Positions 1-64,000 of a DNA stretch of 64,000 bases are shown piece after piece. The stretch spans positions 186,001-250,000 of the forward strand of contig NZ_MVBD01000002.1 of NCBI RefSeq assembly GCF_002000055.1. The letters are read 5' to 3'. This DNA comes from Marinicella sediminis (GTDB taxonomy: Bacteria; Pseudomonadota; Gammaproteobacteria; Xanthomonadales; Marinicellaceae). Position 1 is the first letter of the stretch. Each line of letters begins with the position of its first letter. Under the pieces are notes generated by a model. That model was not told where the DNA came from. It saw nothing but the letters and a program-made list of their open reading frames with translations, and did no database searches. The position numbers and the translations under genes are program-made.

Positions 1-739
1 ACAACACAATAAAAACTGCGATCAGCAACAGATAACGGTTATTCAGCACAGCAGTAAAGCCACTCCACCAGGAATCGGTCATGCCAGGTTGATCCCGACC
101 TTCATTGATGATCGCTCCCGTTTGTCTGGCTGAACCGGTTCGACTGAGATAAAGCACCAAAGGAATCACCATCAACAACCCCATCGCTGACAACAGCATC
201 AGATTGGCTGCTCCCAGTGTCCCGGCAAATATGGTCGGAATCGCCGGACCGATGATGGCCCCGGCACTGGCCCCTGCCCCGATAAATGGAAACAAGCGCT
301 TGCCTTGATTTTTGCTGAAGGTCTCACTCATGAAACTCCAGAACACCGATAAGTTCAGTAAGCTGAAAGCCGTCACCCAAAGGTAAAAAGCCTTCTCCAC
401 CAGGATGGGATCACTCATGGTCTGGGTGATCAGATAAAACATCAGAAATGACAACGCGAACAGACCGTATACCATCGGCACCACCTGCTTGAAGCTGATC
501 CTGGAGATGCACCAGCAGTACAGCATCACAATTCCGCTGCTGATAAAGAACTGGATGTTCCACAACAGACTCACTTCCGTATCTGACCAGTCACTGGCCA
601 TGGCATCCCTGACCGGCCGCAACACAAAATACACCGCCATTAACAGAAACACCATGGCAAATGCGGCATAAGCAGACCGTTGTTCAGCTGGCTTCATGAG
701 CGTCACCAAGGCAATCTTTTGTTTGATGGTTGAGCCCAT
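1..739 (-). CDS. NTT/MFS nucleotide transporter-like membrane protein, N-terminal part
   Basis: An open frame on the minus strand starts with ATG at 739 and runs off the left edge, so about 246 N-terminal residues are visible. The translation is strongly hydrophobic, with several membrane segments. It carries YFVLRPVRDAM near residue 40, a signature typical of the bacterial ATP/ADP (Npt1/Npt2-like) translocase branch of the major facilitator superfamily, and a glycine/alanine-rich segment GAGASAGAIIGPAIP further on. The start codon overlaps the stop of the upstream SDR gene (TGATG), so the two are probably translated together. Substrate is unknown. Many free-living bacteria carry such homologues without being energy parasites, so nucleotide exchange should not be assumed. 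The family call is from motif recognition. Confidence 0.7.
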   Translation of the reverse strand, partial: MGSTIKQKIALVTLMKPAEQRSAYAAFAMVFLLMAVYFVLRPVRDAMASDWSDTEVSLLWNIQFFISSGIVMLYCWCISRISFKQVVPMVYGLFALSFLMFYLITQTMSDPILVEKAFYLWVTAFSLLNLSVFWSFMSETFSKNQGKRLFPFIGAGASAGAIIGPAIPTIFAGTLGAANLMLLSAMGLLMVIPLVLYLSRTGSARQTGAIINEGRDQPGMTDSWWSGFTAVLNNRYLLLIAVFIVL

Positions 740-1728
740 CACTCTGCACCCAAAAACTGTTCGACGGTCTTGAGCAACACGTCTGAAGCCATTGGAAAGC
801 GCTGGCCCTGGTTGATCTCGACCAACCGTTTGGCCAGTTGCCGGATGGTCATGTCCGCTTCGGCCTGGTTGGGCGTGACCAGATAGCGAAATTGCGGGCG
901 CTCAGTGGTCATGAAATCCACCACTGCTTCAGCCACCGGTATAGGCGCCGCATGGTGTGAACGATCGCTTTGGGTGAATCCCGCAAAGCGCTCTATTTCA
1001 TCACGAAACCGGGTCGGATGAGCCCCCTGATCGATCTGTTCCAATCGTTTGGCCATGTTCTTCATGATGTTGGAGCGAAAATTGCCGGGCTCCACCACAC
1101 TGACCGCCACGTTGAATTTATGCAATTCACTGGCCAGGGCTTCTGAATAGGCCTCCACCGCAAATTTAGACATCCCATAGGGGCCGAACAACCGACCTGA
1201 AAACAAGCCAGCCACAGAACCAATGGTGGTGATCCGCCCTTGTCGTTCAATGATCATCGGGGCAAAGGCTTTGGTCACCCGGTAAGGACCCATGACATTG
1301 ACATCCATGATGAATCGCATGTCCTGCTCACTGACTTCAATCAGTGGGTCAAACAGAAACACCCCGGCGTTGTTCACCAGCCCATACAAACCGCGACCGC
1401 CCTGCTCAATCAAAGTCAGAGCCGCATCAATGTCACTTTGCCGTGTCACATCCAAACGAATTCCCTGCACATTATCCAACTCACTCAATACTTCGATGTC
1501 ATGGTCTTTTCTGGCACCGGCATAGACAAAAAAGCCCTGATCTGCCAGTGTCATGGTGATTTGTTTACCGATGCCTGAACTGGCCCCGGTGACCAAAACC
1601 GCCCTGCCTGCTCCAATGGGCTGGCCCTTGTGAGATGCCATATCCAATGTGTATCCATTGTCTGAATAGCTCAGCGAGAACAAAAATAATGCACACATAA
1701 ACAGTTGCAGCTTGATTAAATGATTCAT
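739..1728 (-). CDS. SDR-family NAD(P)-dependent oxidoreductase with N-terminal hydrophobic segment
   Basis: This 329-residue protein is a classical short-chain dehydrogenase/reductase. The nucleotide-binding TGASSGIG lies at residues 47-54, NNAG at 119-122, and the catalytic Ser171 with the Tyr184-x3-Lys188 pair follows. It should reduce or oxidise a carbonyl/alcohol with NAD(P)H; the substrate cannot be read from sequence. A hydrophobic segment precedes the Rossmann fold (residues 5-20), suggesting a membrane anchor or signal peptide, which is unusual for SDRs. The start at 1728 is supported by GGAG seven bases upstream; a shorter start at Met30 would remove the segment. Its stop overlaps the start of the NTT-like transporter, indicating an operon. 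Confidence 0.85.
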   Translation of the reverse strand: MNHLIKLQLFMCALFLFSLSYSDNGYTLDMASHKGQPIGAGRAVLVTGASSGIGKQITMTLADQGFFVYAGARKDHDIEVLSELDNVQGIRLDVTRQSDIDAALTLIEQGGRGLYGLVNNAGVFLFDPLIEVSEQDMRFIMDVNVMGPYRVTKAFAPMIIERQGRITTIGSVAGLFSGRLFGPYGMSKFAVEAYSEALASELHKFNVAVSVVEPGNFRSNIMKNMAKRLEQIDQGAHPTRFRDEIERFAGFTQSDRSHHAAPIPVAEAVVDFMTTERPQFRYLVTPNQAEADMTIRQLAKRLVEINQGQRFPMASDVLLKTVEQFLGAE

Positions 1729-1965
1729 GATTAACTCCGGTTATGAACGAATGAGTGTCAGCATAGCCAGCCAAAGCCCGGCGAAAGCAGAAAGTCGACC
1801 AACCCATTGAAGTCTGCTATCAACCATGAAGTTGCGTAAAAATCCGGATTCATCGACAAAAAACAACGGTTGGTCGACTTGTCCAACCTATTGATTAATT
1901 TCAACGCAGTCCTGAGGAGTTTTTCAGCTATACTTGAGTCGGTTTAAACTCTTCAGCCTGGTAAA

Positions 1966-3048
1966 TTGATAGCCGAATACAAACCCAAATTCATGCTGCA
2001 ACTGCTGTTCTGGACAGCGGTCTTCATGATCAACCTCGGTCCGGAGTGGCAACGACTCTCCGGCATTCGGGAAGCCATAGAGGTTGGTGGCCTGACCACT
2101 GTGCTGCAGGGATTGCTGTATGTACTGGCACATAACCTGTGGGTACCCAGATTACTGAATAAAGAAAAAATCGCGCTGTTTTTCCTGGCTTTCTTGCTTT
2201 CAGCCTTGTTCGCCGCTGAACTGTATATCCTGGTCAGTTACCTGTACCTGGAACCAGCTTATCCGCTCACTTATGGCGCTTTTTATCTCGACAAACTGGC
2301 TGATTACTCACTGCTGGAAAGACTGGGCTTTTCATTTCTGATCAAATACATCCTGTTGTCCAAACTCCCCACATTGTCGTTTCCTGCAGTGATCCTTATT
2401 GCAGTCAGCTTTTATCAACAACAAAAACAGCTGCTGGCCCTGAAACAACAAAAACAAGAAGCCGAATTGAATGCCCTGAAAAACCAACTCAACCCACACT
2501 TCATCTTCAATACCCTGAACAACATCTATTCCATGGCCATTAATGGCTCAACACACACCGCCGAAGCCATTGCTAAACTATCCGGGATCTTTGATTATGT
2601 GCTTTACCAGTGCAATGAACGTTATGTGTCTCTGACGGCTGAAATAGACATGATCAACAACTACATTGCCCTGGAAAGCCTGCGCTATGGTGACCGGGTT
2701 CAGGTCAGCTTTCATCACAACACCAAAAACACCTCAGCCAAAGTGGCCCCCTTACTGTACTTGTCACTGGTAGAGAATGCTTTCAAACACGGTGCCAGCC
2801 AAGCGTTGAATCAGGCTGAGATCGACATCGACATCAACGCAGATGATCATTGTGTCACATTCAACATCCGCAACACCAAACCCAATCATCCGGGTATCTC
2901 CCAAGCCAAAACGGCCATTGGTTCAGACAACCTCAAAAAACAACTGGAACTGTTGTATCCCGGGGTGTATCAATTACACATCAATGAAACCGATACCGAA
3001 TATTTCGTCTCCCTTGAACTCCCCAGCAGAGGTGGCGACGGTGGCTGA
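1966..3048 (+). CDS. LytS/YpdA-type sensor histidine kinase
   Basis: This is a membrane sensor kinase of the His_kinase (PF06580) class. The first 150 residues hold about four membrane segments. The H-box LNPHFIFNTLNNI sits at residues 175-187, directly after a short coiled coil, and the N-box LVENAFKHG at 268-276 marks a GHKL ATPase domain. It should autophosphorylate on the H-box histidine and pass phosphate to the overlapping LytTR regulator. The frame opens with TTG at 1966; the first ATG is at 1993 and gives a protein nine residues shorter. Neither has a clear ribosome binding site. The sensory input is not evident. Confidence 0.88.
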   Translation: MIAEYKPKFMLQLLFWTAVFMINLGPEWQRLSGIREAIEVGGLTTVLQGLLYVLAHNLWVPRLLNKEKIALFFLAFLLSALFAAELYILVSYLYLEPAYPLTYGAFYLDKLADYSLLERLGFSFLIKYILLSKLPTLSFPAVILIAVSFYQQQKQLLALKQQKQEAELNALKNQLNPHFIFNTLNNIYSMAINGSTHTAEAIAKLSGIFDYVLYQCNERYVSLTAEIDMINNYIALESLRYGDRVQVSFHHNTKNTSAKVAPLLYLSLVENAFKHGASQALNQAEIDIDINADDHCVTFNIRNTKPNHPGISQAKTAIGSDNLKKQLELLYPGVYQLHINETDTEYFVSLELPSRGGDGG

Positions 3049-3754
3049 ATCAACGATTAAGTGCCTGATTGTGGATGATGAAAAACTGGCCCGTGATTTG
3101 ATCGAGGCCCATCTGCAGCAGCTCACTGACTTTGAACTGGTGGCTTCTTGTGCCAGTGCCATTGAAGCCAGTCTATATTTAACCGATCATGACATTGATC
3201 TGTTGTTTCTGGACATTGAAATGCCGGTGCTCAAAGGCACCGATTTTTACCACAGCCTGAGCCACAAACCCAGTGTCATATTCACCACCGCTTACCGCGA
3301 ATACGCGATCGATGGATTTGAGCTGGAAGCCGTGGATTACTTGCTCAAACCCATCACCTTTGCCCGTTTTTTCAAAGCCATTGAGCGATTCAAAAACAGC
3401 AGAAAAGTCCATACATCCGTCACCCAACAAACCGAATCAACACCTGAATACATCTTTATCCGCAGCAACCGCAAGTCGATCAAAATTAATTACCATGACA
3501 TCAGGTACATTCAGGGACTCAAAGACTACCTGCAAATCCACACCAACAGCGGTACCTGCATCACCAAAACCACCCTCAAAGCCCTGCTCAGCAGTTTGCC
3601 TTCACAATTCATTCAGGTGCACCGTTCCTATATCGTTAACCGAGACCACATCACTGCATACACCAACCATGACATTGAATTGGGAGAAACTGAAGTGCCC
3701 ATTGGTGAGACCCATCAAAGCCGCATCAAACAATGGCTTCAGGATTTGGCATAA
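3041..3754 (+). CDS. LytTR-family response regulator
   Basis: This regulator of about 237 residues has an N-terminal receiver domain (acidic Asp12-Asp13, phospho-acceptor Asp58 in LFLDIEMP) and a C-terminal LytTR DNA-binding domain from about residue 135 (conserved VHRSYIVN near the end). The start is GTG at 3041, eight bases inside the kinase gene, preceded by AGAGG. An open frame extends further upstream but lies wholly inside the kinase gene. The overlap implies translational coupling with the kinase, its evident partner. Target promoters are unknown; no other LytTR system lies nearby. Confidence 0.9.
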   Translation: MAESTIKCLIVDDEKLARDLIEAHLQQLTDFELVASCASAIEASLYLTDHDIDLLFLDIEMPVLKGTDFYHSLSHKPSVIFTTAYREYAIDGFELEAVDYLLKPITFARFFKAIERFKNSRKVHTSVTQQTESTPEYIFIRSNRKSIKINYHDIRYIQGLKDYLQIHTNSGTCITKTTLKALLSSLPSQFIQVHRSYIVNRDHITAYTNHDIELGETEVPIGETHQSRIKQWLQDLA

Positions 3755-3853
3755 CGAAGCGAATCACCTACAATGAAGCGTATGCTGCTGAATGAACCAA
3801 CAAACACATTCATCGGTGACAATGCTGACTGTTAATCACATGGAAATTTTTAT

Positions 3854-4741
3854 ATGGAATCAATCATTAAAACATCTGCCTTTTTGCTGTTATCCTTCTT
3901 CACCACCCTGACCATCGCTGACAATCAAGGGGAAAGCTCATTGCTTTGGAAAATCAGTGGCCCGGATTTACCACAACCCTCATACATCCTGGGCACCATA
4001 CACATCATGTGTGCAGCCGATCGCAAAGCTGATCCCAGGTTGGCATCAACCATGAACCAGGTGGAACAATTGATTGTTGAACTCACCGTTGACACCCCTG
4101 AAAAAAATGCTCGGATGATGTCGGCCATGGTTAACGACCAACCCCTTGTGGAGCGACTTTCATCAATTCAATATGCACAACTCAGTGAAATCATTGAAAA
4201 GCACACTGATTTTGACATCAAACTGTTCAATAACATGGAAATGTTTGCCATTTCAGCAGCCCTGTTGGTCAGCAGTTTTGACTGTCCGATCGTTGGTGTA
4301 GAGGAAGGATTGGAAGCCATGGCCAAAGAAAAAGATATGCCCATTGGTGAACTTGAATCAATCGAAGAACAAATTTCCGTGCTCAAAGCAATGGAGCCAC
4401 CCAAACGTGATGGCGCCTGGACAGAACAAGAAATGAAAGCTTTTGGCATGTTACCGGACATGTTCCAGGCCATCCTCAGTGCATATTATTCAGAAGACAT
4501 CGACGCCATTTACCAGTTAATCATTGAGCAGTTGCAAATGGCCGAAAACAGTGCCGAACTGAGTGACGCAGTACTGGACGCCAGAAATATGAAATGGGTG
4601 GCTAAAATGCCTGCCATCATGGAAAAAAAGCCCACTTTATTTGCTGTGGGTGCCGGCCACCTGGGTGGGCCAAACGGCGTAATTAATCTGCTCAAAAAAG
4701 CTGGGTTCGAAATCACTCCAGTTTACCAAGCCACTCCATGA
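3854..4741 (+). CDS. TraB/GumN family protein, exported
   Basis: This 295-residue protein begins with a Sec signal peptide (hydrophobic residues 8-22). The mature part starts with the family motif YILGTIHIMC near residue 45, and near the C-terminus carries AVGAGHLGGPNGVINLL, the second conserved glycine/histidine motif of TraB/GumN (PF01963, erythromycin esterase-like fold). Family members are thought to be metal-dependent hydrolases or proteases of the periplasm, but few have been assayed. The length is typical. It stands alone, convergent with the secreted PKD protein, with a hairpin terminator between them. Confidence 0.85.
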   Translation: MESIIKTSAFLLLSFFTTLTIADNQGESSLLWKISGPDLPQPSYILGTIHIMCAADRKADPRLASTMNQVEQLIVELTVDTPEKNARMMSAMVNDQPLVERLSSIQYAQLSEIIEKHTDFDIKLFNNMEMFAISAALLVSSFDCPIVGVEEGLEAMAKEKDMPIGELESIEEQISVLKAMEPPKRDGAWTEQEMKAFGMLPDMFQAILSAYYSEDIDAIYQLIIEQLQMAENSAELSDAVLDARNMKWVAKMPAIMEKKPTLFAVGAGHLGGPNGVINLLKKAGFEITPVYQATP

Positions 4742-4792
4742 TTCCAGAATAAGCAAGGCCACAACTTGTTTGATCATGTGACCCAATGAAAA

Positions 4793-4823
4793 AAGGCCAG
4801 CAGTTAATATCACGGCTGGCCTT
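4793..4823 (-). terminator. Rho-independent terminator of the PKD protein gene
   Basis: Perfect arms AAGGCCAGC (4793-4801) and GCTGGCCTT (4815-4823) enclose a 13-base loop. On the minus strand the hairpin is followed by a run of T (A-tract at 4787-4792 on the plus strand), which gives a good intrinsic terminator for the leftward gene ending at 4848. For the rightward TraB/GumN gene the U-tract is poor. Confidence 0.8.
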
Positions 4824-4847
4824 GTAAGGTTTAACCAATTCAATCAA

Positions 4848-6482
4848 TCAGTTTGTGACAAATTCCAGTTGAGACTTGTACTCAGTTCCAGCACCATAGC
4901 TGTTGGTTCTTGATTCTGTTTTCATCACATAGAGGAATCCTGCCTCTGATGTGAATGTAACTGATGAAGTGCCTGGGTTATTCGCACTTCCAACATGTTG
5001 CATCGCATTGATGATGAACCTGTTTTGATTTGGGTAGTTGGGGTTTACCACTATGTCGGTGACTTTATAGACCGCCACTTTGGCATCAGAGTTGGCACCG
5101 ATCATTTCTGCACTGAACCGATAGTCCCTGACCGTTGATGACCACACCATGGTCCAGTCCTGATCGCCATTGTCGTGGAAATTGTGCCATTGCGTTTGAC
5201 CTGCAGATAAGGATTGTGCATCACCCTCGTAGTCATCCACATATCCTCTGACTGAAACGTCGTCATACTGATCTGCTGCGATAGGCACAGCATTCAAAAA
5301 GACTTCATAATCTGTATCATTACCAAAACTGTTGGTTCTAGACTGGGTTTTCATCACATACAGAAAGCCTGCTTCAGAGTTGAATATGACTGAAGAATGT
5401 CCGCTGCCGGTATCACTGCCAACCAACTGCATGTTGTTGATGATGAATCTGTTTTGCCCCGGGAAGTTAGGATTGACCTCAATATCCGTCACTTTATAAA
5501 CTTCAGCAATGGTGTCTGCGTTGGCACCAATGAGCTGGGTACTGAATTCGTAGGCCCTGGCAGCAGATGACCACACCATGGTCCAATCCTCATCACCCGC
5601 ATCATGGAAGTTATGCAACTGGGATTGTCCAATAGATAAGGATTCAGCGTTGCCCTCATAATCATCGGTATAGCCCCGTAAACCAACGTCATCATAATCA
5701 TCTTCATCGATCGGTGTTGGCGGATTGAAGGCCGTGACAATTGCAGATGTAAAACTTGTGGCATTGTTGTTATCTGTTACCCACAAACTAACCCAATGGG
5801 TTCCACCCCAGGGCACCCGGAAGAATTGACTCGGACCAAACAAATGACCAATGGGGGTATCCCATCTGTAATTCACAATTTGTCCATCAGGGTCCCAACT
5901 AGCAAAGGCATTGGCGTGACAATCAAGATAGATGCAATTCAGGCCGCTGATGATTGCAATCGGCAATTGATTGAACTTGCTGCCTTTGGGGTTCAATGAT
6001 TTGATACTTGTTGTCTCAAATGCTGAATCAATCTCCTGGATGGGCTGATAAGCCTGTAAATCATGGTTGTAGTCCAAAAACATGATTTTTTCGGTTCCTG
6101 CTTGTAAACCATACTCATACAAGTGTTCTTCACATATCCCGGAATCCAAATCACAACCTCCTTTGATACTGACCTGAAAGGTATTCAATTCATGCGAACC
6201 TTTGATCACTTCTTCCTTGGCAAATGTATATGTGGTGAAAATACTTTCAAAACCCTGATCTTTGATTGCCGCAGATTTTACAAAGTTCTGAACAGGCGTG
6301 TTTTGATGGCTGGTTTCGATGTTGAGCACAGTGCCTTTAATGATCAATGATGCATTCATCATATCCTCAGTCACTGGTTCAATTGTGGCTACGGTTGCCC
6401 ACAATGGTGTACTGATCATCACCAGCAGTAATGCACCGAATGATCGGCATGATTCGATGCCGGTTAGGTTGGGTTTTAACAT
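4848..6482 (-). CDS. Secreted protein with PKD-like domain and two tandem ~145-residue repeats
   Basis: The 544-residue protein has a signal peptide (residues 1-29). An N-terminal domain of about 150 residues follows, with a GGCDLDSGIC cysteine pair, then a PKD-like segment around residues 185-270 (ASWDPDGQIVNYRWD, WVSLWVTDNNN). Two copies of a domain follow that begins DDVxxRGYxDDYEG and includes HNFHDxGDxDWTMVWSS. The copies are close in DNA as well as protein (roughly 4860-5270 against 5290-5690), so the duplication is recent or homogenised. The repeat resembles bacterial pre-peptidase-like beta domains. The function is unknown; an extracellular binding or structural role is inferred. Confidence 0.75.
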   Translation of the reverse strand: MLKPNLTGIESCRSFGALLLVMISTPLWATVATIEPVTEDMMNASLIIKGTVLNIETSHQNTPVQNFVKSAAIKDQGFESIFTTYTFAKEEVIKGSHELNTFQVSIKGGCDLDSGICEEHLYEYGLQAGTEKIMFLDYNHDLQAYQPIQEIDSAFETTSIKSLNPKGSKFNQLPIAIISGLNCIYLDCHANAFASWDPDGQIVNYRWDTPIGHLFGPSQFFRVPWGGTHWVSLWVTDNNNATSFTSAIVTAFNPPTPIDEDDYDDVGLRGYTDDYEGNAESLSIGQSQLHNFHDAGDEDWTMVWSSAARAYEFSTQLIGANADTIAEVYKVTDIEVNPNFPGQNRFIINNMQLVGSDTGSGHSSVIFNSEAGFLYVMKTQSRTNSFGNDTDYEVFLNAVPIAADQYDDVSVRGYVDDYEGDAQSLSAGQTQWHNFHDNGDQDWTMVWSSTVRDYRFSAEMIGANSDAKVAVYKVTDIVVNPNYPNQNRFIINAMQHVGSANNPGTSSVTFTSEAGFLYVMKTESRTNSYGAGTEYKSQLEFVTN

Positions 6483-6691
6483 GTTGATATCTCCTTATCA
6501 GTCAATTTAATGGTTAAGTTTGAGCGGTGAGTCATATCACGCGCTACACGACATATGATCCTTCAACAGTGTCATTTTGAGTTATTAAATTCAGGGCAAA
6601 AATTCTTAAAAACAGGTAAAACCAATGATTCAGAAACATTGGTTTCAATAATTCATAAGGCAAGACTTACTGAGAAAAAGGTGTACTGATA

Positions 6692-8152
6692 TCAGAAGGT
6701 AGATAATCCGCTGGCTTCCATCAACCGATAGCGCCAATACCTCAACCAACCCTCGTCCATGTAATATTCATATGGCTGGCTGAAGTTTTGATCCGGCCCA
6801 TTGTTCCAGTACCGTTCGAAATACCCCATTGCGTTGACGATTGCCGGTAATTGGCCATCTCCGGTCAGCAACACATTGGTTTCCAGGTTCAAATCATCCA
6901 GGTTGCGGCGGGTGAAATTGGCTGACCCCAACAGCAATTGACTGGCTGCATGAGTCCGGTGAAAAAGCATCATTTTGCTGTGGCATTGCTCGCCATGGGT
7001 ATCGCACCACCGAACCGGGATCCCTACCCTGTGCAATTCAGCAGCTACCTGACGATTCGGAATGCCATTTTTCTTTTTGCCAAATGCATCTTCATTTGGA
7101 TCCAGTAACACCCGCAGACTGACGCCTCGTTCATGCGCCTGGATCAGGGCTTGAATGATGGGCCGGTGAGAAAGATAAAACATCTTCAAGTCCACACGAT
7201 CACCCGCTCTACTTTGCTCCAGGAGCTTAATAACCACGTCTCGTATGTTGCTTTCGGTCAACACCTGAATCAAGGCTGATGAGTCTGTTGAATGACTCAA
7301 TGAATCCGGCTCCACCAATGCAGCAGAATGAGCAGCAGAAAAGTCCATCACCGCCTGTTCTGCCGCCAATAAATCAGTCACCGCATCGCCCATGAATTCG
7401 AGGGCCACGTTTCCATGAGCACTGCTGGCATCATGTGGGTTACCGGATGTCACCAAACCAACCAATTCCTCACCAGAATCTGTCACCATTACTTTGCGGT
7501 GATTGGCTTTGAAATTAAGTAATCTGAGCCAGGTTCTGAGTGTTACCTGATCATTACCAACCGGATTGGGTAACCAGCCCCCTGAGTTCGAATTGCCAAA
7601 CCATTGGCAACACAACCTCCAGAAGCCAGACCAGATTGGGTTTGAATCACGCAAGCGATTCAGGTCTGTCATCACCACTTCGACACCCGCTGTGGCCAGC
7701 CGGGTCAAGCGTGCAGACCTCAGACCGCCGTATAAATGGTTGATTGGATCGGTGATCAGCACAACCCGCAGATCTGGAACCTGTCTCTTGCGTTCTATCA
7801 ATACAGCAGCGAGTTCATCAGATAAGGGCCTAATGTTTGGGTCATCACCATTCGGATCTCCGGCAAAATCATTGAACAAAAACATGTCAAGCACCACCAG
7901 GCGTTCCGCCTGACTGATTAACTGTATGATCCGCTTGAAAATTTGTTGATCTGTGTGCCGCACACGTTGCTCATCGACCCAGGTGTAATCAGCCAGAAAG
8001 CGAACATTCAATGCTGGCTGGGCAGCAGACATATAACGAATGCCTTTCGGTAGTGGCTTAAAACTGTGATATACGCCCATCACGATCCAGGCCAGTAAAA
8101 AAACCAGGATCAGCCAGCGAATGGTGCCACGTACAGTCATGCGATTCATCAT
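6692..8152 (-). CDS. Phospholipase D-like (HKD) membrane-anchored protein
   Basis: Two HKD-type motifs are visible: NHRKVMVTD near residue 215 and CHSKMMLFH near residue 390, the latter followed by GSANFTRRN. The protein is therefore a phospholipase D superfamily member, either a phosphatidyltransferase (cardiolipin-synthase type) or a phosphodiesterase. An N-terminal transmembrane helix (residues 12-32) anchors a catalytic part of about 450 residues facing the periplasm. The frame is open to a TTG at 8200, but the tandem ATG codons at 8152/8149 are more likely starts. The substrate is not decided by sequence; it lies alone with no lipid-synthesis neighbour. Confidence 0.82.
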   Translation of the reverse strand: MMNRMTVRGTIRWLILVFLLAWIVMGVYHSFKPLPKGIRYMSAAQPALNVRFLADYTWVDEQRVRHTDQQIFKRIIQLISQAERLVVLDMFLFNDFAGDPNGDDPNIRPLSDELAAVLIERKRQVPDLRVVLITDPINHLYGGLRSARLTRLATAGVEVVMTDLNRLRDSNPIWSGFWRLCCQWFGNSNSGGWLPNPVGNDQVTLRTWLRLLNFKANHRKVMVTDSGEELVGLVTSGNPHDASSAHGNVALEFMGDAVTDLLAAEQAVMDFSAAHSAALVEPDSLSHSTDSSALIQVLTESNIRDVVIKLLEQSRAGDRVDLKMFYLSHRPIIQALIQAHERGVSLRVLLDPNEDAFGKKKNGIPNRQVAAELHRVGIPVRWCDTHGEQCHSKMMLFHRTHAASQLLLGSANFTRRNLDDLNLETNVLLTGDGQLPAIVNAMGYFERYWNNGPDQNFSQPYEYYMDEGWLRYWRYRLMEASGLSTF

Positions 8153-8387
8153 TGATGATTGTAGCCTCAAATCATGCCATGCAGTATTTTTGATGGACAA
8201 AATGTGTAATTTATAATGGCTTCATTGTGTGTCAGTAAAGACAAGGTCATGCGACCTTGACCACTTGCCTCTTTTGAAGCTTGTTTTAACGACCCATTGA
8301 TCATTCTTGCGACTGACCGGTCATGACACGCCAGTGCACATGAAAGAAGGAACTTAAATACCAGGATGGATGAACCTGAGCATCAGC

Positions 8388-8618
8388 TCATTGGCCAGGA
8401 GGTTTTTTCGGGTGATTCTTGCGAAACCGGGTGATGCGTCCCAGGAGAAAACCGATTAACAGCAACCCAATGACCATTACTGATCGGGACATGGACACAT
8501 CCCAGGTCAGAAATCTGACCTGCACGACTTCGGTATTTTGGAAGGTGAATATAATGACAAGTATGGTGAACACAGCAACAATGGCCCACTTGATTTTACG
8601 TTTAGTGATGTGATTCAT
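8388..8618 (-). CDS. LapA-domain (DUF1049) small membrane protein
   Basis: This 76-residue protein has two membrane segments (about residues 10-28 and 42-60) joined by TFQNTEVVQVRFLTWD, the hallmark of LapA/YciS-type proteins. In Escherichia coli LapA works with LapB in controlling LpxC turnover and lipopolysaccharide synthesis. No lapB gene lies next to it here, which is unusual for the canonical arrangement. The start at 8618 was chosen because the upstream extension is not LapA-like. The basic tail RFRKNHPKKPPGQ is cytoplasmic by the positive-inside rule. Confidence 0.8.
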   Translation of the reverse strand: MNHITKRKIKWAIVAVFTILVIIFTFQNTEVVQVRFLTWDVSMSRSVMVIGLLLIGFLLGRITRFRKNHPKKPPGQ

Positions 8619-8754
8619 AGGTATTCTGCCGCAACAATAATTGAGGTATTCAATCTTCCACAACCATTGTACAACCATACATCATCACAATGTCACAACA
8701 TTGACAGGTATTTTAATTCCAGGTACTGATTAAAAGCACCGCAAACTTCCAGCT

Positions 8755-9396
8755 TTATCTGGTTTGGCCAATGACCCTGATCATAAAACGCACTAACAAA
8801 GTCAGCAAAGCACCTGTTACTGCCATAAAAAGGTCTTTGTGGCTGTCCCAGACATCCCCCTGTATACCGATGTATTCAACACCCAGCTCTCCTCCAAATA
8901 CAATGGCCACAGCCCACTCCAGCAATTCATAGAGAGCTGATACAGCCACGATGACATTGAACGCCACAAATGAAGTCCATGAACTGTGACTCTGGCTGAT
9001 CTGAACACACAACTCACGAACAGGCAAAACGATCAATAAGCCAAAAAGAAAATGAACCCAGCGATCATAATGATTACGTTGCCAGGCAGCCGAACGGACG
9101 ATATCATCACTGAAAATGGCTGCTGACCATTGTTGATAAGGGACATGAGAATATGTGTAATAAACCCCCAACTCATGAAACATCAGGAACACCAGTATCA
9201 TCAACCATGCCGGTTCAGAAAAGCACAGTCTGCGATGGTATTTAATCACCAACAACACAAATACAAAGACCAGTAAGTTTTCTAAAAACCAGACACTTCT
9301 GCTCGCCGGATTGATTGCCAGGAGGGTGAACTCCACGACAAACAACATCGCAAAAAGCCAAATAAACCAGTGATGTTTAATGATTGAATGTGACAT
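8755..9396 (-). CDS. YjdF/DUF2238 family inner membrane protein
   Basis: This 213-residue polytopic protein carries the family hallmark HELGVYYTYSHVPY (about residue 90) and a later DRWVHFLFG segment, as in E. coli YjdF (DUF2238). Six membrane helices can be drawn. The family function is unknown. The start at 9396 has AGGA six bases upstream; the open frame runs further to 9453, but that extension overlaps another possible small gene. The LapA-like gene follows on the same strand after about 140 bases. Confidence 0.85.
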   Translation of the reverse strand: MSHSIIKHHWFIWLFAMLFVVEFTLLAINPASRSVWFLENLLVFVFVLLVIKYHRRLCFSEPAWLMILVFLMFHELGVYYTYSHVPYQQWSAAIFSDDIVRSAAWQRNHYDRWVHFLFGLLIVLPVRELCVQISQSHSSWTSFVAFNVIVAVSALYELLEWAVAIVFGGELGVEYIGIQGDVWDSHKDLFMAVTGALLTLLVRFMIRVIGQTR

Positions 9397-9601
9397 GAGT
9401 TCCTGTCGATAAACGATGCAGCAGCGAATAAGCCTCCAGCCAGACCAGGGCAATCATCAGCAGAGGTTCAACCGACAGGCGACGCATGCCCTCAGGATGT
9501 GGTTTGCAACAACGGCAAACCACCATGTCGGTCGATAACAACAGCAAGCCCGGACTGAACCAAACTATTGCTCGCCTGGAGAATGAAGTTTTCATGTCCA
9601 T
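9377..9601 (-). CDS. Possible small two-helix membrane protein
   Basis: A 74-codon frame (start ATG 9601, overlapping the beginning of the YjdF-like gene by 20 bases) would encode two hydrophobic stretches separated by a Cys-x-Cys-Cys cluster (VVCRCCKPHP). The overlap and orientation suggest coupling to the YjdF-like gene. I do not recognise the sequence, and the region upstream looks degenerate. This may be a real small gene or the tail of a decayed one. Confidence 0.3.
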   Translation of the reverse strand: MDMKTSFSRRAIVWFSPGLLLLSTDMVVCRCCKPHPEGMRRLSVEPLLMIALVWLEAYSLLHRLSTGTHVTFNH

Positions 9602-10079
9602 GATTGTATCCCCAAAACACATTACATATTGTCACCTCATGAGAAAATTTTATATGACTCTGTGTATATGGATCATGAACCACTGTATTGTATGTTGAAC
9701 TGATAAAAGATGAGGTCACATGGCCATGGGTTTGATTCACCCCTTGCGATTGACTGAGCACCATGATACCTGGACTGAACAAGCCAGCCGGCAATCATGA
9801 CACCCAGTTCACCGATAAAGTGAGATTGCCATACCTGCGGTTCGCACTGGAGCCCCGTACTGACGTCATTCCATCCCTGCCACTTCCGCAGCACCGACTT
9901 CAGCCGGCACAAATCACGTACCAACCATTTGATTCATGCGAGGGACACTGTGTTGCAGCAATCACGCCAGCAGCCATGCACAGCATCCAAATGAGCACAA
10001 CATCATGAACTTCATTTGCTTGTCTCAGTCATCTGTGGTTAGATAATTTCGTTTTTATCACCTGTACAGAGTTTAACCC
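9602..10079. other. Intergenic region, partly degenerate
   Basis: No convincing gene was found. Minus-strand frames hold short protein-like pieces interrupted by stops, for example a hydrophobic segment near 9960-10000. A degraded copy of the dispersed CTGAAGTC...GGCTTCAGCC repeat lies at 9859-9908. The last 60 bases should hold the promoter of the following gene; TTGCTT near 10016 and TAGATAAT near 10040 are possible elements. Confidence 0.4.
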
Positions 10080-13000
10080 ATGATCAACAATCGACTTGCC
10101 CTCACCTTACTGTTCATCCTTCCCTTGTTCTCCAGCCCCCCATTGAGCGCCAAAACCGACCACACAGCAGCCATCACCAAAGCCGCATCGGGCCTTCCCA
10201 TGCGCAGCATCGGACCGGCGTTTATGGGTGGCCGGATAGCTGACATTGCAGTGAGCCACACCAATAAAAGTACCTGGTATGTGGCAGTGGGCTCCGGTGG
10301 TCTGTGGAAAACCACCAACCGGGGAACCACCTGGAGCCCCATCTTTGACGCCCAGAAATCTTATTCCATCGGTACGGTGACCATCGATCCCAATCATTCA
10401 GAGGTGATCTGGGTAGGTACCGGTGAAAACGTCAGTGGCCGGCATGTGGCATGGGGCGATGGCGTTTATAAAAGTAAAGACGGCGGCCATAGCTGGCAGC
10501 ACATGGGGCTGGAACAATCCGAACACATCGGGAGAATCCTCATTGACCCACGTAACAGCGATGTGATCCTGGTCGCTGCTGAAGGCCCGTTGTGGTCGGC
10601 AGGTGGAGAACGAGGGGTGTACAAATCCACAGACGCTGGGGAAACCTGGTCACTGGTGCTGGACCTTGATGAAAACACCGGCATCACTGATCTTGAGTTT
10701 CAACCTGGCAACCCTGATGTGGTGTATGCCGCGGCCTATCAACGCCGCAGAAACACCTGGTCTTTCCTCGCTGGAGGTCCTGATTCAGGGATTTATAAAT
10801 CCACCAATAACGGAACAGCCTGGCGTCAGGTCACCACTGGTCTGCCCAAAGGCCACATGGGCAAAATCGGCCTCGCAGTGACACCGGCCAACCCTGAGCT
10901 GGTGTACGCCACCATTGAAGCAGACGACAAGGAAAAAGGCTTTTACCGCTCCATCAACCAAGGCGAAAGCTGGGAAAAACGCAACAGTTACACGTCAGGG
11001 GGGACAGGGCCACATTACTACCAGGAAATTGAGGCTTCACCCGTGGACCCTGATCTGGTGTATCAGATGGACGTGTTCTATCACGTCACCCGTGATGGCG
11101 GCAAAACCTTCAACTACCTGGGCACCGGCCGGGAAAAACACAGCGACAACCATGCCCTGTGGATCGATCCGAAGGATGGCAAACACTTGATTTCCGGCAC
11201 CGATGGCGGCCTGTATGAATCCTGGGACGAAGGCACCACCTGGCGCCACTTCCCCAACCTGCCCATCGCGCAATTCTATAAACTGGACCTGGACAACAGT
11301 GAACCGTTCTACAACATCATTGGCGGCACCCAGGATCTGGGCACCCTGCACGGCCCTTCCAGAACCATGAACACCGAAGGGGTGCGTAATCAGGACTGGT
11401 ATGTGCCGTTGGGCGCAGATGGTTCAGACACCGTGTTTGACCCCCAAGACCCTTTCATTTCTTATCAGCAAATACAACAAGGCACCCTGCACCGCCATGA
11501 TCGCCGCACTGAGGAAGTCATTTACATCCAACCTGCCGCTGGGCCCAATGACCCGCCTGAACGTTGGAACTGGGACAGTCCGATTGAAATCAGCCCGCAC
11601 AACCACAAACGGATTTATTTTGGCTCACAGCGCGTCTGGCAAAGCGATGACCGCGGCAACTCATGGACCCCGATCAGCCCCGACCTGACCACCAATACCA
11701 ATCGCTATGAACTGGAGACCATGGACAACCGGGTATGGAGTGTCGATTCACTGTATGACACCGGCGCCATGTCCAAATACGCCACCCTGACCGCGATTGA
11801 TGAATCACCACTCAGCGAGGGCCTGCTGTATACCGGTTCAGACGATGGTCTGGTGCATGTCAGCACTGACGGCGGAGTCAACTGGAAAGCCAGTCAATTA
11901 CCCAAAATCCCAGCCCGCTCATTCATCAACGATGTGGAAGCCTCATCCCATGACGCCAACACCGTTTTTGCCGTGGCTGACGCCCATAAATTCGGCAATT
12001 TCCAACCTTATATTTTCATCAGCACCAACCTGGGCAAAAGCTGGAAATCAATCAATGGTGACCTGCCCAAAGACACCCTGGTTTGGGTTTTGAAACAGGA
12101 TCATGTCGATGAAAACCTGTTATTCATTGGCACCGAGTTTGGCATGTATTTTTCACCCAACCTGGGAGAAAACTGGATCAAACTGAGCGCCGGCGTGCCG
12201 ACCATCTCATTCCGGGACATTGAAATTCACCACCGCGATCATGACCTGGTCGGGGCTACCTTTGGCCGTGGTTTTTATGTGCTCGATGACTACTCACCGT
12301 TGCGACACATCAACCGGGTCATCGAGGACAAAGAAAATACCCTGCTGCCGGTCAGAGATGCCTGGTGGTATGTGCCCAGTGTGCCGATGCAGGCCACCGG
12401 CATGCCCGGTCAAGGCACCACCCGCTTTGCCAGCGACAACCCGCCTTTTGGCGCGGTCTTCACTTACTACCTCAGTGACATTCCACAAACCGCCAAACAA
12501 CAACGCGAGGACCGCGAAAAAGAACTGGCAGCAGAACAATCCAATGTGCCATTCCCAGGTTGGGAAGCCCTGGCCACTGAAAGCAAAGAAGACACACCAC
12601 AGGTATTGTTACTGGTCAGTGATTCCCAGGGTCAGCCGGTACGCTGGCTCAAAGGTGCCAGCCGTGCCGGCCTGCACCGCACCAGTTGGGACCTCAAGCG
12701 TTCAGCACCCAATCCCATCAGTTTTTCACAACCCGCGTTCAAGCCACCCTGGGTGAGCGACCCTGAAGGACCTTTGGTCGCTCCGGGTGACTACCAGGTG
12801 GCACTGTACCTGGTCGACAATGGTCAACTCCAGACCCAGGGCGAGTCACAAGGCTTCACCGTTAAACCGGTGGTCGATACGGTACCACCAGCACAATACG
12901 CCGCCGCCACCGCTTTCCAACAGCAAACCAGCGAACTCTCACGTCAGGTGTCGGCTGCCGGCAGAAAACTTCAGGAAGCCCGAAATCGTCTGAAACATCT

Positions 13001-13355
13001 GCAAGCCGCGCTGCTGGAAACCCCACATGCCAAAGCCACACATTTTGCTGCATTGAAACAATTGGAGGACCAATTGTCCGACTTGATCCAACAACTGAAT
13101 GGTGACGCCGCACGACAAAGCCTCAATGAAAGCACGGCTCCATCCATTCGATCCAGAATCGGTACCGTGGCATACGGCCATTGGCGAACCACCCAACCCC
13201 CTACCACCGACCAGCAAAACCACATCCGGATTGCTCAGGCAGACTTCACACAATTCCAGCAAGACCTGAATACCTATCTGGATGCCCTGGAATCGTATGA
13301 GTCCGAACTGGATGACGCCGGTGCTCCTTATACCCCTGGCAGGGATTTGGATTGA
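10080..13355 (+). CDS. Large exported BNR/sortilin-type beta-propeller protein
   Basis: The 1091-residue protein starts with a signal peptide (cleavage after LSA, about residue 24). It then contains many BNR/Asp-box-type repeats of the pattern S-T-D-x-G-x-T-W (for example KTTNRGTTWSP, KSTDAGETWS, ISTNLGKSWKS), forming two large propellers over residues 40-770. Such proteins are often auto-annotated as glycosyl hydrolase, but no catalytic residues can be assigned, and the VPS10/sortilin-like fold suggests peptide or ligand binding. The C-terminal 300 residues hold a fibronectin-like segment (WDLKRSAPNPI) and a long coiled coil (about 935-1090). It is monocistronic. Confidence 0.8.
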   Translation: MINNRLALTLLFILPLFSSPPLSAKTDHTAAITKAASGLPMRSIGPAFMGGRIADIAVSHTNKSTWYVAVGSGGLWKTTNRGTTWSPIFDAQKSYSIGTVTIDPNHSEVIWVGTGENVSGRHVAWGDGVYKSKDGGHSWQHMGLEQSEHIGRILIDPRNSDVILVAAEGPLWSAGGERGVYKSTDAGETWSLVLDLDENTGITDLEFQPGNPDVVYAAAYQRRRNTWSFLAGGPDSGIYKSTNNGTAWRQVTTGLPKGHMGKIGLAVTPANPELVYATIEADDKEKGFYRSINQGESWEKRNSYTSGGTGPHYYQEIEASPVDPDLVYQMDVFYHVTRDGGKTFNYLGTGREKHSDNHALWIDPKDGKHLISGTDGGLYESWDEGTTWRHFPNLPIAQFYKLDLDNSEPFYNIIGGTQDLGTLHGPSRTMNTEGVRNQDWYVPLGADGSDTVFDPQDPFISYQQIQQGTLHRHDRRTEEVIYIQPAAGPNDPPERWNWDSPIEISPHNHKRIYFGSQRVWQSDDRGNSWTPISPDLTTNTNRYELETMDNRVWSVDSLYDTGAMSKYATLTAIDESPLSEGLLYTGSDDGLVHVSTDGGVNWKASQLPKIPARSFINDVEASSHDANTVFAVADAHKFGNFQPYIFISTNLGKSWKSINGDLPKDTLVWVLKQDHVDENLLFIGTEFGMYFSPNLGENWIKLSAGVPTISFRDIEIHHRDHDLVGATFGRGFYVLDDYSPLRHINRVIEDKENTLLPVRDAWWYVPSVPMQATGMPGQGTTRFASDNPPFGAVFTYYLSDIPQTAKQQREDREKELAAEQSNVPFPGWEALATESKEDTPQVLLLVSDSQGQPVRWLKGASRAGLHRTSWDLKRSAPNPISFSQPAFKPPWVSDPEGPLVAPGDYQVALYLVDNGQLQTQGESQGFTVKPVVDTVPPAQYAAATAFQQQTSELSRQVSAAGRKLQEARNRLKHLQAALLETPHAKATHFAALKQLEDQLSDLIQQLNGDAARQSLNESTAPSIRSRIGTVAYGHWRTTQPPTTDQQNHIRIAQADFTQFQQDLNTYLDALESYESELDDAGAPYTPGRDLD

Positions 13356-13375
13356 TTGAAAGAAAAATGCACACC

Positions 13376-13396
13376 GGGGCCTCAACCAGAGGCCCC
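13376..13396 (+). terminator. GC-rich hairpin after the BNR protein gene
   Basis: Arms GGGGCCTC (13376-13383) and GAGGCCCC (13389-13396) around a five-base loop form a strong hairpin 20 bases after the stop codon. No T-run follows, so it is either a weak intrinsic terminator or an mRNA 3-prime protective hairpin. Confidence 0.45.
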
Positions 13397-13423
13397 AGCC
13401 TGCAATACAGGTCTTTCTGAAGT

Positions 13424-13470
13424 GGACTGAAGTCCACGTTCCAATGAATTGGATCACCGGCTTCAGCCGT
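13424..13470. repeat. Dispersed repeat, ACTGAAGTCCACG...GGCTTCAGCC family
   Basis: The element begins GGACTGAAGTCCACG and ends CACCGGCTTCAGCC, with an inverted core. Related copies lie at 9859-9908, 15397-15440 and 49720-49768, all in intergenic DNA. Dispersed palindromes of this style are common in Xanthomonadales-like genomes; their role is not known. Confidence 0.6.
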
Positions 13471-13707
13471 TGTCTGGCAGAAATTTCATATTGAACGCGT
13501 CAATCAGTCAATAACCCAATAAAATCACAACACGTCCAGGCGAAAGCCGGAAACCAGGGTCTTATAAACCAAAGACCACTGCCCCGGAACAACATCAACC
13601 ACCAAATCGAACCAATACACCAAAACCATTGACTAATATCAACCAAATCACTGCTTATTTTTGCTTATAATAATGGCCTCTTCTGATGGTTAGGTAAAAC
13701 TGATTCA
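13471..13707. other. Intergenic region upstream of the patatin gene
   Basis: No gene is visible. Together with the hairpin and repeat before it, the gap from 13356 is about 350 bases. The AT-rich end holds a good -10 box TATAAT at 13666-13671, with no convincing -35, which probably drives the patatin gene. Confidence 0.45.
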
Positions 13708-15177
13708 ATGTTTTCATTCAACAACACGATTTCGCTCAGGTATCTGGAATACAAGATGCGCCAGGCACAGAGTTATGCAGCCTGGAAGGAGTCTGCGCTC
13801 AAACACGATGCGATCTCCGGTTTCGAAGCCTGGAAACACAAAGAAGAATCCAACAGTTATGATTATAAGAACATCCGCACCAGGCTGGATATCCTGAGAA
13901 CACTCAGACGCCAACAGGACGACGTTGGACTGTTGTTTGCATTGAATGAAGGTATCCATGGTAATCAAGGCGGCATGGGGGCATCCAAGCTCCATCAGCT
14001 GGCGAAGTTTGGCACCAAACAATTGATCACTGATTACGTCGATGAAATTGTCGAAGCCCTGGAATACATTTCCACCATTCCTGCCTCCAAAGAAATCACG
14101 CAGCAAGACAAACTGGACTTTTTCGAACGCGCCAGCCATTGTTTTGGGCGTTCAGCTCTGATGCTCAGTGGCGCGGGTTCGCTGGGTCACTTTCATCGCG
14201 GGGTGATCAAATCCCTGTTTGAACACAAGCTGATCCCCAACGTCATCTCAGGATCCAGCGCCGGCTCAATCTCAGCAGCTTTACTGGGGACCCGGACGGA
14301 TGACGAATTAACCGCCTTGCTGCATGACACCACCACACTGGATCCGCTGCAGGGCGAAATTGATAAATACCGCAGGCGGCTGATCCGCAAACAAACTGAC
14401 TCAGAGTCATTGAAACTCTTGCTGGAGGCTGTCATTCCGGACATGACCTTTCAGGAAGCTTATGAAAAAACCGGCCGCATGATCAGTATCACCATCGCCC
14501 CTTATGAGGAGCACCAGAAATCCAGGCTGATGAATGCCATCACCTCACCCAATGTGTTTGTGCGCTCGGCGGTCATGGCTTCATGTGCGGTACCGGGCAT
14601 CTTTGAACCGGTGATGCTGATGGCGAAAAACGTCTACGGCGAGGCCCAACCCTATCTGCCCGACCGATTGTGGGTGGATGGCGCGGTGACCGATGACTTA
14701 CCGGCCAAAAGACTGGCCAGACTCTATGGCGTCAATCATTACATCGTCAGCCAGGCCAATCCATTGTCTCTGGCCATCATGAAAGGTGAAGATTATTTAC
14801 CGGTCCCCGATGGCGTCAAGAACGTGGTCCGGTTGTCCACCCATGAAATGCTCAAAAGCGGCGAATACTTCAGCCGTCGCTACCTGCGTAAAATGCCCAA
14901 GGTCGGTCAGGCCATGAGTATGTTTCATTCAGCCGTTGCACAGGAATACAAAGGCGACATCAACATCGTTCCCAGTTTCAGTTTCGTCAACCCACAAAAA
15001 CTCCTGGGGCAACTCAGTACCGAGGAGATCAATGAACTGGTGTTCGAAGGCGAACGCTCAACCTGGCCGTGTCTGCAACAAATCAAAATCTGCACCAAAA
15101 TCGGCCACAAACTCGACGACATCCTCGACCACCACCGGGACCATGACGTCCAACACCTCTACAAAAAACGTGGTTGA
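13708..15177 (+). CDS. DUF3336 patatin-like phospholipase
   Basis: This 489-residue protein has an N-terminal DUF3336 domain (about residues 1-140) and a patatin domain (about 145-345). The patatin part has the oxyanion-type motif GAGSLGHFHRG, the nucleophile motif GSSAGS (Ser near residue 188) and DGAVTDD, which supplies the Asp of the Ser-Asp dyad. The same arrangement is found in triacylglycerol lipase/phospholipase homologues of yeast Tgl type and in proteobacterial DUF3336 proteins. No signal peptide is seen, so a cytoplasmic or membrane-associated lipid hydrolase is expected. It appears monocistronic. Confidence 0.88.
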   Translation: MFSFNNTISLRYLEYKMRQAQSYAAWKESALKHDAISGFEAWKHKEESNSYDYKNIRTRLDILRTLRRQQDDVGLLFALNEGIHGNQGGMGASKLHQLAKFGTKQLITDYVDEIVEALEYISTIPASKEITQQDKLDFFERASHCFGRSALMLSGAGSLGHFHRGVIKSLFEHKLIPNVISGSSAGSISAALLGTRTDDELTALLHDTTTLDPLQGEIDKYRRRLIRKQTDSESLKLLLEAVIPDMTFQEAYEKTGRMISITIAPYEEHQKSRLMNAITSPNVFVRSAVMASCAVPGIFEPVMLMAKNVYGEAQPYLPDRLWVDGAVTDDLPAKRLARLYGVNHYIVSQANPLSLAIMKGEDYLPVPDGVKNVVRLSTHEMLKSGEYFSRRYLRKMPKVGQAMSMFHSAVAQEYKGDINIVPSFSFVNPQKLLGQLSTEEINELVFEGERSTWPCLQQIKICTKIGHKLDDILDHHRDHDVQHLYKKRG

Positions 15178-15599
15178 AAGACCTCCCCACGTCATCCGCG
15201 GGTTTAAAAGCTGGTAAGGCCTTTTGACTTCAGTCATGGCGAGTAACGAAGCGAAACCCAATTAGGTTGATTGCTGACTGAGGCAAACTCATGATCTCGT
15301 TAGACTGATGGAATATGCGTGCCTGCGGTCCGCCATGACAAATGAACGCTTAAACATTTATCCCACACATAAAGCCATAAGCTCAACCTACACGAGCACT
15401 GAAGTCCACGCTCCCAGTATTGAAGCGCCGGCATCAGCCGCTCTATGATGAACTGATGTCACACCCACCCGGGAATTCTATTCCGATCAACTTGCTTCAT
15501 GCCTCATCCTCGGGCGTGGTTTGAATGGCTGCCAATTTTAAAATCGAGGCCCGGGTACCCAGGTCTCCCAAGAGCATAAGCAATTGCCAGCCAATGAAT
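15178..15599. other. Intergenic region with dispersed repeats
   Basis: No gene is visible. The stretch holds pieces of repeat families seen elsewhere: a GTCATCC...GAAGCGAAACCC segment (15190-15262), the ACTGAAGTCCACGC...GGCATCAGCC element (15397-15440), and a CATCCTCGGGC...GGCCCGGGTACC palindrome-like segment (15505-15565). Confidence 0.5.
15397..15440. repeat. Dispersed repeat, ACTGAAGTCCACG...GGCTTCAGCC family
   Basis: The copy begins CACTGAAGTCCACGCTCCC and ends GCGCCGGCATCAGCC. It matches the copy at 13424-13470 in both arms, with a different centre. Confidence 0.55.
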
Positions 15600-16871
15600 C
15601 TAAGCCACCACACCCTGCTCAACTAATTGCATGATCGCTTCATCAGACATACCCAGTTCCTCTGACAAAACCTCTCTGGTCGAACCACCCAATTGCGGTG
15701 GTGGTAACTGATAACACAATTCCGCATTGGAAAATTTCAGCGGATTGGCCAGTTGCGGAATGATTTGATCATGTTCACCGGTCGACTCAAAAACCATACC
15801 CCGGTGTTTCACCTGAGGCTGATTAAGGGCCTGTGCAATGTCATTCACAGGTCCACACGGCACTCCAGCCTGTTGTAAAGCATCCAGCCAATAATGAACA
15901 GGCTGCGATAAAATCGCTTGGGCCAGAACAGGGACCAAACGGTTCCGGTGTTCTACACGGCCACGATTGGTCCCAAACCGCTCATCAAGCATCAACTCAT
16001 CCAGACCCAACACCACACAAGCCTTGCTGAACTGTTCATCGTTACCAACCGCCAACAACAGCTCGCCATCAGCGCAACTGAACGTCTGATAAGGAACAAT
16101 GTTGGGATGGCCATTTCCATGGCGCTGGGGAATGTTTCCGCTGACCAGGTAATTCATGCCCTGATTAGCCAGCATGGCAATTTGGGTGTCTAGCAGGGAC
16201 AAATCAATGTATTGACCCTGCCCTGTTATATGGCGGTGATTGAGGGCTGCCAGGATACCGGTGGTGGCATACATCCCGGTCATCAGATCAGTGACTGCCA
16301 CTCCAACTTTCTGCGCCTGACCGCCCTGTTCCACCGGTTCGCCAGTGACACTCATCAATCCACCACTGGCCTGGATCATGGCATCATAACCCGCCTCATG
16401 GGCCTGCGGACCGGTCTGGCCAAACCCAGTGATGGAACAGTAAATCAAACCCGGATTAAGCAATTCCAAGCGTGGATAATCAAGGCCATACTTCTTCAAC
16501 CCACCCACTTTATAATTTTCAATCAGCACATCGGCTTTTTGTGCCAGCTCCATGATCAGGCGCTGCCCCTCTTTTTGGGAGATGTCGATGCACACCGAAT
16601 GCTTACCGCGATTGGCAGCCAGAAAATAAGCTGACATTGATTCCTCAGTGAGCTCACCATCCAGATAGGGAGGCCCCCAATGGCGAGTGTCATCGCCTAC
16701 CCCGGGCTTTTCAATCTTCCATACCGTCGCCCCAAAATCCGCCAACACTTGACTGGCCCAGGGTCCCGCCAGAACCCGACTGAGGTCCAGTACTCTGATG
16801 CCGTCAAGCAAGGAAGGAGGGTTATTTTCGGCGTGCTTGGGTGGCTTGTTTATCATGCCATTATTATTCAT
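15600..16871 (-). CDS. Class III CoA-transferase (CaiB/BaiF family)
   Basis: The protein of about 423 residues carries the family opening LDGIRVLDLSRVLAGPW, the aspartate motif GYDAMIQASGGLMSVTG (the Asp forms the acyl-enzyme intermediate in formyl-CoA transferase) and a GMNYLVSG...RHGNGHPNIVPYQ segment. It moves CoA between carboxylic acids; the substrates are not predictable. The frame stays open to 16931, but its first 20 codons are simply a translation of a REP-type repeat (16886-16910), so Met at 16871 or 16856 is the more credible start. It lies downstream of the DUF4010 gene on the same strand. Confidence 0.88.
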   Translation of the reverse strand: MNNNGMINKPPKHAENNPPSLLDGIRVLDLSRVLAGPWASQVLADFGATVWKIEKPGVGDDTRHWGPPYLDGELTEESMSAYFLAANRGKHSVCIDISQKEGQRLIMELAQKADVLIENYKVGGLKKYGLDYPRLELLNPGLIYCSITGFGQTGPQAHEAGYDAMIQASGGLMSVTGEPVEQGGQAQKVGVAVTDLMTGMYATTGILAALNHRHITGQGQYIDLSLLDTQIAMLANQGMNYLVSGNIPQRHGNGHPNIVPYQTFSCADGELLLAVGNDEQFSKACVVLGLDELMLDERFGTNRGRVEHRNRLVPVLAQAILSQPVHYWLDALQQAGVPCGPVNDIAQALNQPQVKHRGMVFESTGEHDQIIPQLANPLKFSNAELCYQLPPPQLGGSTREVLSEELGMSDEAIMQLVEQGVVA

Positions 16872-16885
16872 TGATCGGACGCAGG

Positions 16886-16910
16886 AATCAATGACTCTGA
16901 CCCCATTGAT
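16886..16910 (-). repeat. REP-type palindrome copy
   Basis: A minus-orientation copy of the dispersed element (starts AATCAATG on the plus strand, core CTCTGACCCC, ends ATTGAT). It sits between the DUF4010 and CoA-transferase genes and creates a spurious N-terminal extension of the latter. Confidence 0.7.
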
Positions 16911-16927
16911 AACGCCATTGATAACGA

Positions 16928-18307
16928 TCAATAAAAAGCAGGTACCAGCGCAAAAGCCAGTGTGAGTGCAGATAGCACCAACAAAGAAATGATCGCGGCT
17001 TGGGTGTTTTTACGTCCACTGAAAAGATAACAGTAGATGGCTTTAAGTAAATTATCACTGGCAGCAGCAATCAGAATCGCAGTGGTGATTTGATGCGCAT
17101 TGATGCCTTGAAAATGCCCGGTAAGAACGGACAAGATAAAAGGATCAATGTCAGTAAAGCCAATAATGAAGGACAAGAAGTTCAAGCCAACATACCCATA
17201 ATGCGTAATGACAAGTTGAGTAATGACTGTCATTGCGATGAATAACACAGAAAAAAGCACCGCAACCTGAAGCTCAAGCGGGTTACTTTTGGACGTCTCA
17301 ACGACGCCTTGACTGGTTGATTTATCCACTTTATTATTAATTAAAAAAGCAGCCACAAAACTTAAAAAAGCCATGACCCCTAGGGGCAAACTGGCATGCA
17401 TTAAGATCAGAGGGTTAAAAATACTGATTAACACCAATAATCGGATATACAACATGCCAGTGGCTGATACGACACCAGCATTGAGACTGAAGTTTGCGTT
17501 TTTTAATCTCCTGGCTTTCTTCGCCAACACCAGGGTTGTGGCGGTGCTGGAGTAAACACCGCCAATGATCCCCATCAGCAAATAACCCTGTTTTTTGAAA
17601 ACATATCGTTTGAGGATATAGCCCAGATATGAAATGGCAGAGATGACCACCACCGTCAGCCAAATCTTAAACGGTGATGTGGGAATGTGTTCTGAAATTT
17701 GCGCTGTTGGCATCAAAGGCAAAATGACCCCCATTAACAACAGAAACTTAGCCAGGGTGAAAATCTCATTGGGCTCAATGGCATTAACAAGTTTGGTTTC
17801 TAATGGTTTGGCATTAAGGGTAAAAATTACCACAACAAAAACCAGGACCAGCATCCATAAAGGCATTAAAACAGTGATGGGTCCATAGGTGAAAACCATT
17901 AAAACCATGATGGGTTGAATGCTGTGGGTGTGATCAGACTGCAGTTTTTTATAATAAAACAGTGCCAGTAAAATCGAAACAACCGCTAAACCCACCACAT
18001 ACAGAAGCAAGGTGGGATCTATGATAAAAAACAAGTAACCCAGTACAGCAACAAATGTATAAGTTCGACTGGTGCCAAATTTCAGACCAGGTTTGATCTT
18101 TATTTCGGCAGCACGTTGTTGCAAATATTCACGCAACTCAAGACCGGTAATGAACCCAAAAACAGCAACAAGAATTAACTGAAACCAGTTTTGTTGAAGG
18201 ACTGAATGCATATCTGTCAGCATAAATAATTGAACCCAATTCGTGGCATTTTCTGTATCCTCAAATGCGTCATTACACAATGGCTTCCTGTCCAAAATCC
18301 TTATCAT
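16928..18307 (-). CDS. MgtC/SapB-DUF4010 family membrane protein
   Basis: A 459-residue polytopic membrane protein. An MgtC/SapB-like N-terminal part (about residues 35-170, LILVAVFGFITGLELREY) is followed by a DUF4010 domain with many helices (GGVYSSTATTLVLAKKARR; NFLSFIIGFTDIDPFILS). The combination is common in bacteria; transport is presumed but substrate and energy coupling are unknown. The first ATG gives 459 residues; Met29 (18223) is the start that best fits the membrane topology. Neither start has a clear ribosome binding site. Confidence 0.82.
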   Translation of the reverse strand: MIRILDRKPLCNDAFEDTENATNWVQLFMLTDMHSVLQQNWFQLILVAVFGFITGLELREYLQQRAAEIKIKPGLKFGTSRTYTFVAVLGYLFFIIDPTLLLYVVGLAVVSILLALFYYKKLQSDHTHSIQPIMVLMVFTYGPITVLMPLWMLVLVFVVVIFTLNAKPLETKLVNAIEPNEIFTLAKFLLLMGVILPLMPTAQISEHIPTSPFKIWLTVVVISAISYLGYILKRYVFKKQGYLLMGIIGGVYSSTATTLVLAKKARRLKNANFSLNAGVVSATGMLYIRLLVLISIFNPLILMHASLPLGVMAFLSFVAAFLINNKVDKSTSQGVVETSKSNPLELQVAVLFSVLFIAMTVITQLVITHYGYVGLNFLSFIIGFTDIDPFILSVLTGHFQGINAHQITTAILIAAASDNLLKAIYCYLFSGRKNTQAAIISLLVLSALTLAFALVPAFY

Positions 18308-18891
18308 GGCAATAAGCCCGGTTTAGAATCATCCCTTGATGCTCGCACTTGCCAAACAATGTACTGTGATTGGGTTTTATGACTTCAATCCAGAATGACA
18401 CCCCAATCATGTTCCTATATGAACTCAATTTCAAGCTGAAAAACCACTGAAACCTAAAACAGTGTTATTTTCTGTTGCTAATCAAGTGATTGGTTTGGAT
18501 TTACCAATTGAATTTCAATGTTCCTGTTTATTGAGTGTATGGAACCCCCAAAAAAATTGAACCACATAAAACCTCACACAATGACCACAAAAGTAATCCA
18601 ATGACGCTGAAAGCATTGATGAAATGAAGGTCTTTTCCATGTTTGGGAAACAAGTCACTTTATGTTTTGTTTTCAGCAAAACATTCTATCCCATTGAATT
18701 TAAACAATATTACAGCCAGTAAGGTTTCAGTAAGACTATTCAATAAAAGGGTAAGGACTTCCATAATATATTGGCGCATTATGGACAGTGTCATTGTACT
18801 CATATGAGCATATTAACAGCCGTAAGCTGAGCGCAGAACTGATACAGGACATCCTGAACCATCAACCAATAAAAAAGAGGAGCTATTTATC
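18308..18891. other. AT-rich intergenic region
   Basis: Nearly 600 bases separate divergent genes. No gene or clear repeat was found. It should contain the promoters of the DUF4010 gene (left) and of the secreted-protein operon (right). AGAGGAG just before 18892 is the ribosome binding site of the latter. Confidence 0.5.
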
Positions 18892-19302
18892 ATGCGAAGA
18901 AACAAAATCATCACCGGCCTTGGCGTCTTACTGACAGCCATATATTTTAATCCTGTGCTGGCCCAGGATTTACCAACTGGAATGGTGTTTTTTGTGGCAT
19001 CATCCGAATGCCCAAGCGGTACCAATGCTGCCAAAGATGCAGCCGGTCGTATTGTCATTGTGACCACAGATACATCACAAATAGGCAAGACCTATGGTGA
19101 CGCCATGGAAGACCAAAAAGACAACACCCATACCCACAAGGGTTCAATGACGGTCAATTTGCCAGAGCATCATGTCGCTGGTGCATCCAGTTGCTGTAAT
19201 GGTCAGGCCACTACCAAGGGTAAGCACACAGCCAGCATCACCACCGGTCCATCAACCACCAACCTGCCATTCATTCAATTACTGGCTTGTACAACCAAAT
19301 AA
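18892..19302 (+). CDS. Small exported protein with one collar-like Cys/His module
   Basis: The 136-residue protein has a signal peptide (cleaved after VLA, residue 24) and one module whose landmarks are ECPSGT near the start, AAGR, THTHKG, GASSCCNGQ and a terminal LPFIQLLACT. The same landmarks recur twice in the next gene. The layout (CP-x-G, AAGR, H-x-H, LPxxQ) is reminiscent of phage tail-collar/fibre tip modules, where the H-x-H motif binds metal, but the double cysteine is not typical of those. The role is unknown. A strong AGAGGAG precedes the start, and the next gene follows after 12 bases. Confidence 0.65.
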   Translation: MRRNKIITGLGVLLTAIYFNPVLAQDLPTGMVFFVASSECPSGTNAAKDAAGRIVIVTTDTSQIGKTYGDAMEDQKDNTHTHKGSMTVNLPEHHVAGASSCCNGQATTKGKHTASITTGPSTTNLPFIQLLACTTK

Positions 19303-19314
19303 GGAGCACACATC

Positions 19315-20127
19315 ATGAAAAACCAATACCTCAAACTGACTCTATTGACGGCTTTCATTACTTGCTTTTGGCAGCCACAATTGATCATCAACGACGCCAT
19401 GGCAGATGACGTCATGCCCATGTTCACCATTGCCTATTTTGAAGGCGCCTGTCCTGATGGCTGGGACAACACCTCACTGGCCTCAGCCGCCGGTAGAACA
19501 TTGTTACCAACGCCAAGAGGTGGTGGTGCGGGTGGCTTTATTGGCGATGCACTGTCATCACAACAAGCCCCTGAGCATGCCCATGCCACTGCCAGCGGTA
19601 GCATCGATTCCCCTTCCAAAGAATTCATTCTGGTCGATGGGTGTTGTAATGACAGCTTGGGACACAGTGGTACCCACAGCATGACTGGTTCAGCAGAGAC
19701 CGGCAACAGTGGGTTACCGTATATTCAATACAACGCTTGTCTGAAAACTGCTTCACCTAAACAAGGCAGCATGCCTTCAGGACTGTTGACCTTCAGCCTG
19801 ATGGAGTGCAGTGGCGATTATTCACCATATAACGCGGCATCAGGCAGGTACATCGTAGGTTTGAACCCCAACGGTCAGCCAGCAGCCACTTTTGGTGGTC
19901 CAAACTTACAACCCAGTGAGATCAGAACCCATTCACATGACATGGGTGGCACCCTGGATTTCCCAAGCCATGACATTGCCGGTGGTTCAGGATGTTGTGC
20001 CCATGACTATGCGGCTTCAGGCAATGTCAACTTCACCGGTAAAAGTGGTGTTGACACCTCTGTATCCAAATATGATGCCGCAGTTCAGGCACCTTATTAC
20101 ACTGCTTTCTTATGCCAGGCCAAGTAA
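19315..20127 (+). CDS. Exported protein with two collar-like Cys/His modules
   Basis: The 270-residue protein has a signal peptide and two tandem copies of the module found in the preceding gene. Copy one spans about residues 38-140 (CPDGWDN, AAGR, HAHA, VDGCCND, LPYIQYNAC). Copy two spans about 148-268 (MECSGDY, ASGR, THSHD, GSGCCAHD, APYYTAFLC). The copies are diverged, so the duplication is old. AAGGAG lies just upstream of the start. A secreted or surface-associated role is inferred from the signal peptide and from the operon with the large FG-GAP protein. Confidence 0.65.
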   Translation: MKNQYLKLTLLTAFITCFWQPQLIINDAMADDVMPMFTIAYFEGACPDGWDNTSLASAAGRTLLPTPRGGGAGGFIGDALSSQQAPEHAHATASGSIDSPSKEFILVDGCCNDSLGHSGTHSMTGSAETGNSGLPYIQYNACLKTASPKQGSMPSGLLTFSLMECSGDYSPYNAASGRYIVGLNPNGQPAATFGGPNLQPSEIRTHSHDMGGTLDFPSHDIAGGSGCCAHDYAASGNVNFTGKSGVDTSVSKYDAAVQAPYYTAFLCQAK

Positions 20128-20141
20128 CCACCACAGTTCGA

Positions 20142-20172
20142 TTGAACCTCACCCCGTACAGGTGAGGTTCAA
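20142..20172 (+). terminator. Perfect 12-bp hairpin between operon genes
   Basis: Arms TTGAACCTCACC (20142-20153) and GGTGAGGTTCAA (20161-20172) pair fully around a seven-base loop. No T-run follows, so it may act as a partial terminator or mRNA processing/stabilising element that sets unequal expression of the flanking genes. Confidence 0.5.
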
Positions 20173-20213
20173 TTGACCCACCGTCAATATTCAATCAAAT
20201 AAAGGGGATGATC

Positions 20214-23200
20214 ATGCCAAACTCAATACCAAAAATACAATCAATTCAGTACCACACGAGGGCACTCGTGATGGGTCTTTTCATGTTTTTAACCACAGCC
20301 GTTTCGGCTGACGACCAGGGGACCACCAACCCCATAGAAAACCCCAAAAACCTCACGGTTTTTCCGGTTGATGACATCGCTACTTTTCGTTCTCAACAAA
20401 CTGTATCAACTTCTGCGCTGATTGATTATGTCGCCACCAATGCTGAATTAACAGCCTGGTCACAAACCGGCCAAGCCATGAAAAGCAATGACCCATGCGT
20501 ACAAAGCCTGGGAAGACGCTTAACTTCAGGTCGGGTCTCCACTCCCATGTTTGAACAGGCCATATGTTCAACACCTTTGGGTTTAAGCTTGTACTACCAA
20601 AGCAAACCACTGGCCCAGGGCGAATTCATCAGTTACCAATTCCCCAAACCCGGTATTGGTACCGATGCCAGAAATTTCGATGCCCAAACCGGATTGTTTA
20701 ACCGCACAGCAGGCACAGATGATTTGTTGCACATGGACATTGCCACAGCGCACCGCGACCTCAACGGCGATCTCACCATCAGCATCATCGGCTACGTACC
20801 AGCCACCCAATCGCAGCCGCAATCGTTGACATTGCGCGATAGCTGGACAGATAACAGCGGACGCAAAGTCACCGGTGATGTCACATTGGCAGTGGGTGAT
20901 TACAATGGTGATGGGGCACTGGATTTATTGGTCTGGTCAAACACCTCAACTGGCACCCCTTCCAGCACCACAGGCAGAATCGACATGTTGTCTTTTTCGT
21001 ATGATCCGATCAAGCAAAGCCTGACCCATGTCGACACCCTGGAAATTCAAACCCAAGGCATCCCTCAATCCATCGTCTCAGCAGCCGGAGATTTCGCTAC
21101 TTTAGGCCATGATCAGGCTGTGATGGCTTATTACCTGGCCAATGGAAGCAAACCGATTACCCTTTCCTATTTTCAGCTCAATAACAAATTACAACCCGTG
21201 GCTGCACAAATCAAAAAGAATTTGTCTGGTCAACCCGCCAAAGAATCCTATTTTGACATGAGTCCCGGACTGTTTGCCTTTGATCCCAGCCAAACCTCAC
21301 CTGAAAATGGTGCGCCTGGATTCCATACCAGACAATTGGCCATCAGTTGGGTCAATGACGCCGGCAAAACCCAGGCATCCATTGTGGCTGTTGAGCAAGG
21401 AGGCAAACAACTGAGTGAATCAGGTAAAACCACTTTAGGCAGCAGTCAATACACCACCCGATCACAATCCATCGGCCCCAACATTGCGGCTGGAAATTTC
21501 ATTGGCTTACAAGACAACAGCGTCACCCCCAACAGTCAGATCGCCGTGGCCATTCCCACGGTAAGCGCCAATAACAACCAAGCCATCACCACTGAGTTGG
21601 TGACCGCCAAAGTCACGCAAAATGCCAACACAGGCCAATTCACCATCAAGACCACTGACACCATCATGGATCCCATTTATGCGGTTCAGGGACTGGTTTA
21701 TGGACCTGGCCTTGCCGCCATGGACAGTTTAGGCCGGGCTTTTTTCCTCGGTAACCCGGCACACATCCAGGTACCATCGCTGATTGACCCACAATATGTG
21801 GTGTACATGCCACCGCATCATGTGGACTGTTTGCCCAATGCCAATAAAACCGACTGTGACGTGATCAATATCTCTGCTTACAACAATTTCAATGTCACAC
21901 TCAATGACTCCTCATCATCAACCATCAAACAAGAGTCTACTGATACCAGCTCAACAGACTTTGGCCTGGGTGGCTCCGTCAGTGTTTCAGAAACGGTTTC
22001 AGCCAACGTGCTGGAAATCGCTGAATTATCTGCAACTGCACAGGTAACCGATGCCTTTTCATACCAGTCTAACTCGACAAAAAAAGAGATGAACTCGAGC
22101 TACCAAACCATCACCACAGAGAAATCGGCGACCACCAACATCGATGATCAATTGGGCTATAACCAAAGGATATTGAACATTTGGCGCTACCCGGTTTACG
22201 GCAAGGACCTCAAACAGCCGAAGAACTATCCGTTTTATGAAATCACCATCCCCGGCCCGCTGTTGCCTTACCAAAGTGATGGCTTAACCGTCAGCTGGTT
22301 CAATCCCACCCACATCAACAACAACGCCTTAAGCTATCCCACCATCGGCGACCCCGGCTTTCCTTCAGACCTGGGCACCTTCACTTATGATGAACAAGGT
22401 AGTGAAGTATCCAAAACCACTCCCTTGAATGACAAGACCGTACGCAGCTTCGCTGGCAACAGCCAAACCTACAGCCTGACCTACACCACCGGGTCCGGGG
22501 GTTCCAGCGAACGCAGCTATAACTACAACCTGTCAAACAGCCTAGACATCAAAACCGGTTTTTCAGCCAAAGTAGGCATTGGCATCGCCAGTTCTGAAAC
22601 CAAGGTGGATACCAGCTTCAACCTCACCAACAAATCCAGTTGGGGCAATTCCACCGTGGCTTCCCGGTCGATGTCAGAATCCAAGGGCATCACCCTCAAC
22701 CAACCATCGGTATCCGGTATCCAAACCAAAGCCTATAACTACCAGACCCTGATCTACATCACCGGTAATGGCGGCATCAAAGTAGCCCATGCGGTGGACT
22801 TCGATGTCAGCACCGGCAAAGCCTGGTGGACAGAAACTTACACCGAGGCTGACCCGGCACTGAACTTACCCCTGAGAATGGTCCAACCACCGCAAAACAG
22901 CGATTGGGTACTGAATACCGATGAAAGCTACCACTGGATGAGAGGCATCAGTCTCACCACCAACACCATCAACAAACTGACCAACAGCTATCCGTACTTG
23001 TCAGGAGCCGTAGAACATGGTGATAAAGTGCGGGTTTTGATTGATGTGTATAACCTGTCTTTGGTGACACCCACCGCCGACACCCAGGTACAGTTTGCCT
23101 ATCAGGCCCTGGATCCCAAAACCTTCAATCCGGTGGGTCAGGAAGTGGTATTTGATACCAGCGCCAAGCTGAAACTTGCCCCCAGAGCCACACAACAAAT

Positions 23201-23816
23201 CGTTGGCTTATGGGACACCAGCCAACTGCCCGCCTCCACCAGTACGCCTTACCGTTTTGTGATTACCCTGCTCACCGATGACAATCACGATCTGCATGGC
23301 GACCAGGCGCATGTGGGTGGCAACAACCGCGGTGTCTGGCCTTATAACAACACCGGTGTATTCGTGTTTCCCAAAGACAACTCAAACCAGGCAGCCATGC
23401 CAGCCACCAGTCTGGTGGCCGAACAAGTCATGCGTGAACAATCGACCGCTTCATTCCGCCAGGCAGCTGATGGCCATGTCTCCGCCAGCGTCAGCCTGGC
23501 CCCCAGAGCCGTGCGCAAAGCGGCAAAATCAAACACCCATCTGACGCATGAAGCCACCGTTCATTTAACCAGCGATGAGGATCACCGTGGCCTGGTTCAC
23601 GTGGTGGTATCCCAACCCAGCAAAGATCCGGATGGCCGTGAAACCGTGGTTGCCAGCACCATGATCTGGGGCTTACCCGCCGGTGAACGCACCCTGAAAC
23701 TGGCCGTGCCACACACCTTGCCCAACGGCACCAGCACCAAAGCCGTGCTGCAAAAACACAACAAGGGCCACCAACCCCTGAAGGTCCGCATCTTCAGTCA
23801 CCATCAGCAGAAGTAA
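20214..23816 (+). CDS. Large exported FG-GAP-type protein with Ser/Thr-rich beta region
   Basis: The protein of about 1200 residues has a signal peptide (ending VSA near residue 34). Its N-terminal half contains FG-GAP/integrin-like strands such as AVGDYNGDGALDLLVW, a calcium-binding D-x-N-x-D-G loop. The centre (about residues 560-880) is very rich in Ser/Thr with alternating polar/hydrophobic residues, as in beta-hairpins of aerolysin-like pore formers. The C-terminal 300 residues look like beta-sandwich domains. I do not recognise the whole protein. ATG 20208 lies too close to the AAAGGGG box; ATG 20214 is spaced correctly. It follows the two collar-like genes. Confidence 0.7.
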   Translation: MPNSIPKIQSIQYHTRALVMGLFMFLTTAVSADDQGTTNPIENPKNLTVFPVDDIATFRSQQTVSTSALIDYVATNAELTAWSQTGQAMKSNDPCVQSLGRRLTSGRVSTPMFEQAICSTPLGLSLYYQSKPLAQGEFISYQFPKPGIGTDARNFDAQTGLFNRTAGTDDLLHMDIATAHRDLNGDLTISIIGYVPATQSQPQSLTLRDSWTDNSGRKVTGDVTLAVGDYNGDGALDLLVWSNTSTGTPSSTTGRIDMLSFSYDPIKQSLTHVDTLEIQTQGIPQSIVSAAGDFATLGHDQAVMAYYLANGSKPITLSYFQLNNKLQPVAAQIKKNLSGQPAKESYFDMSPGLFAFDPSQTSPENGAPGFHTRQLAISWVNDAGKTQASIVAVEQGGKQLSESGKTTLGSSQYTTRSQSIGPNIAAGNFIGLQDNSVTPNSQIAVAIPTVSANNNQAITTELVTAKVTQNANTGQFTIKTTDTIMDPIYAVQGLVYGPGLAAMDSLGRAFFLGNPAHIQVPSLIDPQYVVYMPPHHVDCLPNANKTDCDVINISAYNNFNVTLNDSSSSTIKQESTDTSSTDFGLGGSVSVSETVSANVLEIAELSATAQVTDAFSYQSNSTKKEMNSSYQTITTEKSATTNIDDQLGYNQRILNIWRYPVYGKDLKQPKNYPFYEITIPGPLLPYQSDGLTVSWFNPTHINNNALSYPTIGDPGFPSDLGTFTYDEQGSEVSKTTPLNDKTVRSFAGNSQTYSLTYTTGSGGSSERSYNYNLSNSLDIKTGFSAKVGIGIASSETKVDTSFNLTNKSSWGNSTVASRSMSESKGITLNQPSVSGIQTKAYNYQTLIYITGNGGIKVAHAVDFDVSTGKAWWTETYTEADPALNLPLRMVQPPQNSDWVLNTDESYHWMRGISLTTNTINKLTNSYPYLSGAVEHGDKVRVLIDVYNLSLVTPTADTQVQFAYQALDPKTFNPVGQEVVFDTSAKLKLAPRATQQIVGLWDTSQLPASTSTPYRFVITLLTDDNHDLHGDQAHVGGNNRGVWPYNNTGVFVFPKDNSNQAAMPATSLVAEQVMREQSTASFRQAADGHVSASVSLAPRAVRKAAKSNTHLTHEATVHLTSDEDHRGLVHVVVSQPSKDPDGRETVVASTMIWGLPAGERTLKLAVPHTLPNGTSTKAVLQKHNKGHQPLKVRIFSHHQQK

Positions 23817-23827
23817 AACCATGGCCT

Positions 23828-23859
23828 GCCCACCTCCTGACTCACCTCAGGATGTGGGC
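23828..23859 (+). terminator. Hairpin downstream of the FG-GAP protein gene
   Basis: GCCCAC-C-TCCTGA (23828-23840) pairs with TCAGGA-T-GTGGGC (23847-23859), a 12-pair stem with one mismatch and a six-base loop, ending in TTTAG. Position right after the stop supports transcript termination. Confidence 0.55.
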
Positions 23860-24224
23860 TTTAGCCATACCCATCTCATTTTCTGTTCTCGTCCTCCCAG
23901 GCCCGACCCGGGATCCAGCGACTTGTTAATCATCAACTTCACGTCCAACCAACCGTCATCAATCCACCGGGATGTGGTGAATGCAGATAGTGGCCTGGAG
24001 TAACTTCCAGCCCGGACTTGATCAGGGACTCAGCTTATAACAACAGAAAACGTTGACTGAGCCCACTGAAGCCCATTTAATGAAATTCAACGGCTCTGAC
24101 CCCAGTGATTAATTATGGCCCTACTGATTAAACATTGAAGCAAAGACCCTCAGCTTCAAATCTCTGATAAGACAAAAAGCTCAGTTTGTTTCCTGCCCAT
24201 ATTTAAACACTTGTTGTATTTTAT
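23860..24224. other. Intergenic region with repeat fragments
   Basis: No gene is visible. A palindrome-like piece CCCAGGCCCGACCCGGGATCC lies near 23896-23916. A degenerate REP copy is at 24084-24114, preceded by GAAGCCCATTTAA (24070-24082), a string that recurs at 28676-28688. Confidence 0.45.
24084..24114 (-). repeat. REP-type palindrome copy (degenerate)
   Basis: The core is GGCTCTGACCCC followed by AGTGATTAATT. It is a minus-orientation copy with several changes from the family consensus. Confidence 0.55.
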
Positions 24225-24253
24225 TTGACATGTGTTTAATTTCTGCTTATGCT
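24225..24253 (+). promoter_or_regulatory. Sigma-70 type promoter of the lipase gene
   Basis: A perfect -35 box TTGACA (24225-24230) and -10 box TATGCT (24248-24253) are separated by 17 bases, about 20 bases before the ATG at 24274. AGAGG precedes the start codon. This is the clearest promoter in the window. Confidence 0.65.
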
Positions 24254-24273
24254 GAATAAAAAAAGAGGTTTAT

Positions 24274-24951
24274 ATGAACAAAGTAATTGTACTGTTTATG
24301 TTGATGTTCTCATTCGCCGTATCCGCTAACTGTCGGGATGCTGTGGTTTTGGTTCATGGCAATGGTGGCAACTCATCGGATTGGAACAATACCTACAATG
24401 AACTGCTGAATCGTGGGTATTCAAGCTCAGAAATACATCGACCCAATTGGGGCAGTACCTGTGTGGCCTGTAACAACCATTCAGGCAGTGAAGAAGTCCC
24501 GGTGGGTAATGCCTTATTAGATGCCCATGAAAATTCTTGCACCGGAAAAATTGATGTCATAGGTCATTCAATGGGCGTCACGTTAGCCATCAAACAGATC
24601 ATTGATTTGGGCTTGGCCAACGACGTGGATGATTTTGTCGGTGTGGCAGGTGCTGTCAGGGGCTTGCGCAGTTGTGGCTATTACCCATTCAATGTGTACA
24701 CCTCAACATGCGGCTACTGGGGCTTATCCATCAACAGCCCATTCTTAAACAGCATCAACAACCAATACATAGCTAACCAGGTTTATTCAATCAAGAGCTG
24801 GTACGATCAAGTGGTTTGTGCCGGCGGCTGCACAGTCAACGGCGTGCATTCATCAACCATCTGGGGCGAAGATGCCAGTTTCAATTATTACCTGGGACAC
24901 TTTGGCTTACAAACCAACACCGCTGTTCAACAAGTTGATTTAGTCGAGTAA
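24274..24951 (+). CDS. Exported class 2-type lipase / alpha-beta hydrolase
   Basis: The 225-residue protein has a signal peptide (about residues 1-18). The oxyanion-region motif VVLVHGNGGNSSDW follows directly, then the nucleophile elbow GHSMG (Ser near residue 97). A C-terminal GVHSSTIWG can supply the catalytic His. Several cysteines (CVACNN; CAGGC) suggest disulfides in the exported enzyme. It belongs with lipase class 2 (PF01674)/LipA-like triacylglycerol lipases; an ester substrate is expected but not determined. It is monocistronic with its own promoter. Confidence 0.85.
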   Translation: MNKVIVLFMLMFSFAVSANCRDAVVLVHGNGGNSSDWNNTYNELLNRGYSSSEIHRPNWGSTCVACNNHSGSEEVPVGNALLDAHENSCTGKIDVIGHSMGVTLAIKQIIDLGLANDVDDFVGVAGAVRGLRSCGYYPFNVYTSTCGYWGLSINSPFLNSINNQYIANQVYSIKSWYDQVVCAGGCTVNGVHSSTIWGEDASFNYYLGHFGLQTNTAVQQVDLVE

Positions 24952-25336
24952 AACCAATCAATGAGGTCCAATCAATGGGGTCAGAGACGTTGATTTTTAT
25001 ACGCTTTCTACTTCCTGTCTCCCCCTTTGTGTCTAGGACTGGCCCTCCTGCCTGTTTGTTCTTCGGTTTGTGAAGTGGCCTGAAAACCATGTTTTGTTGA
25101 TCGAATCACGAATTTCAGCCAATATAAAATCATATACTCTGACTCCATAGATTTTGACACCATTGATTTTGTACAGCATCAAAAACCCTGATTAAATCAG
25201 TTACTCTTACCCTGCTCATCCCTTTTGCTTTTCTATCACCAGGTGGATCTGTGTTTTTCAGGAAATTTTCAAAAGATATTCAGGTATAAAAACTGATGTT
25301 TACATACGATGAGTTTTTTAATTTGAGAATGTAGCC
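24952..25336. other. Intergenic region with two REP copies
   Basis: No gene is visible. A REP copy at 24970-24998 and a degenerate inverted copy at 25133-25170 flank about 130 bases. The sequence next to the first copy (TTTTTATAC, GCTTTC) matches the sequence beside the REP at 34063, so this may be the empty or decayed shell of a RAYT-type element. The promoter of the next gene must lie in 25171-25330. Confidence 0.45.
24970..24998 (+). repeat. REP-type palindrome copy
   Basis: It begins AATCAATGGGGTCAGAGACG and continues TTGATTTTT, close to the family consensus. Its downstream flank matches that of the copy at 34063. Confidence 0.75.
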
Positions 25337-26662
25337 ATGACAGAAAAGTCTTTCAAACAACTGTTAATCCTGCTCTTCCTGTTGAGCTTTTGTGTAACAG
25401 CTCATTCTTCAGAGTCAGTGATTACCAAAACAATTTTAAAAGCTGATTTCAATGACCTCACTCCAGGTGATTCTCTGGGAGAAGGTGGTGCGATTGTTGG
25501 CGAACCCATTGACTTCGATTTGTTGGATAATGAAGTTATTGAAGACATGCCTGGTGAAAATTACTTACGCATTTCTAACGCCAGCGGTCTCACCACTCCG
25601 ATGAATGTGGTATGGCAGTTTTTAGACGACGAAGAAGTCACCAATCACTTACTAACCATTGCTTTCAAATTCACACCGACCACTTTAGATAAGTACAGTT
25701 TCCAGGTCAGGGAAAATGGCGATACGAACAAAGATTTTTTAACAGTTATCTATGATGAATCAGGAACCTTCAGCGCATCTGATGCGGCAGGAAATATATC
25801 ATTAACCAACAACAGCTTTACGGCAAACACTGAACAAGACATTTCCATTGAATTTAATATGGAATCTGGAACCAGCCATATGATGATTAATGGTGAGTTA
25901 CTCTTTACCGGTCGAAATCACGGTATCAGTGACCGTGGCGTGGGCAGTTTATTGACTGGGTATGCCGATTTTAATAACACCACACCCTTCTTGCTGGATG
26001 ATATTTCTGTGATCAAGACTATACCTTTGTCATTGGTTTTAGATGCAGATTTAGAAGATAAACCATTGGGTAATGCTTTGGGCAATGGAGGCGCTGTCAT
26101 CAATGAACCGGAGTTAATTAGCGATGATTTAATGACTGAAATAATTGAGTTTGGCACGGACAACAAAGCTGTCTTAGTAGATAACCCTACCTCAGGCGTT
26201 GGGGTGATACGTTGGGAGTTTTTAGATAACATCGAGATCCAAGAAGGCTTCATATCAATTGAGACTGATCTTTATTTTAATCAGCTTGATGATTATCGTT
26301 TGTATATCCGCGAATCATCGACCTCAGCTTCTTCATTTTCAACCGTCCGCTTTTTCAGCAATGGGAATATAACCCTAACTGATAGTACAGGATTTGCTGG
26401 AACCATAGGCACATACCAGGCAGAGCAACTCCACAAGTTTAAAACAATTTATCATTTAGACAATGACAGTTACAGTGTCTGGTTAGATGATGAGTTATTG
26501 ATTGAAGACAGACTTCATGGGGTAACATCAGGTGACGGAATTGGTGCGTTTTTAATGGGTTTTCAGCCCAGCGCTTCAGCTGATGCGAGTTTTGTAGCTG
26601 ATGATATAAAAGTGGGTGTGAGCAATAATCCGTTCATCATTTTTAACAACGGGTTTGAATAG
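25337..26662 (+). CDS. Exported protein with two LamG-like repeats and GFE tail
   Basis: The 441-residue protein has a signal peptide (residues 1-26) and two tandem domains of about 200 residues. Each opens with a D-F/L-E/N-D-x-x-x-G-x-x-L-G-x-G-G-A-x-x-x-E-P motif and includes an xLLTGY/FLMGF strand near its end, consistent with a concanavalin/LamG-like beta sandwich. The C-terminus is PFIIFNNGFE, a short tail also seen, with changes, at the ends of the beta-helix proteins encoded at 58.4-60.6 kb. Function is unknown; surface localisation is inferred. Confidence 0.65.
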   Translation: MTEKSFKQLLILLFLLSFCVTAHSSESVITKTILKADFNDLTPGDSLGEGGAIVGEPIDFDLLDNEVIEDMPGENYLRISNASGLTTPMNVVWQFLDDEEVTNHLLTIAFKFTPTTLDKYSFQVRENGDTNKDFLTVIYDESGTFSASDAAGNISLTNNSFTANTEQDISIEFNMESGTSHMMINGELLFTGRNHGISDRGVGSLLTGYADFNNTTPFLLDDISVIKTIPLSLVLDADLEDKPLGNALGNGGAVINEPELISDDLMTEIIEFGTDNKAVLVDNPTSGVGVIRWEFLDNIEIQEGFISIETDLYFNQLDDYRLYIRESSTSASSFSTVRFFSNGNITLTDSTGFAGTIGTYQAEQLHKFKTIYHLDNDSYSVWLDDELLIEDRLHGVTSGDGIGAFLMGFQPSASADASFVADDIKVGVSNNPFIIFNNGFE

Positions 26663-26700
26663 TACATCACTACCAGATCGTCGGAGGACAATGAAAGTGT

Positions 26701-26752
26701 ATCAATGAGGTCATATCAGATTCGATATCAATTTGATCTGACCCCATTGATT
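26701..26752. repeat. REP doublet forming a long hairpin
   Basis: Two REP arms in inverted order (ATCAATGAGGTCATATCAG... and ...TTTGATCTGACCCCATTGAT) can pair over about 20 bases. The doublet sits between convergent genes (stops at 26662 and 26781), where it could act as a bidirectional terminator. Confidence 0.65.
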
Positions 26753-26780
26753 ATTACCGCTGCCCCATAACAGATAAGAG

Positions 26781-27101
26781 TCAGGCAGACACTTTTTCAC
26801 GAAGAAACACCCAATTTGACAACATTTGCAGTGTCAATGTGATGGCGGTGGCAGACACAATCCCGATGGCAGTCACACACATGATTTTGTTCGTCCCCGA
26901 TAAAAAACCAAGGGTAAAAAAGCATCCAGCGGTAACCAGTGCTGACATTAGTCCGGCGTTCATATAGTTCAGATGGCTGAGCGGGTATTTTTGGAACCTG
27001 GAAAGGTCAACAAATAAACAAACGTGTTGGGTAAACAATAAAGCATAAATAAAAACCACAATTGCATTGGTGGCGTTAAAGGTGTTGAGTTGGTTGAGCA
27101 T
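26781..27101 (-). CDS. Small three- to four-helix membrane protein, unknown
   Basis: The 106-residue protein has hydrophobic helices at about residues 12-30, 47-65 and 70-95. GGAG seven bases before the ATG supports the start. I do not recognise a family. It could be part of the leftward group of small membrane or secreted genes between 26.8 and 28.4 kb. Confidence 0.55.
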   Translation of the reverse strand: MLNQLNTFNATNAIVVFIYALLFTQHVCLFVDLSRFQKYPLSHLNYMNAGLMSALVTAGCFFTLGFLSGTNKIMCVTAIGIVSATAITLTLQMLSNWVFLREKVSA

Positions 27102-27153
27102 ATTAATCTCCGTTGTGTTGTCATTCTGGGGTCAGCTTCTTTATGACCCTTCA

Positions 27154-27303
27154 TTATTCGACGATTTTTTCGCTGTCAGCAATTGCCTCATAAGCATTGC
27201 TGACTTGGTTTAAATTGAATGAGGCAGGTTCGAATAACGAGTCTGTAATCAACCAGGAATAACTAAGGAATAATGAAGTCCCAAGCGGTTTCTTAATTTT
27301 CAT
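27154..27303 (-). CDS. Possible 49-residue protein
   Basis: An open frame with ATG at 27303 encodes MKIKKPLGTSLFL..., a mixed beta-like sequence ending in EKIVE. The reading frame continues open upstream to the stop of the next gene, so it could also be the tail of a longer, decayed gene. There is no good ribosome binding site. Confidence 0.25.
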   Translation of the reverse strand: MKIKKPLGTSLFLSYSWLITDSLFEPASFNLNQVSNAYEAIADSEKIVE

Positions 27304-27384
27304 ATGGCCACCCAGCAGCAGATGGTTTAAACCTGCCTGCGGGCAATCATTATTGAGGGTACAGAATCGTTTTAAGAAACTTGA

Positions 27385-27666
27385 TTACACAAGCGGAGGT
27401 GCACGGGCCGATTGACGGAGGTGATTGGAATAGAAGTGGTTTGAGTGGTGAAAAGCATACTGAGCTTGAACATATTTCGGTGATATCTTCCTGACTGGGT
27501 TGACCAAACACAGTTCCAGATCATCATCGGTATTCCCCTGACTTTGGACAGTGACCGTTTGAACACCAGCAACATGATCTGACAGAAAAACCAGCTCTTC
27601 AGATAAGACCGTGAAAGTTAAAACAACCAGGTACAGCAGAACATTGAATTTCTTAGCAGCGATCAT
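27385..27666 (-). CDS. Small exported protein, His-rich, unknown
   Basis: The 93-residue protein begins with a hydrophobic leader (residues 7-24), then a short acidic region and a His/Asn-rich stretch (AFHHSNHFYSNHLRQ), ending RAPPLV. The His-rich part could bind metal ions, but that is speculation. Its ATG lies two bases after the stop of the small frame upstream, so the two may be co-translated. Confidence 0.45.
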   Translation of the reverse strand: MIAAKKFNVLLYLVVLTFTVLSEELVFLSDHVAGVQTVTVQSQGNTDDDLELCLVNPVRKISPKYVQAQYAFHHSNHFYSNHLRQSARAPPLV

Positions 27667-27668
27667 GT

Positions 27669-27827
27669 TTATAATACCAAGTGTTCAAAAGGTCTAAGCG
27701 TACCGTTGTTCATAAAAATCAATGTTCCTAGCCATTGAGCCACAATCCAAATCATCAATCTATCCAGCATTAAAACGAAAAGCATAAGTGCTTGCGACAG
27801 TCGTATCACTGCTGTTGTTCCCATCAT
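27669..27827 (-). CDS. Possible small membrane protein
   Basis: A 52-residue frame (Met at 27827) has one strongly hydrophobic helix rich in Leu/Ile/Trp (ALMLFVLMLDRLMIWIVAQW). The longer version starting at 27857 is made from REP sequence, so it is less likely. Its stop is just before the start of the next small gene. Confidence 0.3.
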   Translation of the reverse strand: MMGTTAVIRLSQALMLFVLMLDRLMIWIVAQWLGTLIFMNNGTLRPFEHLVL

Positions 27828-27844
27828 ATATTCACAACACAAAA

Positions 27845-27870
27845 AATCAATAGCCATGACCCCATTGATT
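27845..27870 (-). repeat. REP-type palindrome copy
   Basis: A complete minus-orientation copy with core CATGACCCCATTGATT. It sits at the start of the small leftward gene group. Confidence 0.65.
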
Positions 27871-27910
27871 TCAAGACTTCACCGTCCCCGCGACAGGTTC
27901 ATTCATAACA

Positions 27911-27990
27911 CACGTCATCCTCAGGCTTGGCTTACATGGATGTAAGTCTTAGAATCGAGTCGGGAACAGAGATCGAGACCCGGGGATCCA
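27911..27990. repeat. Dispersed CGTCATCCTCAGG...ACCCGGGGATCC repeat
   Basis: Starts CGTCATCCTCAGGCTTGG and ends GAGACCCGGGGATCC, with an inner palindrome ACATGGATGT. Pieces resemble 15505-15565 and 23888-23922. It belongs to the widespread class of intergenic palindromes with Sau3AI-like GGATC ends. Confidence 0.45.
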
Positions 27991-28008
27991 TATTAAACCA
28001 TCTGAAAA

Positions 28009-28034
28009 AATCAAAGTCTCTGACCCCATTGATT
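28009..28034 (-). repeat. REP-type palindrome copy
   Basis: Minus-orientation copy, core TCTCTGACCCCATTGATT, abutting the end of the DUF393 gene. Confidence 0.65.
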
Positions 28035-28052
28035 CTAAGACAAAGGCCACAA

Positions 28053-28421
28053 TCAGGTTTTTTTGAGTGTACAGCGTGACCTGCGCCAATGGTAATAACG
28101 CAACCAAAGCGAATATGCCAGGCTTCCAGCCCAGGACAGCGGTGGATAGGATAACAATTGAGCCCAGAACGCATATCGGGTGTGTTGCCAAGCCATTAGG
28201 TTGGCCTGATAACCAATCACCTCTTTTCCCTCAGAGGTCACCAGGTGCAAAGCAGCAAGCAGCTCTTGCTTCCTGGCATCAGACACAGGCAATTGATGAA
28301 TATCAAGTAACTGCAAACTGTCATCTTTCAATGTCTTCAAATGGGTCATTTCTTTGGTACAAATCGGACAATTGCCATCAAAATACAAGGTATCAATGCC
28401 GTCAGGTTTTATTTTTATCAT
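28053..28421 (-). CDS. DUF393 (DCC family) thiol-disulfide oxidoreductase-like protein
   Basis: This 122-residue protein matches the DUF393 family: YFDGNCPICTKEM at residues 13-25 is the D-x-x-C-P-x-C signature of the thioredoxin-like fold. A second helix region contains WAQLLSYPPLSW, as usual in the family, and a basic C-terminal tail follows. Redox activity through Cys19/Cys22 is expected but not shown for most members. It stands between REP copies, with small orphan genes around it. Confidence 0.8.
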   Translation of the reverse strand: MIKIKPDGIDTLYFDGNCPICTKEMTHLKTLKDDSLQLLDIHQLPVSDARKQELLAALHLVTSEGKEVIGYQANLMAWQHTRYAFWAQLLSYPPLSWAGSLAYSLWLRYYHWRRSRCTLKKT

Positions 28422-28580
28422 GCCGCCGAGTCAAAACAATTGAGTTGTGATCAATGACCCATGAATGGGTAAATTGAAAGTAAAATTTAAACAAAATCAA
28501 TTCGATTCTAACTTGGTTGACGTGAAAAAATAGAAAGTTTTTCAATGATTTTAATGACCACTGTTTCATGGTCATAGTCA

Positions 28581-28647
28581 ATCAAATCAATGTGGGCAGA
28601 GACATTGAATGACTGACCCCATTGATTCTGACCTCATTGATTGATTC
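28581..28647. repeat. REP cluster (two or three partial copies)
   Basis: Contains AATCAATGTGGGCAGAG, then GACTGACCCCATTGATT and TGACCTCATTGATTGATT. The arms are inverted relative to each other and can form a hairpin. Confidence 0.6.
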
Positions 28648-28684
28648 TCTGATTTATGACCCTGCTAATTTCGCCGAAGCCCAT

Positions 28685-29206
28685 TTAAAAAAATTTTACA
28701 GCTCTGAATCTATAAATACCAACCAGTAAAAACAAACCAGCCAATAACAGCATCAATTCAAAACCTAAAACTGGTACTTCAGCCAACTGCACAACTCGAA
28801 ATTCCAAAAGTTCACCAATGGTCAATCGCTCAGAAGGGTCGCCCACTGGTAAGGCAGTCGAGCTACCAGCCCAATACATCTGCACCGTGTATTCTCCAAT
28901 CGGCAAACGCCCTAAGCTGTAATACTGATATGGTGGATTATCTACTCCGATATTCAGGCAAGGCGATGTACCCAGGGCAACTATTGTGATGTCGATGAAA
29001 TTGTCTTCATCCATCACAATGTATTCAGTCAAACCCTGAAAATTGGGCAATGCTCGAAGACACGGTGTTTGCAAAGGGTCATACCCAACAAACACTTCCT
29101 GCCCCTCATACACAACATCAGGTTGCACATCCGTGAATGGAGGGAAGCCTGCGTAGGAATCAAGCGAACAAAACATTGCAATAACCATAAGCGCTTTAAT
29201 CGACAT
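28685..29206 (-). CDS. Exported protein with C-terminal sorting-signal-like tail
   Basis: The protein of about 173 residues has a signal peptide (residues 1-20), a beta-rich middle with two cysteines (Cys-Leu-Arg and Cys-Leu-Asn), and a C-terminal tail VPVLGFELMLLLAGLFLLVG followed by basic residues. That tail has the shape of IPTL-CTERM/PEP-CTERM sorting signals: a VP motif, one membrane helix and an Arg-rich end. No exosortase-type gene is visible in the window. The middle domain is not recognised. Confidence 0.6.
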   Translation of the reverse strand: MSIKALMVIAMFCSLDSYAGFPPFTDVQPDVVYEGQEVFVGYDPLQTPCLRALPNFQGLTEYIVMDEDNFIDITIVALGTSPCLNIGVDNPPYQYYSLGRLPIGEYTVQMYWAGSSTALPVGDPSERLTIGELLEFRVVQLAEVPVLGFELMLLLAGLFLLVGIYRFRAVKFF

Positions 29207-29294
29207 CACAAACCATCGGTTTTTGCATTATTTTGCACGGCTAATTCCAGCTCTATTTCCGGCTTAAACCTTGCCATTTAACTGTTTCCGGTCG

Positions 29295-29320
29295 AATCAA
29301 TGGGGTCAGAGCCGATGATT
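29295..29320 (+). repeat. REP-type palindrome copy
   Basis: Starts AATCAATGGGGTCAGAGCCG and ends ATGATT, touching the stop codon of the NYN-domain gene. Confidence 0.7.
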
Positions 29321-30057
29321 CACTTGGCTGAAACATACATCTGAGAATTGTTCTTACGCATTTCAATTTCGAACAAATCACAAGTCCTCACAATATCACT
29401 TAATTTTTTATAGCCATAGTTCACCGGTGAGAAAGAACTGTTGTTTGATATATATTGTCCAACTTGGCTTAAGTGAGCCCATCCATCATCTTCGACGGAC
29501 TGTTCAACCGCAGTCCTTAATAACTTGATTAGCTTATTATCTTTCCTCAATTGTGCTCTGGATTGTTTGACATTTCCGCTTTGACTGGATTCGGTTTTAT
29601 TCTCAGCTTCTGATACATCTACTTCAACTAAATTTTCAGTAAAAATAAACTGTGAACAAGCATCGACAAATGGGCTGGGTGTTTTTTTCTCACCAAAACC
29701 ATAAACCTTCATTCCATTGGCCAAAATTCTCGTTACCAGTGGCGTAAAGTCACTGTCACTGGTCATTAAGGCAAATGCATCAACTTGTTGGCTATAAAGG
29801 ATATCCATTGCATCAATAATCATCGCTGCATCGGTGGCATTTTTTCCTTTGGTATAGGCAAATTGCTGAATGGGTACAATGGCAAAAGGGTGCAATTTTT
29901 CTTCCCACCCTTTCAATTGAGGGTTTTTCCAATCACCATAAGCCTTGCGAATATTAACCACACCATATTTTGCCAACTCACTAATCACCCCATCAACTGA
30001 TTTTGAACTGACATTATCGCAGTCAATGAGCAGCGCAATTTTATTTTCTCTTGTCAT
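29320..30057 (-). CDS. NYN-domain (LabA-like) nuclease with C-terminal OST-HTH/LOTUS domain
   Basis: The 245-residue protein starts with a NYN/PIN-like domain. Acidic residues sit where the family binds Mg2+: LLIDCDN (residues 9-15), the KNATDAAMIIDAMD stretch (about 91-104) and MTSDSDFTPLV (about 117-128). The C-terminal 75 residues (LRTAVEQSVEDDGWAHLSQVG...) match an OST-HTH/LOTUS RNA-binding domain. A cytoplasmic RNA-processing or RNA-cleaving role is expected from the fold. GAGG eight bases upstream supports the start. Its neighbours are unrelated orphan genes and REP copies. Confidence 0.85.
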   Translation of the reverse strand: MTRENKIALLIDCDNVSSKSVDGVISELAKYGVVNIRKAYGDWKNPQLKGWEEKLHPFAIVPIQQFAYTKGKNATDAAMIIDAMDILYSQQVDAFALMTSDSDFTPLVTRILANGMKVYGFGEKKTPSPFVDACSQFIFTENLVEVDVSEAENKTESSQSGNVKQSRAQLRKDNKLIKLLRTAVEQSVEDDGWAHLSQVGQYISNNSSFSPVNYGYKKLSDIVRTCDLFEIEMRKNNSQMYVSAK

Positions 30058-30312
30058 TTTGTTGCCTCAATAATTCATCCATTAATGTATCATTTTTACC
30101 ATTAAAAAAACCAATTCTATAGTCCATTAAATGAATTACCTCGTTAGCCCTAACCCTTTAATAATTGAATGGTTTGAACGTGAAGTCGATGGCTATAAAT
30201 ATCGGACAATTTCAAAGGACAATATGAATACAACTGGGAGAATCACTGTGGGATAAACACTATTCAGTCACTTCATTCGTTGAAGATTCCATCAATTTTA
30301 CAGGAGAAAATT

Positions 30313-30747
30313 ATGACATTATTCAACCTTGTTCAGGCCTTCATCAGAACACATCAGCGGGACAACAGCAAAGTTTTAACTTGTCAGGAAGTAAAAAAAG
30401 ATCCGAATGACATCTATAAAAAAATCGCCGTCACCCATGAGGTTCCGGTTGGCGAGCACATTGCTGCTGGAGACGCCTTGTATTTTGAAAAAGGTAAAAC
30501 CACCAGAAGTGTAGTCATGGTCATGAAGCCAAATGGACAAGACCCAGTTACCACAGAATTGTTTTATGTTGATCATGCTGACGTTTACTTAGGCCAACGG
30601 GACATTCATGGGGTGAATTATCAGTTAACGTTGAAGCTGTTTGAAACTGGTTTAGAGGATTATCTGTTACAAATCAGCTACCACAATTCTAATGACTTTG
30701 GTCACCACCACGCCTCACATGACGGCACCATTCACCCTTTACCTTGA
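30313..30747 (+). CDS. Hypothetical 144-residue protein coupled to a protease gene
   Basis: Start ATG 30313 is preceded by CAGGAGA; an upstream TTG in the same frame was rejected. The protein has no signal peptide, a mixed alpha/beta composition, and ends with a His-rich tail GHHHASHDGTIHPLP. Its stop lies eight bases before the likely ATG of the protease gene, so the two are probably co-expressed; one may modulate or bind the other. The family is not recognised. A 41-codon frame at 30131-30256 just upstream is possible but unsupported. Confidence 0.55.
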   Translation: MTLFNLVQAFIRTHQRDNSKVLTCQEVKKDPNDIYKKIAVTHEVPVGEHIAAGDALYFEKGKTTRSVVMVMKPNGQDPVTTELFYVDHADVYLGQRDIHGVNYQLTLKLFETGLEDYLLQISYHNSNDFGHHHASHDGTIHPLP

Positions 30748-30755
30748 GAGCAATC

Positions 30756-31568
30756 ATGATAACTATAATTCTCTTATTTTTAACAAACCATCTTTCTCAC
30801 GACATTCTTGGCGCAGAACAAGCAGCAGTTACTGCAGCAGTGACTGAGGTAGCCGCAGTGATCCCTGATCATGAAAAACAATGGCTGGGCTCCATTCACT
30901 GGCTTAACGATCCCAAGTGCACGGTCAGTCTGATACACCCCAGCTTCGTGTTAACCGCAGACCATTGCAACGCAGCAACCGGATCATCCATCCATTACAA
31001 ACACCTTGAAGAACCCATGACAGTTGAACAAGTCTGTAAAATATGTCGTGATCAATCATGTGACATCATGATATTAAAACTAAATCAGCCTGTTACGACT
31101 GTGGATCCGATCGATATTGCCGCCTGGAGCGATTTTGAGTTCTTACCGAATGGGAAGCTCTACTCAACAGGCAGTCCTGACTACAGCAGAACAATGATGA
31201 TGATAGAAAACAGTGAACCAAGCTCAGATATGACCTGTGGTGACGGTTACCAGGACGCCAATCAATTGATCAATACAAACCAAGGTTGTATGTGCCCCAA
31301 AGACAGTGGTGGAGCCGTCACTGTAACTGAAAACGACAAGGAAGTTCAAGTGGGCTTACTGAGTCATTTGTGCAAACGATCCGACCAATCACCCAATTGC
31401 ACCTTGCAGGATGTTGGTGACTTCGCACGGAATCCTGGTGTAATTTCCAAGTGCTCTACCACAGGACGTGCCCAATCTTTCACTCAGGAGCACGTAGACA
31501 AAATTCGCTCAACCATTGAACGACTCATGTCAGGTGATAAATCCAACTTTCCAGATTACTGTCACTGA
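30756..31568 (+). CDS. Exported trypsin-like serine protease
   Basis: The protein of about 270 residues has an N-terminal signal peptide. The chymotrypsin triad can be placed: His in LTADHC, Asp in SCDIMILKL and Ser in CPKDSGGAV. The Gly-rich oxyanion region before the serine is altered (MCPKDSGG instead of GDSGG). There are nine or more cysteines, suggesting disulfides in the exported enzyme. ATG 30756 was chosen over an overlapping TTG at 30744. It follows the 144-residue gene and is ended by a strong terminator. Confidence 0.82.
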   Translation: MITIILLFLTNHLSHDILGAEQAAVTAAVTEVAAVIPDHEKQWLGSIHWLNDPKCTVSLIHPSFVLTADHCNAATGSSIHYKHLEEPMTVEQVCKICRDQSCDIMILKLNQPVTTVDPIDIAAWSDFEFLPNGKLYSTGSPDYSRTMMMIENSEPSSDMTCGDGYQDANQLINTNQGCMCPKDSGGAVTVTENDKEVQVGLLSHLCKRSDQSPNCTLQDVGDFARNPGVISKCSTTGRAQSFTQEHVDKIRSTIERLMSGDKSNFPDYCH

Positions 31569-31589
31569 ATTGAACACAACACACACCTT

Positions 31590-31616
31590 AACCACATAAG
31601 CTCATGTGGTTTTTTT
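31590..31616 (+). terminator. Rho-independent terminator
   Basis: AACCACAT (31590-31597) and ATGTGGTT (31604-31611) form the stem, a six-base loop lies between, and a T-run follows at once. It ends the protease operon. Confidence 0.85.
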
Positions 31617-31745
31617 GTGTAAATGAGAAAAGCTGCGACTGCAGGTGACACATTATTGGGATGTACAAAGTCCTTTTTAAACACCTTTACTTATTGGAGA
31701 GCTGATGATCAGCCCTCCGGTGAATAATTGACTATTAACAAGGAC

Positions 31746-32030
31746 TTATTTGTTTTTAATATGGAAAGAAGCTGCTTTGATGTATGGCAATAACTCAGGC
31801 GGGAAATCATCGGGATTTGCATCTGGTGTGATGCGTCCATCGTTCAGTCCCAACACCAAATCCTTGAACTTTCCGTCTATGTTGTGGGCATCAGTTAAAT
31901 CGATGTCGAGCACACGACTGTTGTGCCCATCCAAGATTCTTTGAATTGAATCTGCTAACTCTTGTAGTTGCTTGTGCGCGTGTTCCAAAGTGACCCCAGT
32001 GGCACTGCTATTGATCATTAATTCTGTCAT
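31746..32030 (-). CDS. Hypothetical 94-residue protein
   Basis: Start ATG 32030 is preceded by CAGGAGA. The first half is helical (ATGVTLEHAHKQLQELADSI), the second carries a DIDLTDAHNIDGKFKDLVLGL segment. There is no signal peptide. I do not recognise the family. Three small, leftward, Shine-Dalgarno-bearing genes lie between 31.7 and 33.9 kb; this is the last. Confidence 0.6.
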   Translation of the reverse strand: MTELMINSSATGVTLEHAHKQLQELADSIQRILDGHNSRVLDIDLTDAHNIDGKFKDLVLGLNDGRITPDANPDDFPPELLPYIKAASFHIKNK

Positions 32031-32275
32031 TTTATTTCTCCTGGAAATTGTAAAAAACTCAGATGCTGTGTGTATCCAGCATTGATACAAAAAACATCAA
32101 TCAACAGGTCAAACGCCTCTTCAAGCCCACATTCGAACCCATCCATTGATGCCCTTGATAACCCAGTGTTTTGAGGAGCAAAAAACTCGCAGCTTTTTTT
32201 CAAATTGGTGAGGGGTTTGTCTCATATGCTCAAAGGGCTGATCAGACATCTCCCATGACATAAAAAAGGCCACCT

Positions 32276-32297
32276 CATGGCAGCCTTTCTGAGCGTT
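32276..32297 (-). terminator. Rho-independent terminator
   Basis: AAGGCCACC (32276-32284) and GGCAGCCTT (32289-32297) pair with two G-U pairs on the minus strand, followed there by a T-run (A-tract 32272-32277). It ends the gene at 32313. Confidence 0.75.
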
Positions 32298-32312
32298 TAT
32301 TTATCATCAACA

Positions 32313-33551
32313 TCACAATGCATCGAACGGCTTCGTGATGAACAATGATGCTGAAAAATCATCGTCCTCACTGTTCCAATCAAATTGAATGCCACCAGTC
32401 AATGCTTTATTGTCATCACGCACAAGCCAAACCGGCAGTTCAACACCTGTGACATCATTTTTGAAATCTCTGGATATTTTCACTCTCATTGCTGCTTTTT
32501 GTTTATTGAACAATCTTCCGTAGTCAAAATATAAAATATTCTTTTCTGTTTTATCAGGAGCTCCAATGCGCTTGGGGCCACAAATCAAATCAGTGCCCCC
32601 AGCTTGAAATACAGAACAAATTGTGACCTCTTGTGATTCATTGTAAGATTCTTCAAAAGTCAACCCAACAGTCCAACTTGAGTAGGCAATCGCCCCAAAG
32701 GTTTTTCGATAAAACACATCAATGCTGTAACTGGTCTCATCCAGCTCTTTTTTATCTGAAAGCGAATCGGCCACATAAAAAGTATAATTTTCAGGTGACA
32801 ATGAAGCCTCTATCCCAAATACACCAAAAGAAATTTTACTTTTATCGACCAACACATCGATGAATGCATTGGCCAAGTCAGGATCTTCTTCAATGTTAGC
32901 TAATATGCATATTTGATCTACCGGAACTTCTTCTGCTTCAGAAGTGCCTGTTTTTTCTCTGTATTCATTTTCTGCCTGTATCTTTTTATCGGGGTATTGA
33001 GCCCAATAAGCGACACAAATGGATCGCTTCTCTTCAAAGTCAATGGAAGACCGCCATGGATTTTTATCTGAAGTATCTCTCTTGATATTCCAAAAAAAAC
33101 TGTACTTGTTCTTATCCACCAGACCATCTAAATTTCCCAAAACAGCACCTGGATCATCTTTGTCAAACGGACTGGTCGCGGTGATGCCCCAGTTATGATT
33201 TTTGTATTTTCTCGCCAATTTTGCTGTCACGTACTTATTGTCGTTTCCGAAACTGACCTCCACTGTTTCCTCTTCTCTGAGCACAGAAGTCGGTTTTTTT
33301 GAAGCTTCATCGATTTTCTCAATGTTTTTCTTTTTTTTCTCCGCCAACTGCTGAACTGCTGATTCATTAAATTGAACCCCTGTACTATCTTCAGAATTAG
33401 TTAATGTCTCTTTGACTGCTGATTTCTCAGCTGTCAGGTCGAAATCATCACTGGCCGTTGCCTGCTGACCGAACAGGACAATCATAATCATTAGAACAAA
33501 GGCAGTTGTAGGGCTGATCGTTTCTGACTCATTTGGTTTATTGATTTTCAT
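32313..33551 (-). CDS. Exported protein, probable outer-membrane beta-barrel
   Basis: The protein of about 412 residues has a signal peptide (hydrophobic residues 15-33, cleaved after ATA), a Lys/Glu-rich linker, then a long region of alternating polar/hydrophobic strands. It ends DFSASLFITKPFDAL, close to the terminal-strand pattern of outer-membrane barrels. Only a few cysteines are present. ATG 33551 is correctly spaced from AAGGGGG. It is co-oriented with, and 10 bases after, the 107-residue gene. The ligand and role are unknown. Confidence 0.6.
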   Translation of the reverse strand: MKINKPNESETISPTTAFVLMIMIVLFGQQATASDDFDLTAEKSAVKETLTNSEDSTGVQFNESAVQQLAEKKKKNIEKIDEASKKPTSVLREEETVEVSFGNDNKYVTAKLARKYKNHNWGITATSPFDKDDPGAVLGNLDGLVDKNKYSFFWNIKRDTSDKNPWRSSIDFEEKRSICVAYWAQYPDKKIQAENEYREKTGTSEAEEVPVDQICILANIEEDPDLANAFIDVLVDKSKISFGVFGIEASLSPENYTFYVADSLSDKKELDETSYSIDVFYRKTFGAIAYSSWTVGLTFEESYNESQEVTICSVFQAGGTDLICGPKRIGAPDKTEKNILYFDYGRLFNKQKAAMRVKISRDFKNDVTGVELPVWLVRDDNKALTGGIQFDWNSEDDDFSASLFITKPFDAL

Positions 33552-33561
33552 GATCACCCCC

Positions 33562-33885
33562 TTAGTTAAGAATAATTAAATTTCTGGCATTGATATCCAC
33601 TGCTCTTCCTGGTGATACTTGGGTAGATTTGGGAATTTTGCCAAAAATAAAGTTTTTCTTGCCACTGGCAGTGATCGCCCCTTCAAGATGAATCAGGTAA
33701 GTATCGCCAATGGGCCCTTCTATTCTGTACATGATTTTGCCTGGCCCGGGATCCAAGCCTTCCACTTTTCCTTTGTTATTCGTGTTGGTGTCCCAAAATT
33801 TAGCCTGTTTCAGATCAGAAACCACGATGGCATGCTCACCTGAGGCTGAAACATTATCATCTACTGTTATGGTGATTGTAGTCAC
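33562..33885 (-). CDS. Hypothetical 107-residue beta-rich protein
   Basis: A GTG start at 33885, eight bases after GAGGAG, is preferred over the in-frame ATG at 33906 that would lie before the ribosome binding site. The sequence is strand-rich (TTITITVDDNVSASGEHAIVV) with no signal peptide or cysteine. It is followed after 10 bases by the barrel-like gene. I do not recognise the family. Confidence 0.6.
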   Translation of the reverse strand: MTTITITVDDNVSASGEHAIVVSDLKQAKFWDTNTNNKGKVEGLDPGPGKIMYRIEGPIGDTYLIHLEGAITASGKKNFIFGKIPKSTQVSPGRAVDINARNLIILN

Positions 33886-34062
33886 TTTTATTCTCCTCTC
33901 ATCCAACAGCCATTGAACATGGCCATATGTAAAAAAATGTGTGTTGAGATAAGAAGTGTAGAAAACAGGGATTAACTCCCACTATTGGGAAGTATTTATC
34001 ACTGGTGTTGACCTTTCCCCCAATTTTAGCGCCATGATAGGGATGAGATTTCCAAATAAACT
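33886..34062. other. Intergenic region upstream of the 107-residue gene
   Basis: No gene is visible. It should hold the leftward promoter for the two genes at 32.3-33.9 kb, but no clear boxes were found. A REP copy and the RAYT remnant follow to the right, making the whole gene-free stretch about 590 bases. Confidence 0.4.
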
Positions 34063-34099
34063 AATCAAGCAATGGGGTCAGAGACGTTGATTTTTATAC
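34063..34099 (+). repeat. REP copy, left border of RAYT remnant
   Basis: Starts AATCAAGCAATGGGGTCAG and continues ACGTTGATTTTTATAC. It faces the inverted copy at 34381-34406, and the two enclose a transposase-start remnant. Confidence 0.75.
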
Positions 34100-34191
34100 A
34101 CATCAGCTTTCCAGTCTTTCAACAGTGAGGTATGTCAGAATTCATTCTTGATCGTTTTGGCCCAATTGCTGGCAACACTTATGTGAGGTTA

Positions 34192-34287
34192 TTAGTTTGA
34201 TTGGGATGCCAAGCGCATTATGTCGAAAACTTGACCATGCATATTCTGAGGGATGTCAGGAAGATTTAATCTGGGTAAACGTGCCAT
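34192..34287 (-). pseudogene. Remnant of a REP-associated tyrosine transposase (RAYT) gene
   Basis: A 31-codon minus-strand frame starts with ATG 34287 and encodes MARLPRLNLPDIPQN, which matches the characteristic N-terminus of RAYT/IS200-like Y1 transposases (typically followed by a HUH histidine motif and the catalytic Tyr). Here the sequence departs at once and stops at 34192, so both catalytic parts are deleted. Inverted REP copies border it on both sides, the usual arrangement of a RAYT gene. This is an internally deleted element. Confidence 0.7.
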
Positions 34288-34380
34288 GGCCCCATCATAT
34301 AGTCAATAAATCAATAGAAATAGCTGTCTTTTCGCATGATCGTATTAGAAGACATCAACAGACACTCGGGATCAAAGTAA

Positions 34381-34406
34381 AATCAACGACTCTGACCCCA
34401 TTGATT
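34381..34406 (-). repeat. REP copy, right border of RAYT remnant
   Basis: Minus-orientation copy (AATCAACGACTCTGACCCC then ATTGATT), the same distance upstream of the RAYT start as expected for a native RAYT unit. Confidence 0.75.
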
Positions 34407-34422
34407 GCCATTAATTTAAAGC

Positions 34423-34450
34423 AATATCAACGACTCAGACCCCTTTGATT
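34423..34450 (-). repeat. REP-type palindrome copy
   Basis: A second minus-orientation copy directly beside the preceding one (core CGACTCAGACCCC, ends TTTGATT). It lies just after the end of the HEPN-like gene. Confidence 0.65.
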
Positions 34451-34476
34451 GTAACAGCTAACCAAAAATTCTGGCT

Positions 34477-35001
34477 TCATTGATTCGATTGATTCATGAA
34501 GTAACGTCTGATGGCCTCATCTAACACATACAATTGCTGTTGTTGGTATTTAGAATGTCTTTGTATGTGTTGGTGCTGTTCATCTAGCTTTTCAATCAAT
34601 GCTTTACAGTTCTTTTCTGATTCAGGATTGAATCGAATTAAAAGCTCATGCACCAACTTATTCCGGTGCCTTATCAGAAAATCATAATCCCTTTTATGAA
34701 TGGCGAGGGCCTCTGTTTCAGTCGTGAATGAAAAAGACACCCAAGCCTCCTTTCTGTCATCAGGGTATTGATGTATCTGCTCAAGGTCAGAGTTGTAAGT
34801 TCTTAAGTAATCCTTTATCACCTGTCCCAATGTCATCTTTTCATATCTTTTCTTTTTCGCTTCCAGTGTGCTTTGTAGTTCATTGATTGGGCATTGAAAA
34901 TTAACCCTGCTCAGAAACAGTTTAAGCATGCCTTCAATCTTGGAAAGATTAACCAGATTTCGGCCAATTTTTCGTAGTGCTTCATTCTTCCAATCAGACA
35001 T
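34477..35001 (-). CDS. HEPN-like helical protein, last gene of the defence island
   Basis: The 174-residue protein is all-helical by composition. It contains IRHRNKLVHELL (about residues 117-128), which has the R-x4-H spacing (RNKLVH) of HEPN-domain RNases. HEPN proteins act as RNA-cleaving toxins in abortive-infection and toxin-antitoxin systems. No partner antitoxin such as an MNT nucleotidyltransferase lies beside it. Start ATG 35001 was chosen over GTG 35007. The R-x4-H match is short, so the call is tentative. Confidence 0.5.
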   Translation of the reverse strand: MSDWKNEALRKIGRNLVNLSKIEGMLKLFLSRVNFQCPINELQSTLEAKKKRYEKMTLGQVIKDYLRTYNSDLEQIHQYPDDRKEAWVSFSFTTETEALAIHKRDYDFLIRHRNKLVHELLIRFNPESEKNCKALIEKLDEQHQHIQRHSKYQQQQLYVLDEAIRRYFMNQSNQ

Positions 35002-35116
35002 AATCACTTCATAATCACAACTGGCCTTTGAACCAAATCACCCATCTATTCACCCAGTTCTACCCGGCTCCTGAAGTCCCATCTGAAGGGAGCCAAGTCC
35101 ATGTTTTCAACATCAC

Positions 35117-35287
35117 TCATGTGTCAGACTGCTCATCTTGCTGCTCCCTCCTCTCCCTGGCTTTTTGTCGCTCCAACTCCTTCAATCTTTTCTGAAGTTT
35201 ATTGAGCTTTTTATTTCTGGCACTCTTTTTGGTGAAAATTTCGATCACCACATAAACCAAAGGCAAGCCAAAAACCAACCATATCAA
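35117..35287 (-). CDS. Small membrane protein with charged coiled coil; start codon unclear
   Basis: The frame encodes one hydrophobic helix (IWLVFGLPLVYVVIEIF) and then a dense Lys/Arg/Glu coiled coil (KKLNKLQKRLKELERQKARE) ending at TGA 35117. It is clearly protein-like. It has no ATG: the frame opens after a TAG at about 35321, a strong AAGGAG lies near 35306-35311, and the codons at the right spacing are ATA/ATT. The first conventional start is TTG 35287, which I use. It follows directly after the lipoprotein gene (stop 35319). Confidence 0.5.
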   Translation of the reverse strand: MIWLVFGLPLVYVVIEIFTKKSARNKKLNKLQKRLKELERQKARERREQQDEQSDT

Positions 35288-35318
35288 CCAAATTAATATA
35301 AACCACTCCTTTTGCTTA

Positions 35319-35699
35319 TCATTGTCCTAAACTCGACACGGTCCATCTTAAATCAGAATTGAAAGTAAATTTGATTCCCTTAGAATCTTTCCTGCCCAAT
35401 TCTTCTAAACCACATGGAGAAGTATAGAATTCATCTGGAATGCCACCATCTTGATTGTTTTGATAACCCCAAATGATTTCACATGTACCGATCAGCCTGG
35501 AATCCATATTAAGGCTGTGCGCGAAAACACCTTTGGAAAGATAGCCCACAGGTGGGTTGTGGTTAAACCCATTGACTTCTGAGACATAAATATCTCTTTC
35601 ACTCATGTTGATGAACTGAAATTCATCGATGCTTGATTGACAGCCCACACAAAAGGCTGTGATTAAAACTAAAGTAACTATTTTCCACTCGTTTCCCAT
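35319..35699 (-). CDS. Small lipoprotein, unknown
   Basis: The protein of about 126 residues has a type II signal peptide: VTLVLITAFCVGC with the Cys at about residue 20 as the lipidation site (the -3 residue is atypical). The mature part has further cysteines. ATG 35699 has GGAG upstream at proper spacing. It belongs to the leftward gene series that follows the type I RM operon. The family is not recognised. Confidence 0.6.
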   Translation of the reverse strand: MGNEWKIVTLVLITAFCVGCQSSIDEFQFINMSERDIYVSEVNGFNHNPPVGYLSKGVFAHSLNMDSRLIGTCEIIWGYQNNQDGGIPDEFYTSPCGLEELGRKDSKGIKFTFNSDLRWTVSSLGQ

Positions 35700-35808
35700 C
35701 AACTACTCCAATTTGAATCAAATAACGAGTGCTCATGTTGTGGCATGAAATCATAAGGGACTTTGGCGTTATTATTTTGGTGATTCATTTCCTGGAATAA
35801 AATCACCA

Positions 35809-36291
35809 TCACAAATCCCTGGTTTTTTCTCTGATCTTTTGATGCATGGCATGCTCTTGTCCGTGTCTCACTTCCTCTTGTTGTTTGATCCTATGCTGTT
35901 CAATCGAATCATTAGACCTCTTCATCAATAAATACAGCCCATACGTGATTACCAAATAGATCAATAAAATGAATGTAGACTTACCCAACCGAGATAAGTC
36001 CATTGGAAATAGCTCAAAAACAAATGGCCAATAAACCTGAACGGAATCATTGGGTACCGGAGCCATCACCAACACAAATGGTAAGGCCATTAAGAACTTT
36101 ACTTTGAGCGATATTTCATTCTTTTTATGATACGCATAAATAAATGTAGCGATGATCAAAGGTGGAACCAAAATAGCCAGATAAGCAAAGAAAAACAGTC
36201 CGGAAAAATCTGAGGCATATGCAACTTGCGGAAGAAAGCTGAAAATCAAAACAACAACCAAACTAATCAACCGTATGTTCATTCCATTCAT
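35809..36291 (-). CDS. Four-helix membrane protein with charged C-terminal tail
   Basis: The 160-residue protein has membrane helices at about residues 8-26, 30-50, 66-80 and 105-122, then a cytoplasmic Gln/Glu/His/Arg-rich tail from 124. It starts three bases after the stop of the 106-residue gene, so it is in the GIY-YIG operon. The first helix may be a cleaved signal (cleavage after AYA). Function is unknown. Confidence 0.6.
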   Translation of the reverse strand: MNGMNIRLISLVVVLIFSFLPQVAYASDFSGLFFFAYLAILVPPLIIATFIYAYHKKNEISLKVKFLMALPFVLVMAPVPNDSVQVYWPFVFELFPMDLSRLGKSTFILLIYLVITYGLYLLMKRSNDSIEQHRIKQQEEVRHGQEHAMHQKIREKTRDL

Positions 36292-36294
36292 ATC

Positions 36295-36615
36295 TTATCT
36301 TTTTGGTTCAACACTGTGCGATTTCATTGCCGACCGAATTTCCATCTGCAATTGCACCATCTTATGACCAACAGTCACTTGGTGTATCGTATTCCAAAAG
36401 AATTCAAGACTATTGGCACTTTGATTGAAGTCTTCAGCATATTTCATCAAACTCTTGATTGCTTGAGAAACTTTTTTGTTGGCAATTTGATCATGGATCA
36501 GTTGGTATGACTCCTGATCAATTTCATTCAAAGAATGCAGGGATTCAAGACAGCTCAACAATCTGTTCTTTGATCGTCTGTTGAGTGTTATGAAATGAAT
36601 GAGCTCTCTGATCAA
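36295..36615 (-). CDS. Small helical protein coupled to the GIY-YIG gene
   Basis: The 106-residue protein starts with TTG overlapping the stop of the GIY-YIG gene (TTGA), a sign of translational coupling. It is predicted all-helical, basic at both ends, and has no cysteine beyond one. It could be a partner or immunity/regulatory subunit of the GIY-YIG protein. The family is not recognised. Confidence 0.55.
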   Translation of the reverse strand: MIRELIHFITLNRRSKNRLLSCLESLHSLNEIDQESYQLIHDQIANKKVSQAIKSLMKYAEDFNQSANSLEFFWNTIHQVTVGHKMVQLQMEIRSAMKSHSVEPKR

Positions 36616-37508
36616 AACAAATCATCCACCACTTTTGCCTGCATGAGTTTATTAAAACTGGTGTATCTGGGACTTTGCATAGTTCCTTGTTTGGCATTGC
36701 CATAATGAATGGGACCTACTTTGATGGCTTTGCCTTTGAAATTAAGCTTATATTTGTCGCCTTCTCCGTATGGCTCAATGGAATCCACTTCAGCATAATG
36801 GGTCACAGCTGATATAGGCGAGGTTTGATACGCGGCGATGTATTTAATCTTATCCAGCTTTCCGCCACCAATCCGAATGGCATACCAACAATCTTCCCCC
36901 AAAAACACTTCATTAAAACCATCTTCCTGAGCTGGGACCACTATGGTATTGAGTGGATCTGTGATGCCTTTGGGCTGAGCTTCGTCAAGCACAATTTTTT
37001 CAGGCTTTTCAAATACTTTTAGCTCGATTAATGGCAGGATAGATAAGATTTCCCGCAGAAATTGGTTTATATCAGCTTTCTCAAATTCGGACAAATTGGG
37101 TTCTTTCGGATTGTTACCGTTTTCCACCACCGATCTTTGGGCTTCATTGGCAATCTGCACCAATTTATATTCCAACCAGGTGATGTGTGCCCGATTCAGT
37201 TCATTGTTACTGGAAACAAACACAATGGCCCGGTCCCAAAAGTCTTTCTCAAGCACATGCTTATCAAACCGATCTTTGAAATTATCCGACTGACCAATAT
37301 AAACCTTTGGCTTATCCTCTCCTTCTTCATAACCCACCAGGATATAAACGCCGGCATTCTTAAATTCCGGACGAGAACGGTGCAGTTTCCAATCCCGGCG
37401 TGCAAACTCCACACCCACTCCAGTCCAATTCATCTTCTCGATGATTTTCAAAGAACTGGGACTGCCTGTGGGCATGAAAAGTCGGATTGTGTAGGGGTTG
37501 GTTTGCAT
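36612..37508 (-). CDS. GIY-YIG nuclease family protein
   Basis: The 298-residue protein has a GIY-YIG fold at about residues 50-140: GVYILVGYEEG (the GIY strand), KVYIGQSDNFKDRFDKH (the YIG strand with the catalytic-type Arg after it) and a later conserved Glu in TWLEYKLVQIANE. The C-terminal half is a beta-rich domain (YAEVDSIEPYGEGDKYKLNF) like those that follow GIY-YIG in DUF4357-type proteins. It lies downstream of the type I RM genes and starts a group of coupled small genes. A role as a DNA nuclease in defence is plausible but unproven. Confidence 0.82.
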   Translation of the reverse strand: MQTNPYTIRLFMPTGSPSSLKIIEKMNWTGVGVEFARRDWKLHRSRPEFKNAGVYILVGYEEGEDKPKVYIGQSDNFKDRFDKHVLEKDFWDRAIVFVSSNNELNRAHITWLEYKLVQIANEAQRSVVENGNNPKEPNLSEFEKADINQFLREILSILPLIELKVFEKPEKIVLDEAQPKGITDPLNTIVVPAQEDGFNEVFLGEDCWYAIRIGGGKLDKIKYIAAYQTSPISAVTHYAEVDSIEPYGEGDKYKLNFKGKAIKVGPIHYGNAKQGTMQSPRYTSFNKLMQAKVVDDLF

Positions 37509-37560
37509 ATCTGCCTAGAAACTGTGGAAATTTAGTATATTTTACAACTGGGCTTGATAA

Positions 37561-38115
37561 TTAATCTGCTAAATCACTCGCTGGTAAAAAATATGAATGA
37601 CACTTTTTCATACCTGGTTTAACTTTAAAACTTGGGACAATATAAGTGAAAATATTCATATGATCAGCTAAATGCTGAAGCATATCTTCCATGGGGTGTT
37701 CTTTTCCTATACACAAATCCGAATAAAATTCTTTTTTTGTATCTTTGATAACTAGAATCAAAAAAACAAATCTGTATTGAAGTCTATACATATACCCTTG
37801 ACCAATGGCATCTTTCAGACCTGAATAATCCGTAAACTTCAATTCGATAGCAATTCCATTTTCATCCAGAGTCATATCTGGCCTGTGGTTCTTGCCAAAA
37901 CAATATACGCTACTTACTTTTGTTTCCTTGTTAATCTGAGACATCACTGTGCAGTTAAACCTGTTCTTTCTGGCATCTAAAACTGCAGATAATCCATTCT
38001 CAAAATCTCTTTCGTTCTTGCCAGTGGTATTAAAATTATATTCTTTGATCATTTGATCCAACGTGATAGCGTCATCCCAATACCTTCCTGCTCTTCTTGA
38101 TGCTTCAAAAGCCAT
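37561..38115 (-). CDS. PD-(D/E)XK-like protein downstream of hsdR
   Basis: The 184-residue protein contains RPDMTLDENGIAIELKFTD (about residues 78-96), whose D-x(n)-E-x-K pattern is that of the PD-(D/E)XK nuclease core, so it may cut or bind DNA. AGGAG precedes its ATG and it follows hsdR after 21 bases, so it is probably in the same transcript. It is too short to be a second hsdR. It may be a solitary restriction-like nuclease or a competence/conflict protein; I do not recognise a named family. Confidence 0.6.
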   Translation of the reverse strand: MAFEASRRAGRYWDDAITLDQMIKEYNFNTTGKNERDFENGLSAVLDARKNRFNCTVMSQINKETKVSSVYCFGKNHRPDMTLDENGIAIELKFTDYSGLKDAIGQGYMYRLQYRFVFLILVIKDTKKEFYSDLCIGKEHPMEDMLQHLADHMNIFTYIVPSFKVKPGMKKCHSYFLPASDLAD

Positions 38116-38136
38116 TACATTCTCCTCTATTAATTA

Positions 38137-41100
38137 CTAACTACTCCAACTCTGACTCAATGCCTCAGCTTGCTTTAAACACAACTCGATCGCTTCCTCT
38201 GCTTTATCAGGTGGATACTTCCATTTTCTCAGCGCGCGTCTCACCAGATTTCTTAATCTGGCTCTGACACTGTCCCTTACTTGCCAGTCTACGGTTGTAC
38301 TTTTCCTTAGTTTTTTGGTGATGAAAATAGCCAGTTCTCTGAGGTTGTTATCCCCCAACTCCCTGACCGCAGACTCATTTTGTATCAGTGCCCGATAAAA
38401 TGCGATTTCATCTGAATTGAGGCCAGAGTTCTTGGCCATCTCAGCATCCTTGACCATGTCCATGGCCATTTGAATGAGTTCTTCGATCACTTGCGCTGTT
38501 TCAATGGCCCTGTTGTGATATTTTCTTAAGGTTTCCATGATGCGGTCTGAGTATTTTTTTTCTGAGACCACGTCTGACTTCATTTTGTGTTTGACTTCAT
38601 CACGCAGCAGTTTCTCTAACAGATTCACAGCCAAGTTTTTTTCTTCCATGTTGGCTACATCTTCTAAAAATTCTATCGACAACAGTCCTATATTGGGCTT
38701 ATCTAAACCGACAAGTTTAAAAATATCATCCACGCCATCTGAATAAACGGCGTTATCAATGATTTGCTTCAGGGCTGAATTTTTTTCTTCCTCAGACAAT
38801 CGTTTATCAACTGAGGTGTATTTAGTAAGTGATTTTTTAACCTCTTCAAAAAATGCGATTTCTTTGTGCAGAGTTTTGACCTCATCCATCGTGCCACACA
38901 AAGTATGGGCTGATCGGATCTTGGCCATGATGTCTAGAAAACGCTTTTTACCGTCTAATTCACCATCATTATTAACTGAAGACAAAATGTGACCCAAAAC
39001 TTTAGGCAATAACTTCAAAGCTTTGGTTTCATACTCTCTGTAATCACACCCATGCATCAAGCCATGCAACTTATCCATGTTTTCCAGCAGAATGGCATAA
39101 GCCTCGCTTGTGCTGTGGGTGGGTTTGCCTTTGCCATTTGAGTTGGTATAGGTTTTGAGGGCTTCTTTCAGTTCATTGGCGATACCAATGTAATCCACGA
39201 CCAAGCCACCTGGCTTATCTTTGAACACACGATTTACCCTAGCGATAGCCTGCATCAGATTATGTCCCCTCATGGGCTTGTCAATGTACATGGTGTGACA
39301 GTTGGGTGCATCGAAACCTGTCAACCACATATCGCGAACAATCACCAGTTGGAGCGGATCATTGACGTCCTTAAATCGCCGCTCAAACAGTTTCTTGGAT
39401 TCTTTGTTGTATATGTGCGGTTGCATTTTGGCCTTGTCAGAAGCAGAGCCTGTCATGACAATTTTGATGGCCCCTTTCATGGGATCCTCATCATGCCACT
39501 CAGGCTTAAGGGCAATGATCGCATCATAATAGTCGACACAAATTTCCCGGCTCATACAAACGATCATACCTTTACCCTGAATCGAAGCCTGACGTTGTTC
39601 AAAGTGATTGACTAAATCGTTAGCCACCTGATCAATTCTGGCCTGACTGCCAACTATTTTTTCTAAAGCAGACCAGTTGGATTTGGTTTTTTCCCTTTGT
39701 GCAATGTCTTCTTCATCCTCAATCACCTCTTCCACATCATCATTCAATGCTTCAATGTCATCCACATTGATATCGAGCTTAGCCAATCGTGACTCATAAA
39801 ATATAGGCACGGTGGATCCATCATCAACGGCATCCTGAATGTCATAAATCGACACATAATCACCAAACACCGCACGGGTGTCTTTATCTACTTGATCTAT
39901 GGGCGTGCCAGTGAAGCCGATGAATGAGGCTTGAGGTAAGGCGTCACGTAAATGTTTAGAGTAGCCATAGGTATATTGTCCCGTTTCAGGATTCAACCTG
40001 GCTTTGTCGCCGTATTGGCTACGATGGGCTTCATCACTGATCACCACAATGTTGTTTCTTTCGCTTAACACAGGATGCGATGTCTCATCCTTCAACAGTG
40101 CAAACTTTTGAATGGTGGTAAATACAATCCCACCTGCTTGCCTAGAAGACAAAATTTCTCGAAGATCATCACGATCACCTGCTTGTATCGGTGTTTGTTT
40201 GAGCGTTTCCCTCGCCATTTTAAATGTATTGAACAGTTGCCCATCCAAATCATTGCGATCGGTCACCACCACCAAAGTCGGGTTGTTCATTTCTGGTTGA
40301 GCCAGTAACTTTCCGGCATAACAAACCATTGAAATCGATTTACCTGAACCTTGGGTGTGCCACACCACACCCGCCTTTCCAGAACCAGGTACCACATCAT
40401 CACCATATGTGGCCCTTTTTTCCTGTATTTCTGTTTCCTTCTGAGCAGCGATGACCGTGGCTTTAACAGCCTCTCTGACTGCATGAAACTGATGATAGGC
40501 TGCTATTTTTTTGATGATGGTATCGCCATCGGATTCAAACAATATAAAATGCTTGATGTAATCCAGGAATAGATCCGGACGAAAAAATCCCTTAACCAAA
40601 GTTTCCAATGCGTATTTGAACAGCGGTTTGTCATCCTCATGACTGATGGTTCGCCAAGGCATAAAACGTTCTTTGTTGGCGGTCAATGAACCCACTCTGG
40701 CATTCAAACCATCGCTGATGACCAAAGCTTCATTGAATGCGAACAGATCTGACAATTCATCTTTATAGGTTTGTAATTGCTGAAAAGACTGCCAAATGTC
40801 TTCTTTCTCTCCGGTTGGGTTTTTTAACTCCAAAACCGCCAATGGCAAGCCATTAACGAACACAATCACATCAGGACGACGGTTGCCTTTTGAACCAGTG
40901 ATGGTGAATTGATTGACCACCAAAAATTGATTATTACTGACATGCTCAAAGTCAACCAGCTGAATATATTTAGTTTTGGATTTATCGTTTTGCTTGAACT
41001 CAACTTTCACCCCATGTAACAACATCTGGTGAAATGCTTTGTTGTTCTTTATCAAAATGGGAGTTTCAGCTTTGCTTAATTGGAGAACAACTTGTTCCAG

Positions 41101-41298
41101 AGTGGCTAATGGAATCTGAGGGTTTAAAGCCTGTAAGCGATCAAACAACCGATCATTCAAAATAATTTGCCGATAATCAGTCCTTTCAGTGGCTATGCCG
41201 TTTGGGGATATGTCAATGCCACTGATGTAATCATATCCAATATCTTCAAACCATGACAGACACATTTGCTCTAATTTATCTTCATTGATTAAACTCAT
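38137..41298 (-). CDS. hsdR: Type I restriction enzyme R subunit
   Basis: The 1053-residue motor-nuclease subunit cuts DNA after ATP-driven translocation within the HsdR2M2S complex. The nuclease core is at residues 141-160 (RPDVIVF...AVLELKN; Asp, Glu, Lys in place). The SF2 motor includes Walker A HTQGSGKS (about 313-320), DEAH (ISDEAHRSQYG, about 420) and GFTGTPI, with motif VI QAIARVNR further on. All domains are intact and the length is normal. Its ATG shares one base with the stop of the SIR2 gene (TAATG). Confidence 0.96.
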   Translation of the reverse strand: MSLINEDKLEQMCLSWFEDIGYDYISGIDISPNGIATERTDYRQIILNDRLFDRLQALNPQIPLATLEQVVLQLSKAETPILIKNNKAFHQMLLHGVKVEFKQNDKSKTKYIQLVDFEHVSNNQFLVVNQFTITGSKGNRRPDVIVFVNGLPLAVLELKNPTGEKEDIWQSFQQLQTYKDELSDLFAFNEALVISDGLNARVGSLTANKERFMPWRTISHEDDKPLFKYALETLVKGFFRPDLFLDYIKHFILFESDGDTIIKKIAAYHQFHAVREAVKATVIAAQKETEIQEKRATYGDDVVPGSGKAGVVWHTQGSGKSISMVCYAGKLLAQPEMNNPTLVVVTDRNDLDGQLFNTFKMARETLKQTPIQAGDRDDLREILSSRQAGGIVFTTIQKFALLKDETSHPVLSERNNIVVISDEAHRSQYGDKARLNPETGQYTYGYSKHLRDALPQASFIGFTGTPIDQVDKDTRAVFGDYVSIYDIQDAVDDGSTVPIFYESRLAKLDINVDDIEALNDDVEEVIEDEEDIAQREKTKSNWSALEKIVGSQARIDQVANDLVNHFEQRQASIQGKGMIVCMSREICVDYYDAIIALKPEWHDEDPMKGAIKIVMTGSASDKAKMQPHIYNKESKKLFERRFKDVNDPLQLVIVRDMWLTGFDAPNCHTMYIDKPMRGHNLMQAIARVNRVFKDKPGGLVVDYIGIANELKEALKTYTNSNGKGKPTHSTSEAYAILLENMDKLHGLMHGCDYREYETKALKLLPKVLGHILSSVNNDGELDGKKRFLDIMAKIRSAHTLCGTMDEVKTLHKEIAFFEEVKKSLTKYTSVDKRLSEEEKNSALKQIIDNAVYSDGVDDIFKLVGLDKPNIGLLSIEFLEDVANMEEKNLAVNLLEKLLRDEVKHKMKSDVVSEKKYSDRIMETLRKYHNRAIETAQVIEELIQMAMDMVKDAEMAKNSGLNSDEIAFYRALIQNESAVRELGDNNLRELAIFITKKLRKSTTVDWQVRDSVRARLRNLVRRALRKWKYPPDKAEEAIELCLKQAEALSQSWSS

Positions 41299-42428
41299 TA
41301 AAAGTCTCTCAATCTTTCTGAAGCCATATCTAGAGCCAATGCTAAATATTTTTCTACATAACTGTGATCATCATCTGGATACCACAGTGTTCTGATTTTC
41401 AATTCATTCAGCCTTGCTTCTTTTTGATTTTTGGTTTCTCCATCATTAGGCTGAGGAAGTAAACTAAAATGGTCAGGAACATCAAAGTCAGAATCTAAAA
41501 TCACCTCAGAAAACAGCTCTAATGTCTTATCATGACTCATGCTACAACCCAAAAATAGCAATGAGCTTGTCACATAGATTTGCCTCAAAGCTTTAGATAA
41601 AGGCTTTGTAAAGTCCAATGGGTTCCCATATGCTTTATCATATTGTTCAGCAGTAAAAACATATGTCTCGTGATCTTCTGCATCACCATGAAGTTTAAGC
41701 AAGCATCTTTCACCTTGAACTAGCTTAGTAGAAAATTTATTCCCTTCTTGAAGACCATGCATATATCCAGTAATGTGACCTTTTCCAATTACTTTCTCTA
41801 TCATTCCATCGAAATTAGTAGTGACTATGCACCCATCACACAATTCAGGCAGAAAATTTACTGCACCTACTGGACCTTCCATTGGCATTTGGCCATCAGA
41901 AAACTTGTTTCTTATATAACTCTTAACTTGGGCATTTTCAGCGTTCCATAGTATTTGCGCCACTTCAAAGTACTCGCATGCTAATAATTGTTCTTCAATT
42001 TTAAGCACATCTAATCCATCTATTCTTTCTGATATTTCATGTAAAGCCTTACCCCATAAAGGATAATTTGACGAACATGAAATTCCTGCACCTATGAAAG
42101 GAACAATCCTCTTTCTCTTAATGGATGCTACAAGATCTAGAAAAACTGGCTTAAGGTCATTTTGTTTGATAAATTCAATTGCAGACTCGTGGTGCTTTAA
42201 CAAACAAAACTCCATTTCTTCGTAATAGGTATCCCTATCTATCCAAAATAAGGCCTCACTTCGTTCATAGGAATATGGAGCTCTTTCTGGAATCAGACTT
42301 GGTATTTTTATTGGTTCTTCGCCATTTAAATTGTTATGAATATCATTATTTTCTAAGTAGGCACTTTGTAAAGTCTCCTCAACACTTCTGATAACTTTTT
42401 CACTAATTAGAATCCACTCTTTACTCAT
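41298..42428 (-). CDS. SIR2-domain protein embedded in the type I RM operon
   Basis: The 376-residue protein has a unique N-terminal region of about 105 residues, then a SIR2-like domain with the NAD+-binding landmarks PFIGAGIS (110-117), VTTNFDG (202-208), LKLHGD (244-249) and LFLGCSMSHD (291-300). In other defence systems (ThsA, DSR, SIR2-associated argonautes) such domains deplete NAD+ to stop phage growth. Its ATG overlaps the hsdS stop by four bases (ATGA) and its stop overlaps the hsdR start (TAATG), so it is built into the operon. Deacylase activity is less likely, as no zinc-ribbon cysteines are seen. Confidence 0.85.
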   Translation of the reverse strand: MSKEWILISEKVIRSVEETLQSAYLENNDIHNNLNGEEPIKIPSLIPERAPYSYERSEALFWIDRDTYYEEMEFCLLKHHESAIEFIKQNDLKPVFLDLVASIKRKRIVPFIGAGISCSSNYPLWGKALHEISERIDGLDVLKIEEQLLACEYFEVAQILWNAENAQVKSYIRNKFSDGQMPMEGPVGAVNFLPELCDGCIVTTNFDGMIEKVIGKGHITGYMHGLQEGNKFSTKLVQGERCLLKLHGDAEDHETYVFTAEQYDKAYGNPLDFTKPLSKALRQIYVTSSLLFLGCSMSHDKTLELFSEVILDSDFDVPDHFSLLPQPNDGETKNQKEARLNELKIRTLWYPDDDHSYVEKYLALALDMASERLRDF

Positions 42429-43801
42429 AAGGCTTTTCCAATTTTTATTTCCCCATTTAGAAGATTTGGCAATAAGGCATCACGTAACTCAGCCAGAACT
42501 CTAGTTTCTATATCCAATGAAGAGCATTTTTCATACATCGGCCCCACTGTATATCTAAATTCTGCGAGTACATTTTCATCTGGGTAGGTCACTAATAATC
42601 TTTTCAAGTCTGCGACTGTAATGTGACCTAAACCTGTTGTTTGTTTATTCTCTGCTGTGGCAATTAGTGTAGGTTTCATATGCCTTAAAAGATAGTAGGT
42701 GAAGTATTTCTGATATTCAGATTCAAAGTTCAATTTGAAAATGTGTTGGTTCAACCACGCATCCCCTCCAAACCATTTAAAAACCTCTAAAGAAGTTTTA
42801 GGGCTGCCTGACCATGAATACAATACATCATCATTTTTAATTGAATACTTTTCTCGAAATTCTCCAATTGTAAATTTTGTTCCTTCACTCAAACCATTCT
42901 TCAGCTCTACAATTTTAACGATAGGTAAACCACTTCTATCACTTGAGAAGTCTTTTGCCTTGAAGGCATATCCATTCACAAATTCAGCTGTTTCGTACAA
43001 AGCTTTCTCAGACCAACCCTCAGGCACCTCTCCCAACTCTGAATCAACCAACGCATCAGGAAATAAAGCAGCGGTGGTTTTGAGTTGTACTTGTTGCTCT
43101 TGGCTGAGTTGGTCGAGTTCGTCTAAAGACTTACCACTGATGGCAGCCATGGCTGCACGTTCAGGGTCTTGGCCTTCTTTTTGGGCAGCTATTTTGGCCA
43201 TGGTGGGTTCGAAATCGACAAACCAGCTTTTAAAGATGGCTTGGGCGATGTGTTCGAGGGTTTGGTTGGCTTGGCGGTTGATTTCGATTTTGTTATCAAA
43301 TTGGTCTAACACATTTGCAATTTCATTCTGAATTTCGATATCAATATCAGGCACTAATACTTTTGCTAAATCTGAGCCACGAACTCCTGCTGCTCCCGCC
43401 CCCTGCTCTACAATTGCAGATATAGCCTGCTTACCGTGTCGACTAGAGAAGTAATAATAAAAGAAAAGAGGATTAGCTATTTTTTTATTTAATCGACATC
43501 TAATCAGATGAGATTCAAAACATACTTTTTCTTTATCTTCGATAAAAATTGAACATTGACCAGCACCTTCAACAACAAGTGACTGTCTAGCAAATAATAA
43601 ATCACCTGGTTCGACCAATGAGTTCGCATATTCTTTTGCATTCAGAGGTACACGGTCCATTGGGATATTTTTAATTCGAGGGAATTTAAACAGTTCCCCC
43701 ATGTTTATCATCTTGTACCCTTCACCACGAATTCTCTTGGGCTTGGTTAAGCCATTACGCAGAGGAATCTCAAACAACTCCTCAAAAAATTTAAACGTCA
43801 T
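42425..43801 (-). CDS. hsdS: Type I restriction enzyme specificity subunit
   Basis: The 458-residue protein has two target-recognition domains (about residues 1-150 and 250-420), each followed by conserved helices: IANVLDQFDNKIEINRQANQTLEHIAQAIFKSWFVDFEP after the first (given here in outline) and the LAELRDALLPNLLNGEI end after the second. It determines the bipartite DNA site of the HsdM/HsdR complex. It overlaps hsdM by 11 bases and the SIR2 gene by four. The second half is intact, so the gene should be functional; its target site cannot be predicted. Confidence 0.92.
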   Translation of the reverse strand: MTFKFFEELFEIPLRNGLTKPKRIRGEGYKMINMGELFKFPRIKNIPMDRVPLNAKEYANSLVEPGDLLFARQSLVVEGAGQCSIFIEDKEKVCFESHLIRCRLNKKIANPLFFYYYFSSRHGKQAISAIVEQGAGAAGVRGSDLAKVLVPDIDIEIQNEIANVLDQFDNKIEINRQANQTLEHIAQAIFKSWFVDFEPTMAKIAAQKEGQDPERAAMAAISGKSLDELDQLSQEQQVQLKTTAALFPDALVDSELGEVPEGWSEKALYETAEFVNGYAFKAKDFSSDRSGLPIVKIVELKNGLSEGTKFTIGEFREKYSIKNDDVLYSWSGSPKTSLEVFKWFGGDAWLNQHIFKLNFESEYQKYFTYYLLRHMKPTLIATAENKQTTGLGHITVADLKRLLVTYPDENVLAEFRYTVGPMYEKCSSLDIETRVLAELRDALLPNLLNGEIKIGKAL

Positions 43802-45515
43802 AACCTAACCCCAACAAGTTCTTTTTAATCTCGGCTTCTAATCGGTCAGATTCTTTAAACTGTGTTTTTAGTTGTGTGGTTAGGTTCGCCATTTTTTCAG
43901 CAAATGGTTCGCCGTCCTCTTCTTCGGCAGCTGCACCGACATAACGGCCTGGGGTGAGTACGTGGTCGTGTTTTTGGATTTCAGGGAGTTTGACGGATTT
44001 ACAGAAGCCAGGGATGTCTTGGTATCTGTTTTCGTCAGGAGATCCCTCGGCTTCGCTCGGGATGACAGGTTCTTTAGTTTGCCAGTTGTGGTAGGTATCA
44101 GTGACTTGGTTGAGGTCTTCATCAGTGAAGTCGCGCAAGACACGGTCTTTCATGTAGCCGAGGTTACGGGCATCAATAAATAACACTTCACCTTTGCGAT
44201 CGCGGAATTTTCTTCCTGCGGCGTTGGTGCGTTCACCCTTGTTTTTGGTCAAAAACCAGATACAGGCTGGGATTTGGGTGTTGGTGAACAGTTGTCCTGG
44301 TAAGGCGACCATACATTCGACCAAGTCGTTTTCAATGAGGGCTTTTCTGATGTCTCCCTCACCTTTGGTGTTGGAGCTCATCGAACCGTTGGCTAGCAAT
44401 AAACCCATGCTGCCATTGGGTGCCAGGTGGTAAAGCATGTGTTGCAACCAAGCGAAGTTGGCATTTCCCGAAGGAGGTCTTCCATATACCCAGCGCGGAT
44501 CATCATCTTTGACACCTGCATCCCACTCTTTCATGTTGAAAGGAGGGTTGGCCATGACAAAATCTGCACGCAAATCCGGATGTTGGTCATTGGTGTAAGT
44601 ACTGGCAGGCTCTTTCCCAAAATTAAAGTCAATACCCCGAATCACCATGTTCATGGCGGCCAACTGCCAGGTGGTGTGGTTGTATTCCTGGCCATAAATG
44701 GAGACTTCACCAATGCGTCCTTTGTGCGCTTCGATGAAACTGTCAGTTTGCACAAAAAAACCACCCGAACCCATGGCTGGGTCATAGACACGGCCTTTGA
44801 AAGGCTCCAGCATTTGGACGATTAAACTAACTATTGATTTAGGCGTGTAGTACTGTCCGCCTTTTTTACCTTCTGCCAGAGCAAACTGGCCCAAAAAGTA
44901 TTCATACACATGACCGAGAATGTCTTTGGAATCCAAAGACTTATGTTCAAAAGGAATGGTCGCGATCAAGTCGATCAATTCACCCAGCTTGGTTTGATCG
45001 ATTTGTAAGCGTGTATAAAGTTTGTTGAGAACCCCTTTCAGTTTTGGGTTGACCACTTCGATGGCATCCAAGGCATTGTCGATTAAATGACCGATTGAAC
45101 TGAATTTCTTCTTTGTACCATCTTCTAGGGTTAATTCAGCACCGCCAATAACCGTTTTGTTGTTATCTTGAAGAAACTTCCAACGGGCTTGTTGTGGGAC
45201 CCAGAAGACATTGGCTTCGGTGTAGTAATCGCGTTCTTCCAGCTCTGCATTGAGCTCTTCTTCGTACTCATCAGAACCAGCCCCACCGTAATCATCAGGA
45301 TCAAGGTAATAATCATGATCAGGATCCTGAAATTGTTTTTTTAATTCTTCATGCCTAATATTGAATGAATCAGACACATATTTCAAAAACACCAGGCCCA
45401 ACACAGTGTGTTTGTATTGCGCCGCATCGAGTGTGGATCGTAATTTATCAGCTGCATTCCACAGCTTTTTTTCTAAGTCAGTTAAGAATTGTTGGTCTTC
45501 CAATGTTTCAGTCAC
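43791..45515 (-). CDS. hsdM: Type I restriction enzyme M subunit (N6-adenine methylase)
   Basis: The 574-residue protein has an HsdM N-terminal helical domain, the SAM motif DPAMGSGGFF (245-254) and catalytic NPPF (323-326). It methylates adenine in the HsdS target. The GTG start at 45515 has GGGAG just upstream. Near the C-terminus (about residues 480-496) a stretch PVIPSEAEGSPDEN interrupts the conserved NWQ...RYQDIPGFC region; its DNA (about 44032-44071) looks like a dispersed GTCATCCCGAGCGAAG-type repeat inserted in frame. Otherwise the gene is complete. Confidence 0.95.
   Translation of the reverse strand: MTETLEDQQFLTDLEKKLWNAADKLRSTLDAAQYKHTVLGLVFLKYVSDSFNIRHEELKKQFQDPDHDYYLDPDDYGGAGSDEYEEELNAELEERDYYTEANVFWVPQQARWKFLQDNNKTVIGGAELTLEDGTKKKFSSIGHLIDNALDAIEVVNPKLKGVLNKLYTRLQIDQTKLGELIDLIATIPFEHKSLDSKDILGHVYEYFLGQFALAEGKKGGQYYTPKSIVSLIVQMLEPFKGRVYDPAMGSGGFFVQTDSFIEAHKGRIGEVSIYGQEYNHTTWQLAAMNMVIRGIDFNFGKEPASTYTNDQHPDLRADFVMANPPFNMKEWDAGVKDDDPRWVYGRPPSGNANFAWLQHMLYHLAPNGSMGLLLANGSMSSNTKGEGDIRKALIENDLVECMVALPGQLFTNTQIPACIWFLTKNKGERTNAAGRKFRDRKGEVLFIDARNLGYMKDRVLRDFTDEDLNQVTDTYHNWQTKEPVIPSEAEGSPDENRYQDIPGFCKSVKLPEIQKHDHVLTPGRYVGAAAEEEDGEPFAEKMANLTTQLKTQFKESDRLEAEIKKNLLGLGYDV
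44032..44071 (-). repeat. Dispersed repeat inserted in frame inside hsdM
   Basis: On the minus strand the sequence starts CCTGTCATCCCGAGCGAAG and ends GAGGGATCTCCTGACG, a form widely scattered in bacterial genomes. It adds about 13-16 codons to hsdM without breaking the frame. Confidence 0.6.
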
Positions 45516-45801
45516 ACTTGCTCCCGGACTATTCTATATTTAATGAGAAAGGATGTTGTGTGCGGGAATAGAGATAATTTTACTTTTAGCTCCCTTAAAG
45601 ACAAGACGAACCCAAAGCTGCGTCTCGAGGTTTTTCTTTTGATCTTCGGTCATTGAATCCCTTGTTCCTTTGTTGGTACACACGTTTGTGTATTGATGAT
45701 ACCTGCTCACCGGCTTTTATTCAATGGGTACATGGATGAACATCAAAGTCACATTCAGATTAATCCTAACGAATCATTAAACCTGGAACTGACTTATTTT
45801 T

Positions 45802-47241
45802 TTAAAGCTGATCATGCTTTTTTTTGTCCACAAGACTTTTGATCGTTGCCAATTCACCTTTCAGCAAGTCACTTTGGGCTCTGTCGGGCATTCTGTCGAT
45901 CATTGGTTCATATTGAAGGATATTCAATTCTTGTTTTACCCGCTCACCTTGATGTGGGTATTCCATCATCATATCTTCTATCAATTTCCGGGTGTCATCT
46001 AAGTCCAGCTGGACAGCTCTGGTCATTTCATTTGACGAGATTTGTGCTGTATTTAAATCATTGAGAGCGTCTGCCCTTTGGTTCATAATTGATATTGGGG
46101 TCTCTGCTATGTGATTGTATATTTCAGCTGAATCACTTTCGCTGTTGATTGAGTCAGAATAATGAGCCAGTAACTGATGTTTCTTTAAAGGATCATTCAA
46201 GGCATCGATTTGCTTCAAGGTCTTTAAATAAAGGGTGTTCAGTTCTTGTCTTGCCTGCTCAGCTTGTTCTGGGGATTCCATCATTTTTTCTTTAATTAAT
46301 TCCCGGTTGTCATCAAAATCAAGCTGAACAGCCTTTGATATGTCATTCGCTGATGCCTGTGCTGTTTGTAAAACATTGAGAGCCTTTGCCCTTAGATTCA
46401 TGATGGATTCAAGAGTCTGTCCAATGTGATTGAGTAGCTCAGGTGAATCACTCTCGCTGTCGATTGAGTCATAAAAATGTACCAGTAACTGATGCTTTTT
46501 CAAAGGATCATTAAAAGCACTGATCTGATTCCAGGTTTTTAAGTAGTAGATTTTCTGATACAGCACACGACTGGCTAAACGCTTTCCTTGCTCTTCTATT
46601 TCACTGAGGTTGTGTCTGCTGATGGCTCTGTTATCAAGCTGTCGCAATAGTTTATTGGCGAACATCCTTAATTGTTGACTCAATGCCAGTGGGGTTTTAC
46701 TCATTTCTGCGTATTGCTCGAATGATTTGAGGACCATATAGGTGGATATCAGGTCGTACTGATGTTGGCCGTTTGGCCTTACATGATGTCTCTCCAGTGC
46801 TGAACTCAGGGCTTTGGCGAAGGACAAAGCAGCAGCATTCACGTCTTCCGGGTTATTCATGGAGTCACTGTTCCACAAACTTCTGACCTCACTGGCGCTG
46901 CCCGTGCTGTTCTTGAGTTTATGTAGCACCGTGGAGGTCTGGTCACAGGGCCAGACATAGAGGAATGTCAGCTCACTGTCTGTGTCTGAACCTGTGTTGT
47001 GAATCACCACATCAATGGTTTTTAACAACTGATCAGGAATCGTTGTTGTGATCGATTGGTTAGCCTGGACTTCTGCACTGTTGATCAAGGGATTTGGATT
47101 CCCCCTCTCTAAAACAGTTATCAGCCCTCTTTTATAATGGTGATCCAATTGTTCAATGTGGATGTCGGCTACACACTCTGCAAAAGATGACCATGGATGC
47201 ATAATGATCAGTAAGGCCATCGCTTTATGATTGAGGTTCAT
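45802..47241 (-). CDS. Exported helical protein with two ~105-residue repeats
   Basis: The 479-residue protein has a short signal peptide (HKAMALLIIMHPWSSFA). A beta-rich N-terminal domain with a single cysteine pair follows, then a long helical part containing two repeats, each opening NDPLKKHQLLxHxxDSIxSESDS and including MNxRAxALNxLxTAQxSxNxxxxAVQLDxDD. CAGGAG six bases before ATG 47241 supports the start. It overlaps the preceding membrane-protein gene by 17 bases, so the two form an operon. Function is unknown. Confidence 0.65.
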   Translation of the reverse strand: MNLNHKAMALLIIMHPWSSFAECVADIHIEQLDHHYKRGLITVLERGNPNPLINSAEVQANQSITTTIPDQLLKTIDVVIHNTGSDTDSELTFLYVWPCDQTSTVLHKLKNSTGSASEVRSLWNSDSMNNPEDVNAAALSFAKALSSALERHHVRPNGQHQYDLISTYMVLKSFEQYAEMSKTPLALSQQLRMFANKLLRQLDNRAISRHNLSEIEEQGKRLASRVLYQKIYYLKTWNQISAFNDPLKKHQLLVHFYDSIDSESDSPELLNHIGQTLESIMNLRAKALNVLQTAQASANDISKAVQLDFDDNRELIKEKMMESPEQAEQARQELNTLYLKTLKQIDALNDPLKKHQLLAHYSDSINSESDSAEIYNHIAETPISIMNQRADALNDLNTAQISSNEMTRAVQLDLDDTRKLIEDMMMEYPHQGERVKQELNILQYEPMIDRMPDRAQSDLLKGELATIKSLVDKKKHDQL

Positions 47242-47776
47242 CCCGTTCTCCTGATTGTTTTGAATTGAGCTGAATACCGAGTGCAGCAGCCAGGATGACA
47301 ATGGCGGTGTTGGTGGTTTTTTTCAGGGTTTCAACCAATGTGGGTATCAAGGTGTCACCATTTACCAGAACCATTTCATACTTTAATTCGGGTTGATTGG
47401 GAAACATCATCAAAACAAGAATCTGCAACAACAAACAAACCATCAGAATTATCACGATGACCATTTCAAACTGATGTTTCTGGCGGCCACACTGGCGCAG
47501 AAAATAACCCATGTAAATGGCCGCCAAAGCCGTCAGAAAAGAAGTAATGAAGCTGTATTCTGCAAGCTCAGCAGCTTTTAACACATCAGCCAGGGGAGAT
47601 AACATAGCAGGTATGTGCCTGAACCAGTCAGGTTCCATCAGGTCCAATGACTGATAAATTTTAATACTGACTGCTAAAAATGAAATGGCAATCATGAAGA
47701 AGATATAACAATAGACTCCAGGCTTGTAAGTCAAGCGAAGAAAGTTTTGCATAAAAACACCACCGTTGACAGGCAT
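47225..47776 (-). CDS. Four-helix membrane protein, partner of the repeat protein
   Basis: The 183-residue protein has membrane helices at about residues 20-40, 70-92, 98-120 and 150-170. ATG 47776 lies seven bases after AAGGAG. The reading frame ends inside the start region of the repeat-bearing exported protein, implying coupled translation. It may hold the partner at the membrane; the family is not recognised. Confidence 0.65.
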   Translation of the reverse strand: MPVNGGVFMQNFLRLTYKPGVYCYIFFMIAISFLAVSIKIYQSLDLMEPDWFRHIPAMLSPLADVLKAAELAEYSFITSFLTALAAIYMGYFLRQCGRQKHQFEMVIVIILMVCLLLQILVLMMFPNQPELKYEMVLVNGDTLIPTLVETLKKTTNTAIVILAAALGIQLNSKQSGERDEPQS

Positions 47777-47896
47777 TAATTGACTCCTTTTGATTGGGTT
47801 CAATCAGTAAGTGATGCCGAAAGAAACTTTCTCTCAGTTCGAATGAATGTTTTTTTTCAACTTGTCGTGTCACCTTGCTGAATCAAAGGTGTCAGG

Positions 47897-47995
47897 AATC
47901 AATGGGGTCAGAGTCGTTGATTTTCTGGCCTTTTGACTACTGTCATTTGTTTTTTGACTTTGCAGGTATACATCGACTGAAGTCGCCGCCCCGGG
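47897..47995 (+). repeat. REP copy with ~75-base extension (left direct repeat)
   Basis: Starts AATCAATGGGGTCAGAG, continues TTGATTTTCTGGCC and GGTATACATCGACTGAAG, and ends CGCCCCGGG. It is about 75-80 percent like 49645-49742 by eye, over the full length and in the same orientation. Confidence 0.65.
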
Positions 47996-48058
47996 ATGAT
48001 GGCAGGTGCCTGGCAAATTCCTATAGTGACAACAATTTCAATCAATGAATTAATTGTG

Positions 48059-48084
48059 AATCAATGGGTCAGTGCTGATTGATT
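48059..48084 (+). repeat. REP-type palindrome copy (degenerate)
   Basis: Starts AATCAATGGGTCAGTGC and ends GATTGATT. Confidence 0.55.
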
Positions 48085-48217
48085 ATTTGTTCCTGGTTTT
48101 TGGCGGGCTGAGCGAATGGATGTACTTATTGACCAGTCTGGCGCATCATGCGGGACATTGACATCAGCCGACGGTTGGTTCTATTGCTGAGATTTTGGAT
48201 GGATTTGGAGCCTGGTT

Positions 48218-48405
48218 AGGAGATTCCTCCACTCGTTTTACTCGGTCGGTATGACACGTATTTTATGCAGGCTTCTAAACTCGTTATTCTCGGTCGGAAT
48301 GATACGTATTGTATGTTGATTTCTCTACTTGTTGCACTCGGTCGGAATATCTGGGTGTTTTGGGAGATTGCTCTGCTTGTTTGGTTCAGTCGGGGTGGTC
48401 GTTTG
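48218..48405. repeat. Four degenerate tandem units of ~45-51 bases
   Basis: Each unit has the pattern GAGATTxCTCxACTCGTTxxACTCGGTCGGxATGA. Unit starts are near 48218, 48269, 48317 and 48362. Related single units lie near 54955-55110 and 61050-61085. There are no spacers, so it is not a CRISPR array. Confidence 0.6.
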
Positions 48406-48590
48406 AGTATGAGAGCTCGAATATAAAAATATTTCAATTTTCCATGTCATAAGTTCTGAGGGTTTAACGAACCATAAGTATTGGCATTTCGGAGTTCAGG
48501 CGATAACTCCTGGCCATCGTTGCTTTGACTGACTTGGATCAAGTTCGGTTTTGAAGATTTTAAAACTACCATACAATAATTGAGGTAAAC

Positions 48591-49625
48591 ATGAATGACA
48601 CAATGAGACATTTACTTAACATACCCGTCCGGGTATTGGCTATTGGGGGGTTCATGTTTATGGCGGCCTGTTCTGATGCAGATCAGTCCAGTCAGACCTC
48701 CACCGCTGTTCCAGCCAAGGCCATTGCTGAATCGGCCATTGTGGCTGCTCAACTCGACTTATCGACCACAGCGATTAATCAGCCGATGTTTTTAGGGCAA
48801 GTCGTACCGGAAGTTCAAGCAGCAATGCCTTGTCCTTTTCTGTCTGATGAACAGGCGATGGCGATCATCAAATCAAAACGTGAGTTAAAACGCAGGAACA
48901 CGTCAAATACACAATGTTATTGGTCTATGAATGCTGGGTTTTCAGTCAAATTAACCCTGGAACCCTTGGCCACAGCTAAACCAGTGCAACAACGCAGCTA
49001 TAACATGGACAGTCCACCGGTGTTGAAGCCTCAGGCTGGCCCAGGCAACAACGCCACGATTCTATATGACACGGTTTGGGATAAAGAACGGGCTTATGCC
49101 ATGTCTTTTGAACAAGGACAACAGTTGGTGATGATTTATGTCACGGGCATGGCCACCGATGCTGAACTTTTGACCACTGCCGCTGAAACAGTTTCAGCTC
49201 AAATGCAAGCTGGTGCATCCCTTGAGCCACAAGCAGAACGTACGGATGAATTTAATATGTGTTCAATATGGAGCGAAACTGAAATCGCGGCCATCATTGG
49301 ATCACCCGTTTCCGCATCTTCAGGCAAACTCGAGTGCAAATGGTCATCAGAATCAGGCGATGAGTTAACACAAATCAGGGTAAATGTGTCATACGGCAAG
49401 AACCACACCTGGGATTATTTACGTGAGATTGGTGGAGTGGACGTTCCCGGGATCGGCGAAGGTGCCATGTTGAATAAAATGCGCAAGAAAGGCAACAGGC
49501 CTGGTCATGTGGTGGTCACAACCTTGTATGCAGACAGTTTGGTTAATGTGAGCGTCACAGATAACATTGCGGACTTTAATGGTGTGGCGGTGGCTTTGGC
49601 TGAAAATATTGGTAGTCGGTTTTAA
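48591..49625 (+). CDS. Lipoprotein with two DUF3558-like Cys-pair domains
   Basis: The 344-residue protein has a lipobox FMAAC (Cys27). The mature part has two similar domains: the first opens MPCPFLSDEQAMAIIKSK and closes with TQCYW, the second opens NMCSIWSETEIAAIIGSP and closes with LECKW. The Cys pair, the S-x-x-E/Q-x-x-x-I-I pattern and C-x-W ending are reminiscent of DUF3558-type lipoprotein domains of Actinobacteria. The role is unknown. It lies alone between the two direct repeats at 47.9 and 49.6 kb. Confidence 0.6.
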   Translation: MNDTMRHLLNIPVRVLAIGGFMFMAACSDADQSSQTSTAVPAKAIAESAIVAAQLDLSTTAINQPMFLGQVVPEVQAAMPCPFLSDEQAMAIIKSKRELKRRNTSNTQCYWSMNAGFSVKLTLEPLATAKPVQQRSYNMDSPPVLKPQAGPGNNATILYDTVWDKERAYAMSFEQGQQLVMIYVTGMATDAELLTTAAETVSAQMQAGASLEPQAERTDEFNMCSIWSETEIAAIIGSPVSASSGKLECKWSSESGDELTQIRVNVSYGKNHTWDYLREIGGVDVPGIGEGAMLNKMRKKGNRPGHVVVTTLYADSLVNVSVTDNIADFNGVAVALAENIGSRF

Positions 49626-49644
49626 TTCAAGAGGTAACGTCATG

Positions 49645-49742
49645 AATCAATGGGGTCAGAGTCGTTGATTTTCTGGCCGTTTGGCTGCTGCCGTTTGTTA
49701 TTCTACTCTGTGGGTATACGTCCATTGAGATCGACGCCCCAG
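49645..49742 (+). repeat. REP copy with ~75-base extension (right direct repeat)
   Basis: Starts AATCAATGGGGTCAGAG and continues TTGATTTTCTGGCC and GGGTATACGTCCATTGAG. It is the partner of 47897-47995 and runs into an ACTGAAGTC/GGCTTCAGCC-family element (49720-49768). Confidence 0.65.
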
Positions 49743-49784
49743 GTAAAGGAGCACCGGCTTCAGCCAGTGTTGCTATTGTAATGG

Positions 49785-51347
49785 TCAATCCGCCAGCTGT
49801 ACCCGCATCAATGGGCTCATGATCATGTGCATGAGGTATTTGGTGTTGAGGTGGATGGAACTGGCCATGTCGATGGTGTATTGTTCCAGGGCCATCAGGG
49901 CCTGGTGGTCATAGAGGTGGCCGTTGAGCAGAACGGCCTCGATGGTTTGGGTGTTTTTGATGTCATCCAATGGGTTGGCGCGGAGGAGGATGAGGTCTGC
50001 GCGTTTGCCAGGATCGACGCTGCCTGTTGAGTCACCGACGCCGCTGACTTGGGCGGGCCACAAGGTGGCGGCTTTTAACGCATCGGATGTCGGCATGCCG
50101 GCATCGACCAGGTGTTGCAGTTCGTGGTGGACGCTCAGGCCGCTGTATACGTGGGTGTCTATGTTGTCGGTACCGACCAGGATCTTCACTCCCTGCTGAT
50201 GGGCTTGTTGGATTTGGGTTTCGACCAGTTGGTAATAATCCTGGTGCACGAAGCGCCCCTCATGATCCTCACCTGTGGCGGCTCGTTGGCGGTCCGGTTG
50301 CCAGATCAGTTTTTGTACCACCGATGGGATGTACCGCAGGTGGTTGTCATCAGGCTTGTCTTCTTTTCTGGCATCCGCACTCATCTTCAGGGTGGTCAGG
50401 GTTGGTACCCAGGCAGTGTGGCTGTTGGCCATGGCCTGCATCAGTTGATTACATTTCTGTTTGTCCTGTTGGTTGATGATGGCTCTGATTTTGTCTGCGT
50501 TGTAGGCGGCGATGGGGTCAGGCAGCGCCCTGAAGTCGTCAATGTCTGCATAACACTCGAAAGCAAACAACCGGCCATGTTCAATGCTCAACATTTGACT
50601 TTCCAGGGCCTCTCGCAGGGGAATTTTGAGGGGCTTGTGGCCAGCCAGTGCCATGCCCTGCTCCGCTGCCTTTTCTGCCAGCCAACTGAATTGTTCCGTG
50701 CTGAGTTCGCTGTAGGTCTTGATGAAGTCAATGTCCTGTTCCATATAAAAATCAATCATTTGTGAAGCATTATTTATGCTATTTATTCGAAAAAAGTCAG
50801 CAAATCCATCTGGCACTTCATTGCCTCCGTTGGTTTGGTAGCTGCTTTGTTGGTGGTACATCGGCGACACCACTTCGCCGGCATCGGCCAGCGCTGACCA
50901 TTGTTGTCTGTCTTTGGGACACGCCCAATACGGATCGTCCTGCTCCAGACAACCGGACATATCTCGCACGGAGGTCACACCATAGCGGATGAACAGGGGG
51001 TGATGGATGTGGGGCGAGATTTTCAAACTGTGGGTGTGCATGTCCCACAAGCCCGGCATCAGATAACGACCACTGCCTTCGATCAGTCGGTGGTCACTGA
51101 AATCGACGTGCCTGAGTGTCGGTGATATGGCAGCAATCCGCCCATCGGTGATGACCACGTTCTGCTGTTCCCTGATGCGCGCATTGACCACATCGACCAC
51201 GTGGATGTTGGTGATGAACACATCACCTTTCGCTGGACGCACCTCCGGACCTTTCAATGGCAGTTCGTACAGCAAAAAGGCCGCTGCGATGAGGAGCACG
51301 ATCATTGCCAAAAACAGCAAGCCCGGCTTTTTAATCATTTTCTTCAT
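49785..51347 (-). CDS. Membrane-anchored amidohydrolase
   Basis: The protein of about 520 residues has an N-terminal membrane anchor (about residues 7-25). The amidohydrolase superfamily landmarks follow: LMPGLWDMHTHSL (the metal-binding H-x-H), an internal GHKPL and IEHGR, and LVGTDNIDTH (the catalytic Asp region). It should hydrolyse an amide or ester, possibly a cyclic dipeptide or xenobiotic, outside the cytoplasm. ATG 51347 is preferred to a TTG at 51368. It stands alone beside the DJ-1/TPR gene on the same strand. Confidence 0.85.
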   Translation of the reverse strand: MKKMIKKPGLLFLAMIVLLIAAAFLLYELPLKGPEVRPAKGDVFITNIHVVDVVNARIREQQNVVITDGRIAAISPTLRHVDFSDHRLIEGSGRYLMPGLWDMHTHSLKISPHIHHPLFIRYGVTSVRDMSGCLEQDDPYWACPKDRQQWSALADAGEVVSPMYHQQSSYQTNGGNEVPDGFADFFRINSINNASQMIDFYMEQDIDFIKTYSELSTEQFSWLAEKAAEQGMALAGHKPLKIPLREALESQMLSIEHGRLFAFECYADIDDFRALPDPIAAYNADKIRAIINQQDKQKCNQLMQAMANSHTAWVPTLTTLKMSADARKEDKPDDNHLRYIPSVVQKLIWQPDRQRAATGEDHEGRFVHQDYYQLVETQIQQAHQQGVKILVGTDNIDTHVYSGLSVHHELQHLVDAGMPTSDALKAATLWPAQVSGVGDSTGSVDPGKRADLILLRANPLDDIKNTQTIEAVLLNGHLYDHQALMALEQYTIDMASSIHLNTKYLMHMIMSPLMRVQLAD

Positions 51348-51452
51348 AATTTCAGAGTCAACGCTCAAAGCACAAAGTCAGGTATGGGCAGAACACATCT
51401 ACCCACACCTTTAACCTATGGCAGTATATCGGGTCTTTGCCAACGCACCAAG

Positions 51453-52610
51453 TCATTGCAGTTGTGCCAACAACTCCTTCGCTTCACTTAAATCAGGGTG
51501 GCTGGAACTGAGCTCGGTGAGCAGCGCCCTGGCTTGGGTGTTTTGATCCAGTTTCAGATGGGCTTTGGCGATTTGCAGGTTCAGTTTGGGGTGGTTCACA
51601 TCTCCTTGGGTCAATTGCATCAGGGTCAGGGCCTGTTGGTAAGCTTCACTGGAGTCAGCAGCTTCAAAATACATGTAACCATACATGCCCATCAACATCG
51701 GTTCATAACTGCTTTTGTTGTTCTGAAATTCCTCAATGGCCTGCTCATCTCCCTGCAGGATCCGGGCAACCAGTTTCAAGGTTAAATCATCGCTGTATTG
51801 ATTGTCTCCGTTCGGAATAACACCCATGGCAACCAGCAGAGCCTCTGCGGTGTCGACCGTTGAGGCGGGGTTTTGGCCGGTCACCAGGCGCTGATCAACT
51901 GCCACATGGCTGAGCATCATGGGACTGCTCTGAAAGTGGGCCTGTCGTTCATTGAATTTATCTTCCAGTAAAAAGTCAAAATGCTTGACCCACTTTTTAC
52001 CAAACACCTGTTCTTCGATGTTGGTGAAGGCGTTGATTTTTTTGCCGGTCACCAGGTAACTGCCGTTATTCAGCTTCACATCCACCAGTGCGGCCGGTCC
52101 ATGACACACCGCCCCCACAGCTCCGCCTGCCTGATAAACGGAGGCAATGATCTGTTGCAGGGCTTGATCATACGGCAGATCAAACATCGCGCCTTTACCG
52201 CCAACGACAAACACCGCTGCATATTTCTCACTGTCCACATCGGACAAGGCCAGGGTATCGGCCAGCTTGTTCATGGCCTGCCCGTCTGCCATGAAGGTTT
52301 GGTTATAACTCTTGTCAGGGTCGTACTGGTCGGCTTCAACCGCACCACCCTGCGGGCTGGCGATGTCCACCAGCACGCCGTTGTCACGGAAGGTCAGATA
52401 GGCTTTAGACAGTTCATCAAATTCATAACCAGGTTGGTCTTGGCCCTGGTTGACGCCGTAACCACTGAGCACCATCAAAATTTTCTGCGGTTGATCTGTC
52501 TGATCCACGAGCGGTCCGGCTTCGGCCTGATCAGCGGGGCTGAACATCACCACCCATAACGCGGCAAGCCACAGGGTTGTGCTTTTGTTTTTACTGAATG
52601 TGCATTTCAT
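51453..52610 (-). CDS. Exported DJ-1/PfpI (class I glutamine amidotransferase-like) protein fused to TPR
   Basis: The 385-residue protein has a signal peptide (cleaved after AEA), then a DJ-1/PfpI/Hsp31-like domain (about residues 40-260) with the nucleophile elbow AVCHGPAAL (Cys near residue 170), and a C-terminal helical part with TPR-type repeats (about 280-385). Hsp31-type proteins act as glyoxalases, deglycases or chaperones. An exported DJ-1 domain fused to TPR is unusual and suggests a substrate-binding or scaffolding role in the periplasm. It lies upstream of and divergent to the OmpR/EnvZ-like pair. Confidence 0.8.
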   Translation of the reverse strand: MKCTFSKNKSTTLWLAALWVVMFSPADQAEAGPLVDQTDQPQKILMVLSGYGVNQGQDQPGYEFDELSKAYLTFRDNGVLVDIASPQGGAVEADQYDPDKSYNQTFMADGQAMNKLADTLALSDVDSEKYAAVFVVGGKGAMFDLPYDQALQQIIASVYQAGGAVGAVCHGPAALVDVKLNNGSYLVTGKKINAFTNIEEQVFGKKWVKHFDFLLEDKFNERQAHFQSSPMMLSHVAVDQRLVTGQNPASTVDTAEALLVAMGVIPNGDNQYSDDLTLKLVARILQGDEQAIEEFQNNKSSYEPMLMGMYGYMYFEAADSSEAYQQALTLMQLTQGDVNHPKLNLQIAKAHLKLDQNTQARALLTELSSSHPDLSEAKELLAQLQ

Positions 52611-52835
52611 GTGTGTACCCTTGAGTTAAAAACAATGACTTTATGCCGTCACTTGTGAAATGACTGTTGTCTGGATTTCACATTCATTTCACGAAACCGA
52701 GGGTGAACTGACGTTCTGAGTGTTGATGACTGATTGGCCATGAATTATCCGGACCAGGGGTTATAATTGATACCATTGAATCGAGTAACCGCTAGCGCCT
52801 GCACAATGAGCCTGGCATAACATCAATAAAATTCC

Positions 52836-53528
52836 ATGCAAGCTGAAGACAACATATCGGTACTGGTCATTGAAGACCAAAGAGAACTGGCGCACAACAT
52901 CAGCCGCTATTTTGAGCCGCTGGGCTACCTGACGGATTTTGCCTACACCGGCACCCAGGGCCTGAACTTGGCTCTGGAGAATTATTATGATGTGATCATT
53001 CTGGATGTTATGTTGCCGGGCCTGGATGGCTTGATGGTGTGTTCTGTGATTCGGCAAAAATCCAAACGCCACATCCCCATCATCATGCTGACGGCCAGGG
53101 ACACCCTGGATGACAAGGTTCAAGGCTTTGAAAACGGTGCCGATGATTACCTGACCAAACCATTTGAGCTCAAGGAGCTGCACATGCGTTGTCTGGCCCT
53201 GGCCAAGCGTAACGGGTTCAGTAAAAACAGTGTGCTCACCATTGGTGATTTGTCAGTGGATTTGAAACAGCAAACAGCCCATCGGGCTGGCACCTTACTT
53301 GAACTGCATGCCATGAGTTTTAAACTCCTGGCATTATTGGCTGAAGCTTATCCCCGGGAAGTGACCCGATCAGAAATCAGGCAAAAACTGTGGGGGGATG
53401 AACCCACGGAATCAGATGCCATTCGCAGCCACATCTATCAACTGAGAACGGTGGTGGACAAACCCTTTGAATTTGCCATGATTAAAACCCACCACGGTGT
53501 GGGCTTTTCGCTGCAGGCAGATCCATAA
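52836..53528 (+). CDS. OmpR-family response regulator
   Basis: The 230-residue regulator has a receiver domain (acidic VIEDQRE near residue 10, phospho-acceptor Asp in VIILDVMLP near residue 53, Lys in YLTKPFE) and an OmpR/PhoB winged helix (IRSHIYQLRTVVDKP) at the C-terminus. Its stop lies three bases before the kinase gene, so the two are co-transcribed. The targets are unknown; the divergent DJ-1/TPR gene is a natural candidate. Confidence 0.92.
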   Translation: MQAEDNISVLVIEDQRELAHNISRYFEPLGYLTDFAYTGTQGLNLALENYYDVIILDVMLPGLDGLMVCSVIRQKSKRHIPIIMLTARDTLDDKVQGFENGADDYLTKPFELKELHMRCLALAKRNGFSKNSVLTIGDLSVDLKQQTAHRAGTLLELHAMSFKLLALLAEAYPREVTRSEIRQKLWGDEPTESDAIRSHIYQLRTVVDKPFEFAMIKTHHGVGFSLQADP

Positions 53529-53531
53529 ACC

Positions 53532-54812
53532 ATGGCCAAAGGAAGCAACACAACCAGTCTGCGCGGCCTGATCGTCCGTAACTTCATTGGCTTTGCGGTG
53601 TTCAGCGCAGTGATGTTCAGTGCAGTAAACTTTATGATCGCTTATGTGATTGAAGATAAATATTTTAACTTGCACCTGCAGGCTGAGGCCGATTATTTAG
53701 CCAGCCAGCACAGCACCCATGGCAGCTGGCCGGAGCCACGCTTTTCCTACATGAAGTTTTACCCAAAGGCTGATGAATTACCTGCTGAAATAAGCCTGGT
53801 TTTGGCCACTGAACCTGATCGGGTTGAATTTCCAGGCACTGGAGAAAAATACTTCCACATCCATCGGTTTAACCGCAACCAGGGGCCTTTTTTGGTCTCC
53901 GAAGTCAGCGACATGCTGATGGTGCGTTCACACACCCGGTTCATTGTATTGGTCTTATCGATCATCGCAGCCCTGGTGACTTTACTGGCTGTTTATTTTG
54001 CATTCAAGCTGGCCAACAGAACGGCCAGGCCGATGAGTCAACTGGCCGATTCTGTGAGTTCTCTGAAACCCGACAGCCTGCCGGCACACTTTCCAGCCAA
54101 TCAACCGGAAGACGAAGTGAGGGAGCTGGCCGGAGCCATCGATCAAATGATCAGTCGGGTGAACCATTTCATCAACAGGGAACAACATTTTACCCGCGAT
54201 GTCAGTCATGAGCTCAGAACCCCCATTTCGGTCATCAAAAGTTCCGTGGAAGTCTTGTTACAACATACTGAACAACTGGACAATGAACAACTTAAGACCC
54301 TCAAACAGATTGACTTTGCCTGTGTACAAATGGAACAAACCGTGGTGACTTTGTTGTCCCTGGCCAGGGAAAAAAACCACCATCAGACTCCAGGCACCAA
54401 ACTGTTGCCACTGGTTGAAAAAAGCGTTTTACAGCAAGCAAATTTGCTGCGGGATAAAACCGTTGAGGTGGAGATCGAGGTGGCTAAGGGCGTGCAATTG
54501 TTGATGCAGGAAGCTGAAATTTTGATCCTGTTATCAAACCTGATTGGCAATGCCTTTCAATACACCACCCAGGGAACCGTCCGCATTGCCTTTCATGCCA
54601 GAGAACTGACCGTCACTGACACTGGTACCGGCATTGAAGACGCCATCCAGAACCGGGTGACTGAGCCATTAATGAAAGGCAAAGCCAGCCCGGGATTCGG
54701 GATTGGGTTATCACTGGTCGCCCGGCTCTGTGAACACCACAACCTGACCTTGAAGATCGTCAGCACTGATCAGGGCACCACCGTCAGCATAGGTGATTTA
54801 CCGATCAGGTAA
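53532..54812 (+). CDS. Sensor histidine kinase, EnvZ/PhoR type
   Basis: The 426-residue protein has two membrane helices (about residues 13-35 and 136-158) around a periplasmic domain of about 100 residues, a HAMP-like linker, the H-box FTRDVSHELRTPISVIKSS (His near residue 228), the N-box LIGNAFQYT and the G-boxes TDTGTGIED and GFGIGLSLV. It is the partner of the OmpR-family regulator directly before it. The stimulus is not known. Confidence 0.92.
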   Translation: MAKGSNTTSLRGLIVRNFIGFAVFSAVMFSAVNFMIAYVIEDKYFNLHLQAEADYLASQHSTHGSWPEPRFSYMKFYPKADELPAEISLVLATEPDRVEFPGTGEKYFHIHRFNRNQGPFLVSEVSDMLMVRSHTRFIVLVLSIIAALVTLLAVYFAFKLANRTARPMSQLADSVSSLKPDSLPAHFPANQPEDEVRELAGAIDQMISRVNHFINREQHFTRDVSHELRTPISVIKSSVEVLLQHTEQLDNEQLKTLKQIDFACVQMEQTVVTLLSLAREKNHHQTPGTKLLPLVEKSVLQQANLLRDKTVEVEIEVAKGVQLLMQEAEILILLSNLIGNAFQYTTQGTVRIAFHARELTVTDTGTGIEDAIQNRVTEPLMKGKASPGFGIGLSLVARLCEHHNLTLKIVSTDQGTTVSIGDLPIR

Positions 54813-55268
54813 TTGTCTCAGCACAACTGATGAAGGACTGATCAACACCATCTTGGCCCAAAATCATTGGGCACCTTGTGGCTTGCTTCGAAAAGCTCAG
54901 CCAACAACTGTTTCTATATGCTGAGTTTTTAACAGATATGGAGCACTTGTCAGAAAATTTCTCCGCTCGTTTAACTCGGTCAAAATGATCAGTTTTCTTT
55001 TGGAGATTGCTCTGTTTATTAGACTCAATCGAGATGACCTGCAGAACACAATGACCTGACTAACCCGCTCATTGAACATTTACTTCGGTCAATGTCATCT
55101 GTATGACTGATCATTAGCTTTACATGTGCCCCTTATACAAAAACATCAAATCAAGCAAAACCGGATTCATATCAGTTGTCCTTATACCCATTGACAACGA
55201 AATTGTGTTGAATTATTTTGGATATCATGAATGAGCGGCTATCATCAATAACCTGAACCCATTTGATC
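54813..55268. other. Intergenic region with degraded repeats
   Basis: No gene is visible. Two to three degraded units of the CTCxACTCGTTxxACTCGGTC family lie at 54955-55110 (ATTTCTCCGCTCGTTTAACT; GATTGCTCTGTTTATTAGAC). The promoter of the sigma factor/kinase operon must lie in the AT-rich last 130 bases. Confidence 0.5.
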
Positions 55269-55829
55269 ATGACTGAAAACCACGAATCAACAGCAACTTT
55301 ATTGGCCCGTGTAAGGCGAGGAGATGAAGGTGCGCGGGACCACTTGTGCGCTGTTTATTTACCCTTGCTGCAAAAATGGGCCCATGGCCGACTGCCAGAA
55401 TATGCCAGGGACCTGGCTGAGACGGATGACATGGTGCAAGCCTCACTGCTCAAAGCGCTGGATAAGCTGGATTCGTTCAGCCCCATGCATGAAGGGGCCT
55501 TTTTGGCCTATTTAAGAAAGATCTTATTAAATAAAATTCGCGACGAAATTCGTCGCTTCAGTCTCCATGGCAATCAATACCAGTCCATATCAGATTCAGT
55601 TACTGTTCAAAATGAATCGGCTTTGGATCAAGCCGTTGGTGCTGAAATCATTGATAAATATGAGCAAGCCTTATTAAAAATGAATGAACAAGCCAGAGAA
55701 GCCGTGATACTGCGTGTGGAATTTGGTTTTTCATACCCTGAAATCGCCACAGCGATGAACTTCGCCACCGCCAATACAGCCCGCATGAAAGTATCCCGAG
55801 CACTGCAAAATCTGGCAGAAATGATGTGA
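55269..55829 (+). CDS. Sigma-70 family (ECF-like) RNA polymerase sigma factor
   Basis: The 186-residue protein has region 2 (DDMVQASLLKALDKLDSF; FLAYLRKILLNKIRDEIRR) and region 4 (LKMNEQAREAVILRVEFGFS; IATAMNFATANTARMKVSRAL), with no other domain, as in ECF sigma factors. Its stop overlaps the start of the Ser/Thr kinase gene (GTGA). In Xanthomonas, ECF43 sigma factor EcfK is activated by the kinase PknS from a neighbouring gene, so phospho-activation by the coupled kinase is a reasonable inference. ATG 55269 was chosen over TTG 55263. Confidence 0.85.
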   Translation: MTENHESTATLLARVRRGDEGARDHLCAVYLPLLQKWAHGRLPEYARDLAETDDMVQASLLKALDKLDSFSPMHEGAFLAYLRKILLNKIRDEIRRFSLHGNQYQSISDSVTVQNESALDQAVGAEIIDKYEQALLKMNEQAREAVILRVEFGFSYPEIATAMNFATANTARMKVSRALQNLAEMM

Positions 55830-58381
55830 CTGGTGACGAAAAAAACAAATGGGACCGTCTGGCATCAGACATTGTCGATGGGCACACCACGGCCGATGAA
55901 ATCAGCGATGAACGTATTGAACTGGTTGATAAACTCAAGCAAATAGCGAGCATCGCCAACGCTTTCAAAACCCAAAATCAGGGCCATCAAGTCGGTGTTC
56001 AAACTGAACCCAAATCGATACTGTTCACCTGGGGCCACCTACAGGTCAAAGAAAAGGTTGGCGAAGGCAGTTACGGTGAGGTCTTCCGTGCCTATGACGC
56101 AGTATTGGACCGTGATGTGGCGCTGAAATTGCTGAAACATGACAAACTGGCACCCTATCAATCCAGGGCATTCCTGCAAGAAGCCAGACACTTGGGCAAA
56201 GTCAGAAACCGCCATGTGCTGGCAGTGCATGGCGCCAGTGTCAATGATGGCCGTGCAGGCTTATGGTCTGACCTGATAGAAGGCCACACCATCAAAACCA
56301 AACAGTTCACCCATACTGACGACTTGTTACACCTGCTGAAATCAATCAGTCATGCCTTGGTTGCCATCCACGAGATTGGCTTGATACATGGCGATATCAA
56401 ACCCAATAATGTGATGCAAGATGCCAAGGGAAGAATTATTTTGATGGATTTTGGAGCAGGACTTCAAAGCCAACCAGAGCAAAAGTCCAGTGGATTCCTG
56501 AAAGGCACCCCACTGTTCATGGCACCAGAATTATTCAATGATCAGCCATTAAGTGCAGCCAGTGATGTCTATGCACTGGGAACCATGATGTTGGTGTTGA
56601 TGGCAGATCGGTATCCGATCGATGCCAGTAACCTGGCTGATATTAAATATGCACATAAAAACCACCAGCAACACCTCCTCAAACCCTCAGAACACGGCCA
56701 CCCCAAAGCATTAAACTCTTTGGTCAATCAAATGATTGACACAAACCCCAATAAAAGGCCCACCGCTGTTGAAATTTCTGAACAAATTGATTGGATCAGC
56801 AACGCGCCACAAAGACGACAAAAGAACATGGCTTTAGCCGTCATTTTTTCTTTGTTGATTTTGGGCATCACTTTTACCAGCTTGGGTTTTTATCGGGCAG
56901 ACAAAGCGCAAAAATTAATTGCAACAGAAAAACAAAAAACCGATGCCGTCAATGAATTCCTCGGCAACATGTTGAATTTAACGTCAGCTTTAGGCAGAGG
57001 AAGAGATGCCAAAGTGGTAGACATGCTGGCCATCGCGGAAAACCAAGTCAATGAACAATACACCGACCACCCCCTGGCCAAAGCGGCCATTCTCGATGCC
57101 TTGGGTAGTTCATACAACAGCCTGGAGATGTCCGAAAAGAGCCTGGAGCAACTGAACGAAAGCCATCTGATCAAAAGTCAGTTGCTGAATGAAAATCACC
57201 CCGAATTGTTGGAAACCCAATTGATGTTGGCCTTATCACACCACAAGCTTCGTGATTTCGATCAGAGTACCCAATTAAACCGACAAGTCATCGAACGGGC
57301 CGGCAGTCATCGAAAAATCAATGAACTGGCTAACATCAGGTTGGCTGGCAACCACAATGAAATGGGACAATATGATGATGCTTTACAATTGTTGTTACCC
57401 ATAATAGAACTGAATCCAGACCCTTATACAGCCACCAACAACAACCACTTTTTGGCCTTGATGGTGTTAACCAATGTATACACAAAACAAAGTAATTACT
57501 CTGCCGCAGAGCACACCGCCAAGCAGATGATCGCATGGTTGAACGACTATCCTGATGCTTTGTTGTTAAACATCAACATTGCCAACACCTGGCTGGCAGA
57601 AATATTATCAAAACAAGGCAGGAACCAGGAAGCTGAAGTCATCTCAAAACAGGCATTGGCCGTATCAGAAAAGATCTATGGCAAACAAAACCATGGCTTT
57701 ATAATCAGCCTGGTAAACCATTCAGCCATTCTCTATGAATTAGGCCGCTCCGAAGAAGCCAACACCATCCAACAAGAATCCTTGGTACTGGCAAAATCTA
57801 TCATAGGACCCAATGACATCATTACCCTGACCATTGCTTCGAATCTGGCTAACAGCCATGTCAGCTTAGGGCAATTCGATGCCGGAGAACAATTGATGCG
57901 AGACACATTGATTAAAGCGAAACAATCATTGGGTGAAAATGAAATACTGACCTTTCAGCTCGAATACAACCTGGCAGAACTGTTGAACAACCTGGGCCGG
58001 CCTGATGAAGCAGAGGAATTGGCAAGAGTCACCAATCAGAAAATGGCCGCCACTTTGGGTGAGACTCATTTATATACCTTGTTATCCAATGACAACCTGG
58101 CTGTCAGTTTAAGTCAGCAAAAACAATTTGCTGCAGCCATTGAAATACACCAATACCTGCTTCCAATCATTCAAAAACACCACACCCCACTGAGCCCTTA
58201 TGCCATTTTGGCCCACCAACACTATGTGGACACCTTGCTGTCAGCAGCTCAAACCAACATTGCCAAACAAGAATTGGAGTCATTAATTAAATACCAAACC
58301 GAAACCCTGGGAGCAGATCACAATGACACCCGGCAAAACATCAATGTCCTCAAAAAGCTCAGCCTCAACACAGGCAACTAG
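55826..58381 (+). CDS. Transmembrane Ser/Thr protein kinase with TPR ectodomain
   Basis: The 851-residue protein is a Hanks-type kinase: the glycine loop GEGSYGEVF (about residue 78), catalytic Lys in VALKLLK, HGDIKPNNVM (about 187) and DFGAG (about 208). A membrane helix lies at about 336-355, then about 480 residues of TPR units (for example LGRSEEANTIQQESLVLAKS, LGRPDEAEELA) outside the membrane. The start is GTG, overlapping the sigma factor stop by four bases. It should phosphorylate partners in the cytoplasm, most likely the sigma factor or its regulator, in response to ligands of the TPR part. Confidence 0.9.
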   Translation: MTGDEKNKWDRLASDIVDGHTTADEISDERIELVDKLKQIASIANAFKTQNQGHQVGVQTEPKSILFTWGHLQVKEKVGEGSYGEVFRAYDAVLDRDVALKLLKHDKLAPYQSRAFLQEARHLGKVRNRHVLAVHGASVNDGRAGLWSDLIEGHTIKTKQFTHTDDLLHLLKSISHALVAIHEIGLIHGDIKPNNVMQDAKGRIILMDFGAGLQSQPEQKSSGFLKGTPLFMAPELFNDQPLSAASDVYALGTMMLVLMADRYPIDASNLADIKYAHKNHQQHLLKPSEHGHPKALNSLVNQMIDTNPNKRPTAVEISEQIDWISNAPQRRQKNMALAVIFSLLILGITFTSLGFYRADKAQKLIATEKQKTDAVNEFLGNMLNLTSALGRGRDAKVVDMLAIAENQVNEQYTDHPLAKAAILDALGSSYNSLEMSEKSLEQLNESHLIKSQLLNENHPELLETQLMLALSHHKLRDFDQSTQLNRQVIERAGSHRKINELANIRLAGNHNEMGQYDDALQLLLPIIELNPDPYTATNNNHFLALMVLTNVYTKQSNYSAAEHTAKQMIAWLNDYPDALLLNINIANTWLAEILSKQGRNQEAEVISKQALAVSEKIYGKQNHGFIISLVNHSAILYELGRSEEANTIQQESLVLAKSIIGPNDIITLTIASNLANSHVSLGQFDAGEQLMRDTLIKAKQSLGENEILTFQLEYNLAELLNNLGRPDEAEELARVTNQKMAATLGETHLYTLLSNDNLAVSLSQQKQFAAAIEIHQYLLPIIQKHHTPLSPYAILAHQHYVDTLLSAAQTNIAKQELESLIKYQTETLGADHNDTRQNINVLKKLSLNTGN

Positions 58382-59478
58382 TTCTGTTGTGGCTCTGCCC
58401 CATCCATAAAGATGATGTCCAGCCATGCTGACTCAACCGCCCCGATATCGACCCTGCCCTTCTGTACCCTGGTATCGCCCTCCAGGTCAGCTGCACCCAC
58501 ACTCCAGTTTTCACCAAAAACAGGAATTGGAAATGACAAAGGCTCGATACCGGCATTGATCATCAATGAACCTTCAGCAGGGGTGAAATTCAGGACCCCT
58601 GGTTCGAAATCAGGGTCCACTGAAAAATTTTTGGCAGAGAGACTTGCTGTTCCGACCACGTCTCCAATGTTGTTGTTTTTCAAACTGGTCACCCCATCTC
58701 CAATGAGTTCAAGGTCGGCGAAATCATTACCCCAAAGGATGTTATTCGCAACCAGTGCCTGGGATGTGCCCAATACAGCTATCCAAAGACCTTCAGTGGC
58801 ACCAGAACCAGATCCCTGGTGGGTGTTTTGATACACGGTATTATTGATGACATAAATACCTTCGGCATCTTCACTGAGTAATTCCAGGCTGCAGCACTGG
58901 AATGATTTGTTTTGGGTAAACAAGTTGTTTCTTATGGTAATCAAATCGCCAATACCCACACTCAGCGCAGCACCAAAATCTGCGGTGTTATTCACAAATG
59001 CATTGTTTTCAATCAAAACATGACCCGCATAATTGGGGCTGGAAAATATTCGTAAACCGCCACCTCTTGCGGCTATGACATCATCGGTGATGAAGGCATT
59101 GGTAAAAAACAAAGCTGATATACGGATGTCACCGAAGTTGTTTAATGTGATCCTCAGTATCTGTTCGGTACCACCACCATCCAATACAGTATTGAATGCA
59201 TTTTCACTCAACTGAATTCCACAAGGTATATCAATTAATTCAATCCAATTACCACTGATAGAAACATCAAAGTCTTCTGCATGAGTCAGCAAAAACCCGC
59301 CTGTTGGCACGCTGTAAAATCCTTGTGCTATTTTGATGTCATCGGCTTCACCGTTGTTTCCTGCAGCGATAAGTGCAGCGCTTAAATCCTGGCTGCTTTG
59401 AACACAAAATGTCTCCGCAAATGCTGGACCCGTCAGTATCAATAATACCCCCAATAATGTTTGCATGTTCATTCTCAT
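58378..59478 (-). CDS. Exported parallel beta-helix (choice-of-anchor Q type) protein
   Basis: The 366-residue protein has a signal peptide (residues 1-21) and a right-handed beta helix built on short Asn-rich turns (IENNAFVNNTADFGAA, IRNNLFTQNK, VINNTVYQNTHQG). It then has the choice-of-anchor Q signature LINAGxx...GDTRVQKGRVDIGAVES. It ends WLDIIFMDGAEPQQN, a variant of the IF-x-x-GFE tail. AGGAG supports the ATG. It is a paralogue of the next gene and its stop overlaps the kinase stop (convergent). Polysaccharide binding or adhesion is inferred. Confidence 0.75.
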   Translation of the reverse strand: MRMNMQTLLGVLLILTGPAFAETFCVQSSQDLSAALIAAGNNGEADDIKIAQGFYSVPTGGFLLTHAEDFDVSISGNWIELIDIPCGIQLSENAFNTVLDGGGTEQILRITLNNFGDIRISALFFTNAFITDDVIAARGGGLRIFSSPNYAGHVLIENNAFVNNTADFGAALSVGIGDLITIRNNLFTQNKSFQCCSLELLSEDAEGIYVINNTVYQNTHQGSGSGATEGLWIAVLGTSQALVANNILWGNDFADLELIGDGVTSLKNNNIGDVVGTASLSAKNFSVDPDFEPGVLNFTPAEGSLMINAGIEPLSFPIPVFGENWSVGAADLEGDTRVQKGRVDIGAVESAWLDIIFMDGAEPQQN

Positions 59479-59536
59479 AAATAACTCCTAACAGCATTTC
59501 AGGCAATCCAGAAATGGGAGGTTCATACGCAGCCAA

Positions 59537-60634
59537 TCACAATATAATTTCAAACCCACTGGCAAAGATCACATCCATTTGAGCTGACTCAACAGCCCCA
59601 ATATCCACTGCACCCATTTTTACCCGGGTATCCCCGATCAAGTCACTGGAACCCACATCCCAGTTTTGATCAAAAATTGGCAATGGAAATGGTGGAGAAT
59701 CTAATCCCGCATTGATCATCAGTGATCCAGCCGCAGGGGTGTAATTAAAAATCCCCACTTCGAAATTTGGATCGGCTGAAATGTTGCTGTCAAACAGGTT
59801 GACAGTACCCTCTAACTCCTCTATGTTGTTGTTTTTAAAATATTTAAACCCATCACCGTTGAAGCTGATGTCAACAAAATCATTCTCCCAGAAAATGTTG
59901 TTGGCAACAAATGCCTGAGCTGTACTGCTCGCTGATAGCCAAAGGCCACTGATGTATCCTGCATCATTTCCAACATGGTAGTTTTGGTAAAAGGTATTGT
60001 TGATGATATAAATACCATCCGCTTGATCACTTACCAAAACTTCAACCGCACAACACTGGTTGGTTTTGTTGATGGTGAATAAATTGTTTTTGAGCGTCAC
60101 CAGGCGACCTGCAATTAAACTGATGGCAGCTCCATAATCGGCTGTGTTGTTGATAAAAGCATTGTTTTCAATCAATATTTCACCACCGTAATTGGGCGCA
60201 GGAAAAAAACCAATGGCACCTCCTCGGCCACCACCGTTGGTAGTGGTGTAATGCGCATTGGCAAAAAACAAGTTGGAAATGATTAAATCTCCAGAGAAGT
60301 TCATAAAAAAATTGATGATGCGCTCCACACCATCACCATCCAACACTGTATTGAAGGCATTGCCATTGAGTTGTTGGCCACAAGGATTATCAAAGAATTC
60401 AGTCCAGTCACCACTGATGGTGACATCCATGTTATCTGAATTGTTCAGACTAAACCCGCCAGAAGGTACGGTGTAAAGACCTTGTTTGATTTTAATGAGG
60501 TCAGTCTGTCCATTGCTGCCAGCTGATGACAGTGCAGCTGTCAAGTCACTGCTGCTTTGCACACAAAACTCGGCAGCCCAGGAAGGAGATGCAATCAGCA
60601 ATAACCCCATTAATGTCAGTAGTTTAGTTTTCAT
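59537..60634 (-). CDS. Exported beta-helix protein, paralogue of the preceding gene
   Basis: The protein of about 365 residues is the tandem paralogue of the 58378 protein: signal peptide, ENNAFINNTADYGAAIS, LKNNLFTINKTNQCC, INNTFYQNYHVG, then GDTRVKMGAVDIGAVES. It ends MDVIFASGFEIIL. Met at 60634 is preceded by GGAG at correct spacing; a TTG at 60646 is less likely. Both genes read leftward, about 60 bases apart, and may be one transcript. Surface attachment or glycan binding is inferred. Confidence 0.75.
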   Translation of the reverse strand: MKTKLLTLMGLLLIASPSWAAEFCVQSSSDLTAALSSAGSNGQTDLIKIKQGLYTVPSGGFSLNNSDNMDVTISGDWTEFFDNPCGQQLNGNAFNTVLDGDGVERIINFFMNFSGDLIISNLFFANAHYTTTNGGGRGGAIGFFPAPNYGGEILIENNAFINNTADYGAAISLIAGRLVTLKNNLFTINKTNQCCAVEVLVSDQADGIYIINNTFYQNYHVGNDAGYISGLWLSASSTAQAFVANNIFWENDFVDISFNGDGFKYFKNNNIEELEGTVNLFDSNISADPNFEVGIFNYTPAAGSLMINAGLDSPPFPLPIFDQNWDVGSSDLIGDTRVKMGAVDIGAVESAQMDVIFASGFEIIL

Positions 60635-61233
60635 CATTTGCTCCAATAATCATTTTATGAATGGCTTGTATCTGTAACAACGATGGCTTCTGCAAAAACA
60701 ACACAGGTTTTTTTCACTGATTCAAAGTCATCATCAACAATAGACAATTCAAGTGTTTAATGAGCAATCAAAGTGATGGTGGCGTCATTCAATGCCATGA
60801 TTCTGCAGCAGAAAGTCAATACACCGCAGCAAAAAGTTGAACCGTAACTGAGTTCAGCAATGAGACATCGAACATCGAATCAATGGGACTGAGACCCATT
60901 CGTTCCTGACCATATAGACTCATTTGCATTGCTCAACCTGGCGAATGGTACCTGTAGAATAATCATCACATCTGATTCATCAATTGAAAAGGGCTTCAAC
61001 AGGCCCAACCAACGGCTATTCAGTATTTTTATTTTTCATTGTATTGGCGCCTATTCAGGAGATTTGTCCACTCAGTGAACATGGTTGGCTGGACATGACT
61101 GTGAAGTGAAACTTTGGCGATTGCTTTATTCAGGTTTTTTGCGCTATGATGTTATTCATTATTTCACAGTCTGCCTGTTTACCAATGTGCATATGGCTGT
61201 ATTGATTTCATCATAAAAGAGAGGGGAAAATCC
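60635..61233. other. Intergenic region between the beta-helix and thaumatin genes
   Basis: No gene is visible in about 600 bases between divergent genes. It holds a poor REP copy (60878-60905), a piece of the GGAGATTxxTCCACTC family (61046-61085) and a plausible promoter (61121-61150) for the thaumatin-like gene. AGAGGGG just before 61234 is the ribosome binding site. Confidence 0.55.
61121..61150 (+). promoter_or_regulatory. Possible sigma-70 promoter of the thaumatin-like gene
   Basis: TTGCTT (61121-61126) and TATGAT (61145-61150) are separated by 18 bases, about 85 bases before the ATG. The boxes are good but not perfect. Confidence 0.4.
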
Positions 61234-62826
61234 ATGAAAGTATCGTCTGTATCCGGTTATTTTAAGCCAGTATTTTTAATCATTCTGTTGTGTGGGGTGA
61301 TGTTGCCAATGTCATTGTGGGCCGATGAAGCCAACAAGAAAGCCAAAACCACACCTGCCGAATGCACCACATCACAATACAACGGGCTGAACAAAGCCAA
61401 GGCATTTTGTGCCGCCGACAGTTACGCTTGTGTATCCACACCTTACGGTGGTTGTTCACCCAAAAACAAACCCTGGAAAAGCAGCCAGTGCACCACCCAG
61501 TGCAAAGTAACAGATAAGTCGCCCTGGCTGGATCCATCCATCCCCAAACCGACTGGCAGCACCGATCGCACCATTACCTACACCAACAGTTGTGGTTTTG
61601 ATGTCTGGGCAGGATATACCGGTGGAGCAATTGATGGCGCGCCTTCCTGCAAGAAAAATTCAGATTGTGGGATCACTGGCGCGGTGTGTGACACCAAAAA
61701 CAAGCAGTGTTTCTGGGGCATTCCGTCAATGACCAATACGGACAACACCATCAAGCGCTTACACCTGCCCAAGGGTGGATCCAGTAAAAACATCACCCTC
61801 AACAGTCCCATTCACCAAAAGGATGCAGCGAATGCCTGGGTGAAATGGAGCGGAAACAGTTGGGCATCAACCAACTGTACCGGCACCGGGGCTGCCATGG
61901 TTTGTGAAACCGCGGCTTGTCCATCAGGTGGCTGTACCCCATTCACCGGACCCAAAGGGGTGCTGAGCCTGGCCGAATTCACTTTGCAGGCCAGTGCTCA
62001 GGATTATTATGATGTCTCTATCATTGGCGGCTTCAATGTACCGGTGTCCATGCAGCCCACAGCTGGCCAGAGCTATGCAACCACGCCAGCCGGTCCTACC
62101 CAGCAAAAAGATGGGCTGGGTAACACAGTCACCGTTAATCCATCGGCCTACTGGTGTGGTGAACCAGGTTCGGCATCAGCCTCCACTGCCCTGACTGCCT
62201 GTAACTGGGCCCCGGATGCCAAAGCCACTTACGGCAATGCCAACCTGCGTTCGGTGTATCCACCCAATACGACCACCACCACTGCCTGTAAAAAGGACAG
62301 CGACTGTAAAGCAGTCACCGGCGGCAAGTCATGTGGTTTATGGGAAAACAGCAAGAACAAAATAGAACGGGTTTGTGGATCACCACGCGGCTGGTGGTCA
62401 GCCAATCAGGTCTGTGCCATTGATCCCAAAGGCACCATAGGTAGCACGGTGTTTGGCTGTGAAACCGCGGTTACCGGTCAGGGAACTCAGGAAAACCTGT
62501 ATGCCTGTAACGGGGTAAACAATACCTCAGGATATGCCGCAGCATCTGGTATCACTTCAACCTTATGCGGCTGTGATGACTGGGATTTACCGGTGAATGG
62601 CCATGGCTGTAATGGCAGCAACGCCCAATGGGTGAACATCGCGCAACCAGCGGCCAAAATCAAAAAGGACGCCTGCCCGACGGCCTACAGTTTCCCGTTT
62701 GATGATGAAACCTCGACCTTCAACTGTCAAACCGACCCTAAACCGATCGCAACATCAGGTGCCATCACTGCCAATGCCGTTGATTACACCATCACCTTTT
62801 GTCCGGGTAACCTGACCGGACGTTGA
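61234..62826 (+). CDS. Exported thaumatin-like protein
   Basis: The 530-residue protein has a signal peptide (cleaved after LWA). After a Cys-rich N-terminal region it shows the thaumatin (PF00314) landmarks in order: TITYTNSCGFDVWAGYTG, then LSLAEFTLQA, DYYDVSIIGGFNVPVS (the DFYDVSxVDGFNxP box) and, at the end, ACPTAYSFPFDDETSTFNC with ITFCPG. The many cysteines fit the family's disulfide-rich fold. Thaumatin-like proteins of plants bind or cut beta-1,3-glucans; bacterial members are rare and unstudied. It is longer than plant members (about 220-250 residues) by two inserted Cys-rich segments. Confidence 0.88.
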   Translation: MKVSSVSGYFKPVFLIILLCGVMLPMSLWADEANKKAKTTPAECTTSQYNGLNKAKAFCAADSYACVSTPYGGCSPKNKPWKSSQCTTQCKVTDKSPWLDPSIPKPTGSTDRTITYTNSCGFDVWAGYTGGAIDGAPSCKKNSDCGITGAVCDTKNKQCFWGIPSMTNTDNTIKRLHLPKGGSSKNITLNSPIHQKDAANAWVKWSGNSWASTNCTGTGAAMVCETAACPSGGCTPFTGPKGVLSLAEFTLQASAQDYYDVSIIGGFNVPVSMQPTAGQSYATTPAGPTQQKDGLGNTVTVNPSAYWCGEPGSASASTALTACNWAPDAKATYGNANLRSVYPPNTTTTTACKKDSDCKAVTGGKSCGLWENSKNKIERVCGSPRGWWSANQVCAIDPKGTIGSTVFGCETAVTGQGTQENLYACNGVNNTSGYAAASGITSTLCGCDDWDLPVNGHGCNGSNAQWVNIAQPAAKIKKDACPTAYSFPFDDETSTFNCQTDPKPIATSGAITANAVDYTITFCPGNLTGR

Positions 62827-62836
62827 AGTTTTTGAC

Positions 62837-62866
62837 GATCAATGCGGTCAGCTTCATTGATTGATG
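62837..62866 (+). repeat. REP-type palindrome copy (degenerate)
   Basis: Reads GATCAATGCGGTCAGCTTC then ATTGATTGATG, between convergent genes. Confidence 0.5.
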
Positions 62867-62971
62867 ACCCCTCATATTGACCCAGAAGCCCGGCAAGGAT
62901 GCCGGGTAACTGTGATCCTGAAGGGTGAAGGCAATCACCACATCCTTGTGGTGTGCTCATGTGAATCCTGT

Positions 62972-64000
62972 TCAGTTGCTGCTGGACATCTGTTTAATGA
63001 CCTCCAGTGCAGTGGTCAGGTACTCATCATTGCCATTGAGGATGCCGGCTTTACTGACTTCGACCGGGTGGTCAGGTTCATAGCCAATCAGGTGGAGTTG
63101 GCTGCCATCGTGTTTTTCTACTTTCATACCGGTGAACATGGCACGGTAGCCATTAAGCATATAGATGTAATTGATGTTGCCGTTGCAACCGGCGGTGGGT
63201 TCACCAACAAATTCAGCCAAATCGTAGTGGTCAACCATGCCTGAGAAAGTCTCACCTGAGCTGACCACGGACGGAAGATTGATGAACACTTTCTGGCCCT
63301 TGAAATAGGGAGTTTTGGGGGCCACATCCCAATTATTGATGCTGAATGTCACGTCTTTTTGGTCCGGCTGATGGATTTGTGGAATCTGCCAGTTACCAGA
63401 GGTGATGGTGGTGTCTGTCAAATGAGGCAACAGGTCGCTGATGACTGAGAGGGGCTGTCCTTCATTGTTGCGTTTACCATCCCACCGCTGGTCAAAAATA
63501 ATGCCTTGTGCACTGGCCAGTTGGTCTAGGTGATCAGCAAACTGTTGTTTGGTGATTTTTTTCAGGTTGACATAAAAGATGCCTGGCTCCAGTTCATCAA
63601 TACTCATAAAGTCCTGCTCACTGACGGCATTGAAAAACAGATTTGACCAGCCTGATTGCTCAGGAGTCCGGGTATAGACATGATCAAACAGGTCAGTCCC
63701 ACGTTGTACAGAGAGCGTCACATTGTCATTCATTTCACCCAAACCCAATTGGTTAAGTGCACGGAATTGAACCAGTTGAGGTGAGCCGGACACCCGCAGT
63801 TTCTGTTCGTGAAAATAACTCATGGCAGCCGTACCATCAACTGCGGTAATGACGTCTCCCCTTTGAATGGCTTCAAGGCGGCTACCGGTCACCACCAGCT
63901 CATCACCAACCAGTTGCACAGCCACCGGAACGCCTGTGAGCTGAACTGACTCCGGTGCAAAAACCACCCCATGACCGTCCTGGATTCTGGCCATCAAGCG
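62972..64000 (-). CDS. S41-type (tricorn/CtpA-like) peptidase, C-terminal part
   Basis: The frame is open at the right edge, so the N-terminus is missing; at least 341 residues are present. It has a PDZ-like part (AIQRGDVITAVDGTAAM), then the S41 catalytic core: YVNLKKITKQQF, KVFINLPSVVSSGETFSGM (nucleophile Ser region) and EFVGEPTAGCNGNINYIYM, and it ends IGYEPDHPVEVSKAG as in S41 family C-termini. It should be an exported or periplasmic serine peptidase. It is convergent with the thaumatin-like gene. The N-terminal domain and any signal peptide lie outside the window. Confidence 0.85.
   Translation of the reverse strand, partial: RLMARIQDGHGVVFAPESVQLTGVPVAVQLVGDELVVTGSRLEAIQRGDVITAVDGTAAMSYFHEQKLRVSGSPQLVQFRALNQLGLGEMNDNVTLSVQRGTDLFDHVYTRTPEQSGWSNLFFNAVSEQDFMSIDELEPGIFYVNLKKITKQQFADHLDQLASAQGIIFDQRWDGKRNNEGQPLSVISDLLPHLTDTTITSGNWQIPQIHQPDQKDVTFSINNWDVAPKTPYFKGQKVFINLPSVVSSGETFSGMVDHYDLAEFVGEPTAGCNGNINYIYMLNGYRAMFTGMKVEKHDGSQLHLIGYEPDHPVEVSKAGILNGNDEYLTTALEVIKQMSSSN

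Follow-up and report, generated by a model that had tools for sequence, protein, structure and literature searches.

A SIR2 protein encoded within a type I restriction-modification operon carries an N-terminal module common to HEPN-type operon cargo

A SIR2-domain gene in the window (the whole 64,000-nucleotide stretch analysed) is built into a predicted type I restriction-modification (RM) operon, and its product carries an N-terminal module of ~55 residues that recurs in HEPN-type cargo of other type I operons. Both SIR2 genes at type I loci and cargo carried within hsd operons have been published before (Makarova 2012, TgvAB, PrrC); what is new here is the module at the SIR2 N-terminus. The architecture of the operon, the conservation of the family, the RM linkage of those members with readable context, the common module and the exchange of cargo all emerge from sequence comparison. 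Our preferred explanation, to which we give an even chance of being right, is that the protein would be a latent NADase that this module tethers to the type I RM enzyme, where it would serve as a PrrC-like guardian.

The operon and the predicted NAD+ site

The window ORF list gives the minus-strand gene order as hsdM-hsdS-SIR2-hsdR. The hsdM gene (43791..45515, minus strand, GTG start) encodes a type I DNA methyltransferase subunit of 574 residues with matches to Pfam N6_Mtase (1.7e-109) and HsdM_N and an NPPF motif in its translation, while hsdS (42425..43801, minus strand) encodes a 458-residue specificity subunit in which two stretches match Methylase_S (3e-23). The SIR2 gene (41298..42428, minus strand) encodes a 376-residue protein of an RM-linked family (SIR2_2, 3.2e-25) and is followed by hsdR (38137..41298, minus strand), whose 1053-residue restriction and translocase subunit matches HSDR_N (9.1e-51), SWI2_SNF2 and T1RH-like_C and scores above the cut-off of NCBIfam TIGR00348. 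HsdM, HsdS and HsdR are encoded together by the Pfam and NCBIfam scans, and the intact reading frames and motifs predict a type I RM system. The tight overlaps on one strand described in the sequence-only reading were borne out at 11 bases (hsdM/hsdS), 4 bases (hsdS/SIR2, ATGA) and 1 base (SIR2/hsdR, TAATG). A 184-residue gene with no family in the scans (37561..38115, minus strand) begins 21 bases after hsdR and is possibly linked to the operon. Beyond it lies a GIY-YIG-like gene (36612..37508, minus strand; PADLOC candidate PDC-S14), a relative of which is the slot cargo at locus L173. In an empty-site comparison over 17 genomes the left-flank protein matched only the window's own genome.

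The NAD+-site landmarks are present in the SIR2 translation (GAGIS at 113-117, TTNFD with N205, KLHGD with H247, and FLGCS at 292-296), as the sequence-only reading stated, and relatives keep the two key residues: neither the predicted catalytic Asn (N205, codon 41814..41816, minus strand) nor the predicted catalytic His (H247, codon 41688..41690, minus strand) varies in any of the 11 members aligned. Counted along the printed alignment, N133 and H171 of DSR2 align with N205 and H247, H171 being the position substituted in PDB entries labelled H171A. Scan, alignment and fold search together identify a SIR2 fold with the catalytic Asn and His, and the core finds its best sequence and fold matches in the SIR2 NADases ThsA, DSR2 and KomC; NADase chemistry and an effector role are predicted from this family membership. 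The SIR2_2 match, the sole Pfam domain, ends at residue 347 of 376, and the region ahead of the core measures ~95-100 residues, in agreement with the earlier estimate of roughly 105. The protein had no match in the phage records.

Unlike ThsA, DSR2 and KomC, the window protein has no C-terminal sensor domain after the core, and its neighbours are hsd genes and apparently not the partners of those proteins. Thoeris combines a ThsA that has a C-terminal sensor with an adjacent ThsB TIR gene; here Pfam gives SIR2_2 only, and a scan of the nine other proteins at E <= 0.01 detected neither a TIR nor HerA, the HerA/DUF87 ATPase being the partner in SIR2-HerA (Nezha). DSR1 and DSR2 are proteins of ~1000 residues with a long C-terminal sensor, against 376 residues here, and the PADLOC Dsr1 match spans only profile positions 122-273 of 1227. 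Kongming has KomA and KomB as partners; the neighbours of the window SIR2 are Hsd proteins.

Protein deacylases exist among SIR2 folds, and with the tight overlaps on both sides of the gene this would fit a non-effector role in which the protein would use NAD+ to modify and so adjust the RM enzyme, with HsdM and HsdR as possible substrates. The grouping with defence NADases in sequence and fold argues against such a role, as do the toxin-like effectors that fill the same position elsewhere, and we consider it very improbable.

A SIR2 family behind hsdS and a slot for exchangeable cargo

The search found 16 family members, 15 of them with readable context (the window included), and all 15 lie in type I restriction operons, 14 with SIR2 directly behind hsdS; this RM-only distribution holds for a sample drawn almost wholly from the surroundings of RM or SIR2 genes, which left out six weaker genome SIR2 matches and most plasmid SIR2 matches. 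A one-off insertion in the window strain, the outcome that would have undone the sequence-only reading, is excluded by this recurrence. The order hsdS-SIR2-hsdR occurs in the window and in eight further loci, seven of which also have hsdM labelled, so that the placement between hsdS and hsdR recurs as proposed, but six loci (L037, L039, L040, L081, L082 and L063) run R-M-S-SIR2. Because of these six relatives the constant neighbour is hsdS and not the hsdS-hsdR pair, and hsdR was rejected as a defining neighbour. The question raised earlier of whether RM-linked SIR2 proteins form one clade was answered positively, with 14 members grouping together (support 100/99) apart from 28 generic SIR2s. 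Inside the family the nine hsdS-SIR2-hsdR members do not form one clade (2 changes), although the AU test falls short of firmly rejecting a single clade of the nine (p 0.057).

Loci carrying other SIR2s had no hsd genes (0 of 45 opened). The family is rare: a SIR2 match of any kind at E <= 0.001 occurred in 8 of 151 genomes, the window's own included, and the only family members among these eight were the window's own, the one at L040 (genome G035) and a fragment at L041 (G069), which lies at the end of a contig, has no hsd gene within 8 kb and was excluded from the RM support. Among 17 same-genus genomes a SIR2 match was found only in G002, and it is of the generic type.

The position behind hsdS is filled in 32 of the 33 genome loci with hsdS upstream (31 by script, with L141 added by hand), and the occupants include TIR, Fic, AAA_13 (at L148), RT, PIN, FRG and DUF4268 families (40 of the 57 cargo ORFs of at least 150 residues in the genome sample were scanned with Pfam and the remainder read by eye). 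Closely related RM systems swap cargo at the hsdR start codon, where L005 has SIR2 and L139 has DUF4268. We propose that this position is a slot where effectors are swapped. Pairs with higher SIR2 identity also tend to have higher HsdR identity (Spearman 0.79, 36 non-independent pairs), but the SIR2 label on the HsdR tree requires 7 changes, close to the mean of 8.4 for shuffled labels, with 49 of 500 shuffles as low. Strict co-inheritance of SIR2 and RM genes is not supported by these label changes.

The variety of occupants, the filled slots, the swap at the hsdR start codon and the near-random label changes are each consistent with SIR2 as independent abortive-infection cargo, which would do its own phage sensing, gain shared expression and joint mobility from the operon, and reside in a slot open to any defence gene. 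TgvAB of Vibrio cholerae VPI-2, a two-gene phage defence of the GmrSD type that targets phages with modified DNA, is likewise embedded in a type I RM operon, differing in that the searched text of the report contains no SIR2; without the Hsd genes it still protects E. coli, 10-100-fold less against several phages, and residence in the slot therefore need not mean dependence (PMC11411939). Against independence, neither the SIR2 family nor the module was seen without RM genes in readable contexts, unlike generic SIR2s, and one module is common to two unrelated effector folds in the type I RM setting. We regard independent cargo as unlikely, though the most serious of the alternatives.

An N-terminal module common to SIR2 and HEPN-type cargo

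The module occupies residues 20-83 of the window SIR2 (42180..42371, minus strand; module profile E 1.2e-17, the segment being itself a profile seed) and follows the pattern ..FNE.L...PS..LF..DREAY... Of four module segments submitted to Pfam, three had no match and one matched FAS_N at E 0.14. When 111 fresh loci (7,022 ORFs) were searched with a profile built from SIR2 N-termini alone, it retrieved fifteen proteins. All fifteen are cargo of type I operons, and Abi_C (HEPN-type) was found in 10 of the 10 that were scanned. The module lies at the N-terminus of the SIR2 proteins and mostly at the C-terminus of the HEPN-type proteins, and profile-profile comparison puts the kinship of the two versions at 96%, with controls below 1%. 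PADLOC AbiJ was weakly matched in two of three module-bearing HEPN-type proteins tested; relative to AbiJ/Abi_C HEPN proteins, the RM cargo shares the Abi_C match and adds a C-terminal module and the RM slot. Three opened Abi_C-type homologues lacking the module all lie outside RM loci.

The generic SIR2s examined lack the module, and the N-terminal region, which the sequence-only reading took as a candidate sensor or tether to the RM complex, is special, being also common to otherwise unrelated type I RM cargo. Among loci with hsdS upstream it occurs in 4 of 33 genome loci and 13 of 55 IMG/VR loci. Its presence in every kind of cargo was ruled out, as only SIR2 and HEPN-type proteins carry it and none was found in Fic, DUF4268, TIR, RT, Abi_2 or AAA cargo. 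The cargo at L151, HEPN-like by eye, is without it. Most slot cargo lacks the module, an observation that runs counter to a docked guardian. In the SIR2 model the module fold is of low confidence (pLDDT block means of 44-75 over residues 21-60), and the structure searches were confined to residues 73-376 (SIR2 model) and 10-171 (HEPN model). Proteins from L231, L156 and L189 had no match on plasmids.

The common module suggests a shared plug into the restriction machine. Counter to docking, it could be a self-inhibitory lid, an oligomerisation element or a phage sensor, with the RM linkage explained by complementary action against modified and unmodified phages. Effectors of the SIR2 and HEPN types commonly depend on oligomers or on sensors of their own, PDB titles describe the ThsA, KomC and Avs5 entries as helical assemblies, and the placement at opposite ends in the two families fits a separable regulatory part. 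This explanation leaves unaccounted for the confinement of module-bearers to hsd operons in this sample, as against the three module-less homologues elsewhere, and we judge it improbable.

A candidate guardian of the restriction enzyme

In the preferred explanation, docking, partner subunit and trigger are read from this pattern. The SIR2 gene would encode a latent NAD+-degrading effector that the module couples to the RM enzyme, most likely to its HsdM/HsdS part, and that would stay quiet, as PrrC does, for as long as the Hsd complex remains whole and is not challenged. A phage that inhibits or saturates the complex would switch the effector on; alternatively, the trigger may be engagement of the complex with unmodified DNA that is not cleared. 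Activation would lead to NAD+ loss and the infected cell would stop. At the opposite protein end the module would couple HEPN-type effectors to related RM enzymes.

A close precedent is prrC, which sits between hsdS and hsdR; the window SIR2 shares with it the placement of an effector gene in an hsdMSR operon, and by position only it resembles a PrrC-like guardian. PrrC is an ABC-ATPase/HEPN tRNase, whereas the window protein is of the SIR2 type, matches no NTPase and has its N-terminal module as a separate part, and Pfam found no AAA_13, the domain paired with the anticodon nuclease in PrrC/RloC, in the window SIR2. Latency in the Hsd complex with activation by an antirestriction peptide is reported for PrrC only. 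In the relevant passages of the published accounts, EcoprrI-PrrC is an anticodon nuclease encoded within a type IC RM operon and following a guardian logic, and the PrrC-RM association is conserved across diverse bacteria (PMC3506569, PMC3874165, PMC12707154).

The two-tier defence that the sequence-only reading attached to SIR2 and type I RM is partly supported here, and both the idea and the location precede it: Makarova 2012 linked Sir2 enzymes to type I RM and, arguing from PrrC-PrrI, proposed immunity-suicide coupling (PMC3506569, in the passages concerned). Those passages propose a nuclease or ADP-ribosylating activity for Sir2, and neither define a family nor describe an N-terminal module, a clade test or counts of slots. 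None of the literature entries opened describes an experiment on a SIR2 or HEPN gene placed within an hsd operon, preprints and most subscription journals being outside the scope of the search.

More broadly, and with a probability we place slightly short of even, type I methyltransferases may be a common docking platform, with a portable module plugging unrelated suicide effectors (SIR2 NADase or HEPN RNase) into the Hsd complex. A single sensor of failed restriction would then serve exchangeable killing parts, and PrrC would be an example of guardians that are widespread as a class. If this is true, restriction enzymes would be sensors with exchangeable suicide outputs, beyond cutting, and the module would offer a sequence handle for finding guardians and a direct binding test. 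The 2012 immunity-suicide hypothesis, hitherto resting mainly on PrrC, would become a testable general mechanism and would explain a possible cost of phage antirestriction proteins, and the annotation of these SIR2 and Abi_C genes would shift from lone genes to parts of RM systems.

SIR2 genes embedded in type I RM operons

The operon occupies the minus strand in the order hsdM (45515-43791), hsdS (43801-42425), SIR2 (42428-41298, Pfam SIR2_2) and hsdR (41298-38137), with successive overlaps of 11, 4 and 1 bases, bearing out the order, single strand and tight coupling described in the sequence-only reading. Pfam scores are strong for all three RM subunits, and HsdR is the only one above its NCBIfam cut-off. 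The NAD+-site landmarks of the SIR2 protein are intact, as also claimed there (GAGIS, TTNFD, KLHGD and FLGCS), and N205 and H247 correspond in an alignment to DSR2 residues N133 and H171. Its best PADLOC matches, ThsA (4.6e-22) and LmuA (6.9e-19), cover the SIR2 core only.

GC content is low around the operon (38.6-44.0% over 24-48 kb versus 44.3-54.5% in the rest of the window). A 28-base repeat (AATCAATGGGGTCAGAG...) flanks the operon as perfect inverted copies at 34379-34406 and 47897-47924 and also occurs at about 24969, 28007, 29294, 34066 and 49644; its 17-base core has 18 genome matches at no more than one mismatch, 10 of them within the window, and a control pattern has none. The repeats are perhaps traces of a mobile element that built the island. 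The low-GC stretch additionally encodes an NYN plus OST-HTH/LOTUS domain protein (29320-30057).

The search suggested earlier for SIR2 genes between hsdS and hsdR in other genomes reveals a recurrent arrangement in two operon orders. The hsdM-hsdS-SIR2-hsdR order is found in Epibacterium ulvae (SIR2 78% identical to the window's), on plasmids from three species (Photobacterium damselae, 39%; Vibrio maritimus, 38%; Ketogulonicigenium vulgare, 28%), in genome locus L038 and on IMG/VR contigs L035 and L036. A third IMG/VR contig (L080) shows hsdS-SIR2-hsdR, and no hsdM is labelled across 6 kb of upstream DNA. One additional ORF separates hsdS from SIR2 in the Photobacterium locus, hsdM from hsdS in L038, and SIR2 from hsdR in L035, the last resembling by eye the Abi_2 protein of locus L138. 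A divergent type I system has the order R-M-S-SIR2 in six loci (L037, L039, L040, L063, L081 and L082; in L063 hsdR lies just beyond the stretch examined and was placed separately). Counting the window, all 15 members with readable context lie in type I RM operons, with hsdS directly upstream of SIR2 in 14; a sixteenth (L041), a fragment at a contig end, is outside this count. In L040 (genome G035) the entire operon is flanked on one side by a piece of hsdM and on the other by a piece of hsdR, both belonging to the other of the two type I families, as though one RM system had inserted into another.

In a tree with 28 other SIR2 cores, a branch supported at 100/99 separates the 14 RM-linked members from the rest, a positive outcome of the one-clade check suggested earlier. 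The family-profile match starts at residue 1-22 in 27 of these 28 others (exception L044), so the N-terminal region of ~95 residues, previously proposed as a candidate sensor or tether, belongs to the RM-linked family. Since the two groups were first sorted by match strength, their contrast is descriptive rather than an independent test. Among 45 examined loci whose SIR2 matches are weaker, comprising 21 genome loci (L042-L062) and 24 IMG/VR loci (L083-L106, the SIR2 ORF itself unlabelled by the script in four), none shows an HsdM, HsdS or HsdR match, with DNA short on one side in some, and with six weaker genome matches and most plasmid SIR2 matches outside the sample. The window's own contig carries a second, distant SIR2-domain gene (L057:8693-9646), with no hsd match in the surrounding 18 kb.

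A cargo slot behind hsdS

The position behind hsdS in type I operons is a cargo slot. Among 398 genomes from the phylum, 53 have HsdR matches, and 39 regions from 38 of these 53 were surveyed, omitting the window's own genome, G594, G658 (contig edge) and weaker or partial places. hsdS lies within 8 kb upstream in 33 of the 39, and a cargo ORF of at least 130 aa follows in 31 of the 33 by script, or 32 with L141 added, L147 being the sole locus without one. In 76 further IMG/VR loci hsdS is upstream in 55, with cargo of at least 130 aa in 37 of them. Pfam families among the 40 of 57 cargo ORFs scanned include Abi_2, Abi_C, TIR, ThsB-type TIR, AAA_13, Fic, FRG, DUF4268, PIN, DUF3800 and YobI and KAP NTPases. 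A reverse transcriptase also sits between hsdS and hsdR (L163:6856-8484; PADLOC Drt4, 7e-201). In relatives the slot has also taken up TIR-domain proteins (L140:7384-8490, L158:7718-8359), making TIR the second fold there that includes users of NAD+.

Slot cargo is exchanged between RM systems. Vibrio maritimus (SIR2) and L139 (DUF4268) share 87% DNA identity in hsdM and 89% in hsdR, with identity picking up again, after the differing cargo, precisely at the start codon of hsdR, and the SIR2 label requires 7 changes on the HsdR tree. Cargo also sits behind hsdR, as indicated by a 57% identical relative of the L142 DUF4268-type cargo behind hsdR in L003 and by the GIY-YIG-like PDC-S14 gene shortly after the window operon (36612-37508), a relative of which is slot cargo in L173 (29% identity over 194 residues).

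An N-terminal module shared with HEPN-type cargo

A module of ~55 residues at the SIR2 N-terminus is also present in HEPN-type (Abi_C) cargo, there mostly C-terminal. A profile combining segments of SIR2 and cargo proteins was searched against 15,582 ORFs that include its seeds: every match to E 0.0018 is an RM-linked SIR2 or RM cargo and the next is at 0.56; reversed proteins reach a best E of 4.1. When a profile of 14 SIR2 N-termini is compared with one of 18 HEPN C-termini, the probability is 96.3 and the E-value 1.5e-9, the latter flattering because the HEPN rows were selected for matching. Control probabilities are 0.1 (SIR2 N-terminus against HEPN body), 0.3 (SIR2 core against HEPN C-terminus), 0.1 (SIR2 core against HEPN body) and at most 0.2 (40 column shuffles). 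Fairer evidence of kinship comes from a profile of SIR2 N-termini only, which in 7,022 ORFs of 111 fresh loci retrieved 15 proteins, all type I operon cargo.

Altogether 37 non-identical module proteins (15 SIR2, 22 HEPN-like) were found, all in type I RM operons. Two IMG/VR scans with HEPN proteins, not tied to RM genes, returned 11 loci and 10 loci, only two of them on contigs that RM genes had not already led to; the module carriers, 10 in each scan, all belong to hsd operons, and the only locus outside such operons, L337, is without the module. A Paraburkholderia FT54 plasmid carries hsdM-hsdS-Abi(module)-hsdR, and of three more distant Abi_C matches on plasmids, the two examined (Streptomyces and Sphingobium) carry no module and no annotated hsd genes. 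Most slot cargo is without the module (present in 4/33 genome and 13/55 IMG/VR loci), and the L151 cargo is HEPN-like by eye yet also lacks it.

Known systems and a proposed activation mechanism

Already known are type I RM systems, SIR2 NADases, the proximity of Sir2 to type I RM and the presence of cargo in hsd operons, and three papers describe type I RM loci hosting a second defence gene (PMC3506569, PMC12629846, PMC11411939). As far as the literature was searched, three features are new: the definition of an RM-bound SIR2 family that has an N-terminus of its own, the constant location of this family behind hsdS in both kinds of type I operon, and a module common to RM-bound SIR2s and HEPN effectors. 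A 2024 preprint by Payne et al. reportedly treats embedded defences and may cover part of these findings.

The main rival explanation is that the SIR2 gene is independent cargo that would work without Hsd. TgvAB, an embedded Vibrio cholerae pair, provides a precedent in that it protects without Hsd; however, protection is then 10-100-fold less against several phages, a drop for which the authors suggest stoichiometry as the cause (PMC11411939). Two unrelated folds carry the module, both with it confined to RM operons, and this suggests docking, an idea helped by an FRG-domain protein that occupies the hsdS-hsdR slot of L141 as cargo (L141:6993-8300) and whose C-terminal end copies the tail of its own HsdR (35% over 74 residues), possibly a second way to plug cargo into the RM complex. 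The best reading is of the window SIR2 as a predicted NADase effector, judging by its nearest families, that would be tied by the module to the HsdM/HsdS complex. Our guess at the trigger is that blocked or overwhelmed restriction would release or switch on the effector, as for PrrC, the anticodon nuclease embedded in a type I RM operon.
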